A stretch of DNA of 49,014 nt, taken from the IMG/VR virus record IMGVR_UViG_3300006802_000142, positions 1-49,014 of that record; one strand, given 5' to 3'. The notes beneath the pieces were generated by a model that saw only the letters and a program-made list of their open reading frames with translations, was not told where the DNA came from and made no database searches. Both the position numbers and the translations under genes were made by a program. Shown here piece after piece: positions 1-49,014 of the stretch (within the stretch, counting starts at the first letter, position 1; each line of letters opens with the position of its first letter). The DNA is from a virus.

Positions 1-42
1 CTGATCAGGGTATAAAATCTTTACTGCGTCTTCAAATTTCAT
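1..42 (-). CDS. 5' part of a small gene cut by the window edge
   Basis: The minus strand opens with ATG at 42-40, preceded by a good ribosome site (GGAGAAC), and reads 14 codons (MKFEDAVKILYPDQ) to the window edge. Its ATG overlaps the TGA of the next gene (ATGA), so it is the next member of the leftward run. If the window is circular, codon 15 is at 49014-49012 and the frame stays open to the stop at 48841, giving a 71-residue protein. The product is not recognised. Confidence 0.6.
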   Translation of the reverse strand, partial: MKFEDAVKILYPDQ

Positions 43-746
43 GCTGTTCTCCAATTAATTACAAATCCACTAGTGTCTGTCTTAGCATCACCTTTAGCTT
101 TCAATCCTACCACAACACGCTTGTTTCCGTCAAGGAATCTCATGTCTGTCTTATCACCATCAATGACACGCAAACCTTTGAAAGTCTTAGGTAATCCTTC
201 TTTGAATACAACTGCTACATTGTATTTAATACTGTCAAAGTAATCTGCATACTTCTTGTTAGCTTCTGAGTATGACCAAGTCAGATGATAGTTAGGTATA
301 TGTGATACTTTACGATTAGGTATCTTTGTGTAGTCATACCATTGTACTTCTGGAAACATTTGAAATATGTTTTGACCACACTCAACCTCAATAGTTTCCC
401 ATTGAATATCAGACGTTCCGTTTAATCTAATAGCAGGCTTTTTACCTTTACGTGTACAGTAACCTATAAACTTGATAACATCTAATACTAATAGTGCCAT
501 AAACTGTGGTCTGTCATTTAAAAACAAAGCAGTCTTACGTTCTCTAGCTTTGTGTATGCTAGGAAATACTCTAGCCATACCTGCATTATCAAGACAAGGT
601 GCTTTACATTTAGCAACTACTTGAAATGGACATATCTTAGTATTTATAGGTCTTAAGTGCATAATAGTAGATATGTAATCACTTAACTCATTGTTACCTT
701 TAGCAACTTTAGGATTGCTGTCAGGTGCTGATAATAACTTAAACAT
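39..746 (-). CDS. Gp88/DUF7227-like phage protein
   Basis: 235-residue protein starting after GGGAG-N7-ATG. It matches my memory of a widespread phage and plasmid family (DUF7227 / Gp88-like). Features that fit are an N-terminal Cys-bearing stretch (ICPFQVVAKCKAPC), a region rich in charged residues around ARERKTALF, the core RLNGTSDIQWE, then FPEVQWYDYTK, and a C-terminal VGLKAKGDAKTDTSGFV. The biochemical function of the family is not known to me. It has no signal peptide or membrane segment, so it should be cytoplasmic. It is the second gene downstream of the leftward early promoters and sits among small host-takeover-type genes. The family call is from recall of motifs and was not searched. 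Confidence 0.7.
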   Translation of the reverse strand: MFKLLSAPDSNPKVAKGNNELSDYISTIMHLRPINTKICPFQVVAKCKAPCLDNAGMARVFPSIHKARERKTALFLNDRPQFMALLVLDVIKFIGYCTRKGKKPAIRLNGTSDIQWETIEVECGQNIFQMFPEVQWYDYTKIPNRKVSHIPNYHLTWSYSEANKKYADYFDSIKYNVAVVFKEGLPKTFKGLRVIDGDKTDMRFLDGNKRVVVGLKAKGDAKTDTSGFVINWRTA

Positions 747-750
747 TTGT

Positions 751-1107
751 TTACTCCCAAGCTGTGAATGACATAGAAGGTTGATACGTTATACCTTCTG
801 CTACCCAATCAATTCGTTCTTCTAAAATATCTTCAACCCATAGTTCAGCGTCTGTGCTATCACCTTCTTCACCAACACCTAATACTAAAGCTTTGCCTGC
901 TAAAGGCTGACCACATAGTTTAAAGTATCTTTGGTTTTCAACAAACAAACCTTCATCATCTACAAAAACAGTATGATCATCTATACTGTAAACTGCATCA
1001 ATAAGCTGACACTCACATAAAGTATAGATTTGTTTTAGTGTGTTGTCTTTTTCTAATGTAACTTGTTTAATAGTTTGGTCGAACGGATTAATAAGATAAC
1101 CTTTCAT
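751..1107 (-). CDS. DUF3846-like small protein
   Basis: The longer frame starts at 1158, but AAGGAG lies just upstream of the ATG at 1107, giving a 118-residue protein beginning MKGYLINPFDQ. The motifs YLINPFD, the YTLCECQLID stretch, VFVDDEGL and GQPLAGKALVLG resemble the DUF3846 family, which is common in phages and plasmids and of unknown function. The C-terminal 30 residues are acidic and Trp-containing. It lies 4 bp upstream of the Gp88-like gene and is probably cotranscribed with it. It is followed upstream by a 320-bp stretch without coding sequence. Confidence 0.6.
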   Translation of the reverse strand: MKGYLINPFDQTIKQVTLEKDNTLKQIYTLCECQLIDAVYSIDDHTVFVDDEGLFVENQRYFKLCGQPLAGKALVLGVGEEGDSTDAELWVEDILEERIDWVAEGITYQPSMSFTAWE

Positions 1108-1189
1108 AAGGTACTCCTTTGTTAGTGTATTAAAAGATAAGGGAACAATGTTTATCACAGTAGCTAACTGTCTAGACTATTTGATTACA

Positions 1190-1431
1190 CACATTAGTCG
1201 TCAGATTTATATGTGAAACCCTCTTAAAAAAGTAGTTTTCTAGTTCCGAAGTAACTACTAACTCCTCCAACAGCAACATAACCATCGGTTTTTATAGTGT
1301 CTGTCACCACTAGTAGATGCGCTTTTATAGTCACCCTAACAACTCTACATTACATTGTTAGGCAGACTCACAGAGCAAGCTATGGTGGAACAGTCTCGAA
1401 GACTGGGTAATAAAGCTTGTTGCTTTTTTTA
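1190..1431 (+). ncRNA. candidate structured RNA ending in a terminator
   Basis: This 320-bp gap has no convincing gene but three strong inverted repeats: AGTAGTT/AACTACT (1231-1237 with 1253-1259), CCTAACAA/TTGTTAGG (1335-1342 with 1355-1362, 8 bp perfect), and a nested structure at 1374-1421. The last encloses CAGTCT-CGA-AGACTG and is followed by seven T on the plus strand. A plus-strand terminator with no plus-strand gene upstream suggests a small RNA, but I found no clear promoter. It could instead be the structured 3' end and 5' leader of the flanking leftward genes. Confidence 0.35.
1374..1430 (+). terminator. intrinsic terminator-like hairpin with T-run
   Basis: The stem CAAGCT/AGCTTG (1376-1381 with 1414-1419), extended by a G-U and an A-U pair, encloses a second hairpin CAGTCT-CGA-AGACTG (1391-1405). 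A TTGC segment and seven T (1424-1430) follow. The T-run is only on the plus strand, so it would stop rightward transcripts. It abuts the stop codon of the leftward gene at 1429. Confidence 0.5.
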
Positions 1432-1830
1432 ACTAAAGATAGCATTTACAAGACGATTGCCTGTATCAGCTTCTCTGACAGCTCTAAAGCAAGGCTGTAT
1501 ATCACAAACAATGGGCATCTCAAGGATTTGCATTGTAGGATTTACTTTACCAAGACCAACAGTAGCTTTAAAACTAAGCTGTCTGTTACGTTTTGGTGTA
1601 GCTTTAGGAATGTACACAGAAGTTCTGTCTTTGTGGTAAGCATGAAAGGTATCTCCTGATGAGTAACCTTGTCTGTTCTTGTGAGAACGAACTCGTATAA
1701 TGCTTGCTCCAATTCTAGAACCTTCAAACCATAAGTTCTGTACTGATAAAGGTGCTTCTTTAATTGAAGTTGTAGTATCACTACCTCGTGCTGAATAAGT
1801 GATAAAGTTTTTGTGTTTATTGTGAGCCAT
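1429..1830 (-). CDS. hypothetical protein, 133 residues
   Basis: The start is placed at the ATG at 1830 (MAHNKHKNF), which follows a strong GAGGAGGG ribosome site, rather than at the in-frame ATG five codons upstream. The protein is basic in its first two thirds (many Arg/Lys/His: KNRQGYSS, KATPKRNRQ) and carries two cysteines late (VCDIQPC). I do not recognise a family. It has no membrane segment or signal peptide. It is the first gene downstream of the candidate leftward promoter at 1887-1915 and is transcribed away from the control region, as expected for an early phage protein. Confidence 0.6.
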   Translation of the reverse strand: MAHNKHKNFITYSARGSDTTTSIKEAPLSVQNLWFEGSRIGASIIRVRSHKNRQGYSSGDTFHAYHKDRTSVYIPKATPKRNRQLSFKATVGLGKVNPTMQILEMPIVCDIQPCFRAVREADTGNRLVNAIFS

Positions 1831-1886
1831 AATAGCCCTCCTCATTAAGTAATGTTAAATTATAGTCAGCAAGTGCCGACCAACAA

Positions 1887-1915
1887 ATTCTGGCAGATGC
1901 CGAGAAGTTTGTCAA
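1887..1915 (-). promoter_or_regulatory. candidate sigma70 promoter, leftward
   Basis: The minus strand has a perfect -35 TTGACA (1910-1915) and, after 17 nt, CAGAAT (1887-1892), preceded by TG as in extended -10 promoters. The -10 matches only 4 of 6. The surrounding 60 bp resembles the promoter-like segment at 3055-3082, including the upstream AACC-containing block and the downstream CTTGCTG, which supports function. It would drive 1830 leftward. Confidence 0.5.
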
Positions 1916-1937
1916 GTGGTTACGTGCGCAATTAAAC

Positions 1938-2336
1938 TTAGTAGTTTTTCATATCTATATCTCCTCTTTTAATACCAGAAACTTTCTTATCTAATTCGTC
2001 AGTATCTTCAGCTCCTTCCCAAATATCATAAGCTTCCTCTTCAGGATTAGGTAAACTCTCTGCATACTTTAAAGTTTCTAAAACTTCTTTAGGACTTTGA
2101 TAACTCTGAACATCATCACCTTTATGTTTATGAAAAGGATGGGTGTCTTTATAAAAGATAGCTGTTTCAGCATTACGACAATCCTTTGTGTATACATCAT
2201 CATTTAGTTTAAGATTTTTATTTGAACAGTAATGATACTGACCAAACTGTACAGATACAGTATAGCCATTCTCAAATGTAATCTGAAAACCTTGACCACC
2301 TTGAATACTAAAGTTACTGTGATTGAATCTACTCAT
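1938..2336 (-). CDS. hypothetical protein, 132 residues
   Basis: Starts at ATG 2336 after GGAGGTATC; the ATG overlaps the end of the next gene upstream (TGA at 2333), so the two are translationally coupled. The N-terminal half (FQITFENGYTVSVQFG followed by HYCSN) resembles short beta-rich proteins often seen in early regions of marine phages. The C-terminal half is acidic (EEEAYDIWEGAEDTDEL). No enzyme motif, signal or membrane segment is visible and the function is unknown. Confidence 0.65.
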   Translation of the reverse strand: MSRFNHSNFSIQGGQGFQITFENGYTVSVQFGQYHYCSNKNLKLNDDVYTKDCRNAETAIFYKDTHPFHKHKGDDVQSYQSPKEVLETLKYAESLPNPEEEAYDIWEGAEDTDELDKKVSGIKRGDIDMKNY

Positions 2337-2539
2337 GATACCTCCTTAGGTAATAGTTGAACATTCCAAATGTATTTGTCATATGTATGACACCAAGTTC
2401 TAAAGACATAAAAGCTTTTAGAACGATTCTCAAATAAAAACACTTTGTCTTTATAAGCAAGACTCCTGTTCTTACACTTTACTTTAAAAGAACTTAAGTG
2501 TTTCTGAGCCATCTCGAAACTTAGAAATTGTTTAATCAT
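2333..2539 (-). CDS. hypothetical small basic protein, 68 residues
   Basis: A 68-residue frame between two tightly packed genes, with a 4-bp overlap downstream and a 2-bp gap upstream. It is rich in Lys, Phe, Tyr and Trp (VKCKNRSLAYKDKVFLF) with two cysteines. No family is recognised. Its reality is supported mainly by packing and by the coupled start of the downstream gene. Confidence 0.55.
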   Translation of the reverse strand: MIKQFLSFEMAQKHLSSFKVKCKNRSLAYKDKVFLFENRSKSFYVFRTWCHTYDKYIWNVQLLPKEVS

Positions 2540-2541
2540 AA

Positions 2542-2751
2542 TTATTCTACCTTTAAAATTAAATCATCTTTCATGGTTACCTTTGCAAAGAACTCTCTAC
2601 CACCACCTAAAAGATGAGGTCTTCTAGCACCTACAAATGTACCATTTGATTTATACTCAGGACCAAATATAGAAGTTTCTTGGTATTGTAAAGGTTGTCC
2701 AATACATTCTTTCATTTGTTTCTTACTATCATAACCTGTTAATAACATCAT
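2542..2751 (-). CDS. hypothetical protein, 69 residues
   Basis: The frame begins MMLLTGYDSKKQMKECIGQ, with a weak AGAGGTGATGT ribosome site before 2751. The Gly-rich central part (GARRPHLLGGGREFFAKV) looks like a short beta-strand protein, and similar very short proteins recur in marine phage early regions. It is compactly packed between neighbours (2-bp and 3-bp gaps). The function is unknown. Confidence 0.55.
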   Translation of the reverse strand: MMLLTGYDSKKQMKECIGQPLQYQETSIFGPEYKSNGTFVGARRPHLLGGGREFFAKVTMKDDLILKVE

Positions 2752-2754
2752 ACA

Positions 2755-2997
2755 TCACCTCTCTATAATAAATTTAACTGCCTCTTGTCTTGATACTGCT
2801 CTGTTCTTAGACAACGATAATAATACTATATGTTCTCTGAACAAGTCAAGTATCGATTGATGTTCCTTCCCAGTCCAGAATTGTTTCTCTGGATGCTTGT
2901 CTTGAAACCAAACTACAAAGTCCATTGTTGCGCCTATCTCTTCATGGCTTTCACCATAGTCGAGTGCAATTTTCTTATCCTCTTCTTCTTCGGTCAT
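2755..2997 (-). CDS. hypothetical acidic protein, 80 residues
   Basis: First leftward gene after the control region. It starts at ATG 2997 with an AAGGAGGT ribosome site at 3011-3004. The protein begins with an acidic run (MTEEEEDKKIALDYGES) and is predicted helical throughout, with two tryptophans (VVWFQDK, FWTGKE). No family is recognised. Its leader carries a hairpin that overlaps the ribosome site and a second GC-richer hairpin (see separate entries), so its expression may be tuned at the RNA level. Confidence 0.6.
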   Translation of the reverse strand: MTEEEEDKKIALDYGESHEEIGATMDFVVWFQDKHPEKQFWTGKEHQSILDLFREHIVLLSLSKNRAVSRQEAVKFIIER

Positions 2998-3000
2998 AAG

Positions 3001-3018
3001 CTTACCTCCTTAGGTAAG
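3001..3018 (-). promoter_or_regulatory. ribosome-site hairpin
   Basis: On the minus-strand RNA, CTTACCT (3018-3012) can pair with AGGTAAG (3007-3001) across an AAGG loop. This places the AAGGAGGT ribosome site of the gene starting at 2997 partly in the stem. A second hairpin, CCCAGC/GCTGGG, lies just upstream at 3031-3048. Confidence 0.4.
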
Positions 3019-3054
3019 AATTTTATTTAAGCCCAGCAAGGGCTGGGTGCAACC

Positions 3055-3082
3055 AGTTTACCACCGAAGTCGGTTTTGTCAA
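3055..3082 (-). promoter_or_regulatory. candidate sigma70 promoter, leftward (early genes)
   Basis: TTGACA (3077-3082 on the minus strand) is followed after 16 nt by TAAACT (3055-3060), with a TGG extended -10. It shares the upstream block and downstream CTTGCTG element with the candidate at 1887-1915. It faces the leftward small-gene cluster that begins at 2997. Confidence 0.55.
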
Positions 3083-3146
3083 GAGGTTCCACGCACGAAT
3101 AACAATAGCCGAAGACACTAATTAAAATAATAATTACGCAAAACAC

Positions 3147-3176
3147 TTGACACGATATAAGGATTACCTGTATAAT
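3147..3176 (+). promoter_or_regulatory. consensus sigma70 promoter, rightward into non-coding DNA
   Basis: TTGACA (3147-3152), 18-nt spacer, TATAAT (3171-3176): both hexamers are perfect. Transcription would start near 3183 and run through the DnaA-box-like cluster and the inverted-repeat arm, where I see no rightward gene until the decayed copy. It could make a replication primer, a regulatory or antisense RNA, or an RNA opposing the 3628-4226 genes. Confidence 0.65.
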
Positions 3177-3295
3177 CTACGGAGATTAAAAAGGTTATAT
3201 GTTTGGAGTTGAGGTATTTAGTGGTAGTTGCTTGAAAACTTCTAAAACTTCTAAAACTTAATAATATTCTGGGTAAATTTTAAATGAAAAATAAG

Positions 3296-3325
3296 TTATC
3301 CACAAGTTATACATACTTATACACA
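3296..3325 (+). other. three DnaA-box-like 9-mers: candidate replication origin
   Basis: TTATCCACA (3296-3304) and TTATACACA (3317-3325) match the TTATNCACA bacterial DnaA box exactly. TTATACATA (3307-3315) differs by one base. All three are on the same strand with spacers of 2 and 1 nt. They lie in AT-rich non-coding DNA at the divergence point of leftward and rightward genes, next to a consensus promoter. Confidence 0.55.
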
Positions 3326-3578
3326 AGGAATAGACAAGTTACTAACAGCAACTCGTTCAGTACTCAGGCGGTTTTTACAAGGCGTTATTAACTCATATAA
3401 TTAAATTTAGGTATGGGTATGGTCATATAAAGAGCTGAGTTTATCTCAGTTATAAATGCCCACCCGAATTTTCCAGTTCTCTTCAGGTATGAATTGTATG
3501 TTTGTGAATGCAAACTTTGACAAGAAGACATATGAGACCTGGAAAATTCTTAAAATGAATCTGCTCTAATTTAAACAT

Positions 3579-3610
3579 AAAAAAAGCTCCCTTTAATTAA
3601 AAAGAGAGCT
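3579..3610 (-). terminator. intrinsic terminator of the 3628-4226 module
   Basis: On the minus strand AGCTCTCT (3610-3603) pairs with AGGGAGCT (3592-3585), with one mismatch and an A/T-rich 10-nt loop, followed by seven U (3585-3579). It lies 18 bp after the stop of the leftward gene at 3628, exactly where a terminator is expected. Confidence 0.75.
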
Positions 3611-3627
3611 TAATTAGTAACTAAATC

Positions 3628-4029
3628 TTATAATTTAGTTGCAACAACCTTTAAAAACATATCAACTGGAGTCTTTTCTTGATTATGTTCCTTAAAAGAT
3701 TTAGTTACTTTAACCATAATTCTTTTAGGAAGAGCTTTAGAATTATCCTCAAAATATGCTTGGCAAGCATCAGAATCAAATTTCTTATCATCTAAAAGAA
3801 CTTTAGAAACTCTAGCTTTAATTCTATTATTGAAAGATTTTTTCATTGATTCTGACTCATTTTCACGAGGGTCAGATTCGAAAACCTTCTGAATAAAGCT
3901 TTCTAATGTGAAATTTGCTACACAATATGCTTGCTTTCTAGTGCAAGGTCTTCCTGACATTTTGTTAGCGTTAAATCCGGCAGACTTGTCTGCATTTTTT
4001 GTTACAATGAAATCACTTAATGTTTTCAT
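3628..4029 (-). CDS. hypothetical basic protein, 133 residues (duplicated gene)
   Basis: Leftward gene beginning MKTLSDFIVTKN, 2 bp after the 64-residue gene, with its own terminator. The protein is Lys-rich with a short Cys-containing stretch (SGRPCTRKQAYC) and a helical, charged C-terminal half (NNRIKARVSKVLLDD). No family is recognised. A decayed inverted copy of the same gene lies at 4654-5034, where LSDFIV(S/T)KN and the SDACQAY-encoding bases are still readable. Beside the candidate origin, a replication-control or DNA-binding role is possible but is inference only. Confidence 0.65.
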   Translation of the reverse strand: MKTLSDFIVTKNADKSAGFNANKMSGRPCTRKQAYCVANFTLESFIQKVFESDPRENESESMKKSFNNRIKARVSKVLLDDKKFDSDACQAYFEDNSKALPKRIMVKVTKSFKEHNQEKTPVDMFLKVVATKL

Positions 4030-4031
4030 GT

Positions 4032-4226
4032 TTATTTACCTTTATAGGTTAGTTGAAGTTCTTCAATTTGAGATTGAAGCCGTTTAAAATCAGAAGCTGA
4101 TGAGCATCTGAATCCTGCGATTAAAAAGTTTTTAAGCAAATAAGCCTTAATAACTTCTTGAACCATAGAATAAGTAGGAATTACTACTGTTTCGTTGTTA
4201 GAAAATGTTATTAGAATTTCTCTCAT
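4032..4226 (-). CDS. hypothetical protein, 64 residues (duplicated gene)
   Basis: First gene of the leftward two-gene module, starting MREILITFSNN at 4226. The predicted layout is a short beta strand (REILITFSNNETVVIP) followed by a helix (MVQEVIKAYLLKNFLI) and a second charged helix (DFKRLQSQIEELQL). No family is recognised. The inverted copy at 4448-4651 has lost the ATG (TTG at the equivalent place) and is frameshifted, while the bases around CAGATGCTCATCAG are conserved. The first gene may bind DNA or regulate the second, but nothing in the sequence proves it. Confidence 0.6.
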   Translation of the reverse strand: MREILITFSNNETVVIPTYSMVQEVIKAYLLKNFLIAGFRCSSASDFKRLQSQIEELQLTYKGK

Positions 4227-4276
4227 GTTATATTCCTTTGCGATTTAAAAGAACAATACAAAACATCAAGGATTTT

Positions 4277-4360
4277 AATATGCAAATGCTTGAAATTGAA
4301 GAGCTTTACCTCAATTTTTTTACATTTTGTGCTTTTTAAAATGTGAAACATTTGCATATT
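4277..4360. repeat. nested palindromes between inverted-repeat arms
   Basis: AATATGCAAATG (4277-4288) is the exact inverse of CATTTGCATATT (4349-4360). Inside it, ACATTTT (4322-4328) is the inverse of AAAATGT (4338-4344). The stretch is strongly AT-rich and free of genes. It sits in the unique centre (4246-4428) between the arms of the large inverted repeat, upstream of the leftward module, so operator sites or a cruciform-forming element are plausible. Confidence 0.5.
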
Positions 4361-4379
4361 ACAATACTATGTTATCGTT

Positions 4380-4419
4380 AACTAGAAAAACTTTAAAACT
4401 TTAAATGTTTTTTCTAGTT
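4380..4419. repeat. perfect 11-bp palindrome arms
   Basis: AACTAGAAAAA (4380-4390) is the exact inverse of TTTTTCTAGTT (4409-4419), with an AT-rich loop containing CTTTAAAACTTTAAA. It adjoins the right arm of the large inverted repeat. Confidence 0.5.
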
Positions 4420-4447
4420 TTGTTCTGGAATCGCAAAGGAATTAACC

Positions 4448-4651
4448 TTGAGGGAATTATAATTATCAGTTTCTTAGAACGAAACAGTACTAATTCTGTA
4501 GTTATTGTAAGGTTCAAGAAGTTTGTTATGATTATTTGCTTAAAACCAAACAATCGCAGAAGTATTCAGATGCTCATCAGATAATGATATTTTAAACAGG
4601 CTTTACATATCAAATGAATCTTTTTACTTCACAAACTTCTAAAGTAAATAA
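4448..4651 (+). pseudogene. decayed copy of the 64-residue gene
   Basis: Aligned by eye to the gene at 4032-4226. The start is TTG in place of ATG, and several small insertions and deletions break the frame before CAGATGCTCATCAG. The end is recognisable as AAAGTAAATAAACATG, as in the intact copy (AAAGGTAAATAAACATG). No open frame spans it. Confidence 0.7.
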
Positions 4652-4653
4652 AC

Positions 4654-5034
4654 ATGAAAACTGCTTTTTAAGTGATTTCATTGTATCAAAAAATAGGCGG
4701 AGGTTTAATTTAACACTAACAAAATGTGGAAGACCTAAGCTGAAACAAAGCAAGCTTATTGTCCCAAGCAAATCTTTACTTAGAAAGCTCGGTTAGGTTT
4801 TCTAATATGTCCTCGTACTGTAATGAGCCAGAAGCTTGCGATAATTTTTTATTACAGCTTTAGAAGATTTAGAAGTTACAAAGTATTTTAAAGATTTCTT
4901 TAAGATTCTGATGCTTGCCAAGCCTATGAAAAAGATTCTAAAGCTAATATAGTAGAATTATGGTAATTTGAGAAATCTTTAATTGAAATAATTAAGAACT
5001 GTAAAGAGTTGTAGTTTACAAAGGCTGTAATATA
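4654..5034 (+). pseudogene. decayed copy of the 133-residue gene
   Basis: Begins ATGAAAACTGC at 4654, and a frame open from 4614 still encodes LSDFIVSKN and a CGRPKLKQ segment like LSDFIVTKN and SGRPCTRKQ of the intact gene at 3628-4029. It stops at 4796. The middle of the gene is missing or unrecognisable, but GATTCTGATGCTTGCCAAGC reappears near 4900, followed by several stops. It is a broken duplicate rather than an expressed gene. Confidence 0.7.
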
Positions 5035-5319
5035 AAAAATTATTGTTTCAGCTAATTAAGCTATCAATAAAAAAAGGGAGCTACTGATAGGTGGTATCTG
5101 ATGAGCAGATTCCTTTTAGTGGGTGGGCAGAAGACCATACCCATACCACTATATATCTATGTACTGATCATACATTTTTAGAAGTTTTAGTAGTTAACCA
5201 GATCTAACTGGTATATCTGCGCCTATTAAAGACTCCATAGACTACATATGTGACCTGCTCGGCACATAAGTTATTATATAGTTAATTTTTAAGTTTGTCA
5301 AGGGCTATAGAAAATAAAG
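5035..5319. other. gene-free promoter region before the late operon
   Basis: This stretch holds the terminator remnant and outer end of the inverted repeat (to 5147), a TTTTTAGAAGTTTTAG segment inverse to the 3238 repeat, a leftward consensus promoter (5273-5301) and the start of the rightward late promoter. No coding frame is convincing. Confidence 0.6.
5273..5301 (-). promoter_or_regulatory. consensus sigma70 promoter, leftward into the decayed module
   Basis: On the minus strand TTGACA (5296-5301), 17-nt spacer, TATAAT (5273-5278): perfect hexamers with optimal spacing. Transcription would start near 5266 and run leftward through the decayed copy in antisense, then into the intact leftward genes at 4226. 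Confidence 0.7.
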
Positions 5320-5348
5320 TTGACAAAACTTCTATATGGCTATATACT
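5320..5348 (+). promoter_or_regulatory. sigma70 promoter for the rightward structural operon
   Basis: TTGACA (5320-5325), 17-nt spacer, TATACT (5343-5348): five of six at -10 and perfect at -35. The expected start is near 5355. It is divergent to the promoter at 5273-5301, with the two -35 boxes 18 bp apart. The in-frame ATG at 5336 lies inside this promoter, which argues that translation of the first gene starts downstream. Confidence 0.7.
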
Positions 5349-5389
5349 TTAATGATGTCTTTCACAAACACTATAGAGATTTTAAAAGA

Positions 5390-5824
5390 ATGTCAGTACT
5401 ACCAAGCACAAACAATAAACAAACTAGAAGCCTAACTGAAAAGCAACAAGCATTTCTAGAACATTTAGTAGATACACAAGGAGATTCTAAGAAAGCAGCA
5501 AATCTAGCAGGCTATACTGGACACTATTCTCAAATAGTAAAGGCTTTAAAAACAGAGATACTAGAAATAACACAAGAGATCTTAGCAAACTCTGCACCTA
5601 AAGCAGCTTTTAAGGTTGTAGAAATTATGGAAGCAGACCGACCAGTAATACAAGCTAATAATAAGTTAGCTGCTGCCACTACTTTACTTGATAGAGTAGG
5701 AGTTTCTAAAGTAGATAAGTTAGATGTAACTCATAAAGCAGCAGGAGGTATATTTCTTATGCCTGATAAAGCACCAATGGAAGCAGTAAAAACAGAATAC
5801 ACAGAGATAAGAGGAGAAGAGTAA
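5390..5824 (+). CDS. terS: terminase small subunit
   Basis: A frame is open from an ATG at 5336, but that codon lies within the promoter upstream of the expected transcript start. I therefore choose the ATG at 5390 (MSVLPSTNN), giving 144 residues. The N-terminal part (LTEKQQAFLEHLVDTQGDSKKAANLAGY) is a helix-turn-helix typical of small terminase subunits that bind the packaging site. The C-terminal part ends with a short acidic tail. It is the first gene of the late operon and is followed within 400 bp by the large subunit, which supports the call. It should form an oligomeric ring that delivers viral DNA to the motor. Confidence 0.75.
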   Translation: MSVLPSTNNKQTRSLTEKQQAFLEHLVDTQGDSKKAANLAGYTGHYSQIVKALKTEILEITQEILANSAPKAAFKVVEIMEADRPVIQANNKLAAATTLLDRVGVSKVDKLDVTHKAAGGIFLMPDKAPMEAVKTEYTEIRGEE

Positions 5825-5825
5825 T

Positions 5826-5939
5826 ATGGACATAATAATTATGGTAGGTTTTGCAGTTCTAGTAGCTGCTATCGTAGTAAAAAGAAAGAAACCTGAATTA
5901 TGGGCAAAAGTTGTGGAGAAGTTTAGTAAATGGAGTTAA
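5826..5939 (+). CDS. small single-pass membrane protein, 37 residues
   Basis: Starts 1 bp after the small terminase stop with a strong GAGGAGAAGAG ribosome site, and overlaps the next gene by 10 bp. The product begins MDIIIMVGFAVLVAAIVV, one hydrophobic segment, followed by KRKK and an amphipathic basic tail ending in KFSKWS. The positive charges after the helix suggest an N-out, C-in orientation. The function is unknown; small membrane peptides near terminase genes are common in phages. Confidence 0.65.
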   Translation: MDIIIMVGFAVLVAAIVVKRKKPELWAKVVEKFSKWS

Positions 5940-6196
5940 GTTTAATACCAGACGGTTATATTAAAAGAAAAACATCTACTATTCCTTTTGGTTATGAAAT
6001 AGATAAAAACATAGCAGGTTATTTAAAACCAAACCACGAAGAAGTAGATCTTTTAAAAGAAGTATCAGAATCTGTTTACGCAGGAGAAATAAGTTTAGGT
6101 GTCGGTGTAGACTGGTTAGAGTATAAAACTGGTAAAAGTATGAGTAGAGCAGGCTTAAAAAAGCATGTAGACAAAGTATATGGTAGAAAAAAATAA
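5930..6196 (+). CDS. hypothetical protein between terminase subunits, 88 residues
   Basis: Overlaps the preceding small gene by 10 bp and the large terminase by 17 bp. The sequence IPFGYEID-x5-GYLKPN, then a helix (EEVDLLKEVSESVYAGEIS) and VDWLEYKTGKSMSRAGLKKHVDK, looks like a short winged or helix-turn-helix DNA-binding unit. It recalls the post-catalytic segment of serine recombinases, but there is no catalytic domain. A packaging accessory or DNA-binding role is plausible from position. No family is firmly recognised. Confidence 0.6.
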   Translation: MELSLIPDGYIKRKTSTIPFGYEIDKNIAGYLKPNHEEVDLLKEVSESVYAGEISLGVGVDWLEYKTGKSMSRAGLKKHVDKVYGRKK

Positions 6197-7817
6197 AAAA
6201 TACTTGACAGATTCTAAAGGGAACTATATACTTAAGAAGGATGGTTCACCTAGATTAAAAGCAGGTAGACCTAAAAACTCAGAACTTTCTGCAGACAAAG
6301 CAGCACTACAAGCTGAAAGAAAGTTAAAAAGAAAAGCAGTAAAAGCTAAAAAGCTAACAAGGAAGTTAGCTAAAGTTAAAAAAGAACTTGACAAAGAAAC
6401 AAAAGTTCTAACTTCTAATGTTATAACGGAAGAAGAAAGTAAAGATCTTCCTGATGCAATACAAGAACATTTAGATAGTACAGGTTCGTATGTGGCTTTC
6501 ATGCCTAATGACGGACCTCAAACAGATTTTTTAGCTGCACCAGAAAAAGATGTTTTATATGGTGGAGCTGCAGGAGGTGGTAAAAGTTTTGCAATGTTAA
6601 TTGATCCATTGCGCTCTTGTCACAATCCTGTACACAGAGCATTGATACTTAGAAGGTCAATGCCTGAATTAAGAGAATTAATTGATAAGTCAAGAGAACT
6701 TTATCCGAAAGCATTTCCGGGCGCAAAGTTTAGAGAAGTAGAAAAACTCTGGAACTTTCCAAGCGGAGCAAAGATAGAGTTTGGCTTCTTAGAAAAAGAT
6801 GCAGATGTATATCGTTATCAAGGTCAAGCATATAGTTGGATAGGCTTTGACGAAATAACACACTTACCAACAGAGTTTGGTTGGAACTATTTAGCATCAC
6901 GACTAAGAACAACAGATCCTGACTTACAGACTTATTTAAGATGTACGGCAAATCCGGGAGGCATTGGCGCACATTGGGTAAAGAAAAGATATGTAGAAGC
7001 TTTTGAGTATAACAAATCTTTTGTAGGTAAAGATGGTTTAACTAGGAAATTTATTCCTGCTAGACTTCAAGATAATCCTTACTTATCAGAAGATGGTGAA
7101 TATGAAAGAATGCTTTCTTCTTTACCTGCTGTTCAACGTAAACAATTACTTGAAGGTAATTGGGATATTGCGGAAGGAGCAGCGTTTGCAGAGTTTGAAA
7201 CAGAAAACCATGTTGTAACACCTTTTGATATACCGTCTTGGTGGGAAAGATTTAAAGGAGTTGATTATGGTTATGCTGCAGAAAGTTGTTGTTTGTGGGC
7301 TGCTGTTGATCCTGAAGACAAGACCATTATTATATATAGAGAACTATACCAAAAAGGTCTAACAGGTTTAGCATTGGCTTCCAAAATAACAGAAATGGAA
7401 CAGCACGAAATACGCTCTATATATGGAGTATTAGATACAGCAGCTTGGGCTAGGACAGGTTATTCAGGTCCTACTATTGGTGAAATCCTTACTCAAAAAG
7501 GACATAAGCTAAGAAGAGCTGATAAAAATAGAATAGCAGGAAAAGTACAGATACACGAATATCTTAGAAAAAGTGCAAGCACAGGTAGACCTAAATTACA
7601 AATATTTAACTCTTGTCAAAATTTAATTAGAGAGCTACAAAGTTTGCCTTTATCTAAAACTAATTCTGAAGACGTAGATACTAAAGCTTCAGACCATGCT
7701 TACGATGCGTTGCGATATATGTTAATGAGCAGACCTAGATTAGATCATCCTTATGATAGGATGCTAAAGATAAAAACGGATATCTACCAACCTGCTGACT
7801 CAACATTTGGATATTAG
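6180..7817 (+). CDS. terL: terminase large subunit (packaging ATPase-nuclease)
   Basis: 545 residues. The first 80 are an unusually Lys-rich extension (RKLKRKAVKAKKLTRK). The ATPase follows with Walker A GGAAGGGKS (128-136), Walker B IGFDE (221-225) and a coupling segment TANPGG (256-261). The RNase H-like nuclease has VDYGYA with Asp362, then VLDTAAW with Asp419 and DHAYDALRYML near the C-terminus as the third acidic site. This is the motor that translocates and cuts DNA at the portal. It lies between the small subunit region and the portal gene, the usual packaging order. The catalytic motifs make the call secure. Confidence 0.95.
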   Translation: MVEKNKKYLTDSKGNYILKKDGSPRLKAGRPKNSELSADKAALQAERKLKRKAVKAKKLTRKLAKVKKELDKETKVLTSNVITEEESKDLPDAIQEHLDSTGSYVAFMPNDGPQTDFLAAPEKDVLYGGAAGGGKSFAMLIDPLRSCHNPVHRALILRRSMPELRELIDKSRELYPKAFPGAKFREVEKLWNFPSGAKIEFGFLEKDADVYRYQGQAYSWIGFDEITHLPTEFGWNYLASRLRTTDPDLQTYLRCTANPGGIGAHWVKKRYVEAFEYNKSFVGKDGLTRKFIPARLQDNPYLSEDGEYERMLSSLPAVQRKQLLEGNWDIAEGAAFAEFETENHVVTPFDIPSWWERFKGVDYGYAAESCCLWAAVDPEDKTIIIYRELYQKGLTGLALASKITEMEQHEIRSIYGVLDTAAWARTGYSGPTIGEILTQKGHKLRRADKNRIAGKVQIHEYLRKSASTGRPKLQIFNSCQNLIRELQSLPLSKTNSEDVDTKASDHAYDALRYMLMSRPRLDHPYDRMLKIKTDIYQPADSTFGY

Positions 7818-7820
7818 TAC

Positions 7821-10013
7821 ATGGCAGAAAATGAAAATACTTTCTTGTCAGCCAACAACATTTACGAAGATGTTGAAGGTGAAGCAGGTAAGACTTTAAA
7901 ATTAGAATTAGACCAACGTACTAATTTAGTTGGTATTGTAGAAGATCGTTTTCTTGCTGCAGAAGACGCACGCAGCGTTGACGAACAACGTTGGCTAACA
8001 GCATATGAAAACTATCGTGGTCTTTATAAAAAGAATGTTAAGTTTAGAGAGTCTGAAAAATCTAGAGTCTTTGTAAAAGTTACGAAAACAAAAGTACTTG
8101 CTGCTTTTGGTCAGCTTGTAGATGTTATATTTGGAACTGGTAAGTTTCCTATAGGTATAGCAGAAACTAAAATACCTGAAGGTGAAAAAGCTAATGCTTA
8201 TTTAGATACTCAAAACCCATCACCAAATATAGAAATACCTGATAACATAGGTAATAGACTCGAAGATCCTCCGCAAGAAAATCCTTATGATGTAGGATAT
8301 GAAGGAGATGGTCGTACTCTTAAAGCAGGAGCTACTTTTGGTAGTGGAATGTTTGAAGATAGTATTGAAGATCAAGCTGAAGAAAAAGGATTTTTGGTAG
8401 AAGGACAAGCTCCGACACCTCAGATGCCTGAAATTTCTCCTGCACAAAGAGCTGCTAGACGCATGGAAAAATTAGTTCATGATCAAATAGAAGAGTCTAA
8501 CGGATCATCAGAAATACGAAATGCTTTACTTGAAGCTTCTCTGCTTGGTACAGGTATTGTTAAAGGTCCTTTTAATTTTAATAAGAAATTACATAAGTGG
8601 GATACAGACGAAGAAGGTAATCGATCTTATAATCCTTTAGAAGTTAAAGTACCAAGAATAGAATTTGTAAGTTGTTGGGATTTCTATCCTGATCCTGCAG
8701 CTACTAATATAGAAGAGTGTGAATACGTTATCCATCGACATAAGATGAACCGTAGTCAACTCCGACAACTTCGTAACATGCCTTACTTTGATAAAGATGC
8801 TATTCGTGAATGTTTACAGATGGGTCCGAACTACGAAGAAAAACATTTTGAAAATGAATTAAAAGACAATAATACTACAGAAGAAGAGTATAGCTCTAAC
8901 TACGAAGTTCTCGAATATTGGGGAATTATGGATGCCGAGTATGCTAGAGAAGTAGGAATAGAACTAGGTGAAGAAGTAGATGATCTAGATGAAGTACAGA
9001 TTAATGCTTGGGTTACAGGTGGTAAACTGTTAAGAGCAGTTATTAATCCGTTTACACCTTATCGTATTCCTTACAATGCTTTCCCTTATGAAAGAAACCC
9101 ATACAACTTCTTTGGTATTGGTGTTGCTGAGAACATGAATGATTCTCAACAGATTATGAACGGACACGCTAGAATGGCTATAGATAACTTAGCTCTAGCA
9201 GGTTCTATTGTTTTTGATGTAGATGAGTCTGCTTTAGTCGGTGGACAATCAATGGAAATATATCCCGGAAAAATATTCCGTAGACAGTCTGGGATGCCCG
9301 GACAATCTATATATGGTTTAAAGTTTCCTAATACAGCACAAGAAAATATGATGATGTTTGATAAGTTTAGACAACTTGCAGACGAACAAACTGGAATACC
9401 TAGTTACAGTCACGGACAAACAGGTGTTCAAAGTATGACAAGAACAGCTTCTGGTATGTCAATGCTATTAGGTGCTTCTAGTTTAAATATAAAAACAGTT
9501 GTTAAAAACCTAGATGATTTTTTATTGAAGCCTTTAGGTGAATCATACTTTCAATGGAATATGCAATTCTTAGAAGATTCTATAGATGTGAAAGGTGATT
9601 TAGAAGTTAAAGCTACTGGAACAAATAGCTTGATGCAAAAAGAAGTACGAAGTCAAAGACTAACTATGTTTTTACAAACTGCACAAAGTCCTGCTATTGC
9701 TCCGTTTGTTAAGATTTCTAAACTTGTAAGTGAACTAGCCTATAGCTTAGATTTAGATCCAGATGAAATACTCAACGATCCTGAAGAAGCAGCTATCATG
9801 GCTCAGATAATAGGAATGCAAAATGCTCAACAAGAAACAAGCCCAGAAACTCAACCCGATAGTCAACAGCAAACAATGGGAAGCATTGGAGGAATACCTC
9901 AACCACCTCAAGACATTGGAGTTACAGGCACTGGTGGTGGCAACATCGGAACAGGAAATATTCCGCAGTCAGGGGAAGATCAATTCTCTGGTACGCTTAG
10001 AGAACCTGCCTAG
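7821..10013 (+). CDS. portal protein
   Basis: 730 residues, directly after the large terminase (3-bp gap). It is large, as in P22-type portals of podovirus-like phages. It begins with a helical region (DQRTNLVGIVEDRFLAAEDARSVDEQRW) and the stem/wing region. A long acidic insertion lies at about 115-200, and the highly conserved clip/stem part around FPYERNPYNFFGIGVAENMNDSQ is near residue 425. The last 70 residues are Gln/Gly/Pro-rich and probably disordered. It should form the 12-mer ring at one head vertex that takes the terminase and later the neck proteins. Family is inferred from motifs and position. Confidence 0.88.
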   Translation: MAENENTFLSANNIYEDVEGEAGKTLKLELDQRTNLVGIVEDRFLAAEDARSVDEQRWLTAYENYRGLYKKNVKFRESEKSRVFVKVTKTKVLAAFGQLVDVIFGTGKFPIGIAETKIPEGEKANAYLDTQNPSPNIEIPDNIGNRLEDPPQENPYDVGYEGDGRTLKAGATFGSGMFEDSIEDQAEEKGFLVEGQAPTPQMPEISPAQRAARRMEKLVHDQIEESNGSSEIRNALLEASLLGTGIVKGPFNFNKKLHKWDTDEEGNRSYNPLEVKVPRIEFVSCWDFYPDPAATNIEECEYVIHRHKMNRSQLRQLRNMPYFDKDAIRECLQMGPNYEEKHFENELKDNNTTEEEYSSNYEVLEYWGIMDAEYAREVGIELGEEVDDLDEVQINAWVTGGKLLRAVINPFTPYRIPYNAFPYERNPYNFFGIGVAENMNDSQQIMNGHARMAIDNLALAGSIVFDVDESALVGGQSMEIYPGKIFRRQSGMPGQSIYGLKFPNTAQENMMMFDKFRQLADEQTGIPSYSHGQTGVQSMTRTASGMSMLLGASSLNIKTVVKNLDDFLLKPLGESYFQWNMQFLEDSIDVKGDLEVKATGTNSLMQKEVRSQRLTMFLQTAQSPAIAPFVKISKLVSELAYSLDLDPDEILNDPEEAAIMAQIIGMQNAQQETSPETQPDSQQQTMGSIGGIPQPPQDIGVTGTGGGNIGTGNIPQSGEDQFSGTLREPA

Positions 10014-10045
10014 CGTAGTCAGACAAACACTTAAAGAGAGATAAT

Positions 10046-10996
10046 ATGGCAAAGAAAAAAGAATTTCCAGACCTTAATAAAGACGGTGAAACAACTTTTG
10101 CTGATGTACTTATAGGTAGAGGAGTTAGAGAAAGAAAAGCTGTCGGTGGTGTTTTAGCAAAAGCTACAAAAAAAGCTATGTCTAAATCTACTAAAAGAAA
10201 AATTGCAAACGAATCTGGTTTAACAAATAAAGATGAAATTAAATTAGATAGAATGAAAGAAGATTTAGTAAAAGCTGAAAGAGATTTACAAGATTTAAAA
10301 AAAACTGCAGTTGACGATAGTCAAATTGATAAAGAAGATTTTTTAGAATCATATATAGATGAATTAGAAACTGACATAAAAATGTTAGAGGAAGGTGTTT
10401 CAGAAGAAGAAGCAAGAGGTTTATTAGCAAAAGGCGGAAAAGTAATGAAGCCTGCTAAGACTCGTTACACTTATGCGGAAGGTAAAGAAGTAGACAAACA
10501 AATGGTAGGTCTAGGTATTTCCGTATCTCCAATAACTGCAGAGATGGAGTCAGATAAAGAAATGGAAGATGGATATGTAGACTTTATCGTAGAACAATCT
10601 CTTTCTCCAGAAGAACAAAAATTTTTAATGGATAAATTAGAGTCTGAACCAGAACTTAGTGTCGTATTTGACAAAGTTATGGACACAGCAACAGAATTCG
10701 CAGGATCAGGACCAGTTGAAGGTCCGGGTTCTGGAGTCTCCGATTCGATACCTGCAAGGTTATCGGATGGTGAGTTTGTTTTTACTGCAAAAGCAACAGA
10801 GCAAATAGGCGCAGACAGATTACAAAGTATGATGAAAGATGCTGAAATGCAAGCTGATGCAGGAAGACAAGAAATGCAAGAAGGTGGTGAAGTAGAAGAA
10901 ACTAAAGTTGATAGATTTGGAAAGCCTGTTGATAAAGACATAGCTGAAGATGAAATTAAAAAAGGTATGATGTCTACTAACCCACGTTTGCAATAA
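10046..10996 (+). CDS. head-assembly-region protein with EF-hand-like N-terminus
   Basis: 316 residues between portal and scaffold. The first 20 residues (FPDLNKDGETTFADVLIG) form a single EF-hand or dockerin-like loop (D-x-N-x-D-G-x-T-x-x-D). A Lys-rich region and a helical segment follow (about 65-130). A conserved virion motif DSIPARLSDGEFVFTAKA lies at about 233-250. That last motif recurs in several large virion proteins of marine phages. No enzyme motif is visible. It is probably a virion or assembly component expressed with the head genes; the exact role is unknown. Confidence 0.65.
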   Translation: MAKKKEFPDLNKDGETTFADVLIGRGVRERKAVGGVLAKATKKAMSKSTKRKIANESGLTNKDEIKLDRMKEDLVKAERDLQDLKKTAVDDSQIDKEDFLESYIDELETDIKMLEEGVSEEEARGLLAKGGKVMKPAKTRYTYAEGKEVDKQMVGLGISVSPITAEMESDKEMEDGYVDFIVEQSLSPEEQKFLMDKLESEPELSVVFDKVMDTATEFAGSGPVEGPGSGVSDSIPARLSDGEFVFTAKATEQIGADRLQSMMKDAEMQADAGRQEMQEGGEVEETKVDRFGKPVDKDIAEDEIKKGMMSTNPRLQ

Positions 10997-10997
10997 C

Positions 10998-11031
10998 GAT
11001 AAAGCCACCTTAGTTTACTAAGCCCTTTATC
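10998..11031 (+). other. nested hairpin in the portal-scaffold intergenic gap
   Basis: GATAAAG (10998-11004) pairs with CTTTATC (11025-11031) around an inner CTTAG/CTAAG stem (11009-11022). No T-run follows, so it is more likely an RNA processing or stabilising element than a terminator. It lies in a 133-bp gap before the scaffold gene. Confidence 0.4.
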
Positions 11032-11129
11032 ATAACATAAACCGAAAGGCTACCTTTACAAAAAACAAACCCTGCATAAGTCGACATTAGCAGCCACTTT
11101 GTTGAGAAAGCCCTGAGTAGGAGTAAGAA

Positions 11130-11960
11130 ATGGCAACACAAGCAAAAAAAGCAAACCCTTATAACGCTGATAAAGATTGGCATAACAAGAAAGATAAGCC
11201 GTTTGTATCTGCTGACGGTGCATTCTTTGAAGAACCTCAATCAAAAGTTGAATCTTCGGAAGAACCAAAGCAAAGTAAAAAGGAAACGAAAAGTTCACCT
11301 GATTACAAAAAAAGATATGATGATTTAAAATCACATTACGATTCTAAACTTAACGAGTTTAAATCTAGAGAACAAGAACTTTTAGAACAGGCAGCTAAAA
11401 ATATGCCTGAGTATAAAGCTCCAAAGTCTCCAGAAGAACTAGAAAAGTTTAGAGAACAATATCCAGATGTTTACGAAGTAGTTGAAACTGTAGCACACAT
11501 GCAAAGTTCTGAAAAGACTAAAACTTTAGAAGAACGATTAGCACGGTTACAAGAACGTGAAACAGAATTAATTGCTAAAGAAGCACATTCTAAATTGACA
11601 CAGAATCATCCTGATTTTGAAGATATTAGAAATAGTGATGAGTTTCATAGTTGGGCTAAATCTCAACCTGAATCAATTCAAGATTGGATATATAAAAATT
11701 CTAATGATGGTGATCTCGCAAGTCGTGCTTTAGATTTATATAAAAGAGATATGGGTATAGCTAAAACAGCTCGTAAGCCTAAAACTCAAAAGTCCAATAA
11801 ATCTGCTGCTGATATGGTTTCAACTAAAACAACAGCCGTTGAACCACAGCAAGAAAAAATTTGGACTGAAAGGGAAATAGCTGCAATGTCTATTCAAGAT
11901 TTTGACAAGTACGAAGAAGAAATCGGAAAAGCAATTCACGAAGGCAGAGTAGTTAAATAA
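11130..11960 (+). CDS. capsid scaffolding protein
   Basis: 276 residues, highly charged (Lys/Glu-rich), with a low-complexity N-terminus (KVESSEEPKQSKKETKSS) and coiled-coil helices (RYDDLKSHYDSKLNEFKSREQELLEQ; EERLARLQERETELIAKEA). It ends in a short basic tail. Its place immediately before the major coat gene, its composition and its helix content are those of phage scaffolds, which chaperone procapsid assembly and leave before maturation. GAGTAGGAGTAAGAA precedes the ATG. The sequence family itself is not diagnostic. Confidence 0.8.
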   Translation: MATQAKKANPYNADKDWHNKKDKPFVSADGAFFEEPQSKVESSEEPKQSKKETKSSPDYKKRYDDLKSHYDSKLNEFKSREQELLEQAAKNMPEYKAPKSPEELEKFREQYPDVYEVVETVAHMQSSEKTKTLEERLARLQERETELIAKEAHSKLTQNHPDFEDIRNSDEFHSWAKSQPESIQDWIYKNSNDGDLASRALDLYKRDMGIAKTARKPKTQKSNKSAADMVSTKTTAVEPQQEKIWTEREIAAMSIQDFDKYEEEIGKAIHEGRVVK

Positions 11961-11999
11961 AAACTAACTTTTAATTTGATAAAATAATGGAGAAGTAAA

Positions 12000-12989
12000 A
12001 TGGCTTATAACCAATCAGATCAGTACTTTGAACCAAGTACCGATACTAACGCTAACTTTGCGAACTCCGTAAGTGGTCAAAATAATTCGTTTTTCCTTCC
12101 TGCAGTCTACTCTAAAAAGGTTCTTAACTTCTTTAGAAAGGCTTCGGTTGTAGAAGCGATCACCAACACAGATTACGCTGGTGAGATTGCCGCTTTCGGA
12201 GATTCCGTAAAGATTATAAAAGAACCTGAAATCACTGTGTACCAGTACGAACGTGGTGCAGACGTTACAGCAACTAAATTAACTGATCAAGAGTTGACTC
12301 TTGTAGTTGATACAGCTAACGCATTTAAATTCATCGTTGATGATATTGAAACTTCAATGTCTCATGTGAACTTTAAAGAAGTAGCTAGTTCATCTGCAGC
12401 ATACGCTCTTCGTGATGCTTATGATGAAGGTGTAATTGCTACTATGTTCTCAGGTGTATCTGCATCAAGTCCTAACCACATTCTTGGTTCTGACAACGCT
12501 ACTGACCTAGCAGCAGGCACATTTGATGGAACTGGTAATCTTGACATCGGTTTTGCATCAAGTGAACACGATCCTATTGACGTATTATCACATATGGCTC
12601 GTTTGCTTGACGAACAGAACATTCCAGAAGAAGGTAGATGGTTCTTAGCATCACCTGATTTCTACGAAGTTCTTGCAAGTTCATCGTCAAAACTTTTGTC
12701 TGTTGATTACAACGCAGGTCAAGGTTCTATTAGAAATGGTCTAGTCTCAAGTGGGAAACTGCGTGGATTCGACATGTACAAATCAAACAACATTGCAAGC
12801 ACAACTAATGCTGCTGGCAAATGTATTGCTGGTCACATGTCTTCTACAGCTACTGCTCAGACTATAACAAGTACTGAAGTAATCAGAGATCCTGATAGCT
12901 TTGGTGACATCGTACGAGGACTCCATGTTTATGGTGGAAAAGTACTACGTCCTGAAGCCTTAGTTTCTGCTTTCTACGGTATTGACTAA
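12000..12989 (+). CDS. major capsid protein
   Basis: 329 residues, preceded by GGAGAAGTAAA and followed by an intrinsic terminator, the usual arrangement for the most strongly expressed structural gene. The sequence is typical of podovirus coat proteins with the HK97 fold. An N-terminal arm (NSFFLPAVYSKKVLNFFRKASVVEAITN) precedes a beta-rich region with EPEITVYQYERGADVTATKLTDQ. The long spine-helix region is SAAYALRDAYDEGV, and the late segment is SFGDIVRGLHVYGGKVLRPEAL. It builds the icosahedral shell together with the putative decoration protein encoded next. Family by motif, length and position. Confidence 0.88.
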   Translation: MAYNQSDQYFEPSTDTNANFANSVSGQNNSFFLPAVYSKKVLNFFRKASVVEAITNTDYAGEIAAFGDSVKIIKEPEITVYQYERGADVTATKLTDQELTLVVDTANAFKFIVDDIETSMSHVNFKEVASSSAAYALRDAYDEGVIATMFSGVSASSPNHILGSDNATDLAAGTFDGTGNLDIGFASSEHDPIDVLSHMARLLDEQNIPEEGRWFLASPDFYEVLASSSSKLLSVDYNAGQGSIRNGLVSSGKLRGFDMYKSNNIASTTNAAGKCIAGHMSSTATAQTITSTEVIRDPDSFGDIVRGLHVYGGKVLRPEALVSAFYGID

Positions 12990-12997
12990 ACAGATTT

Positions 12998-13027
12998 GGG
13001 AGGTGTAAAAGCCTCCCTTTCTTTTTT
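12998..13027 (+). terminator. intrinsic terminator after the capsid gene
   Basis: GGGAGGT (12998-13004) pairs with GCCTCCC (13011-13017), with one G-U pair and a GTAAAA loop, followed by TTTCTTTTTT (13018-13027). Partial termination here would raise capsid mRNA relative to the downstream tail genes. Confidence 0.85.
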
Positions 13028-13082
13028 AGAGTACAAATTTTATTAACACTAACTTATCTTTTAAAGATAAAGGAGACACAAA

Positions 13083-13670
13083 ATGTCAAACCCAGTATTT
13101 AAAGTAAGAGATACAGGGCGCAACTCAGCTAGAACAGTCGATGTTGGGAAAATTGCTGACAACATATGTACTTCGTGGACTTCAGCTACAACAGGAACTA
13201 TTGCAGTTACTGCTGACGCTACTTACGATGTTTCATTTACACAACCAGCCGATACTATTATCAGAAATCTTATTGCCATTCCAGCAGGTAACATTGTTAC
13301 AGCAGGAGCTTCAGGCGATGATGTTGATTTTGATTTAGGTACTGCAGCAGGTGGTGGTCAAATTATTGATGAAAAAGCTATCTTAGATGATGGTGGATCA
13401 GCAGTAACTTGGACAGCAAACGCACCTTTGTATATTATTCAAGACTCACACGGACACGCAGCTAACGCTTTTGTAGGAACAGGAGTAACAGCAGGTGTTG
13501 TAGGAGGACCAGCAACTTCAGAAGCTATTGTTATAGCATCTACGTTGTATAGTGCTTCTGCTCGTACACTATATGCTCGTCTTAAGCCACTAGCAAATAA
13601 CCTTGCTACGGCAGCTACAACAGTTACTTACTTAGTCGAGTTTTTACATCTCGGTTCAACCCCTGATTAA
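13083..13670 (+). CDS. putative capsid decoration / minor head protein
   Basis: 195 residues, starting after AAGGAGACACAAA. It is rich in Ala, Thr, Gly, Val and Asp with predicted beta strands throughout (TTGTIAVTADATYDVSFTQ; VTYLVEFLHLG) and almost no charged helices. This profile, and the position between the major coat and the neck genes, fits a head decoration or head-fibre protein. No specific family is recognised, so a neck or stabilising role is also possible. Confidence 0.6.
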   Translation: MSNPVFKVRDTGRNSARTVDVGKIADNICTSWTSATTGTIAVTADATYDVSFTQPADTIIRNLIAIPAGNIVTAGASGDDVDFDLGTAAGGGQIIDEKAILDDGGSAVTWTANAPLYIIQDSHGHAANAFVGTGVTAGVVGGPATSEAIVIASTLYSASARTLYARLKPLANNLATAATTVTYLVEFLHLGSTPD

Positions 13671-13672
13671 AA

Positions 13673-13840
13673 ATGCCACAAATAGGTAACGATAAAAATC
13701 CTATGATCCTAAACGGCTCTAGTAAGCCTAAAAGCACTAGAGTCTTAGGATTGTTAGGTAACGCATATTCTGGTGAAGCAAAACAGAAGTACGTTGATAA
13801 CTATGATCGTATTTTTGGTAAAAAGAAAAAGGGTAAATAA
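13673..13840 (+). CDS. small basic protein, 55 residues
   Basis: Begins MPQIGNDKNPMILNG 2 bp after the previous stop. Its TAA shares an A with the ATG of the next gene (TAATG), a tight coupling. The tail is basic (YDRIFGKKKKGK). The central SSKPKSTRVLGLLGNAYSG could be a short ordered segment. Very similar-sized linking proteins lie before the tail-tube A gene in other marine podoviruses. The function is unknown. Confidence 0.6.
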   Translation: MPQIGNDKNPMILNGSSKPKSTRVLGLLGNAYSGEAKQKYVDNYDRIFGKKKKGK

Positions 13841-14607
13841 TGGCTACAACATATTTAACACTAACTAACGAAACTTTAAGAGAGCTTAACGAAGTTCAAC
13901 TTACATCGTCAAACTTTTCAGATGCTATAGGAATACAAGCTTTTGTTAAAGAATCAATTAATAGATCGTTAAATGATATAGCTAATGAAGAACCTCAATT
14001 ACCTTTTTTTGCAGCAGCAGCTAGTGGAGGTACAGATCCTTTTTACGGTAACGTAACTGTAGCAACTGTATCAGGAACTCGATGGTATACACTTAAATCA
14101 GGAAGCTCTAGTATAACTACAGATTACTCTTCTATAGATTGGGATGATTTTTATATTACAACAATTAGTGTATCAGGTGAGTCTGCTCCTTACACATCTA
14201 AAGGTTTAAAATTTATATCTTTATCAGATTGGAGAAGATATTTAAGAGATTCTGAAAATGCTGATGATGCAGACACACAAAATTATGGTGAACCTAAATA
14301 TGTTATAAGAAGTCCTGATCATCGTAAGTTTGGTCTTAGTCCTATACCTGATAAAGTATATAATGTGCATTTTTATGCTTATGCTAAACCGACTGCTTTA
14401 TCAGCACACGGAGATGCTATTGTTCTTCCTGATCAGTATGCTCCTGTTATATTAGCTAGAACACGTTATTATGTTCATCAGTTTAAAGAAAACTTACAGC
14501 AAGCAGCTTTTGCATTAGATGATTATAAAAAAGGTATGAAATACATGAAATCTAATTTAATTAATCCACAACCAAAAAGTATGACAGATGATAGGATTTA
14601 TTTCTAA
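13840..14607 (+). CDS. tail tube / head-tail adaptor protein (gp11-like)
   Basis: 255 residues. The N-terminus (TLTNETLRELNEVQLTSSNFSDAIGIQAFVKESINRSLNDIANEEPQ) is the helical start typical of T7 gp11-type tail tubular or adaptor proteins of short-tailed phages. The C-terminal half has a helical segment around ARTRYYVHQFKENLQQAAFALDDYKKGMKYM. Such proteins form a ring below the portal that connects head and tail tube. It overlaps the next gene by 1 bp (TAATG). The call rests on the N-terminal pattern and gene order. Confidence 0.78.
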   Translation: MATTYLTLTNETLRELNEVQLTSSNFSDAIGIQAFVKESINRSLNDIANEEPQLPFFAAAASGGTDPFYGNVTVATVSGTRWYTLKSGSSSITTDYSSIDWDDFYITTISVSGESAPYTSKGLKFISLSDWRRYLRDSENADDADTQNYGEPKYVIRSPDHRKFGLSPIPDKVYNVHFYAYAKPTALSAHGDAIVLPDQYAPVILARTRYYVHQFKENLQQAAFALDDYKKGMKYMKSNLINPQPKSMTDDRIYF

Positions 14608-16223
14608 TGGCAGCTTCGCAACCATTTTCAGTTGCGTTGCAAGGTGGTTTAGATAAGTCTAGTAACTCTTTAGAACTTTTAAAAACTCCGGGAAAAGCAA
14701 CAAGATTAAAAAACTTTGAAGTCTCTACAAAGGGTGGATACAGACGTATAAATGGTTATTCGCAATTTGGAGATGGCACAAGACCTAACAGTTCTAATGA
14801 AATATTAGGACTACATGTGTATGCTGATGGAGTTATTGCTGCTTCAGGAACTAATATATATTTTAGTCAAGACGGAAATAGTTGGTTACAAATAAATAAA
14901 GACAGCGTAGCTGGAGGAGGAGATAACTACAGTACCTTTACAGGTCGTAGCACACTAGCTAGAACAAATCAAAGTAAAACACATTTTGCAACTTTTGAAG
15001 GAAACACAACTTATGGTGAGGTAGTTGTTACTGACGAAGGATCTGGAGTAAAACCTTTTTATTTTAAAATGACAGGTACTGGAGATGCACTAAGTAGTAG
15101 GACTTACTTTGCAAAAGAGATTACAGTAAGCGGTACACATTATCCTAAGTTTTGTGTAATCCACGATAAACATTTAGTAGTTGCAGGAGCAGCTACAGCT
15201 TTAAATACTATATTTTATAGTGGTACAAGCGACATAGATGATTTTACAAGTTCTGGATCAGGCAGTATTGTATTAGATGATCAAGTAGTAGGACTTAAAT
15301 CTTTCCGTGATGAACTATTTATATTTTGCAGGAACTCAATTTATAAATTACAAAATATAAATAACTCAAGTACAGTAGCCGTTGTACCAGTTACAAAAAA
15401 TGTAGGTTGTGTAGATGGTAAGACTATACAGGAATTTGCAGGTGACTTAATATTCTTAGCTCCTGATGGTTTTAGAACTATTGCAGGTACAGCAAGAATT
15501 GGTGATGTTGAGTTAGGAACTATTAGTAAATCTATTGAACCTATAATAAATGAAATTGTTGGAGGAACTTCTACATTTGAATTTAGTAGTGTAGTTCTTA
15601 GAAACAAATCTCAATATAGAATGTTTTATAGTACTTCTACTTCTTCAACAGCTAATTCAAAAGGAGTAATAGGAACTTTAACTCAAAGAGGTTTTGAATG
15701 GTCTGAAATATCTGAAATACAAGCCTGTGCAATAACTTCTGGATTTAACCATGCAGGTAAAGAAAAAAAATATCATGGTGATAGAGATGGATATATCTAC
15801 AATCACGACACAGGAAATAGTTTTAATCCTGCAGGAACTGAATCAAATATATTAGCAGAATATCAATCACCTGATTATGATTACGGAGACTTTGGAACTT
15901 TAAAAACTTTAGATCACGTTAAAGTTTCTGTATTTCCAGAAGGAGCTGTAGAGCCAACACTTAGAGTTAGGTTTGATTATGACAGCACAGACAGACTTCA
16001 ACCAACAGATGTAGGAATAATATCAGCAACTCCTTCTATATTTGGAGATTCATCAGCAGTATTTGGTACAAGTACTTTTGGTGCGCCAGAACAACCTTTA
16101 GTAAGAGCTACATTAACAGGAAGTGGGCATAGTAATTTCTTTAAAATATTTAGCAATGATACAAATGCTCCTTACACAATAAACGGCTTATACATAAATT
16201 ACAGACCATCGGGAAGACAATAA
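14607..16223 (+). CDS. tail tubular / stabilisation protein, beta-propeller-like
   Basis: 538 residues beginning with the pattern SVALQGGLDKSSNSLELLKTPGKATRLKNFEV, then GYRRINGYSQF. This opening (conserved GG(L/I)D, pGxA-x3-NFE, GGYR-x2-GY) is seen in tail tube B or stabilisation proteins of podovirus-like phages. The rest is beta-rich with repeated short blades (VVGLKSFRDELFIFCRNSIYKL; DLIFLAPDGFRTIAGTARIGD), consistent with a propeller-like nozzle at the tail tip. It is coupled to the adaptor gene before it and followed by the fibre. Confidence 0.72.
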   Translation: MAASQPFSVALQGGLDKSSNSLELLKTPGKATRLKNFEVSTKGGYRRINGYSQFGDGTRPNSSNEILGLHVYADGVIAASGTNIYFSQDGNSWLQINKDSVAGGGDNYSTFTGRSTLARTNQSKTHFATFEGNTTYGEVVVTDEGSGVKPFYFKMTGTGDALSSRTYFAKEITVSGTHYPKFCVIHDKHLVVAGAATALNTIFYSGTSDIDDFTSSGSGSIVLDDQVVGLKSFRDELFIFCRNSIYKLQNINNSSTVAVVPVTKNVGCVDGKTIQEFAGDLIFLAPDGFRTIAGTARIGDVELGTISKSIEPIINEIVGGTSTFEFSSVVLRNKSQYRMFYSTSTSSTANSKGVIGTLTQRGFEWSEISEIQACAITSGFNHAGKEKKYHGDRDGYIYNHDTGNSFNPAGTESNILAEYQSPDYDYGDFGTLKTLDHVKVSVFPEGAVEPTLRVRFDYDSTDRLQPTDVGIISATPSIFGDSSAVFGTSTFGAPEQPLVRATLTGSGHSNFFKIFSNDTNAPYTINGLYINYRPSGRQ

Positions 16224-16244
16224 TAACAAAGAGAGAATTAAATT

Positions 16245-19200
16245 ATGGCTCAAACATACACTAGACAAAGTTCAATAGCTGATGGAGATACCATTACTGC
16301 TGCACTTTTTAATAACGAATATAATCAACTTTTAAATGCTTTTGCTTACTCTTCAAGTAGTGCATCATCTACAGGACACCGACATGATGGATCTACAGCA
16401 CAAGGCGGTAATATTTATAAAATAGGTGACTTAGATTTTCTTAATAAAATAGAAGCTGATAGTACTAACAATCGTTGGGGAATTTATGTAGAAGTATCTA
16501 GTGCAGCCGTAGAACAAATAAGAATACAAGACGGAGCTATTGTACCTGTTACAGATAATGATATAGATTTAGGTACAAGCTCATTAGAATTTAAAGATGC
16601 ATACTTTGATGGTACAGTAACTTCAGATGCTTTTGCAGGTCCATTAACAGGAGATGTTACAGGTAATGTATCGGGTACTGCAGCAACTGTAACAACGGCT
16701 GCACAGTCTAATATTACAAGTTTAGGAACTTTAACAACTCTTACTGTTGATAATGTTATAGTTAACGGAACTACAATAGGTCATACATCAGATACAGATT
16801 TAATGACTCTTGCTGATGGAGTATTAACAGTAGCAGGTGAAGTTTCAATGACTACACTTGATATAGGTGGTACAAATGTAACAAGCACAGCAGCAGAACT
16901 TAATATTCTTGATGGTGTAACGAGTACTGCAGCAGAACTAAATATAATAGATGGAGACACTAGTGCTACTTCTACAACATTAGCCGATGCTGATAGAGTT
17001 GTAGTTAATGACGGTGGTACAATGAAGCAAGTTGCTCTTACTGACTTTGAAACTTACTTTGAAAGCTCTATAGATACTATAGCAAACTTTGAAGTTACTA
17101 CAGAACTACAAACTCCACTTATTGCATTTACAGATGGTGATGATGCTATTCAAATTGCAGACGGTGGTGGAGTTACAATGGTTGCTGGTCTTACTTCTAC
17201 AGCATCGGCAAACTCATTAGGAGCTACAAGTTTTAATGATGCAGATATTACTAATGTAGGAGATATTCAACTTGATTCTATTACAGGTGACGGAGATACT
17301 AATACTTCAATTACATTTAGTGGATCAGATGTAATAACTATTGCAGCAGGAGGAGACAATCAAGTTACATTTACTAACGGAGCTATTGTACCTTCAACAG
17401 ATAACGACATAGACTTAGGAACAAGCTCAACAGAGTTTAAAGATGCTTACTTTGACGGCACAGTTACTACAGACGCTTTAGTTGCAGATACTGCAGACAT
17501 TAATGGAGGTACTGTTGACGGTGCTATTATTGGTGGTACAAGTGCTGCAGCTATTACAGGTACTGCTATTACTGGTACAAGTTTTGTAATTGGAAGTGCT
17601 GATATAAATGAAGCAGAACTAGAAACTATTGATGGAGTTACTGCAGGAACTGTAGCAGCTTCAAAAGCTGTAGTTGTCGATTCTAATAAAGACATTGGAA
17701 GTTTCCGTAACATTACTCTTACAGGAGAACTTGATGCAGCTACATTAGACATTAGTGGTGACGCAGATATAGACGGTACTTTAGAAGCTGATGCAATTAC
17801 TATTGGTGGTGTAACTTTAGCAGAAACAATTAGTGATACTGTAGGTGCTATGGTAACTTCTAATACCGAAACAGGTGTTACAGTTACTTACGATGATAGT
17901 GATAATACGTTAGACTTTGTAATCGGTACACTTAACCAAGATACAACAGGTACAGCAGCAGTAGCTACAACAGTTACTATTACAGATAACGAAAGCACAA
18001 ACGAAAATAATGCTATTGTCTTTACATCAGGTGGAGACTTAGACGGTGGTAACTTGGGTTTAGAATCAGATGGTGATTTAAAATATAATCCAAGTACAGG
18101 AACTCTTTCTGCAACTAACATTTCAGTTAGTGGTACATTTAGTACAGTAAACTCTGTTACAATGAACGCTAACAACGCAGTAGTTTTTGAAGGATCTACA
18201 GCAGATGCACACGAAACTACACTTTCAAGTATAGATGCTACAGGTGATAGAACAATAAATCTTCCTAATGTATCAGGTACGCTTCCAGTATTAGCGGCTG
18301 CATCAGCTACTCAAATTAGTTCAACACCAGAAGAACTTAATATACTTGATGGAGCTACTGTAGTTGTTGGAGAAATAAACGCACTAGACTTAGGTTCTAC
18401 AGCAGTCGGTACAGCTATTGCTTCTAAAGCAGTCATATTAGATTCTAACAAAGATTATACAGGTATTAGAAACTTAACTATTACAGGTGAACTAGATGGT
18501 GCAACTCTAGATATTTCAGGAGATGCTGATATAGATGGTACTACTAACCTAGATGTCGTAGACATTGATGGTGCTGTTGATATGGCTACAACTCTTGCAG
18601 TTGCAGGTAATGTAGACTTTAATGGTGACTTGGATGTTGATGGAACTACAAATCTTGATGTTGTTGATATAGATGGAGCTGTTGATATGGCTTCTACACT
18701 AGCAGTAACAGGTATAGTCACACTAACTGACGATTTAATAATCGGTGATGGCAAAACAATCGGTTCTGCTTCAGACGTAGATGCTATGACTATTGCTTCT
18801 AATGGACAAGTAACATTTACACAAACACTTATTGGTACTGCTTTAGATATTTCAGGTGATGCAGATATTGATGGAACTTTAGAAACTGACGCACTAACTA
18901 TTAATGGTTCAGCATTAAATTATAAAGCTTTTGGTACTTCTTCAATTATGCTTGGAGACAATGCTACAGGAACTATTGATGCTGCTGACAACAATACTGG
19001 TGTAGGTGTTGATGTTTTTGCAGCTTTAACATCTGGTGATAATAATGTTGCTGTTGGAAAATCTGCTTTAACAGCAAATACGACAGCAGATTACAACACA
19101 GCAATAGGTATGGATGCTTTAAAATCAGCCACAACTGGCGCACAAAACACAATGGTTGGTGCTTTGTCTGGCGATGCGATAACAACAGGTCAATATAATG

Positions 19201-20543
19201 TAGGTATGGGAATACACGCAGTTGGTTCAACGACAACTGCTTCAAGCAATACTGGACTTGGTTATAATGCTTTATTTGCAAACACTACAGGTGCAGATAA
19301 TGTAGCAGTTGGAGCAAATGCTTTAGATGCTAACACCACAGGCGAACAAAATGTTGCAGTTGGTAAGGATGCTATGTCTGCAAACACCACAGGAAGTAAT
19401 AATGTCGCAGTTGGAGAGCTTTGTTTAGATGTAGCAACAACAGCAAGCTCAAACACAGCAGTTGGTAGCCGAGCAATGGGAGCAACCACAACAGGAGCTT
19501 CAAACACAGCAGTTGGTCAAGGCGCATTGGAAGCAAATACAACAGCTTCTAACAATACAGGTCTCGGTAAACAAGCTCTAGCAGCAAACACTACTGGAAC
19601 TGAGAACTCAGCAGTCGGATCAGGTGCTTTAAGAACAAATACTACTGGAGATTATAATACTGCATTTGGTTATGAATGTTTAAGATTAGCTACTACAGCA
19701 GCTAATAATACTGCAATGGGACACTATGCTCTAGGAGCAACCACAACTGGATACCGCAATACAGCAATAGGAGCTACTGCTGGTGATGCAATAACTACAG
19801 GATTAGCAAATACTACTATGGGTTTTGAGTCTTTAACTACTCTGACTACAGGATCAAACAACGTAGCGATTGGAGAACAAGCATTAGCTAACAGTACAAC
19901 TGGTGGAAACAACACAGCAGTTGGTCGTAAAGCTTTAAAAGCAGTAACTACTGGAACTCACAATGATGCTTTTGGTTTTGAGTGCGCTGACAATCTTACT
20001 ACAGGTCATTCTAATACATTAATTGGTAATGGCATCACTACAGCATCGGTAAGCACTAGCAATGCTAATGGTTTAGGAGTAGATCTTGTGTGCGCAGACA
20101 ACTACACAACTATAGGTCAAGGTACTTCTGATATTCGGACATCACACGGAAGTACATCTTGGGCAACTGTATCAGACAAAAGAGTTAAGAAAGATATTAA
20201 AGACTCTACTGTAGGTTTAGCCTTTATCAACGATCTCAGACCAGTAACTTTTAATTATAAAAACAAAGGTGATCTACCTAAAAACTTTAAAGGCTATGAA
20301 GAAAGTTCTACAGAAGTTTATAAAAACTCTAAATCTCAGCATGGTTTTATAGCTCAAGAAGTTAAAGCAGCTATTGATAAACATAGTGATATTAAAGATG
20401 GTTTTAGTATGTGGGATGATGATGATCCTTCTGGACAACAAAGAGTTGGTGAAGCAGCAGTTATACCTGTATTAGTAAAAGCAGTACAAGAACTTTCAGC
20501 ACAAGTTGAAGAATTAAAAGCACAAATAACCGAGGAAAAATAA
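16245..20543 (+). CDS. long tail fibre with 17-aa repeats and S74 self-cleaving chaperone
   Basis: 1432 residues. The N-terminus (YTRQSSIADGDTITAALFNNEYNQLLNAFA) is a virion-binding head seen in many marine phage fibres. The shaft has TAAELN(I/L)(L/I)DG and LDISGDADIDGT modules repeated several times, plus a near-identical pair of NLDVVDIDGAVDMA blocks. Exactly 20 tandem 17-residue repeats (N-x-A-V-G-x3-AL-x3-T-T-G-x2 type, residues about 917-1256) follow. The last 120 residues are a peptidase S74 intramolecular chaperone: VSDKRVKKDIKDS with Ser1310 and Lys1315/1316, then GFIAQEVK. The chaperone should cut itself off after the trimer folds. The C-terminus of the mature fibre should bind the host surface. 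Confidence 0.92.
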   Translation: MAQTYTRQSSIADGDTITAALFNNEYNQLLNAFAYSSSSASSTGHRHDGSTAQGGNIYKIGDLDFLNKIEADSTNNRWGIYVEVSSAAVEQIRIQDGAIVPVTDNDIDLGTSSLEFKDAYFDGTVTSDAFAGPLTGDVTGNVSGTAATVTTAAQSNITSLGTLTTLTVDNVIVNGTTIGHTSDTDLMTLADGVLTVAGEVSMTTLDIGGTNVTSTAAELNILDGVTSTAAELNIIDGDTSATSTTLADADRVVVNDGGTMKQVALTDFETYFESSIDTIANFEVTTELQTPLIAFTDGDDAIQIADGGGVTMVAGLTSTASANSLGATSFNDADITNVGDIQLDSITGDGDTNTSITFSGSDVITIAAGGDNQVTFTNGAIVPSTDNDIDLGTSSTEFKDAYFDGTVTTDALVADTADINGGTVDGAIIGGTSAAAITGTAITGTSFVIGSADINEAELETIDGVTAGTVAASKAVVVDSNKDIGSFRNITLTGELDAATLDISGDADIDGTLEADAITIGGVTLAETISDTVGAMVTSNTETGVTVTYDDSDNTLDFVIGTLNQDTTGTAAVATTVTITDNESTNENNAIVFTSGGDLDGGNLGLESDGDLKYNPSTGTLSATNISVSGTFSTVNSVTMNANNAVVFEGSTADAHETTLSSIDATGDRTINLPNVSGTLPVLAAASATQISSTPEELNILDGATVVVGEINALDLGSTAVGTAIASKAVILDSNKDYTGIRNLTITGELDGATLDISGDADIDGTTNLDVVDIDGAVDMATTLAVAGNVDFNGDLDVDGTTNLDVVDIDGAVDMASTLAVTGIVTLTDDLIIGDGKTIGSASDVDAMTIASNGQVTFTQTLIGTALDISGDADIDGTLETDALTINGSALNYKAFGTSSIMLGDNATGTIDAADNNTGVGVDVFAALTSGDNNVAVGKSALTANTTADYNTAIGMDALKSATTGAQNTMVGALSGDAITTGQYNVGMGIHAVGSTTTASSNTGLGYNALFANTTGADNVAVGANALDANTTGEQNVAVGKDAMSANTTGSNNVAVGELCLDVATTASSNTAVGSRAMGATTTGASNTAVGQGALEANTTASNNTGLGKQALAANTTGTENSAVGSGALRTNTTGDYNTAFGYECLRLATTAANNTAMGHYALGATTTGYRNTAIGATAGDAITTGLANTTMGFESLTTLTTGSNNVAIGEQALANSTTGGNNTAVGRKALKAVTTGTHNDAFGFECADNLTTGHSNTLIGNGITTASVSTSNANGLGVDLVCADNYTTIGQGTSDIRTSHGSTSWATVSDKRVKKDIKDSTVGLAFINDLRPVTFNYKNKGDLPKNFKGYEESSTEVYKNSKSQHGFIAQEVKAAIDKHSDIKDGFSMWDDDDPSGQQRVGEAAVIPVLVKAVQELSAQVEELKAQITEEK
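18993..20012 (+). repeat. 20 tandem 51-bp coding repeats in the fibre gene
   Basis: Twenty consecutive 51-bp units code for 17-residue repeats of the form N(T/V)(A/G)(V/M/I)G-x3-A-x3-TTG-x2, in exact register. A partial 21st begins at 20013. The DNA units are diverged, so recent slippage is not evident. The protein pattern resembles trimeric beta-roll heads of adhesins. Confidence 0.9.
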
Positions 20544-20544
20544 A

Positions 20545-20838
20545 ATGGCACAAACAGTAAGCGAATGTTTAACAGCAGCTACAGATAGCGTAACAGTAAT
20601 TAATGATATTAACTCTAACGGACTTTCATCAACACATATTGTAGCATCCGATCCATCTGCAGGAGTTACACAAGCCGATGCAAACGCTAGAGTAAAAGCA
20701 AACGTAGATCATCTAACTACTATTCTTGCGTATGACGGAACTGGTGACACACCTGATGTAGCTGGTGCAAGTGATGATAAGTCATCTTACACTACAGCGA
20801 TTACTACTGGTAATACATATATTTCTAACAATAGTTAA
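20545..20838 (+). CDS. hypothetical protein downstream of the fibre, 97 residues
   Basis: Starts 1 bp after the fibre stop (AAATAAAATGGC). It is a Thr/Ala/Asp-rich protein (ADPSAGVTQADANARVKANVDHL; TTAITTGNTYISNNS) without Cys or Trp. It resembles short proteins that accompany fibres in marine phages and could be a fibre accessory or a minor virion protein. No enzyme motif is seen. Confidence 0.6.
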   Translation: MAQTVSECLTAATDSVTVINDINSNGLSSTHIVASDPSAGVTQADANARVKANVDHLTTILAYDGTGDTPDVAGASDDKSSYTTAITTGNTYISNNS

Positions 20839-20861
20839 TTTAACTTTCTAAAGGTAAAAGT

Positions 20862-21101
20862 ATGGACATGGAAATGTGGAATGTATTGCTTACTATTGTT
20901 ATAGCTCCAATAGTCTATAGCATACGACAGAACTTTGTAGAGCTTAAAAGAATTGATGTACTTCTAAACAAGACGAGAGAAGAAGTGGCTAAGAACTACG
21001 TTACTAAAGATGAAATGGAAAGTAATACGGATCGTGTTATTCGTATGCTTAATAAACTTGAAACAAAACTTGACAAACTTTTTGAAGTTAAAACAAACTA
21101 G
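20862..21101 (+). CDS. membrane-anchored coiled-coil protein, 79 residues
   Basis: Begins MDMEMWNVLLTIVIAPIVYSI, one hydrophobic helix, followed by a charged coiled coil (LKRIDVLLNKTREEVAKNYVTKDEMESN; RMLNKLETKLDKLFEV). This arrangement resembles small holin-like or tail-linked membrane proteins, and is like the 116-residue protein at 35999. It has AAAGGTAAAAGT before the start. A role in lysis timing or in membrane attachment during DNA entry is possible; neither is proven. Confidence 0.65.
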   Translation: MDMEMWNVLLTIVIAPIVYSIRQNFVELKRIDVLLNKTREEVAKNYVTKDEMESNTDRVIRMLNKLETKLDKLFEVKTN

Positions 21102-21109
21102 GAATTAAT

Positions 21110-23914
21110 ATGGCACGGAAAAGATATAAGAAGAAGAGAGAAGACTATCGTAAAGGTGGAAGAGTTACTTTGAAACATGGAGGTAAACCTTCTCGTAGAA
21201 ACTACAGTAGTCAAGATGCTTTTCAAGCAGCTTTGGAACAATGGCAAAATGATCCTAAACATACTGGCACTACTACTAATGCTCAAGGTGTTTCAGCAGA
21301 AGACCAAGCTACTAAAGCTAGAACAGCTACTGAAAGAGTAAACCGAATAGAACGTACTGGTCCTATATTGGAAGATATTACTTTAGGAGATATAGGTAGT
21401 AAAGCTGATCCTAATAAAAGGGAAGATATAGGAATAGCTAAAATAGATCCTGCCGAAGTTGCAACCATAGGAAGTCAAGGATCAGCCACTAGAGTAGGTA
21501 TAAGAGGAGATAGAAACTTAACTGTAGATTCTACGTTTGGTCAAATGGCAGGTGGAACTAGAGCAGGTCAAACTCCAACAGAAGCTACAGCTAGTCAAAT
21601 AGGAGACATTACAGATGAAGATGTAACTACAGTTGACGATACAGCACAAGCAGACGCACCGACATCTTTTGATCCTGCTACAATGCAAGCAGCTCAAGCA
21701 GGTACTATGACCTCAACTACAGGAGCTGTTGGTGAACTCTCTCCTCAAGCACTTGCTCAAGTAGAAGAAATACGAACTTTATCAGGAGACAACGTAGCTG
21801 CTCAAATAAGCGCACAAGCTATAGAAGCTTCTAAAGCTGAGAATGTAGACGCTGTTATATCTGCAGGAGCTTTTGTTCCTGAGGTTATTGGAGTAGCTGC
21901 ACAACTATCTCCGACAGTAGCTGCAGAAAAACAAACAAGAGCAGCTATAACTGGTACAGCTCCTACAGCTACAGAAGCACAGATTATAAACAGCATAGGT
22001 TTTGAAGCTGCACAAAGACAAGCAGTAACTGGTACAGCAGCAAAAGGTGATGCAGCTAGTATGTTGGCTCAAACTGCAAACATACCTGAAAGTATTTCAT
22101 CAGCTATTGTTGAAGATCCTGCTAGTGTTGAAGCTGCTATAGCAAGTGAAGATGTAGATGTACAAGCAGCAGTAGCAGCTTTACCTACAGAAGCATTGGT
22201 TAGTTCTCAAATGGAATCATTAGTAGGAGGACTGCAAGATGGTCAGATTCCTACTTGGGCAAAACCTGCTGTTGATATGGTAGAACAAAACTTAGCTTCA
22301 AGAGGTTTAGGAGTTTCTACTGTTGGCAGAGATGCTTTGTTTAATGCTATTATACAAAGTGCTTTACCAATGGCACAAAGCAACGCACAAGCTTTACAAG
22401 CTAGAGCAGCTCAAAATCTTACTAATGAACAACAAGCTAATATATTAGAAGCTCAACAAGAACAACAGTTACGGATGCAGAACTTGTCAAATCGTCAAGC
22501 TGCAGGAAGTCAAACAGCACAGCTTGCACAACAACTAAGAGTGCAACAAGGACAGTTTAGACAAGAATCTACTCTTGCTACAGCTACACAGCAACAGCAA
22601 ACAAGACTTCAAAATCTACAAAACTTACAGCAAGCTACTAACGCTAACGCAGCAAATCAACAAGCTGTAAATCTACAAGAGTTAGGCATAGAAGCACAGC
22701 TAGAGTTAGCTGAATTGCAGATACTAGATTCTACTAACAGAGAAAATATGTCGGCAGAACAACAAACTAGATTAACTCAGTTTAATACTGCTGCTGATTT
22801 TATGGCTAAGAATGCTGCATTTACACAAGAAATGCGTAGAGCTAATTTAACTACAGATCAACAAATACAACTAGCTAATCTTAGTGCGCAGAATCAGGCA
22901 GGTGCTGATAATCTTAATGCTGCTCAAGCTACAGAGTTAGCTAACTTAAATGCTAGAATGCAAACTAATTTAAAAAGTTCTGAGTTGGCACAGCAAATGA
23001 ACTTAGCTCAGTTAAATGTAGACCAACAAAGAGCTATAGAAAATGCAACAATGAACTCTAAAATGGACCTTACTAAATTTAGCACAGCTCAACAAGTAGA
23101 GTTAGCTAATAGTAAACTAATGTCTACAGCAGATATTGCAAACATGAACGCTGAACAACAAAGTACAATGCAGCAAGCAACAGCTCTTGCTTCTTTAGAT
23201 TTATCAGCAGTAGATCAAAGAACTAAAATAGCTGCTCAGAATGCACAGTCATTTTTACAAATGGATATGACAAACCTTAGTAATGAGCAACAAGCATTAA
23301 TATTAAAAGATCAACTAACACAACAAAGATTATTAAGCAATCAAGCTTCTGAAAATGCTGCTAGACAATTTAATGCTACATCTGAAAATCAAACTAATCA
23401 GTTCTTAACAAATTTAGGAGCGCAGATAAATCAACAGAATGCTGCAAGCATGAATGCTATGAAACAGTTTAATGCTGCTAATGAAAATGCTGCAGAAGCT
23501 AGAAGAGCAGGAAGAGATGCAGACATTGAAAAGTTTAATGCACAGATAGCTACACAAGTGAGTGAGTCTAAAGCACAAAGACAATTTCAAAGAGATCAGT
23601 TTAATTCACAGAATGCAACAGCCATAGAGCAAGCTAATGTAGAGTTTATGCGTAAAGCAAATACAGCAGATACAGCAGCTAAAAATGCTGCTATAACTTT
23701 AAATGCACAAAATGCTATGACTCTTTCAACACAACAACTTGCGTTCTTAGCTCAAGAACTGAGAGACGAAGCACAGTTTGACGCTACATTTGCAAACAAC
23801 GAAAGAGAAAGACTTGCTCAAGTATATGCAGCAGCTCTAGGATCTACAACTTACAGAGCTAGTGATGTGAATTGGGGAACAGTCATGGAAGCTTTTGGAA
23901 ACATAATATCATAA
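21110..23914 (+). CDS. Gln/Ala-rich internal or tail protein, 934 residues
   Basis: Starts with a very basic segment (MARKRYKKKREDYRKGGRVTLKHGG) and continues with an Ala/Thr-rich region of weak repeats. From about residue 370 it is a long Gln/Asn/Ala-rich helical rod with repeated QQ-L-x-N-L motifs (QQLRVQQGQFRQ; MNLAQLNVDQQR). The rod looks like heptad-type coiled coils. Gene order after the fibre and before the large proteins suggests an internal virion (ejection) or tail rod protein. No catalytic motif is seen. The basic N-terminus might contact packaged DNA. Confidence 0.65.
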   Translation: MARKRYKKKREDYRKGGRVTLKHGGKPSRRNYSSQDAFQAALEQWQNDPKHTGTTTNAQGVSAEDQATKARTATERVNRIERTGPILEDITLGDIGSKADPNKREDIGIAKIDPAEVATIGSQGSATRVGIRGDRNLTVDSTFGQMAGGTRAGQTPTEATASQIGDITDEDVTTVDDTAQADAPTSFDPATMQAAQAGTMTSTTGAVGELSPQALAQVEEIRTLSGDNVAAQISAQAIEASKAENVDAVISAGAFVPEVIGVAAQLSPTVAAEKQTRAAITGTAPTATEAQIINSIGFEAAQRQAVTGTAAKGDAASMLAQTANIPESISSAIVEDPASVEAAIASEDVDVQAAVAALPTEALVSSQMESLVGGLQDGQIPTWAKPAVDMVEQNLASRGLGVSTVGRDALFNAIIQSALPMAQSNAQALQARAAQNLTNEQQANILEAQQEQQLRMQNLSNRQAAGSQTAQLAQQLRVQQGQFRQESTLATATQQQQTRLQNLQNLQQATNANAANQQAVNLQELGIEAQLELAELQILDSTNRENMSAEQQTRLTQFNTAADFMAKNAAFTQEMRRANLTTDQQIQLANLSAQNQAGADNLNAAQATELANLNARMQTNLKSSELAQQMNLAQLNVDQQRAIENATMNSKMDLTKFSTAQQVELANSKLMSTADIANMNAEQQSTMQQATALASLDLSAVDQRTKIAAQNAQSFLQMDMTNLSNEQQALILKDQLTQQRLLSNQASENAARQFNATSENQTNQFLTNLGAQINQQNAASMNAMKQFNAANENAAEARRAGRDADIEKFNAQIATQVSESKAQRQFQRDQFNSQNATAIEQANVEFMRKANTADTAAKNAAITLNAQNAMTLSTQQLAFLAQELRDEAQFDATFANNERERLAQVYAAALGSTTYRASDVNWGTVMEAFGNIIS

Positions 23915-23929
23915 ACACGGAGTTAAGAA

Positions 23930-25396
23930 ATGGGATTTTTAAGAAAAATAGGTAGGAAGATAGGCAAAGGAATTAGGAAACTTGGTCGTAAGATTAAGAA
24001 AGGATTAAAAGGAATAGTCAAAGGAATAGGTAAACTAGGTGTACTAGGAACTATTGCTATGATGTTTGTTATGCCTTATGTGCCTGTCTTATGGACTAAT
24101 CTAGGAACTTTTGCTTCTGGACTTACTACTTCTTCAAGTGTATTAGCTAAAGCTGCAGGATATGCTATGAAAGGAGTATATCACGCAGGCAGATTAGGAG
24201 GTAAAGTTTACTCTACTGTTACTAACGCAATCACAGGAACACTTTCTAAAATTCCCGGAGTTAGTAATATATCAGAAGCTGTTGCTAAAACCTTTAACAA
24301 AGCTATAGATTTTACTAAACAAAAATTAGGAATACAAGATCCTACTGCTTTATATTCAGAAGCTAGTTTAGACTTTAAAGAGTTTCAAAATATAGCAGGT
24401 GAAAATGCTAGTTTAAAAGATTTTGAAGCGTGGAAACAATCTGACAACTATGCTAGTTTTAAAAGTATAAATACACAAGGCAAAGAATTTTATCAGTCTA
24501 TGGTAAACGAAGGAGGTCAGTTAAGTGAAACAGGAACTTTTGGTAAGACTGATGCTCTTAGAAAGAATGAAAGTTTTGATGATTTCTTAGAAAGAAACAA
24601 TATGGAAGCAGATAGATTTTTAGAACTAAACGATAACGTAACTACATCAACAACTGTATTAGAAGACGGAAGTATAGTAGAGACTCCTGAACTTGTACCT
24701 CAATCAGAATATAATGTCGTGCCTTCTGAAAAAGAAGTGATAGGACAAGTAAGACGAGCAAGGCTAGATGGTAGATCAGTAGACCTAGATTATAATGTAG
24801 ACGAAGGAATGTATAAGATACAGACAGATTACGATAAATATATTAGACAAGGAATGACTCCAGAAGAAGCAAACCTTGAACTTAATAGACAATATCAAGC
24901 TAAGTTTGGTGATGAAGTTTCTTTTGAAAGTGACTTTAAAGGATATGCAAGAGACGGAAGTTCTGGTGCTTACTTTAAACAAGACGCTGATTTATTAGAG
25001 TCAGGTAAGCAAGGCATGGACGCTGTTAAAGATATGACTATTGTTACTCCTGAGTCAGATCCCGGATTCTTTAGATCATTAGCTACTAAAGCATTTAGTC
25101 AAGATAGCATTACTGATGTAACAGCTAATGTAGCTCAGAAAGGTGTACAGAATGAGTTAATGGGTTTAATAACTCCTTCAAGTAATTATGTTCCTCAAGG
25201 AGTAAATACTTATTCTCCATTTAATAAACAATCAGTAACTTCAAATGATCCTTTAGATACTGGCAGTATGTTTATGCAAGCAATATCTAGAGTTCCGGGT
25301 TTAGGCTACGCTCAGATGAATGCTTATAATACTTATGAAAATACAGGGTACGGAGGAAACCTTCCTTCCTTTGTAGCTACAGGATATGGGAGATAA
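23930..25396 (+). CDS. virion protein with cationic amphipathic N-terminus
   Basis: 488 residues. The first 38 are a strongly cationic, glycine-spaced amphipathic helix (for example GRKIGKGIRKLGRKIKKGLK at about 8-27). A hydrophobic segment IAMMFVMPYVPVLW follows at about 42-55. This looks like a membrane-active peptide followed by a transmembrane stretch. The remainder is soluble and charged with an acidic, helical middle (TPEEANLELNRQYQAKFGDEV). The order within the internal-protein cluster suggests a protein that enters the host membrane during DNA injection, comparable in role but not sequence to T7 gp14-type ejection proteins. The role is inference. Confidence 0.6.
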   Translation: MGFLRKIGRKIGKGIRKLGRKIKKGLKGIVKGIGKLGVLGTIAMMFVMPYVPVLWTNLGTFASGLTTSSSVLAKAAGYAMKGVYHAGRLGGKVYSTVTNAITGTLSKIPGVSNISEAVAKTFNKAIDFTKQKLGIQDPTALYSEASLDFKEFQNIAGENASLKDFEAWKQSDNYASFKSINTQGKEFYQSMVNEGGQLSETGTFGKTDALRKNESFDDFLERNNMEADRFLELNDNVTTSTTVLEDGSIVETPELVPQSEYNVVPSEKEVIGQVRRARLDGRSVDLDYNVDEGMYKIQTDYDKYIRQGMTPEEANLELNRQYQAKFGDEVSFESDFKGYARDGSSGAYFKQDADLLESGKQGMDAVKDMTIVTPESDPGFFRSLATKAFSQDSITDVTANVAQKGVQNELMGLITPSSNYVPQGVNTYSPFNKQSVTSNDPLDTGSMFMQAISRVPGLGYAQMNAYNTYENTGYGGNLPSFVATGYGR

Positions 25397-25399
25397 AAC

Positions 25400-26002
25400 A
25401 TGGAACAACCTATAACAAGAGAAGAAATGATAAAAACAGGAGCGTTAGGAGGAGCAGGTCCAATTCCCGGACAGTCTCTTACCGAACCTGCTGATTCTAA
25501 AAATCCGTGGGAAACTCCTCCACAAATTGTAGACTTAGACGAAGGCATAGCTGACACATTTATGTATCTCACAGAACCTGAAAGGCTTCCAAGTGTTTTG
25601 ACTTTGTTAGACAATCAAGTTCCTGTATCAGTAATAGCAAGTACTATTCTTACAGAAGGTTACAAGTCTGGTAAATATTTACCACAATTAATGGCTTTAT
25701 TAATAGAACCAGTAATGTATATGCTTATTGCTTTAGCTGAGAAAGCAGGAATAGATCCTGTAGTTTACGAAGACGAAGATGAAATAGCAGATGCTGCACC
25801 AGAAGAAGCAGATGAAATACAAGAAGAATTAAAGTCTGTTGATCCTACTAGAAGTTTTCAAGAATTAAAACCTAAAAATCTTAGAGAAGAATCTTTACCA
25901 ACAGAAGTAAAAGAAAGATTAGATGATATAGAACCAGAACAACTACAAAGTTTATTAGCTAGACCTGAACAACAAGAACCTAGCTTATTGGCAGGAGAAT
26001 AA
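25400..26002 (+). CDS. acidic internal virion-region protein, 200 residues
   Basis: Starts 3 bp after the preceding gene. It is rich in Glu, Pro and Leu, with a hydrophobic helix (QLMALLIEPVMYMLIALAEKAGI) at about 94-116 and long acidic stretches (EDEDEIADAAPEEADEIQEELKS). It ends in a short Gln/Glu-rich tail. No family is recognised. The position between two putative ejection proteins suggests it may be part of the same complex. Confidence 0.6.
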   Translation: MEQPITREEMIKTGALGGAGPIPGQSLTEPADSKNPWETPPQIVDLDEGIADTFMYLTEPERLPSVLTLLDNQVPVSVIASTILTEGYKSGKYLPQLMALLIEPVMYMLIALAEKAGIDPVVYEDEDEIADAAPEEADEIQEELKSVDPTRSFQELKPKNLREESLPTEVKERLDDIEPEQLQSLLARPEQQEPSLLAGE

Positions 26003-26003
26003 A

Positions 26004-27968
26004 ATGGCATACATACCACCTGAAAAAGCAATGATGAATTTAGATATTAACGCACCTACCTCTGGTGGCTTTGAATCTGTAGGTCAATCATTGTTAGCAC
26101 AAAAAAGAGCAGATACTGCTAGAGCAGATAAAACAAATAAAAGAAACGAAAAAATTATGGGAGCTTTGGGTTTGTTTTCTTTTGGAGCTTCTGCATTTAG
26201 AGCATCTACTGCTAAAAGAGCAGAAGAATTAAAAGCCAGAGAAAGTTTCAGTATAGCTCATGCTAAAGGAAGAACTGAATCTATTAACACTATAGCTTCT
26301 TTAAATAAAATTACACAGAAAGATGGTAAGTATCTTTCGTATGAAGATATAATGAACGACAGAGCTAAATTTGAAGGAGTAAAAACAGCACTAAGACCTC
26401 TTATAACTAAACAAATGGAAAATACTTTTAATCCTCAAAGATATAAAGAACTTCCTGCAAGCCAAGTAGATTTATTAGAGAGTAGAGCAACTCGTAATGT
26501 TTTAGAAGATTTACTTACACTACAAGAAGGTAAAGAAAAATCTAAGTTGCAAGATGTTTCAGACAGACTTTTTGGTGGTTCAGGATTAGCAGGAACTGAG
26601 TTACTACAAGGATCAACAACAGAAGAAAAACTTGCGTCTGGTTTAAATTTAACACCAGAAGCTTTTTCAGGTGACACAAAAAGACTGTACAATGAAGAAC
26701 TAAGTAAACTACAAGCAGCAGACTCAATTTTTAATATTGACAATTATCTTAATGGTATTGCAAGAATGGATAGAGGAATAAATATTTTTAAACGTAGAGG
26801 TGATGAAGATGCTGTTTTTGGAGAAGGAACTGCACAAATGTTTTTAGATTCTATGAAAATACAAACAGAAATTATTCCAATAATACAAGACTCTATTGTT
26901 TCTAATGCTTCTCAAGATTATATTGGAAATGTCATGGCTAACGGAAGAACTGAAGGAACTGAAGAAAACACAGCAGTACAAAATATAAAGTTAGTAACAC
27001 TTAAAGAAGACGATATAGACAACGGTACTTCAAAACTAGGAAATTATGTTAGATCACTTGCTATGACAAATGACATGGAAGAAATAATTGAAGAAATAGA
27101 TTCTGATTATTTTGTAGCATCTTCAGGTAAAGTGAACGAAAAGACAACAAAAGGACAAACTTTAACAAATGTTGCAGCAGCATATTCTTTAAGGCTTAAC
27201 AATCCTGCAGAAGAAGAATTTGCAAAAGAATTATATATGTCCTCTGCACACTCACAAGCTTTAGAAGCAGGAAAAGAAGCAGGTACTGATGCGTATGAAA
27301 CTTTTGTTAAAAAGAGAGTAGAGCAATTTGCAAAAGATATGAGAAAACCTGCTTATGCAGAACAAAGATCTAAGTTTGCTTTGCTTGTTGCTTTAAGAGC
27401 AGGAGCAGAAGAAAGATCTTTTATGGATAGAACAACTGATTTTTATAATAACGGATATACTTTTAATCCAGACAGAGCTATGGCTATGTTATCACCTGCA
27501 CTAGATTTTGAAGAAGGTGTGGGTTATACACAAGGTCCTGCATTTGAATTTATGAATGATACACAAAGAAAAAATCTTATGTTTCTAGAGGTAGACGAAA
27601 TTCAAGGAAATACTAGAATAACACAAAATGAAAAAGAAATGCTATTACAAAGTTTAATAGATAACATAGCTCTTACACAATTTGATTCTATTGATTCTTT
27701 TGTAAAAGGTTATGAAGAGTGGATTCCTGTTTGGAAATCACAAGCAAGACATTACAATCTTTATGGTCAGCTTCAAGAAGATAATGCAAACAGAGCTGCT
27801 CAGTTACAACAAAGATTGTTTGGTAACAAAATAAATAAGCATATTGGCTTTATGATAAGCAGAGGTAATAAACCTAATCCATTTATGGAAGAAAGAACAG
27901 AGGAGTTGGACAAGGAAACACCAGATCCAACTACTTTAGAAGGTTTGACTAAATTAGGAGTAAACTAA
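26004..27968 (+). CDS. internal virion-type protein, 654 residues
   Basis: A large, soluble, helix-rich protein starting 1 bp after the previous gene. It is Ala/Glu/Lys-rich with no transmembrane segment beyond a short Ala/Gly/Phe-rich patch (IMGALGLFSFGASAF) near residue 50. The C-terminal part (TQFDSIDSFVKGYEEWIPVWKSQARHYNLYGQLQ) is long and helical. Size, order and composition fit an ejected internal core protein like T7 gp15-type proteins, but no sequence family is recognised by eye. Confidence 0.6.
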   Translation: MAYIPPEKAMMNLDINAPTSGGFESVGQSLLAQKRADTARADKTNKRNEKIMGALGLFSFGASAFRASTAKRAEELKARESFSIAHAKGRTESINTIASLNKITQKDGKYLSYEDIMNDRAKFEGVKTALRPLITKQMENTFNPQRYKELPASQVDLLESRATRNVLEDLLTLQEGKEKSKLQDVSDRLFGGSGLAGTELLQGSTTEEKLASGLNLTPEAFSGDTKRLYNEELSKLQAADSIFNIDNYLNGIARMDRGINIFKRRGDEDAVFGEGTAQMFLDSMKIQTEIIPIIQDSIVSNASQDYIGNVMANGRTEGTEENTAVQNIKLVTLKEDDIDNGTSKLGNYVRSLAMTNDMEEIIEEIDSDYFVASSGKVNEKTTKGQTLTNVAAAYSLRLNNPAEEEFAKELYMSSAHSQALEAGKEAGTDAYETFVKKRVEQFAKDMRKPAYAEQRSKFALLVALRAGAEERSFMDRTTDFYNNGYTFNPDRAMAMLSPALDFEEGVGYTQGPAFEFMNDTQRKNLMFLEVDEIQGNTRITQNEKEMLLQSLIDNIALTQFDSIDSFVKGYEEWIPVWKSQARHYNLYGQLQEDNANRAAQLQQRLFGNKINKHIGFMISRGNKPNPFMEERTEELDKETPDPTTLEGLTKLGVN

Positions 27969-30900
27969 ATGTCTTTTAATTTACAGTTTGTAAATGATTG
28001 GGTTTCTAGAAAAGATAAAACAAGTCCATATTATGTACCAAGCTCTAATGAATCTAACGCTGTTGATTTAGTAGACTTTAGAAAAGTAGCAGATGTTCCG
28101 TCTCCTAGTTCAGAGTCTCAAGAACCTGTTTATGATAGTCAGCAAGAAGCTTTAAGACAAGCTTACGAAAATAGAAGTACATCAGTAGCAGAAACTCCTT
28201 CTTTTACTTTAGATGATTTAGATAACGATGAAGCTTTTCAAGAAACAGCTAGTCGTTTCTTAGAATCTATAGATGAAGATGATGATATATTTGAATATCT
28301 AAGAGATGAAGACTATAGAGTTTCTAGTGCTTTATACAGAGGATATACTTCTGGTAAATGGACAGAACAACAAAAACAAGACTATGCGTTTCTTAGGTCA
28401 GCTTTTGATCAGGCAGACGTAGGTAGTTTTTCTAATATGATAAAAGCTACTGCTGATGGTGTTATTGATTTTGTAACAGATCCTATACATTTACTATCTA
28501 TAATGATGACTCCTTTAACAGGAGCAGGAATTGCTGCTGCAGGCACAAAACTTGGTTCAACCAAACTGGCTTCTAATCTAGCCCAATCTAAAGCTCTTAG
28601 ATCAGGACTTAAAAAAATTAGAGATAACAACACAGGTACTGGTGTTAACTATGCTATTACAGAAGGCTTCGTACAAGGCACAGGATCGAGTATAGGCAAT
28701 CAAAATATAGAGGTTAATGCTAACCTTAGAAATTCTTTTTCTCCTTCTGAAGCAGGCTTAACAGGCTTAATAGGAGGTACTGCAGGAGGAGTTTTAGGAT
28801 TAGGTGGAGCTGCTGCTCTTATAGGATTGCGTAACTCTAAATCAATACAAAGAGTTAGAGAGCGTATGGAAGCTAAAAAAGAACCTAAAGATGTTGATCC
28901 TGCATCAAGAAGTGAAACATCAAAACAATGGGAAAAAATTCAAGAGTCTTTAAAAAGTGTAACCATTGTTCCTAAAACAGCAAAAGAAGGAGTTAGTAAG
29001 TTTGTACAAGGTTTAACAGGTAAAGCTACTGCTCCTTTAGTTAAATATGTTAAAGACTCAGAAGCTATGGGAAAATTTTTAGAAGCAATAAGATACGATG
29101 CTCTAAGAGATTTTACTGGTGCTGTTACTGAAAAAGCAAACATATCTTTTGGTTTGGCATTAGGAACAAGAACTGCTGAATATAGACAAGCATTAGCTAA
29201 AATATTTGCAGATCATAACATTGAAAGAACTGGTTGGACTAATCACCTAACTGCTGTAAATAACGAACAGCTTTCGTTTCTTTTAAATCAACCTCAACTA
29301 CTAGCAAAAATAGGAATAAACGAAGTTAAAGATGAAACAGGTAAAGTAGTTTCTTATTCGTTTAAAGGTAACATAGATGAAGTAGCTGAAAAGTTAAACG
29401 CTGCTTGGAGAAAAAGCAGACCTGTAGATATGGAAGCAGAACAAACTGGTCCACTTAAAAAACTTTTTGGTGAAAAAAATGTAGATAGAAAAGCTACTAA
29501 AATAAATAAAGATACTGTAATGGCAGCTCTTCGTTTAAGAAAACTTACAGACAATGTTTACAAAGACGCTACAACAATAGACTCTGTTGACGGTTCAGAA
29601 GTTTTTACTTTGTTTGAGCCAGAACAAAAGATTCCGTTTTACTTTCCTCGTTACTATAATTTACAAGCTATAAAAGATAACAAAGATAAATTTGTACAGC
29701 TTATTTTTAACAGCAGACACTCTAAGTTAAATGATGATTTAATTAAAGGAAAAATAAGAGATGTTGATGATCCAGAAACAATTATAACAGGAGTAGATAT
29801 TAGTGGTTTAAAAAGAGATGAAGCTTACTTTAAATCTTTCTTTGATAGTATAGAAGGTAATCCAACTACATTTAAAGAAGTAATAGAGTTACAAGCTAAA
29901 AAAGATGGCATCACTCTTTCACCTCAAGAAATAGAAACAAGAGCTAGAGCATTAAAATCAGAAAGATTAGTACAGGATATGTTAGATAAAGAATATCCTT
30001 CTCTTCAATTTGTTGATCCAGACGCTCCTAATAAACCTTTGCGTATGCAAAGAACTAGAGTCTTTTATGATTTAAAAGATCAAGACTTAATTGATAATGG
30101 GTTTATAGAAAACAACATAGAACAAATATATATTAATTACTTTGATGATATGGCAGGTGCAATAGAACGTAAAAGATATTTAGGTGTAACTTTAAATGAG
30201 TTTCAAGATAGATATTCAAGAACTATTTTAGAAGATTTAAGAAGAGCAGGTTATAGCAAAGACGAACAGGAAGAAGTAATTGAAAGAATGAAAGATACTT
30301 ACGAGTCTGTTACTGGTACTGCTCCTAGAAAACAACCTTTACTAGGTGAGAAATTTAAAGGAGTGCAAAACTTTGTAAAACTTACACAGCAACTAGCTCA
30401 CCTTCCTTTAGCAACTATTTCAAGTTTAACTGAGCCTTTAATTATTTTAACTAAAGTAGACCTTGAAGATACACCAGAAGTTTTTAAAGCTTTTGGAAGT
30501 GCTGCAGGAAAACAAATGAAGAAATCTTTTAATAGATTTTTTACTAGATTTGATGGTGCATTAAAGAAAACAGGTGTTACAAATAGATCAGTAAAAGGCT
30601 TTAAAGATTTAACTGACGATGAATGGGCAGAAGCTTACTCATTTAGTATAGCTACTGAGTACTCTGCACAACAAAGACTTACGTCTATGTATGCAGGATC
30701 TGTTCAAGGTAAAGTAACTGGTGCAATATCAGAAATGTTTTTTAAAGCTACGTTGCTTTCTCCGTGGACACAAGCTGTACAGTTTGGTGCTTTTAAATCT
30801 TCTAAAGGTGTAATTAAAAGACTTACTAAAAAACTAGCAGATGGTGGTTTATCAGAGTCTGAAAAGAAAAGAACAATAACTAAACTTTGGCAGATAGGAA

Positions 30901-33527
30901 TAGATCATAAAAAAGCAGTATCTAATTACAAAAATTCTTCTGTAAACGGAGTGCTTGATGATGCTAAGTATGAGAATAGTGCGTTTTATCAGAATGATGT
31001 TTTATCTTCTTCTAATTTATTTGCCAGAGAAATAATTCTAAATCCTGCTGCTTCGGAAGCTAACAAGCCTTTATGGTTTAACAGTCCTGTTGGACAGCTA
31101 GTAATGCAGTTTGCTTCTTATCCGACTGTATTTAACAATACTGTTCTTAAAAATATGGTAAGAGAAGTAAATCAAGATCCTATAAGAAACGCACCTAAAC
31201 TTGTAGCTGCTACATCTTTAATGACAGGAGGAGCTATACTTACTAATGCTTTCAGAAGTGAAGGAAGAAGTTTAGAAGAGTCAGATGCTAAAATAGTTTC
31301 TGATGCTGTTTCTAGGTGGGGAGGATTTGGTCCTCTTGACTATGGGTTTAGATATGCAAGAGGTATCGAGTATGGTGGACTAACAGCAGGCTCTACACTT
31401 AAAGCTCCTTTTGGTCCTTTAGTTGCAGACGTTGTGGATGCTGTACAGTTTAGACACAGTCCTTTACAAATAGCTACACAAAATATTCCATTTTATTCTG
31501 CTCTTCCAAAAGATCAAAGAGATGCTTTAAAATCTTGGGCTAGAGGAACTAAAGCAGAAAAACCTGAAGATCAAAGCTTTGTTATAGATAACAGAAGATT
31601 TGCTAAAGGTGGTAGAGTCAACGTGCCTAATGCAGTTGAAGAACCAGAAGAAAGAAAAATGAGAGGTCTTCCGTTTACATACGCTGACTTAGGAGGTCCG
31701 TCAGTCCAAGACAACGAAGACAGACTTGGTTTTTCTATGGGTGGAGAAGTAGACACTCCTGATAATAACAACTATGCTTTTAGTGTGTTAACAAAGAATG
31801 ATGACTACGGAAGATTTTTAGAAGATAGAGATCCTATACAAACATACGAAGATAGTGATATGCCAGAAGATACTAGCAAAGAATCTTACTTTGTAGGTCT
31901 TGAAGAAAATAACTATGATGCAATAAATAGAAGAGTAGAAGACTCTATAGGTTTAGATGTTTCTAAAGTTTCTGTAAACATTAGAGGTGCTAACAAAGTA
32001 GAAGGCAAAGTTAAAGTTATGAATACTTTAGAAGTCGATAAGCCTACAGTAGAAGCAATACTAGAAAAAGTAGAGAAAGCACGAACTATGCCGAAAGATG
32101 TAGAGATTATAAAAGATATTAAGTTTGAGTTGAATGCTAGAGACAATGCGTTATCTACCGAAGGAGGTAGTAAAGAAGGATCTGACATGATGCAGAAAAG
32201 TAAAAGCGTAGTAATTAAAGATGGTTTATTTAACTTAGGTTATGATTCTGTATCTTACAACGAAGGTAAAAATATTGTGTTGCTAAAACATAACCAGTTT
32301 ATACCGACTAAAATTGAAAAGAATATGGTTCGTAAAAAAGTTTATGGTGGTGGTCTTATGAGAACTTTGAGAAGACGCTACGATATAGGAGGAGCAGTAG
32401 AAGCTGTGCTTGGTATCTTTTCTAAAATTCCTTTGACTAAAAGATTTTTAGATATACAGCACAAACGAATGAATATTGAAGATACTGATCAGAATACATT
32501 TGCAGAAAACTTAGTTAGATACGCTGACGAAGTAGCAGACGTAGAAACTAAAAATAATCCTAAAGAAATATCTATTGCAAACGCTAAAGGTTTACATCAA
32601 TTTAAAGATGAAACTGTCAAAACAGTAGTGAACAATTTTCTTAGTGGTAGAATACCTGTAGATCAAAATATTATAGATGCAGTTGTAGCAGCATCTAAAA
32701 AAGATCCTCGTGATTGGAACAGAGATGAATCTAACTTAATGGTTTTAGGTCACATGTTTTTGACAGCAGAGAAAAAAGAGTACAACGGAGTTACTATGTC
32801 AAGTGATCCTTTGTTAAGAATAATAGGAACATCAAAAGAACAAGACGATGGTTACAAAGAAGCTGCTGAGTTTTTATATATGAAGTTTCATTGGAGAGGA
32901 ACTAAGCAATCTCCTGAATATAATCAAGCATTAAAAAATATTAGAAATAGATATAATCTTACTTCTTCTATTATATACGGTCCTGCACAAATGAGAGAAA
33001 GATCTTTTTCAGATGACACTCCTTCTCCTGCTCCTAGACAAGATGAAAATCTTAGAGCAGGTGTTGCTCCTATAGATAGCTACCAAAACTATTACAAACC
33101 TAGTATCTCTAATCTTCCAGAAGAAGAAGGTGTATTTAGTAGATTAAAAAATATATATGAACTGACTACTAAAGAAATAGATCCTAACAATAAAAGTCCT
33201 TTTGAAAGAAATCCTGTGATAGATACTTTTTATGATGAAGAAGTGATAGAGCCTAAAATGATTGAGCCACAACCTCGTATTGTAGATCACTATTTAAAAG
33301 AACATCAAGACGCTTACATAGCCGAAGAAACTAAAAAGTTAAAAGATTTTTTACTTCCATTACCAGACGGAACTTACAGAAACTATCCGTCTATGAGTGA
33401 TGCTATAGAAGAACCAGAAGTTATAGAAGTGCCAAAAGCACCAGAAGTACCAACAGTAGAACCTCAAGGATTTGGTAGGTTTGAATTGCGTAAACATAGT
33501 AGAACAAGTGACTACAGAAAGGATTAA
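27969..33527 (+). CDS. giant internal virion protein with lysozyme-like centre, 1852 residues
   Basis: The largest gene, the last of the structural run. The N-terminal half is helical with hydrophobic patches (GAGIAAAGTKLG; GLIGGTAGGVLGLGGAAALIGL near 260-285). Near residues 1520-1545, VADVETKNNPKEISIANAKGLHQF resembles the active-site region of soluble lytic transglycosylases, with Glu1526 as the candidate acid. Residues about 1420-1445 have a GYDSVSYNEG-x-NIVLL pattern like C-terminal parts of phage ADP-ribosyltransferase-like or LPD-type domains. It most likely carries the peptidoglycan-opening step of DNA entry, comparable to the T7 gp16 role. The domain calls are inference. Confidence 0.65.
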   Translation: MSFNLQFVNDWVSRKDKTSPYYVPSSNESNAVDLVDFRKVADVPSPSSESQEPVYDSQQEALRQAYENRSTSVAETPSFTLDDLDNDEAFQETASRFLESIDEDDDIFEYLRDEDYRVSSALYRGYTSGKWTEQQKQDYAFLRSAFDQADVGSFSNMIKATADGVIDFVTDPIHLLSIMMTPLTGAGIAAAGTKLGSTKLASNLAQSKALRSGLKKIRDNNTGTGVNYAITEGFVQGTGSSIGNQNIEVNANLRNSFSPSEAGLTGLIGGTAGGVLGLGGAAALIGLRNSKSIQRVRERMEAKKEPKDVDPASRSETSKQWEKIQESLKSVTIVPKTAKEGVSKFVQGLTGKATAPLVKYVKDSEAMGKFLEAIRYDALRDFTGAVTEKANISFGLALGTRTAEYRQALAKIFADHNIERTGWTNHLTAVNNEQLSFLLNQPQLLAKIGINEVKDETGKVVSYSFKGNIDEVAEKLNAAWRKSRPVDMEAEQTGPLKKLFGEKNVDRKATKINKDTVMAALRLRKLTDNVYKDATTIDSVDGSEVFTLFEPEQKIPFYFPRYYNLQAIKDNKDKFVQLIFNSRHSKLNDDLIKGKIRDVDDPETIITGVDISGLKRDEAYFKSFFDSIEGNPTTFKEVIELQAKKDGITLSPQEIETRARALKSERLVQDMLDKEYPSLQFVDPDAPNKPLRMQRTRVFYDLKDQDLIDNGFIENNIEQIYINYFDDMAGAIERKRYLGVTLNEFQDRYSRTILEDLRRAGYSKDEQEEVIERMKDTYESVTGTAPRKQPLLGEKFKGVQNFVKLTQQLAHLPLATISSLTEPLIILTKVDLEDTPEVFKAFGSAAGKQMKKSFNRFFTRFDGALKKTGVTNRSVKGFKDLTDDEWAEAYSFSIATEYSAQQRLTSMYAGSVQGKVTGAISEMFFKATLLSPWTQAVQFGAFKSSKGVIKRLTKKLADGGLSESEKKRTITKLWQIGIDHKKAVSNYKNSSVNGVLDDAKYENSAFYQNDVLSSSNLFAREIILNPAASEANKPLWFNSPVGQLVMQFASYPTVFNNTVLKNMVREVNQDPIRNAPKLVAATSLMTGGAILTNAFRSEGRSLEESDAKIVSDAVSRWGGFGPLDYGFRYARGIEYGGLTAGSTLKAPFGPLVADVVDAVQFRHSPLQIATQNIPFYSALPKDQRDALKSWARGTKAEKPEDQSFVIDNRRFAKGGRVNVPNAVEEPEERKMRGLPFTYADLGGPSVQDNEDRLGFSMGGEVDTPDNNNYAFSVLTKNDDYGRFLEDRDPIQTYEDSDMPEDTSKESYFVGLEENNYDAINRRVEDSIGLDVSKVSVNIRGANKVEGKVKVMNTLEVDKPTVEAILEKVEKARTMPKDVEIIKDIKFELNARDNALSTEGGSKEGSDMMQKSKSVVIKDGLFNLGYDSVSYNEGKNIVLLKHNQFIPTKIEKNMVRKKVYGGGLMRTLRRRYDIGGAVEAVLGIFSKIPLTKRFLDIQHKRMNIEDTDQNTFAENLVRYADEVADVETKNNPKEISIANAKGLHQFKDETVKTVVNNFLSGRIPVDQNIIDAVVAASKKDPRDWNRDESNLMVLGHMFLTAEKKEYNGVTMSSDPLLRIIGTSKEQDDGYKEAAEFLYMKFHWRGTKQSPEYNQALKNIRNRYNLTSSIIYGPAQMRERSFSDDTPSPAPRQDENLRAGVAPIDSYQNYYKPSISNLPEEEGVFSRLKNIYELTTKEIDPNNKSPFERNPVIDTFYDEEVIEPKMIEPQPRIVDHYLKEHQDAYIAEETKKLKDFLLPLPDGTYRNYPSMSDAIEEPEVIEVPKAPEVPTVEPQGFGRFELRKHSRTSDYRKD

Positions 33528-33530
33528 TAA

Positions 33531-33941
33531 ATGAACAAAGAAAAACTAATTGAAGAACTTAAACGTGACGAAGGTGTAGAACTACGACCTTACAAATGCT
33601 CGGCAGGATTTTTAACTCTGGGTGTAGGTAGAAATATAGAAGAGCGTGGTATTACTATGGATGAGTCTGATTATCTTCTTGCCAACGATATAACAATTTG
33701 TGAAGAAGAAGCTGCTAGAGTTTTTAAATGGTTTGCAGATCTAACAGACGTTAGACAAAGAGCTATTATTAACATGATATTTAATCTAGGTTTAACAAAA
33801 TTATTAAACTTTAAAAACTTCCTAGCTGCTATGGCAGCAGAAGATTATGAAACTGCAGGTAAGGAAATGCTCGATAGTCGTTGGGCTAGACAGGTTGGTA
33901 ACAGAGCAGACAGATTGGAGCAGATGATTGTTAACGGATGA
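33531..33941 (+). CDS. endolysin, T4-lysozyme family (GH24)
   Basis: 136 residues starting MNKEKLIEELKRDEGVELRPYKCSAG (see residues 1-26). The catalytic triad spacing of this family, Glu-8-Asp/Cys-5-Thr, is met by Glu14, Cys23 and Thr29 (RDEG; YKC; LTLGVGR). The middle acid is a cysteine, an accepted variant in the family. The C-terminal part has NMIFNLG, RWARQVGNRADRLE. There is no signal-anchor, so it probably needs a holin to reach the peptidoglycan. It follows the giant virion protein by 3 bp and opens the lysis region. Confidence 0.93.
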   Translation: MNKEKLIEELKRDEGVELRPYKCSAGFLTLGVGRNIEERGITMDESDYLLANDITICEEEAARVFKWFADLTDVRQRAIINMIFNLGLTKLLNFKNFLAAMAAEDYETAGKEMLDSRWARQVGNRADRLEQMIVNG

Positions 33942-33951
33942 TATATTAATT

Positions 33952-34206
33952 ATGTATCTTGAAGATGATCTTGACAGAGCTTATCGGATAGATTGTAAAA
34001 TGCGTTCAAAAGTAGACATACCTTGGATTAAACGTGAAGAGTTTAGAAAAGTCTATGAAGAATTACTAGGTGCGCATTTAAAGGGTGTGCCTGACATGCC
34101 ATTAGAATTAGCTATGCAATCAGTAGAAGAAATTTTATCGAATGAAAGCATACGCTTTAACAAAGAGGAACTAAAAGAGAAAACAAATGAAACTAAACTT
34201 ACTTAA
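33952..34206 (+). CDS. hypothetical acidic protein in the lysis region, 84 residues
   Basis: A TTG-start frame opens inside the endolysin end at 33928, but the ATG at 33952 (MYLEDDLDRAYRID) is the likelier start. The product is helical and charged, with DIPWIKREEFRKVYEELLGAHLKG in the middle. It overlaps the holin-like gene by 20 bp. No membrane segment is seen, so it is not an obvious holin or spanin. Small proteins at this place recur in marine podoviruses; the function is unknown. Confidence 0.6.
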   Translation: MYLEDDLDRAYRIDCKMRSKVDIPWIKREEFRKVYEELLGAHLKGVPDMPLELAMQSVEEILSNESIRFNKEELKEKTNETKLT

Positions 34207-34681
34207 AAATGTGAAAAATATTATAGGTGCTGTAGCTCCTACAATCGGAACAGCTCTAGGTGGACCAATGGGTTCGATGGCTGCAAACATGGTAGCTGAT
34301 GCTCTTGGATGTGAGCCAACACCTAAGAAAATAGAAGCAGCAGTACAAGCTGCAACACCTGAACAGTTAGCAGAACTTAAAAAGATTGACAAAGACTTTG
34401 AAGTTAGGATGAAGGAATTAGATGTTGATCTATACGCACTAGAAACTGCAGACATACAAGATGCAAGAGGAAAGTTCTCTAAGGACTGGACTTCTCGTAT
34501 CATGGGTATAGCTGTTGTTGGTGGCTTTATGGGTTATATATTCCTAGTCACGCTCCAACCTCCCGAGCAAAACTCAGAAGCGTTAATTAACTTAGTTCTC
34601 GGCTACCTTGGAGGACTTGCAAGTGCCGTAATTAGCTTCTACTTTGGAGCAAGCAACACAAAAGGAAAAGACGATGACTAA
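34187..34681 (+). CDS. holin-like membrane protein (3-TM holin type)
   Basis: 164 residues. The N-terminal segment (IIGAVAPTIGTALGGPMGSMAANMVADAL) is hydrophobic and glycine-rich. A charged helical middle (KKIDKDFEVRMKELDVDLYALET) follows, then DARGKFSKDWTSR, then two hydrophobic helices (IMGIAVVGGFMGYIFLVTL; LINLVLGYLGGLASAVISFYFGAS). This organisation fits the three-TM holin family found in gene transfer agents and alphaproteobacterial phages. It would open the inner membrane for the endolysin. It directly follows the endolysin gene region. Confidence 0.8.
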   Translation: MKLNLLKNVKNIIGAVAPTIGTALGGPMGSMAANMVADALGCEPTPKKIEAAVQAATPEQLAELKKIDKDFEVRMKELDVDLYALETADIQDARGKFSKDWTSRIMGIAVVGGFMGYIFLVTLQPPEQNSEALINLVLGYLGGLASAVISFYFGASNTKGKDDD

Positions 34682-34886
34682 TATAAATCACACACCTCAG
34701 TACAAAGCTTTGAAAGCTGTATATAAAGGTGAAATAGCTAAAGCAGAAGCAAACCTATCTGTATACTTTAAGAATAGTGTAGGTGTAGGAGAACACGCAG
34801 ACATTGTAGAAGTTATGGATGAACAACTAGATAAACTTGCACAGGCTAAAGATAAACTAGCAGCATTAGAGGATTTAATTATATGA
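34674..34886 (+). CDS. hypothetical coiled-coil protein, 70 residues
   Basis: Starts at the ATG in ATGACTAATATAAATC, overlapping the end of the holin-like gene. An upstream in-frame TTG at 34644 is less likely. The product has charged helices (KAVYKGEIAKAEANLSVYF; EVMDEQLDKLAQAKDKLAALEDL). No family or membrane segment is seen. It is coupled to the lysis genes by overlap. Confidence 0.6.
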   Translation: MTNINHTPQYKALKAVYKGEIAKAEANLSVYFKNSVGVGEHADIVEVMDEQLDKLAQAKDKLAALEDLII

Positions 34887-35032
34887 GAAAAGGTGGATTT
34901 AGAAACCAAGCTAGAAGACAACAAGTAAGGAATAAAGAAAAATTTAATTTTAGAAAACAACAAATCAAACTTAAAGATCAAATGGATTATTATCATGGCA
35001 GTAAAAAAGAAAAAGAAATCAACAGTAAATAA
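34883..35032 (+). CDS. small basic protein, 49 residues
   Basis: Starts with ATGAGAAAA overlapping the last bases of the previous gene (ATGA). The product is dominated by Arg, Lys, Gln and Asn (GGFRNQARRQQVRNKEKFNF) and overlaps the next gene by 38 bp. It is the first of five consecutive very basic proteins. Nucleic-acid binding is plausible from charge; nothing more can be said. Confidence 0.5.
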   Translation: MRKGGFRNQARRQQVRNKEKFNFRKQQIKLKDQMDYYHGSKKEKEINSK

Positions 35033-35183
35033 AGCAGGTAATTACACGAAACCTACTATGCGTAAAAATCTTTTTAATAGAATTAAAGCAGGTAGTAAAG
35101 GTGGGAGATCAGGTCAATGGAGTGCTAGAAAGGCACAGATGTTAGCTAAACAATACAAAGCAAAAGGTGGAGGATACAAATAA
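34995..35183 (+). CDS. Lys-rich small protein, 62 residues
   Basis: Begins MAVKKKKKSTVNKAGNY. A central TKPTMRKNLFNRIKAGSKGG is followed by SARKAQMLAKQYKAKGGGYK. The last part resembles the short conserved pattern of small basic proteins seen repeatedly in marine phage late regions. Very high pI. The stop shares an A with the next ATG (TAATG). It may be a DNA- or capsid-interior-binding protein. Confidence 0.6.
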   Translation: MAVKKKKKSTVNKAGNYTKPTMRKNLFNRIKAGSKGGRSGQWSARKAQMLAKQYKAKGGGYK

Positions 35184-35455
35184 TGCCAATGGGAAAAGGA
35201 ACTTATGGTTCAAAGGTCGGCAGACCTAAAAAGAAAAAGATGATGGGTGGTGGCATGGCTAAGAAAAAGCGCATGACATATAAAAAAGGTGGAGGTGTTA
35301 AACACTATAAGAAAGATGGTACTGAGTATAAAGGTTCTAGTCACAAGATGCCTAATGGAGAACTACATACAAATAAAACACACACCAAAACAAGCGTTAA
35401 ACTTTTTCACTTTAAAGATCTTTCTAAGAAAGCTAAAGTAAAGGCTAAAAAGTAA
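35183..35455 (+). CDS. Lys/Gly-rich basic protein, 90 residues
   Basis: Begins MPMGKGTYGSKVGRPKKKKMMGGGM, then repeats GGG-K-K motifs (KKRMTYKKGGGVKHYKKDG). No enzyme motif. It is tightly coupled on both sides by 1-bp TAATG overlaps. Probably disordered in solution and DNA-binding. Confidence 0.6.
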   Translation: MPMGKGTYGSKVGRPKKKKMMGGGMAKKKRMTYKKGGGVKHYKKDGTEYKGSSHKMPNGELHTNKTHTKTSVKLFHFKDLSKKAKVKAKK

Positions 35456-35703
35456 TGGCACTCAAAAAGTCTCAGAGGTCTTTAAAGAAGTGGACAAAGC
35501 AGAAATGGAGAACTCCAAGTGGTAAGAAGTCTTCTGAAACTGGTGAAGTCTATGCTCCGTCTGCAAAAATTAAAAGGCTTAAGTCTACTCCTGCAGGTAG
35601 AAGAAAACTTGCAGCAGCTAACAAAAAGAAACGTGCTGCTACTGCTAAAGGTAAGCAACATGCTAAACATGGATTACATAAAAAGAAAAGGAAGAAGAAA
35701 TAA
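35455..35703 (+). CDS. Lys-rich basic protein, 82 residues
   Basis: Begins MALKKSQRSLKKWTKQKWRTPSGKKSS and ends in HAKHGLHKKKRKKK. Composition is dominated by Lys, Arg, Ser and Ala. The middle (YAPSAKIKRLKSTPAGRRKLAAANKKK) could form a basic helix. TAATG couplings at both ends. The role is unknown; the charge suggests nucleic-acid binding. Confidence 0.6.
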   Translation: MALKKSQRSLKKWTKQKWRTPSGKKSSETGEVYAPSAKIKRLKSTPAGRRKLAAANKKKRAATAKGKQHAKHGLHKKKRKKK

Positions 35704-35993
35704 TGGCTAAGAAGAAAGACTCAAGGCTTGCAAGAGCAGGTGTTTCTGGTTTCAATAAACCTAAACGTACTCCAAGCCATCCTAAAAAATCTCACATTGT
35801 TGTAGCTAAAGAAGGTGATAAAATAAAGACTATTCGTTTCGGACAGAAAGGAGCTAAGACTGCAGGTAAACCTAAAGCAGGTGAGTCTAGACGCATGAAG
35901 ATGAAACGTAAATCTTTCAAGGCTAGACATGGTAAAAATATTAGAAAAGGTAAAATGTCTGCAGCTTATTGGGCTGACAAAGTTAAATGGTAA
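35703..35993 (+). CDS. Lys-rich basic protein, 96 residues
   Basis: Fifth of the basic series, starting MAKKKDSRLARAGVSGFNKPKRTPSHPKKSH. A short ordered beta segment (IVVAKEGDKIKTIRFGQKG) precedes a basic helix (SRRMKMKRKSFKARHGKN) and ends with MSAAYWADKVKW. The C-terminal K-x3-G-K-MSAAYWA-x2-KW pattern recurs, by my recollection, in similar small phage proteins. It may bind packaged DNA or RNA. Confidence 0.65.
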   Translation: MAKKKDSRLARAGVSGFNKPKRTPSHPKKSHIVVAKEGDKIKTIRFGQKGAKTAGKPKAGESRRMKMKRKSFKARHGKNIRKGKMSAAYWADKVKW

Positions 35994-35998
35994 CGTAA

Positions 35999-36349
35999 AT
36001 GGTAGAAGCAATAGACTTCATAAACCAAGTAGGATTCCCGATTGCTAGTGCGCTAGGATTGGGTTTCTTCATTTGGAAGCTTATAAATAAAATCATTGAT
36101 GGCATGGAAAAGAAGATAGATGTTGTTGATGAAAAGGTAGATGCTAGTTTAAATGCTATGGAAGAACGGCTTAGTACTAAACTAGATTCTCAATATGGCA
36201 TCATAGTAGCTTTAATTGATAGAGTAAGATCTCTTGATAATCAAACAATACGACAAGATGTACTTCTTAAAACTTTGTTAGGTATTCCTAACTTAATTGA
36301 AATAGATAAAGTGAGTAAAGCAGACCGTGAAGATCAAAGAAAAGATTGA
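35999..36349 (+). CDS. membrane-anchored coiled-coil protein, holin-like
   Basis: 116 residues. One hydrophobic helix (FPIASALGLGFFIWKLI) near the N-terminus is followed by a long coiled coil (IIDGMEKKIDVVDEKVDASLNAMEERLSTKLDS). The arrangement resembles BhlA/XhlA-type lysis accessory proteins and the protein at 20862. It overlaps the GTG start of the CsgF gene by 23 bp, so lysis and secretion genes are in one message. A second holin, an antiholin or an inner-membrane anchor for the secretion cassette are the main options. Confidence 0.65.
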   Translation: MVEAIDFINQVGFPIASALGLGFFIWKLINKIIDGMEKKIDVVDEKVDASLNAMEERLSTKLDSQYGIIVALIDRVRSLDNQTIRQDVLLKTLLGIPNLIEIDKVSKADREDQRKD

Positions 36350-36830
36350 AAATATATCAATAAACAAACTTATTAATTTATTATTTGTGTGTAATTTTAT
36401 TTTTTTGTTTATGGTAATTTTTTTTAGTGACGCATTAAAAGCTGACGAAATACTTTACAAGTTTAAAAGTCCTAGCTTCTCTGGAATAAATACATCAAGT
36501 CATTATCTTACTATAGAAAACCAAGAAGCTACAAGAGTTAGAGATATTAAAGAAGAGATAGAAGCTTATAAAGATGAACTAGCCAGAGAAGCAGACAACA
36601 CTACACTTGCAAGGTTTATAAGAAACTTAGAAAGCAGAATCTACGCACAGTTGTCACGACAAATGGTAGAGCAACTGTTCGGAGAAACACCACAAACATC
36701 AGGTACACTTGAGCTAGAGGGCAACACTATTGAATACAAAGTTGAAAATGAACTTATCACACTTACTATCACAGATGAAGAAGGTAGCGTTACCAGTATT
36801 TCTGTGCCTATCGGCAGCTTTACTTTCTAG
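36327..36830 (+). CDS. csgF: CsgF homologue (curli secretion coupling protein)
   Basis: 167 residues from a GTG start overlapping the previous gene. A 39-residue signal peptide ends DALKA before DEI. The mature N-terminus, YKFKSPSFSGINTSSHYLT, matches the CsgF start from memory (hydrophobic-F-x-(F/S)-PNFGG), which in Escherichia coli lines and extends the CsgG pore. The middle (RFIRNLESRIYAQLSRQMVEQLFGE) is helical. The end (TLTITDEEGSVTSISVPIG) matches the CsgF C-terminal beta part. It is longer than the E. coli protein (138). It directly precedes csgG, as expected. The family call is by pattern; the role in phage is unknown. Confidence 0.88.
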   Translation: MKIKEKIENISINKLINLLFVCNFIFLFMVIFFSDALKADEILYKFKSPSFSGINTSSHYLTIENQEATRVRDIKEEIEAYKDELAREADNTTLARFIRNLESRIYAQLSRQMVEQLFGETPQTSGTLELEGNTIEYKVENELITLTITDEEGSVTSISVPIGSFTF

Positions 36831-37596
36831 TTGTGCGCCAAGATATAGTTCTTTATTACAGGAAGGTGGTCTTCCTTATATTGTTATTGAGAAAGCTTCT
36901 GTATTAGATTTACAATCAGAAGAACTAAAGAACATACCTGCTGCAAAAAGAAAACCAGTAATAGCTATTTATCCTAATAGCTTCAAAGATCAAACAGGAC
37001 AAAGAAAAAGCAACGGACAGTTTGCTTTGTTTAGTACTGCAATAACACAAGCACCAGAAGCTTTTCTTATTAGAGCTTTGAAACATGCAGCAGATGGTGA
37101 GTTCTTTCAAGTGGTAGAACGTGTGGGTTTAGACTCATTAACCAAAGAAAGGCAACTTATACGCAGTACAAGGGAATCTTTTGAAGAGGAGAGTGCTGTG
37201 AAACCTCTTTTACTAGCAGGACTCATGGTACAAGGAGCTGTCCTATCCATAGATAGGAACATAAGAAGCGGTGGAATGGGTGCTAGGTACTTAGGCATAG
37301 GATCTAGTAAAGAATACAGAGAAGACTTAATAACTATATCACTTAGATTAGTTTCAGTATCTACAGGAGAAGTTCTTATAGAAGTATTAGTCAACAAAAG
37401 TGTTATATCAGTAGGACTATCACAAGATCTATTTCGTTTTATCTCAAGTGGAACAGAACTTGTTGAAATCGAGGGAGGAGCATCAGAGAATGAGTCAAGT
37501 TCTTTAGCTCTTCAACAAGCAATAGAAGAAGGAGTACTGTCTATAATTAAGACAGGTATAATTAGGAGGTATTGGGAATATGAAAAAGTTAATTAG
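36775..37596 (+). CDS. csgG: CsgG homologue (outer-membrane curli secretion channel lipoprotein)
   Basis: 273 residues. Start at ATG 36775, inside the csgF end. A signal peptide ends in lipobox LSSC with Cys20. From memory of E. coli CsgG, aligned stretches are VIAIYPNSFKDQTGQ, FSTAITQAPEAFLIRAL, VERVGLDSLTKERQLIRSTRE, SGGMGARYLGIGSSKEY and LRLVSVSTGEVL. These are the core of the nonameric 36-strand barrel that exports curli subunits across the outer membrane. The eyelet segment keeps the Phe but reads LF in place of the E. coli NF, and the Tyr is not evident. Mature length is 254 (E. coli 262). It overlaps csgF by 56 bp and the next gene by 17 bp. No CsgE is seen. Confidence 0.94.
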   Translation: MKKVALPVFLCLSAALLSSCAPRYSSLLQEGGLPYIVIEKASVLDLQSEELKNIPAAKRKPVIAIYPNSFKDQTGQRKSNGQFALFSTAITQAPEAFLIRALKHAADGEFFQVVERVGLDSLTKERQLIRSTRESFEEESAVKPLLLAGLMVQGAVLSIDRNIRSGGMGARYLGIGSSKEYREDLITISLRLVSVSTGEVLIEVLVNKSVISVGLSQDLFRFISSGTELVEIEGGASENESSSLALQQAIEEGVLSIIKTGIIRRYWEYEKVN

Positions 37597-38326
37597 TATG
37601 CTAGATTGTACTTTATTTAGTGTAGCTGTAATAGCAGGTAGCGTTTATTTATTTAATGAAGTTAGAGCTGATGATAATGAAATATATGTAGATCAAGTAG
37701 GTGCTACAGCAAATATAGATCTTGAGCAGCTTGGAAGTGGTAACATAATCGGAGGTTTACTATCGACACACGGATCTATGACTCCGTTTGATCTTGATGG
37801 TGCAACCATGACGCTAGATGTAAATCAAATAGGTAACAACAACAAGATGCTTGGTGATATAAATAGTGATACATTTACTGGTGTCTTTGATTTTGATGGT
37901 GATACTAATAGTTTCACTATTCAAGTCGATCCTACAAATACTTATTCGGCAGACAACTCAAATGTAAACGTAGATGTTGACGGAAGTACAAATACATTTA
38001 CTCTTGATCTAGCTACAAACAGTTTAGCAAGTGGCGCAGATATTGACACTATAGTACAAGGAGATTCAAATACTGTGAACATTGATTTAGATGTAGACTC
38101 TGCTACAAACTACATAGATCTTGATGGTGACAGTAACACAGTTAATTATGATGGAGATGGGTATGCGTCTGGGTATTTCAAGTTGGAACACGATGGTAAC
38201 TCAAGGTCGTTTGCTATTGATCAACAGTCTACTTTGGATAATGACTGGTTGCGCATTGTGTCTGACGGAAACAACGGAACAGTATGCGTTAATCAGGACG
38301 ATCAAGGCACAGCAGTTGGATGTTGA
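37580..38326 (+). CDS. curlin-repeat-like secreted protein
   Basis: 248 residues with an AGGAGG site before the ATG. A signal peptide ends VRA before DDN. The mature start (IYVDQVGATANIDLEQLGSGN) matches two curlin repeats (I-x-Q-x-G-x2-N/A-x4-Q-x-G-x2-N). Later units are looser: VNQIGNNNKML, VDGSTNTFTLDL, VQGDSNTVNIDL, LDGDSNTVNYDG, rich in Asn, Asp, Ser, Thr and Gly like amyloid or beta-solenoid repeats. The C-terminus holds a Cys pair (VCVNQDDQGTAVGC). It overlaps csgG by 17 bp, so it is the likely cargo of the CsgG/F channel. Whether it forms amyloid fibres is inference. Confidence 0.8.
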   Translation: MKKLISMLDCTLFSVAVIAGSVYLFNEVRADDNEIYVDQVGATANIDLEQLGSGNIIGGLLSTHGSMTPFDLDGATMTLDVNQIGNNNKMLGDINSDTFTGVFDFDGDTNSFTIQVDPTNTYSADNSNVNVDVDGSTNTFTLDLATNSLASGADIDTIVQGDSNTVNIDLDVDSATNYIDLDGDSNTVNYDGDGYASGYFKLEHDGNSRSFAIDQQSTLDNDWLRIVSDGNNGTVCVNQDDQGTAVGC

Positions 38327-39344
38327 TATAGGAAGTATTACAGAACTAAACGGAAACACCAGAGTAGTAAGAGACAAACCATACGAAAGTTCTATAGACT
38401 TTTCTCTTAATGCTATGGACAAACTAGAAACTGCTCAAGGCAGAATGGGTGTTACGTTTAGAGATGAAACTACAATACGTCTAACAGAACACAGCAATGT
38501 TATTATTGATGAGTTTGTGTTCGATCCTAATCCAAGTAAGTCTAGCATGGCTCTTAACTTTGTTAAGGGTACTGGTAGATTTATATCCAGTAAAAAGAAA
38601 CGTATACCTAACGACAACATTACTGTAAGGACACACGCTGCTACCATTGGAATAAGAGGTACAGACTTTACAATAACTGTAAAAGAAACTGGTGAAGCTT
38701 TGGTAATACTTTTACCTGATGAGTTTGGTAATGCTAGTGGAGAGATAACTGTAAACACAGCGTTAGGACAAGTAATACTTAACAAACCTTATGAAGCTAC
38801 TACAGTCTATAACTTTGAAACTGCACCAACTCCTTCGGTTATATTAGATCTAAGCATAGACATGATAGACAACATGCTTATTGTTAATCCACCAGAAAGA
38901 GAAGAGATAGAATCAGATGAAGGTAACGCAGTAGCAGATAACATACTCGATGTAGACTTGTTAGAGTTTAACGATCTAGATGAAGACCAACTACAGGAAA
39001 ACGAATTAGAATATACAGAGCTAGATATAGACTATCTGGCAGGTAATTTTCTTGAAGATCTGCTAGATATAATTCAAGATGTTGATGAACTTAGTAAAGC
39101 TGAGAAGTCTTTATCGGCTGATGGAGTTAAAGGAACAGCAGTCGGTTATGATAGTGACACACAGATAAGCACCTTTATAACTGATACTCACCTAAAGTTC
39201 TTGCGTCAGATAGAAGATACATTAGAAATGAAAGTAGATAAAGCAGGCTCGTACAATATTCGTATTGAGCAAGAAGGTAAAGTAAATCAGATCACTACCA
39301 ACGGAGGTAGTAGTTCTAATATTACAATAAAACAAGGTAGTTAA
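38193..39344 (+). CDS. FecR-domain protein with C-terminal curlin-like unit
   Basis: The frame is open from 38121. The ATG at 38193 gives a signal-like start (RLLLINSLLWIMTGCALCL), possibly a lipoprotein; the exact start is uncertain. The FecR-type domain spans about residues 50-180: IGSITELNGNTRVV, LETAQGRMGVTFRDETTIRL, VKGTGRFISSKK and ITVRTHAATIGIRGTDFTI. An acidic region (DVDLLEFNDLDEDQLQENELEY) follows. The last 30 residues (YNIRIEQEGKVNQITTNGG and following) read like one or two curlin repeats. It overlaps the curlin-like gene by 134 bp in another frame. FecR-domain proteins accompany CsgG in some bacteria; here it may anchor or nucleate the secreted repeat protein. Confidence 0.8.
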   Translation: MVTQGRLLLINSLLWIMTGCALCLTETTEQYALIRTIKAQQLDVDIGSITELNGNTRVVRDKPYESSIDFSLNAMDKLETAQGRMGVTFRDETTIRLTEHSNVIIDEFVFDPNPSKSSMALNFVKGTGRFISSKKKRIPNDNITVRTHAATIGIRGTDFTITVKETGEALVILLPDEFGNASGEITVNTALGQVILNKPYEATTVYNFETAPTPSVILDLSIDMIDNMLIVNPPEREEIESDEGNAVADNILDVDLLEFNDLDEDQLQENELEYTELDIDYLAGNFLEDLLDIIQDVDELSKAEKSLSADGVKGTAVGYDSDTQISTFITDTHLKFLRQIEDTLEMKVDKAGSYNIRIEQEGKVNQITTNGGSSSNITIKQGS

Positions 39345-39565
39345 CCTTTTCTTGCGTTTAAGTCTGCTTCTATTTTATTATGTACAGCATCAAGCTCTCT
39401 TGTACCGCTTCTTATTACAGACTGTAGTAAATTAAAATCTTCTTTAGTTAATTTTTTTTGTAGTTCTGCAATGTCTGTAGTAGTTCTTTCTGTTATTAGC
39501 TGTCCTTTTCTATTAAATAAGATTGTATATCCTAATAATTTAGCTTCCGTTCTTTTAGTTTTCAT
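39341..39565 (-). CDS. hypothetical coiled-coil protein, 74 residues
   Basis: Last leftward gene, converging with the FecR-domain gene and overlapping its end by 4 bp. The start is MKTKRTEAKLLGYTILF. The sequence is mostly helical and charged (DIAELQKKLTKEDFNLLQSVI; ELDAVHNKIEADLNARKG). No family is recognised. The gap to the reductase gene is 1 bp, so both probably share a message. The overlap of convergent genes leaves little room for a terminator. Confidence 0.6.
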   Translation of the reverse strand: MKTKRTEAKLLGYTILFNRKGQLITERTTTDIAELQKKLTKEDFNLLQSVIRSGTRELDAVHNKIEADLNARKG

Positions 39566-39566
39566 A

Positions 39567-41483
39567 TTAAATTATCTCACAAGTTCCTGCGCTACACGCA
39601 AGTTCTTTTGTATTCTCCGTATTATCTTCTTTTTCATATTCGGTAATCTTAGACCAATCTACCTTGTCGGTTGTCTTCTTTAACCATTTCCTGTACTCAT
39701 TGTAAGTTATCTCTTGATAAGGAGCTTGCTTATATGAGTGATCTGAGTATGGTAAGAAGGATATACCTGATATATCATCAAAGTTTTTATGTACCCAAGC
39801 ACCTACTTCTAACCACTCGTTTTCTTTTACTGATATTGTAACAGAAGGTTTATGCTCACACCATTGATCTTGATACTCTTTCCATATCTTCAAGTGTTCT
39901 ATTGCTGATAAATCATTCCTAGTCAATGCACCTACAGGACTTTTCATTGGAAAGTAAAAGACTAAAGTATGCTCTGGCTTAGTAAGATCATCTTCATTGT
40001 ATACTCCTGCATCAACCATTAGTTTAGCTAGAGGATCTTTCTTGTCTGCCCTTACTGTTCTAAGATAATATCTACTATGTCTAGTGTGAATACCAGAAGC
40101 ACTATCCACTAACTGACTTACAGTTCCACTAGGTTTAACGCAAGTTATAGCTGCTGACTGTGGTATACCTAGTTTCTTAGCCCATACTTTATTTACATCA
40201 ATAGATATTTGTTTTAATTTATCTAAATCTATTTTGCCATTTAGCATATCTTTATTATCCATAATACCTGTTAAAGACACACCAAGTAAAGACTCTTCTT
40301 GTGTGTTTTGTTTCCACTTACTTGTCAAGTATCTAAAGTTTGTAAGCGTAGCTTGGAATGTACCAAGAATTGTAGCAGCTTTTACTTTAGCTATTAAAGT
40401 ATCTTCATTATCGTCAGGTCTAACAACAACCTCAGTTAGATTACAGAACTGTTTGTTGCGTAATATGATTTCACTACAAGGATTACATCCAAAGTCTTTA
40501 TACTCCTCTCGTCTACCATTCTTAGCAGCTTGTTTCTCGGCAGCTTGTCTATTAAAGATACCACGCTCACCACTTTTAGATTCATATAGTGACAACCATT
40601 CACGCATAAACGCACCTGTTTCTGCAGCATCTTTATAGGCTACAGAGTTATTAGACAAAGCTCTTTGCTGATTGTCTTCCCACCAAGCACCTGACTTAGC
40701 ATTGCGCATACGATTGTCTGAGAGGTTGCTGAGAGAGATTAAAGCACTCCTCCTTACTCCTCCTACTACTACAACTTCTGCGACCTTACACATCAAATCA
40801 TGACAGTCTATGGACACAAGTTTACGCTGTCCTTTTGACATGGCATCACGGAATATGTTAATAGTAAACTCAAATAACTCTTCAAGAGGAGCAGGACCAC
40901 TAGCACGACCACCAAATGTTTTAAGTCTAGCACCATAAGGTCTGATGTTAGACACATCCCAAGTGGGAATTTGCCCTGCATAAAGTAAAGATAATAATTC
41001 TTTGTAGGATTTTGCCCATCCTATTTTAGAATCAGCTACTTTAATAACTGTATCAGTTGGAAACAAATCTTCTGGAAGATCTGGTAGCTCGTTTATATAC
41101 TGACGCTCTACGCTAAAGCCAACACCTGTACCACACATGAGTATGTAAAGTGTTTCATCAAATGCTCTAGGACTATCAACAGCTACATAGCTACAGTTAA
41201 ATCCTGCTACATTATCTTTTTGTAAAGCTAGTCCTGCTGACATCAATGCTCTCATGCTTGGCATAATGTTTAAATACAATACAGCTTTCTCTAAGTACTT
41301 TCTAGTTTCATCAAACTGTGACTTACTTAGGTTGTGGTTTTCTTTAAGATGTGTTTCAAAGAAATCAAAGTATCGAGATACTGTTTCTGTCCACGTTTCT
41401 CTTCTTTGTTTATCTTCGTTCCATCTAGCGTACCTGCTTAGATGTATAAACTGTTGATAGTTTGTAGGTAATTCTGTACTCAT
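39567..41483 (-). CDS. nrdJ: adenosylcobalamin-dependent ribonucleotide reductase (class II, monomeric type)
   Basis: 638 residues. The catalytic stretch is NPCSEIILRNKQFCNLTE, with Cys336 as the candidate thiyl Cys, Glu338 and Cys347. The partner Cys is Cys97 (GFNCSYVA). The C-terminal redox pair is ACSAGTC with Cys630 and Cys635. Pattern and length fit the monomeric class II reductases (Lactobacillus leichmannii type), which make deoxyribonucleotides with a B12 cofactor and no oxygen or partner subunit. The host must supply B12. The gene follows the small membrane-protein gene with an ATGA overlap and belongs to the leftward replication operon. Such reductases are common in marine phages. 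Confidence 0.93.
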   Translation of the reverse strand: MSTELPTNYQQFIHLSRYARWNEDKQRRETWTETVSRYFDFFETHLKENHNLSKSQFDETRKYLEKAVLYLNIMPSMRALMSAGLALQKDNVAGFNCSYVAVDSPRAFDETLYILMCGTGVGFSVERQYINELPDLPEDLFPTDTVIKVADSKIGWAKSYKELLSLLYAGQIPTWDVSNIRPYGARLKTFGGRASGPAPLEELFEFTINIFRDAMSKGQRKLVSIDCHDLMCKVAEVVVVGGVRRSALISLSNLSDNRMRNAKSGAWWEDNQQRALSNNSVAYKDAAETGAFMREWLSLYESKSGERGIFNRQAAEKQAAKNGRREEYKDFGCNPCSEIILRNKQFCNLTEVVVRPDDNEDTLIAKVKAATILGTFQATLTNFRYLTSKWKQNTQEESLLGVSLTGIMDNKDMLNGKIDLDKLKQISIDVNKVWAKKLGIPQSAAITCVKPSGTVSQLVDSASGIHTRHSRYYLRTVRADKKDPLAKLMVDAGVYNEDDLTKPEHTLVFYFPMKSPVGALTRNDLSAIEHLKIWKEYQDQWCEHKPSVTISVKENEWLEVGAWVHKNFDDISGISFLPYSDHSYKQAPYQEITYNEYRKWLKKTTDKVDWSKITEYEKEDNTENTKELACSAGTCEII

Positions 41484-41770
41484 ATCATAAAATCCTTTGT
41501 AATCTGTAAAGTTAATATTAGAAAGATAGAAGAAGAAAGAATTAAAAATATCACAGGCATTAACGCATCTTTTAATTCTACTTCTACTTCTAAAACTCCG
41601 TCATGTCCGTGAGCTATTATGTTTAGTACTACATAAAGTAAACATATTAAGCTTTGTGTTAGAGCTAATCCTGATAATAATAAAGCTCCTCTAATATCTG
41701 CAGTCCATATAAAGTATATACCTACTACCATTCCAAAGAAAGGTATCATATATAGTAATCTACCTAGCAT
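41480..41770 (-). CDS. small membrane protein, 96 residues
   Basis: Three hydrophobic helices: LLYMIPFFGMVVGIYFIW, ALLLSGLALTQSLICLLYVVLNI and LMPVIFLILSSSIFLILTL. A short charged loop (HGHDGVLEVEVELKD) lies between the last two. ATGA overlap with the reductase start downstream and an 11-bp overlap with the DUF3310 gene upstream. No family is recognised. Its location among early genes argues against a lysis role; a host-membrane interaction is possible. Confidence 0.65.
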   Translation of the reverse strand: MLGRLLYMIPFFGMVVGIYFIWTADIRGALLLSGLALTQSLICLLYVVLNIIAHGHDGVLEVEVELKDALMPVIFLILSSSIFLILTLQITKDFMI

Positions 41771-42056
41771 TTGTTTTCTCCTCTACCCATAAGTGTATAG
41801 CTATTATAGCGTAGTGTATAATCTTTAATAAGTCTCCTTGATTTTTATAATTTCCAGTAACAGGATCAGGTTTCTTACCATAACGCATAGCATACTTTAT
41901 AATATTGCCCATGCAAAAGCCCTCTCCATGTCCTGCATCAATAATCATATCTGTTGCTTGATATTTTCCACTAGCATAATGTTTCTCATATGTTTTATCT
42001 ACATATCTTTTTATTTGTTCTATTGTATTTTCTTCGTTGAATTTATAATCAACCAT
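41760..42056 (-). CDS. DUF3310-like protein (T7 gp1.7-type nucleotide kinase)
   Basis: 98 residues. The core, ATDMIIDAGHGEGFCMGNIIKYAMRYGKKPD, then GDLLKIIHYAIIAI, matches the DUF3310 pattern (I-x-D-x4-GL-x-FC-x-GN-x-IKY-x3-GKK, then DL-x-K-x2-Y). In T7 the family member gp1.7 is a nucleotide kinase; here the activity is inferred from the family only. It shares an A with the next gene's stop (TAATG), so it is coupled to the endonuclease gene. Confidence 0.8.
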   Translation of the reverse strand: MVDYKFNEENTIEQIKRYVDKTYEKHYASGKYQATDMIIDAGHGEGFCMGNIIKYAMRYGKKPDPVTGNYKNQGDLLKIIHYAIIAIHLWVEEKTNAR

Positions 42057-42463
42057 TATTTAAACTCCTTTGGTAAAGTTTCTTCTGTGTACCATTTAAA
42101 ATTATTTGACTCTGCCCATTCAGCATGTGTCCTTTTAGTTCCGTCTTTTCTTTTCTTAGCCTGTGGCATTGGAGCATAAGGTTTCTGGAAAAGAAATACA
42201 AGCTCCATTGTATCAGGTAATGACTCTCTAATCCAGATATATTTACTATATTCTGCATGATCCCAGAACCTACCTTTAGCTTCTATAATTATTTTATCTT
42301 TAACAAAGTCTGGTTCGTACTTTCTTTTTATAATATATTCTATGTAATCAGAATGATGATCCCATTCTTTTAGAATACCTGTGTGTAGTTGATGTTCCCA
42401 CTTACTATCGTATCCTTTAGGAACTCCTTTCTCTCTTGGTCGTATCTTTCTAGGTTTTCTCAT
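42056..42463 (-). CDS. endonuclease I-like Holliday-junction resolvase (T7 gp3 type)
   Basis: 135 residues. SKWEHQL with Glu23, KYEPDFV with Asp52, and IIIEAKGRF with Glu61 and Lys63 form the E...D...ExK active site of the T7 endonuclease I family. The enzyme resolves branched DNA and breaks host DNA, supplying nucleotides. The C-terminal part is basic (KAPMPQ region: QAKKRKDGTKR). It overlaps the exonuclease gene by 4 bp (ATGA). This is a reliable call by motif and by its place in a T7-like replication block. Confidence 0.88.
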   Translation of the reverse strand: MRKPRKIRPREKGVPKGYDSKWEHQLHTGILKEWDHHSDYIEYIIKRKYEPDFVKDKIIIEAKGRFWDHAEYSKYIWIRESLPDTMELVFLFQKPYAPMPQAKKRKDGTKRTHAEWAESNNFKWYTEETLPKEFK

Positions 42464-43338
42464 ACAGTAACTTCTTCTGCTCTTGGTTCTCTAACTACTT
42501 TTGTTAAGTATGTTAGACCTCTAGAATATTTAAAAGTTCTAAGACCTTGTCCATCGTTAGAATTTTTATGACACTCAAACTTAAATGGACAATAGAAGCA
42601 ATCTCTTGGTAAAGCCATGTTACCTGAACTGCCGTTAGGAATTGGATCGTGACATCTGGGAGGTGGCTTTTTCTTTTTAAGAGTTTTCTTTAAATGTTTT
42701 ATTCTTTCTTTGCCATCAACCTTATCAAATTCATCAGGTCTATAAAGACATAGCTCACCTGTGACTTTATCTATAACTAAGAAGCCACCATTGTTGGTCT
42801 TCTCTGCTGCTTCATATCCTGCAATCTGTCCTAAGTAACCGAAAGGATCGTTGCTTGCTAAAGTTCCTTCTTTAAATTTCTTAAAAGAGAATGGAGAAGC
42901 TGACTTAACATCTATAACTTCTCCGTTTATCTTACAATCCATGTGTCCTTTAACACCTTCTACTACTACTTCTTTTTGTTGGTCTGTAACTTCATAACCT
43001 GCTAGTTTAACTAACATGAGGACTAACTCCTCAAGTAAATGACCATATAAAAATTTTATAAAGGTATTAGGAGAATGTCCGTGTACAGAATCTAACTTGT
43101 GGTTTGCTTCATACCAAAGTTTTCTATCTGGTATTCCTATATTAGACATTCTAAGAGAAGAAGCTTTAGGATCTTTTTTGTGAGGTTTAGACCACTCAAG
43201 TAAAGCTGTACTCATAGCTTTACCAAATTCATCAGCTTGCTTTTTAGTTATTCCTAAACTCTTTTCATTGTTTAGATTATCTAATTTATTATATATGTTA
43301 TTTACTAAGTTGTCTAGTGTTTTTTTATTCTTCTTCAT
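42460..43338 (-). CDS. PD-(D/E)XK exonuclease with Cys cluster (Cas4/RecB-like)
   Basis: The start is set to the ATG at 43338 (MKKNKKTLDN), which follows GGAGCATAAAG; an ATG 15 bp upstream is less likely. 292 residues. GHLLEEL (Glu103/104), GHMDCKINGEVIDVKSAS (Asp134, Asp143, Lys145) and DPFGYLGQIAGYE are RecB-family nuclease motifs. Cysteines in RCHDP, RDCFYCPFKFEC are spaced like a Cas4/AddB-type Fe-S cluster. In T7-like replication it may play the part of the gp6 exonuclease. The exact polarity of degradation is unknown. Confidence 0.85.
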   Translation of the reverse strand: MKKNKKTLDNLVNNIYNKLDNLNNEKSLGITKKQADEFGKAMSTALLEWSKPHKKDPKASSLRMSNIGIPDRKLWYEANHKLDSVHGHSPNTFIKFLYGHLLEELVLMLVKLAGYEVTDQQKEVVVEGVKGHMDCKINGEVIDVKSASPFSFKKFKEGTLASNDPFGYLGQIAGYEAAEKTNNGGFLVIDKVTGELCLYRPDEFDKVDGKERIKHLKKTLKKKKPPPRCHDPIPNGSSGNMALPRDCFYCPFKFECHKNSNDGQGLRTFKYSRGLTYLTKVVREPRAEEVTV

Positions 43339-43636
43339 CTTTATGCTCCGCAAACCTTAACTTCCTAGTATCAGGGTTGAACAGTAAGAACTGAACACCT
43401 AACTCTATTTGTTTTTTAGTTCTTCCAGTTTTGAATTGTATCCTATTTCCTGTGTTTGCTCTATGGTCTGGCTGTGCTGTCTTAACATCAATCAAAGTAA
43501 TCTCACCTTTCTTATCCATAGCAATCATATCTATAGGACCTGTACAACCTGAGTTTTGAAATACCTCATACCCATTATCCCATAGCCAAGTGACAGCATA
43601 GTATTCTGCAAAGTCTCCTTTTCTATTCGTATTCAT
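43325..43636 (-). CDS. PD-(D/E)XK Holliday-junction-type nuclease, small
   Basis: The start is set to the ATG at 43636 (MNTNRKGDFAEYYAV), just after the polymerase stop. A frame opens upstream at 43681. 103 residues. The motifs RKGDFAEYYAV (Glu11), GPIDMIAMDKKGEITLIDVKTA (Asp36, Asp50, Lys52) and NRIQFKTGR match small archaeal-Hjc/YraN-type endonuclease folds. Likely role: branch or nick cleavage in recombination-linked replication. The operon context is polymerase upstream and exonuclease downstream. The family call is moderate. Confidence 0.72.
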   Translation of the reverse strand: MNTNRKGDFAEYYAVTWLWDNGYEVFQNSGCTGPIDMIAMDKKGEITLIDVKTAQPDHRANTGNRIQFKTGRTKKQIELGVQFLLFNPDTRKLRFAEHKDEEE

Positions 43637-43637
43637 T

Positions 43638-45368
43638 CTAATGCGTTTCACTCCAATTTCTCCCATACTTGTATTCACCATCCAAAGGACAACGAAGATT
43701 AAAAAAGTTTCCTGCTTCTACAATAGCTTCTACACCTAAACGACCTACTTGATCTGCAATATCTTGAGGAACTTCCATCTGCCATTCATCATGTATGTTA
43801 GCTACGAACTTGTACTCAAGATTTTTTTCTTGTAAGTATTCGTCAAGTAAAACAAGAGCTTTCTTCATAACTATAGCTCCTGCACTTTGTAATAAAGTAT
43901 TTAAAGAAGCGTGTTCGTTTCTTATCCAAAGAACTCTTTTATCTAATCCTTTTAGATATCCTCTAACTTTAGCTGTTGACTTAACTTTGTCATTTAATTT
44001 TTTAAATGCAGGTTTGTTTTCAAAGAATAACTCTCTTGCTTTTTTACCTGCTTTAGCACTAGCGTTCATTACATTGCCAAGCCTAGCATCACCTGCTCCA
44101 TACATCAAAGCGTAGATAAAAGTCTTAGCAATATCTCTAGTCTTTAGACCTGCTAAGTTTTGATTAGCAGTATGTACATCACCATTTAATATTTCATTAG
44201 TAAACTCCTCATCATTCATGTAGTGTGCTAACATTCTTAACTCTAATCCAGAAGCATCTATACCTAGTAAAACATTACCTTCATCTACTGTCCAACAAGC
44301 ACGACATTCCTTACCATAAGGTTGTCTTACGCTCGGAATTTGCGCTGTGTTTGGACTTCGGTGAGTCATACGACCTGTGATAGCTCCATTAGATATTACA
44401 GCACCATGTATTCTGTTGCCTTCAACAGCGTCTATCCAAGAAGATATTTGAGCTATGCGTTTTTGAAGTAACAAAAACTCTGCTATCAACTGTGCTTCTG
44501 GTATATGCTTTATCTTTTTTAGAGTTCCTTCATCTACAATAGGTTGACCAGTAGGTGTAAAGCGTTTAGGTTTCCAACCAAAATCTGTTAAGTATTCTCC
44601 AATTTGTTTACGACTGCCGAGATTAAAGTCAACTAACTTCTTACGCATGAAAGGCTCGGTGTTACCAAACCACAAACAGTTATCGTATTCTTCATCAGTC
44701 AACCCACGTTTAGATAACTCACCATCTTTTTTTACATAAGGTTTTACTAACTTATCATCTACCCACTTAGGTTTGAATGTAACTCTAACTTCTTCTTTAA
44801 CTTTATCCATTCTGTGTTGTAAATCTGCAAGTAAAGTCATAGCAGCTTTATCGTCAAAAGCAAAACCATTGTCACGTTGCTTTTGAATAATCTCTGCAAC
44901 TTTGTGTTCTAACTCTATGGATTCCTTACCAAAAATCTCAGTATCTTTTTGTAATCTTTCATAAACTAACTCATTTAATAATACATCTTGACTACAATAT
45001 TTTAACATTTCAGGTGTGTATTCTTCAAAAGAATCAGGTGATTCTAATTTATGATATCCTGTTTTAAATCCCCAATTTTTCAAACTGTGACCATTTTCTT
45101 GAGCAGGATTAGCAAGTCTAGATACAACTAAAGTATCGTAAACTTTGTTAGTCAGTTCAATTCCAGTTAGTTTTTTAATTACAGGAATATCATAGCCTGT
45201 TATGTTATGTCCTACAAGAGTGTCTGCACTTTGTAAATACTCTATGCCCTCTTTTATTTTATTAGGAGGAAACTTTTTTATTTCTCCTGTAGTAGATTTA
45301 GCAACTATGCACCATAGCTTAGTCGGCTTCAATCCGTCTGTTTCAATATCAAATACTATTTCAGAACT
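43638..45368 (-). CDS. polA: DNA polymerase, family A, with 3'-5' exonuclease
   Basis: The start is set to the ATG at 45368 (MSSEIVFDIETDG); the frame opens further up at 45440. 576 residues. Exonuclease motifs: FDIETDG (Asp8, Glu10), VGHNITGYDIP and YCSQDVLLN. Polymerase motif A IDASGLELRML (about 368), motif B RDIAKTFIYALMYGAG (about 418) and motif C NIHDEWQMEV (about 526). The residue equal to Phe762 of E. coli Pol I is Tyr in FIYAL, as in T7. This is the replicative polymerase. It overlaps the primase-helicase by 8 bp. Confidence 0.95.
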   Translation of the reverse strand, partial: SSEIVFDIETDGLKPTKLWCIVAKSTTGEIKKFPPNKIKEGIEYLQSADTLVGHNITGYDIPVIKKLTGIELTNKVYDTLVVSRLANPAQENGHSLKNWGFKTGYHKLESPDSFEEYTPEMLKYCSQDVLLNELVYERLQKDTEIFGKESIELEHKVAEIIQKQRDNGFAFDDKAAMTLLADLQHRMDKVKEEVRVTFKPKWVDDKLVKPYVKKDGELSKRGLTDEEYDNCLWFGNTEPFMRKKLVDFNLGSRKQIGEYLTDFGWKPKRFTPTGQPIVDEGTLKKIKHIPEAQLIAEFLLLQKRIAQISSWIDAVEGNRIHGAVISNGAITGRMTHRSPNTAQIPSVRQPYGKECRACWTVDEGNVLLGIDASGLELRMLAHYMNDEEFTNEILNGDVHTANQNLAGLKTRDIAKTFIYALMYGAGDARLGNVMNASAKAGKKARELFFENKPAFKKLNDKVKSTAKVRGYLKGLDKRVLWIRNEHASLNTLLQSAGAIVMKKALVLLDEYLQEKNLEYKFVANIHDEWQMEVPQDIADQVGRLGVEAIVEAGNFFNLRCPLDGEYKYGRNWSETH

Positions 45369-47013
45369 CATATTCTGTAACCTCGTTGTCGAATGTTTCT
45401 TGTTCGGTATCTTCAAAAAGTCTACCAGTTTCAGAATCATAAACTAACTTACAAGCTAGTCCAGTATCTCCTGTGTATCTAGACTTCAATACTCTAACCT
45501 TAGTTGTGTTGGCTTCTTTTTTATTAGCAGCCTGTTGATTTCTTTCTAATGCTATCACACAATCAGACAACTGCGCAATACCTTGTGAGCCTTTTAAGTG
45601 AGATAAAGAAACTTCTACACCTTTCTCATGTCCTTTATCTCCTGTTGCTCTTCTCAAGTGTGAAACAAGAATCATACCTACTCCTGTTTCTTCTACCAAA
45701 GATCGTAAACGATTCATCAAACTATCAATACCTCGTCTTTCATCTCCTTCTGTCATTACATTTACTAGCATGTGTAAGTGATCTACTACAACCCATTGAC
45801 ACTCACAACCAACTATGATGTATCGTAGCTTAGAAAAGATCTCATCTATGTCTGTTGCACCTAAATGAGCATGGACAAAGACTCTACCTTTCTGAATAAC
45901 TTTATCAAATAAATTAGATAGATCTTCATCTGAATACTTATTACGCTTTTCGTTAAGATATATCCTATCATTAGCTTCAATAGATAAGAGTCCGTCAGCA
46001 GTTCTAGTCCAGTTTTCTTCAAGAGCAACGATACCTACATTGTCTTCGGTATTCTTAATAAGCCAATGCTCTAACTCTCTAGTCACACTAGACTTACCAA
46101 GACCTGTACCACCTGTAAGTGTTACAAGCTCTCCTTTGCGCATACCAAAGAGTTTCTTGTTAAGACCTTCCCACGGATAAGCAACACTCTCTTTTACTTC
46201 TCTGTTCAACCAATCATCTTTCTTACTTGACAGCTCTAATATACCAGAAGGAGTATAGGTCTTAGCTTCCCAAAAAGATTTGTTAAACTCTTTGAATGCT
46301 TTAGCTTTGAGCATATCGTTAGCATCTTTATACTGTGTTGGTAAAGACATTATCTTAGTTTTGTTTGGTCTGAGTATCTTAGCTACCTTCTTAGCTGCTT
46401 CTCTACCTTGCTTGTCAGAGTCAAAGCAAAGAACAACATTGTCATAAGACTCGACAAACTCTATGCTTTCTCGTATATCTCTAACGGCAGCACTAGCACC
46501 ACGCTTCAATGAAACTACAGACCAGTTACCTTTAAACATTTCGTAAACTGCCATAGCATCACACTCTCCTTCTGTAATCGTGAGGTACTTACCTCCGTGT
46601 TTGAATAGCTGTTCTCCGAATAGTCCTGTATTTTCTAGCGTTCCGTTACAATAGAAGTTTTTCTTCTCTACATTCCTGCCTTTAGTTCCTACAATATCTG
46701 TTCCTTTGTAATAAGGATAAATGTGTTTGGTTACCTTGCCTGCAAACACTTCACTTTTTACACCATACTTAACAGCAGTATCTCTTGATATACCTCGATC
46801 AGTTAGAGCGTTGAAACTTAACTGTGGACTTTCTATCTTAGGTTGTGATGATACTATTGTGGGTGTAACTACATGGGTATTTGTTCCGTCATACTTAGGA
46901 ATAAACTTGTTACAACTGAAACATTTTGCTGATCCATTTTCATTTACAGAAACTGCATCACTACTCCCACATAAAGGGCATGGTTGTTTATGTTTTATAA
47001 ATTTTGTTTCCAT
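45361..47013 (-). CDS. primase-helicase (T7 gp4-like)
   Basis: 550 residues with AAGGAGATAG before the ATG. A zinc-binding N-terminus has Cys12, Cys15, Cys31 and Cys34 (CPLC...CFSC). A TOPRIM-type primase core has TEGECDA (147-153) and CFDSDKQG (about 196-203). A RecA-like helicase has Walker A GGTGLGKSS (301-309) and Walker B VVVDHLHML (about 396-404). It should unwind DNA as a ring and make primers for the polymerase encoded next. Its leader RNA has nested hairpins (47034-47087). The domain order is diagnostic. Confidence 0.95.
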   Translation of the reverse strand: METKFIKHKQPCPLCGSSDAVSVNENGSAKCFSCNKFIPKYDGTNTHVVTPTIVSSQPKIESPQLSFNALTDRGISRDTAVKYGVKSEVFAGKVTKHIYPYYKGTDIVGTKGRNVEKKNFYCNGTLENTGLFGEQLFKHGGKYLTITEGECDAMAVYEMFKGNWSVVSLKRGASAAVRDIRESIEFVESYDNVVLCFDSDKQGREAAKKVAKILRPNKTKIMSLPTQYKDANDMLKAKAFKEFNKSFWEAKTYTPSGILELSSKKDDWLNREVKESVAYPWEGLNKKLFGMRKGELVTLTGGTGLGKSSVTRELEHWLIKNTEDNVGIVALEENWTRTADGLLSIEANDRIYLNEKRNKYSDEDLSNLFDKVIQKGRVFVHAHLGATDIDEIFSKLRYIIVGCECQWVVVDHLHMLVNVMTEGDERRGIDSLMNRLRSLVEETGVGMILVSHLRRATGDKGHEKGVEVSLSHLKGSQGIAQLSDCVIALERNQQAANKKEANTTKVRVLKSRYTGDTGLACKLVYDSETGRLFEDTEQETFDNEVTEYEF

Positions 47014-47033
47014 TCTATCTCCTTAGAAAAATT

Positions 47034-47087
47034 GAGAGGTGGATAAGTCACCAACTTATCTCTTATACTGTTGTCGTGTTACCTCTC
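47034..47087 (-). promoter_or_regulatory. nested hairpin in the primase-helicase leader
   Basis: GAGAGGT (47034-47040) is inverse to ACCTCTC (47081-47087). Inside it, GATAAGT (47042-47048) is inverse to ACTTATC (47054-47060). On the minus strand the outer stem is followed by AATTTTTC, so it could act as an attenuator, or as an RNA-processing site, before the ribosome site of the gene at 47013. Confidence 0.5.
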
Positions 47088-47097
47088 GTGTTAAGTT

Positions 47098-47349
47098 TTA
47101 ATTGTTTGACTTTAATACTTCATCTTCTTCCTTTTTACTTTTTTCTGAAGAACTGTTTACAATTTCAACAATTCTATTTGAAAAGAAATTAATACCTGCT
47201 TGTATTTCTTCTAAGTCAAGCATAGTAGTTGCTTTCTTTTGAGTCAAGCGTTGCACTCTTCCGAAGATGCCTTGTGCTTCTTCTGGTAAATCATCTACCG
47301 AAATTTGCACATCATCAATAACAATGTGAGGTTTATTTTCTTCTGTCAT
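47098..47349 (-). CDS. hypothetical acidic protein, 83 residues
   Basis: Starts MTEENKPHIVIDDVQISVDDLPEEAQGIFGR with a GGAG site upstream. A helical middle (VQRLTQKKATTMLDLEEIQAGINFF) is followed by a Ser/Lys/Glu-rich tail. The pattern (I-x-DVQ-x5-LP-x2-AQ-x6-L, then a helix) recurs in small phage proteins next to ssDNA-binding genes. Its function is unknown. It lies 2 bp from the ssDNA-binding protein gene. Confidence 0.65.
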   Translation of the reverse strand: MTEENKPHIVIDDVQISVDDLPEEAQGIFGRVQRLTQKKATTMLDLEEIQAGINFFSNRIVEIVNSSSEKSKKEEDEVLKSNN

Positions 47350-47351
47350 AA

Positions 47352-47777
47352 TTAAAACTCCTCTCCTCCTTCACCTTCATCAAAGAACTCTGCTCCATCT
47401 GCGTTCTTGTAAGGAATTAAATCTACAACTTGAACAGCTTGTAAATCTAATCCAGTATAAGGTCCGTAAGCACCTGTTCCACTATATTCGTTGTACTGCA
47501 CACGAATCTTAGAGCCGTTGCCTACTGCTGCATCTAAAGGTTGTTTGTTAATATCTAATAATCTAGGAGCAGCTCTGACCATTCCTTTTGGTCCATTAAC
47601 TTTTCTTTTAATTATTAACGCAGGTCCTTCTTCCATCTGCTTAACTTTGTGTCCTCTAGAAGCAAAGTCGTTTGCAGTTTCTTCGTCAACAACTAAATTA
47701 ACACTAAAAACTGGTTCAAACTTTGTGTTTGGTGTAGTAATGGAACACCAATATCCTTGTCCTTCTAAAATTGCCAT
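47352..47777 (-). CDS. single-stranded DNA-binding protein (T7 gp2.5-like)
   Basis: The start is set to the ATG at 47777, 10 nt after AGGAGG; an in-frame TTG at 47786 is too close to the ribosome site. 141 residues. A beta-rich OB-type core (GYWCSITTPN; FSVNLVVDEETANDF; ALIIKRKVNG; GSKIRVQYNEYSGTGAYGPYTGLDLQAVQVVDL) is followed by an acidic tail ending FFDEGEGGEEF with a terminal Phe. That tail type is used by gp2.5-like proteins to contact the polymerase and helicase. First gene after the consensus promoter at 47926-47955. Confidence 0.82.
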   Translation of the reverse strand: MAILEGQGYWCSITTPNTKFEPVFSVNLVVDEETANDFASRGHKVKQMEEGPALIIKRKVNGPKGMVRAAPRLLDINKQPLDAAVGNGSKIRVQYNEYSGTGAYGPYTGLDLQAVQVVDLIPYKNADGAEFFDEGEGGEEF

Positions 47778-47925
47778 GTCGTTCAATCCTCCTGTGGCTG
47801 TGTGTTAAAATAAAGTGAGAGTTTTGAGAGCCACTTACTCTCGAAGTGTGCTTTATGTGATGCAAATTAAGCGGAGATAGACTACAAAAACAAGGGAATA
47901 TGCTTAACTGCTCTCTCTTTTGGTC

Positions 47926-47955
47926 ATTATATCATACATTAAAATATAATGTCAA
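47926..47955 (-). promoter_or_regulatory. consensus sigma70 promoter for the replication operon
   Basis: On the minus strand TTGACA (47950-47955), 18-nt spacer, TATAAT (47926-47931), both hexamers perfect. Transcription would start near 47919, leaving a leader of about 140 nt before the ssDNA-binding gene. It lies in the only sizeable gap of the leftward block. Confidence 0.75.
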
Positions 47956-47961
47956 ACTTTT

Positions 47962-48246
47962 TTACCATCCTAAATCTAATTTCTTTTTAAGTTCAGGAAT
48001 ACCTAACATATCTTTGTAACAAGTTATGTTGGGATATTTTTTTAAATACTTTACAATCCATCTATCAGTCATAGCTGATAAGTGCATAGTTCCTTTGACC
48101 ATGAAGTGTGTTTGTTTAGAAAGCATAGTATCTATATTAGATAGATTTACTTTCTCTGCTTCTTCTTCGTTCAATAAACTACGCACCCACTCAACCTGAA
48201 TAGGTTTGATAAGTCTTCTAATTTTTTTCATCTGCTTTGCGTTCAT
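47962..48246 (-). CDS. hypothetical protein, 94 residues
   Basis: Starts MNAKQMKKIRRLIKPIQVEWVRSLLNEEEA, overlapping the small gene upstream (ATGA). Basic and helical N-terminal part, a central MVKGTMHLSAMTDRWIVKYLKKYP, and an acidic-basic C-terminal segment. No family is recognised and no membrane segment is evident. It ends just before the promoter at 47926-47955, so it is the last gene of the early transcripts that pass the map junction. Confidence 0.6.
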   Translation of the reverse strand: MNAKQMKKIRRLIKPIQVEWVRSLLNEEEAEKVNLSNIDTMLSKQTHFMVKGTMHLSAMTDRWIVKYLKKYPNITCYKDMLGIPELKKKLDLGW

Positions 48247-48356
48247 ACATTATTCATCCATGTTATGACAGGCATTACATACCATTGCCCTGTTTTAAGC
48301 ATATAGAATAACATAGAACACAAACAGATTGCAACTATTATTTTATTTATTTTCAT
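48243..48356 (-). CDS. small single-pass membrane protein, 37 residues
   Basis: Begins MKINKIIVAICLCSMLFYML, a short positive start and hydrophobic helix, followed by KTGQWYVMPVITWMNNV. Overlaps both neighbours by a few bases (14 bp with the upstream gene, 4 bp with the downstream gene), the packing seen throughout this block. It could be a signal-anchored peptide; the function is unknown. Confidence 0.5.
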   Translation of the reverse strand: MKINKIIVAICLCSMLFYMLKTGQWYVMPVITWMNNV

Positions 48357-48561
48357 CGAAATATTTCTTATCTATAAACATTCGATTATATTTATAATAT
48401 TCCTCACATGAAGCATACAAAGGCATACCATGCTCTGATCTTTCATGACAGTTTTCTATGTATAAGTTACTGACAAACATATCAAATTCTTCTTTAGATT
48501 TTCTAATATCTTCTTGCATCTTTTTATAGTCTTTGATTATTTCTTTTGATAAAGCACTCAT
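48343..48561 (-). CDS. hypothetical coiled-coil protein, 72 residues
   Basis: The start is set to the ATG at 48561 (MSALSKEIIKDYKKMQEDI), which overlaps the end of the next gene; the frame is open from 48603. The N-terminal half is a charged helix (KMQEDIRKSKEEFDMFVSNLYI). The second half has NCHERSEHGMPLYASCEEYYKY with two cysteines. The family is unknown. Confidence 0.55.
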   Translation of the reverse strand: MSALSKEIIKDYKKMQEDIRKSKEEFDMFVSNLYIENCHERSEHGMPLYASCEEYYKYNRMFIDKKYFDENK

Positions 48562-48562
48562 A

Positions 48563-48841
48563 TTATTTCCCCACCCAAAAAGATATATCAGCAGTATCAT
48601 CAAAAACTATAGACTTCTTTTTGTACTCACTTTTATCCCAATCTATTTCACGGATACCATTCTCATCCTTAACTTCTTTTCCGTTCTTGTGTTTCTTATA
48701 CACATACTCTCGTTCATGGTATACAATATCAGGATAATCATGCGGACTTATATCTTCCAAGTCTATATCTATACCTAGTTTCTTTTTAACAAGAAGCTGT
48801 ATTGCTTCCTGTACCTCGTAGTAATCAAATGTTAATTGCAT
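48563..48841 (-). CDS. hypothetical protein, 92 residues
   Basis: The start is set to the ATG at 48841 (MQLTFDYYEVQEAIQLLVKKKLG), which follows AAAGGAGTG and shares an A with the preceding stop (TAATG); another in-frame start lies 9 bp upstream. A helical N-terminal part is followed by a Tyr/Asp/Glu-rich region (LEDISPHDYPDIVYHEREYVYKK) and a short beta end (SIVFDDTADISFWVGK). No family is recognised. Confidence 0.6.
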   Translation of the reverse strand: MQLTFDYYEVQEAIQLLVKKKLGIDIDLEDISPHDYPDIVYHEREYVYKKHKNGKEVKDENGIREIDWDKSEYKKKSIVFDDTADISFWVGK

Positions 48842-49014
48842 TATAAACACTCCTTTACAATGTTCTCAATGATAGCGTCAATGTTATCTACTGCATCTTT
48901 AGGTAGTAAAGATATAGCAATCTTGTTAGCTATCTTTTCTTTTAGTTTCCATTCATTTACACCTGTCTGAGTAGACAATACTCCGTTCCATCTGTCATAC
49001 TTTAATTCAAAGTC
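48841..49014 (-). CDS. 3' part of a small gene cut by the window edge
   Basis: The frame enters at 49014 and runs 57 codons to a TAA at 48843-48841 (beginning DFELKYDRWNGVLSTQTG, ending IIENIVKECL). Codon phase is exactly that needed to continue the 14-codon start at 42-1. The product is a small charged helical protein of unknown function. Confidence 0.6.
   Translation of the reverse strand, partial: DFELKYDRWNGVLSTQTGVNEWKLKEKIANKIAISLLPKDAVDNIDAIIENIVKECL

Follow-up and report, generated by a model that had tools for sequence, protein, structure and literature searches.

Hepatitis delta RNA is a rod-like, circular RNA replicon that encodes a protein. In phage lambda, DnaA boxes lie near pO, the promoter that makes an antisense RNA at ori-lambda, and the short OOP transcript acts on cII mRNA in an RNase III-dependent manner (PMC3985674). 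The locus described here resembles lambda pO/OOP in that a promoter beside a probable phage origin with DnaA boxes is directed antisense to an early gene and is convergent with the early promoter, an arrangement that fits a cis-antisense RNA of the OOP kind. Unlike OOP, the predicted transcript, as read from the DNA, would contain ~0.7 kb of antisense followed by its own complement within one molecule.

Architecture of the inverted locus

The window, a 49,014-base virus record, belongs to an HMO-2011-type marine podovirus, and its TerL shares 63-65% identity with those of Pelagibacter phages HTVC115P, HTVC104P and HTVC103P and 49% with that of HMO-2011. PolA, a DnaB-type primase-helicase and phrog_1617/GP88 are encoded on the minus strand, while terminase, portal and capsid are on the plus strand. 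The inverted structure, hereafter the rod, occupies the gap from which the early genes and terS diverge. Among the isolates examined, the rod is absent from HTVC115P, HTVC104P, HTVC033P and HMO-2011. Elsewhere in the window, positions 36327-39344 hold a curli-type secretion cluster with CsgF (E 5e-18), CsgG (E 2e-46) and FecR (E 1e-11), together with a repeat protein that resembles curlin by eye and has no Pfam match; a class II ribonucleotide reductase adjoins this cluster.

The first-pass annotation had proposed that 4429-5147 is an inverse copy of 3410-4245, and the match itself is borne out. When 3.2-5.4 kb is aligned locally with its own opposite strand, the score is 613, whereas shuffled sequences reach 201 at most, and blastn of the region against its own genome gives an opposite-strand match between the two segments at 69% identity, spanning 3551-5118 (E 2.8e-106). 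The longest clean blocks in the self-alignment pair 4178-4245 with 4429-4496, 4130-4176 with 4499-4545 and, both at 96%, 3994-4020 with 4668-4694 and 3754-3777 with 4904-4927. Arm A (3410-4245, minus strand), as delimited by self-alignment and relatives, is the coding arm and contains ORF1, ORF2 and a terminator; in a plus-strand transcript it would form the 5' antisense arm of a hairpin. Arm B (4429-5147, plus strand) is the noncoding complementary arm that co-varies with arm A. The apical part of the rod between them, 183 bp at 4246-4428 with no strand assigned, harbors a shorter inverted repeat (4269-4297/4340-4368). The base of the rod is marked by two 15-mers, GGTATGGGTATGGTC (3410-3424, plus strand) and GACCATACCCATACC (5133-5147, plus strand), the left and right halves of a putative basal clamp, and by the 9-mers of a second clamp box, TGCCCACCC (3457-3465, plus strand) and GGGTGGGCA (5121-5129, plus strand); the positions of both box pairs and of the 183-bp center agree with those first annotated. 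The earlier suggestion that the outer boxes matter is strengthened by the relatives, as 28 loci have GGTATGGTC on the arm-B side, in most cases at a distance of 12 nt from TGCCCACC, and a subset of loci also has GACCATACC facing it. These boxes would suit a basal clamp, or a site for a protein within the leftward leader, or the two together. In addition, AACTTCTAAAACTTCTAAAACTT repeats lie to the left of the rod (3237-3265) with an inverse partner to its right (5167-5195) and, given these repeats, the pairing may extend outward past the clamp boxes.

As initially observed, two genes are open in one copy only. ORF1, the first of the pair (64 aa; 4032-4226, minus strand), and ORF2 (133 aa in the window; 3628-4029, minus strand) are both open reading frames of arm A with no counterpart in arm B, and an intrinsic terminator of the ORF1-ORF2 mRNA is predicted at 3584-3611 on the minus strand. 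Across related loci ORF1 measures 60-74 aa and ORF2 88-150 aa, the latter being 88-93 aa in most. The AlphaFold2 model of an ORF1 relative has a pLDDT of 91 and the order E-E-H-E-H, and the ORF2 model is helical; both are confident. Neither protein has a convincing match to solved structures (PDB sequence and Foldseek searches) or a convincing family match in Pfam or PHROGs, and borderline profile matches of ORF1 to a clostripain-related family (0.002) and of ORF2 to ADAR Z-alpha (0.86) were judged to be due to chance. Codon comparisons show that ORF2 is under coding constraint, with dN/dS values of 0.00-0.28 in eight of nine pairs and 0.67 in the ninth, which has only three synonymous changes. 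For ORF1 the values are 0.27-0.93 in the measurable pairs and hence coding constraint is weak, though the frame is kept. Changes in the ORF2 portion of arm A at paired sites fall on the third codon position in 381 of 571 cases, and half of these are compensated.

The rod is flanked by promoter matches on both sides. A leftward consensus promoter, TTGACA-17-TATAAT (5273-5301, minus strand), reads through arm B into ORF1-ORF2 and retains 11-12 of 12 matches in all 36 representative loci; back to back with it stands the terS/late promoter, TTGACA-17-TATACT (5320-5348, plus strand). On the opposite side, a rightward σ70 consensus promoter, TTGACA-18-TATAAT (12/12; 3147-3176, plus strand), which is retained in L005, a relative with ~85% identity to the window, reads through DnaA boxes into the rod, and a further match (11/12) lies at 3374-3401 on the plus strand. 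The window and L005 have a strong plus-strand promoter, but several clades have one of just 10/12 or lack it. An exact DnaA box, TTATCCACA (3296-3304, plus strand), is followed by a second, TTATACACA (3317-3325, plus strand). Such matches are present at the left edge of the rod in 25 of the 36 representatives, oriented toward it and mostly in clusters of two to four, and several representatives have their first box inside the spacer of a rightward promoter with a 10/12 match. From these DnaA-box matches, a replication origin beside the rod is probable.

The arms are kept complementary by compensatory change

The same structure is found beside terS in ~76 related viral loci (60 distinct), in which the arms are 65-76% complementary and ORF1 and ORF2 are always in one arm and never in the other; in the first 108 loci each module gave one ORF1 and one ORF2 match, with no second in arm B. 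As to whether relatives have one copy or two, both arms are present in L001-L004, which are 99.6-99.9% identical to the window, and in L005, as they are in the wider set. Palindromes of the same plan and place also occur in six distant terL relatives (L010, L030, L039, L044, L058 and L061), most of whose coding arms give no blastn alignment with the window. Indeed, between clades the coding arms have diverged past blastn detection, with arm complementarity retained. Searches with ORF2 added ~70 viral loci and, among the 77 loci analyzed, the rod is present in every one having upstream sequence. Four loci that blastn had missed or misplaced (L108, L111, L153 and L160) gave rod z values of 25-33 by Smith-Waterman; z is 25-40 in the ORF2-bearing loci tested and <7 in terL relatives without ORF2. 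In 74 of the 77 loci terS is divergent to the module, the remaining three being truncated. ORF2 was absent from the named phages and plasmids searched by tblastn and from the genome contigs searched, and a distant blastn search with the region matched none of the named phages. In L018, L054, L056, L057 and L062 the same place upstream of TerL holds two adjacent minus-strand ORFs, of 64-88 aa and 125-141 aa, but no clear palindrome (z 0.5-5.2); these may be relatives of the module that lack the rod or have lost it.

To score co-variation, a double change was defined as a site that is Watson-Crick paired in one genome and altered on both sides in a relative, with the expectation taken from independent change. 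Double changes exceeded this expectation, and most of them restored a Watson-Crick pair. Pooled over genome pairs of 88-93% identity, 250 paired sites had changed on both sides compared with 41 expected, and 203 of them restored a Watson-Crick pair, while registers shifted by 1-5 gave 92-135 double changes (~66 expected), of which 18-52 were Watson-Crick. The pooled pairs have branches in common and so lack independence, a problem from which the single pairs are free: 9 double changes against 0.9 expected for L044/L090, all 9 of them Watson-Crick, 10 against 0.5 for L044/L092, 6 against 0.4 for L096/L097, 13 against 3.9 for L061/L101 and 10 against 1.3 for L058/L240. The window and L005 differ by 36 double changes (17.4 expected), with 28 and 31 restored pairs in register compared with 4-14 in shifted registers. 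A consensus rod of six relatives, derived from the same alignment on which it was scored, contains 483 pairs with 94.8% of cells paired; 69 of these pairs had changed on both sides, a number reached in none of 500 shuffles, and slid versions gave 5-14. RNAalifold recovered only a partial rod over 18 sequences down to 57% identity, and the full rod in tighter clades. Collectively, these comparisons among genomes show an inverted structure of kilobase scale that is maintained, with compensatory change keeping arm B complementary to arm A.

Strand preference and the putative RNA rod

In many lineages the arm mismatches are predominantly G.U, as opposed to A.C, in RNA of the plus (late) strand, with ratios of 59:5 in L143, 51:6 in L164, 51:5 in L089 and 44:3 in L145. 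Of 30 representatives, whose independence is incomplete, 25 have more G.U than A.C on this strand. In 15 of 16 loci the predicted fold also favors the plus strand, by as much as 231 kcal/mol; the difference for the window is 19 kcal/mol. The window lineage, like some others, is without clear strand preference (G.U 19, A.C 15), and thus the strand assigned to the window is drawn from its relatives. G/T skew is near 0 in the right flank, negative in the left flank and ~+0.25 in arm B of the GU-rich lineages; mutational strand bias was rejected as the source of the G.U excess, as the flanks have no G/T excess. The G.U excess and the stabler plus-strand fold, with flanks that do not share the skew, point, for those lineages, to selection on RNA of the plus strand (or on single-stranded DNA). 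In L141 and L151 the mismatches are almost all of transversion type (50 versus 8), so both G.U and A.C are avoided there. In-register compensatory changes combined, in relatives, with one-strand G.U over A.C are the marks of a structured RNA in general, and the selected molecule is most likely an RNA hairpin of 1.2-1.7 kb from the late strand, antisense to ORF1-ORF2.

Two explanations require no function of the rod. The first-pass annotation had read the locus as a simple inverted duplication with one copy decaying, and arm B indeed has no start codon or frame. A decayed gene duplicate would drift away from its partner, whereas double changes here are far above expectation; arm B is noncoding everywhere yet always complementary to its own arm A, and this complementarity outlasts A-to-A similarity between clades. 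Nor does the substitution pattern conform to coding parts in decay, as arm B changes with arm A at single paired bases. The co-variation thus refutes decay, which we regard as very improbable. Mutational homogenization, in which replication template switching keeps mending a quasi-palindrome, draws on a known process that makes and mends hairpins (PMC8794818; also PMC8604942), and the co-changes do fall in register. Because template switching acts on short tracts (PMC8794818), it may supply some of the double changes. The corrected tracts would, however, have been very short: the longest possible copied tract around compensated sites, a bound set by the surviving mismatches that flank them, has a median of 12 nt (quartiles 7 and 18). 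Such mending predicts neither the late-strand G.U excess nor why compact phages throughout the group should retain ~700 noncoding bp, and it appears improbable as the main cause.

The other explanations differ in the molecule that acts. The rod could serve as DNA, either plus-strand single-stranded DNA or a cruciform by the DnaA boxes, in replication or packaging. The DnaA-box array and terS adjoin the rod, and G.T pairs are better tolerated than A.C in DNA too, but the asymmetry is seen in some lineages only, a cruciform would carry no strand bias and we know of no origin with arms of 500-700 nt; a DNA role is therefore distinctly unlikely. An autoregulated mRNA, in which the leftward transcript from 5301 carries the reverse complement of arm B in a long 5' leader that folds over ORF1-ORF2 and limits translation, would account for the leftward promoter being the best conserved element (36/36), and this transcript necessarily holds both arms. 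It is nevertheless unlikely, given that in most lineages the enrichment of wobble pairs is on the opposite strand and that the minus-strand fold is the less stable in 15 of 16 loci. Somewhat less doubtful is an effector role for the rod RNA itself, as a late dsRNA-like decoy or scaffold for RNase III or RNA-sensing defense, or one bound by the ORF1 and ORF2 proteins; the genes would overlap the rod since both move and evolve together, like the rod-like RNAs that encode a protein binding to them. A kilobase rod with conserved pairing and a basal clamp, in a module that always consists of two genes plus rod, is consistent with this role. Uninterrupted helices across all rods reach 28-29 bp and almost never 30 bp or more (1 versus 18 expected), as if limited, a limit that is possible but whose statistic is weak and not phylogenetically corrected. 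Against an effector role, ORF1 and ORF2 give no sign of RNA binding in the form of a structural match.

Taken as a whole, the data lead us to favor, by a modest degree of confidence, a new phage element: a gene pair whose opposite-strand transcript has a dedicated complementary arm and would fold into a giant RNA rod that acts as a decoy, a scaffold or a self-masked countertranscript, coupled to a DnaA-box origin, with wobble pairing keeping the rod closed and the mRNA open. More tentatively, the most likely role of the rod would be that of a self-closed countertranscript that sets the timing of ORF1-ORF2 expression in connection with the phage origin and with the switch from early to late genes. 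Plus-strand transcription would start at promoters in or beside the DnaA-box array left of the rod. The 5' half of the RNA would be antisense to ORF1-ORF2 and its 3' half, arm B, would capture this antisense to give one long rod, folded cotranscriptionally. In the wobble-using lineages the rod would be stable on the plus strand and the same positions would be A.C mismatches on the minus strand, so that the ORF1-ORF2 mRNA from the leftward promoter could stay open for translation; processing, or promoter activity that depends on DnaA, might release part of the antisense. Production of the plus-strand RNA, its cotranscriptional folding and its control of ORF1-ORF2 beside the origin are inferred parts of this countertranscript scheme, whose weakest link is the regulatory step, since extensive self-pairing would be expected to make such an RNA ineffective as antisense.

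Relation to described elements

We found no description of such an element in full-text searches of the open-access literature, and the novelty of the element is accordingly provisional. A comparative paper on HMO-2011-type phages makes no mention of hairpin, palindrome, noncoding, intergenic, promoter or inverted. To our knowledge, no phage hairpin is known that combines arms of 450-640 nt kept by compensation with protein constraint on one strand. Rfam models, including GOLLD, ROOL, hammerhead and HDV ribozyme, gave no matches at gathering score in eight loci, and permissive matches to microRNA, PyrR and snoRNA models, which fall below that score, were rejected. If the RNA is made, widespread marine phages would produce a kilobase dsRNA-like RNA that bears on antisense control at phage origins, RNase III and RNA-sensing defenses, and that would show how a single sequence can serve both a protein and a giant RNA fold. 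More generally, the "decayed inverted duplicates" of phage genomes may be complementary arms with a function.

The rod shares with Obelisks (PMC11922315) a kilobase rod-like fold and proteins encoded within it. Obelisks and hepatitis delta are circular RNA replicons, whereas the rod has a fixed place next to terS in the DNA of a phage, and ORF1 and ORF2 lack a family match, so the locus does not qualify as an Obelisk or viroid-like replicon. With GOLLD and ROOL (PMC12286853) it has in common that these are large structured RNAs of bacteria or phages; they adopt ornate multibranched noncoding folds, in contrast to the rod, which is essentially one hairpin overlapping genes. Inverted repeats with in-register co-changes are also seen in template-switch quasi-palindromes (PMC8794818). 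Unlike those, the rod spans hundreds of bases, shows strand-specific wobble and contains a conserved two-gene module.
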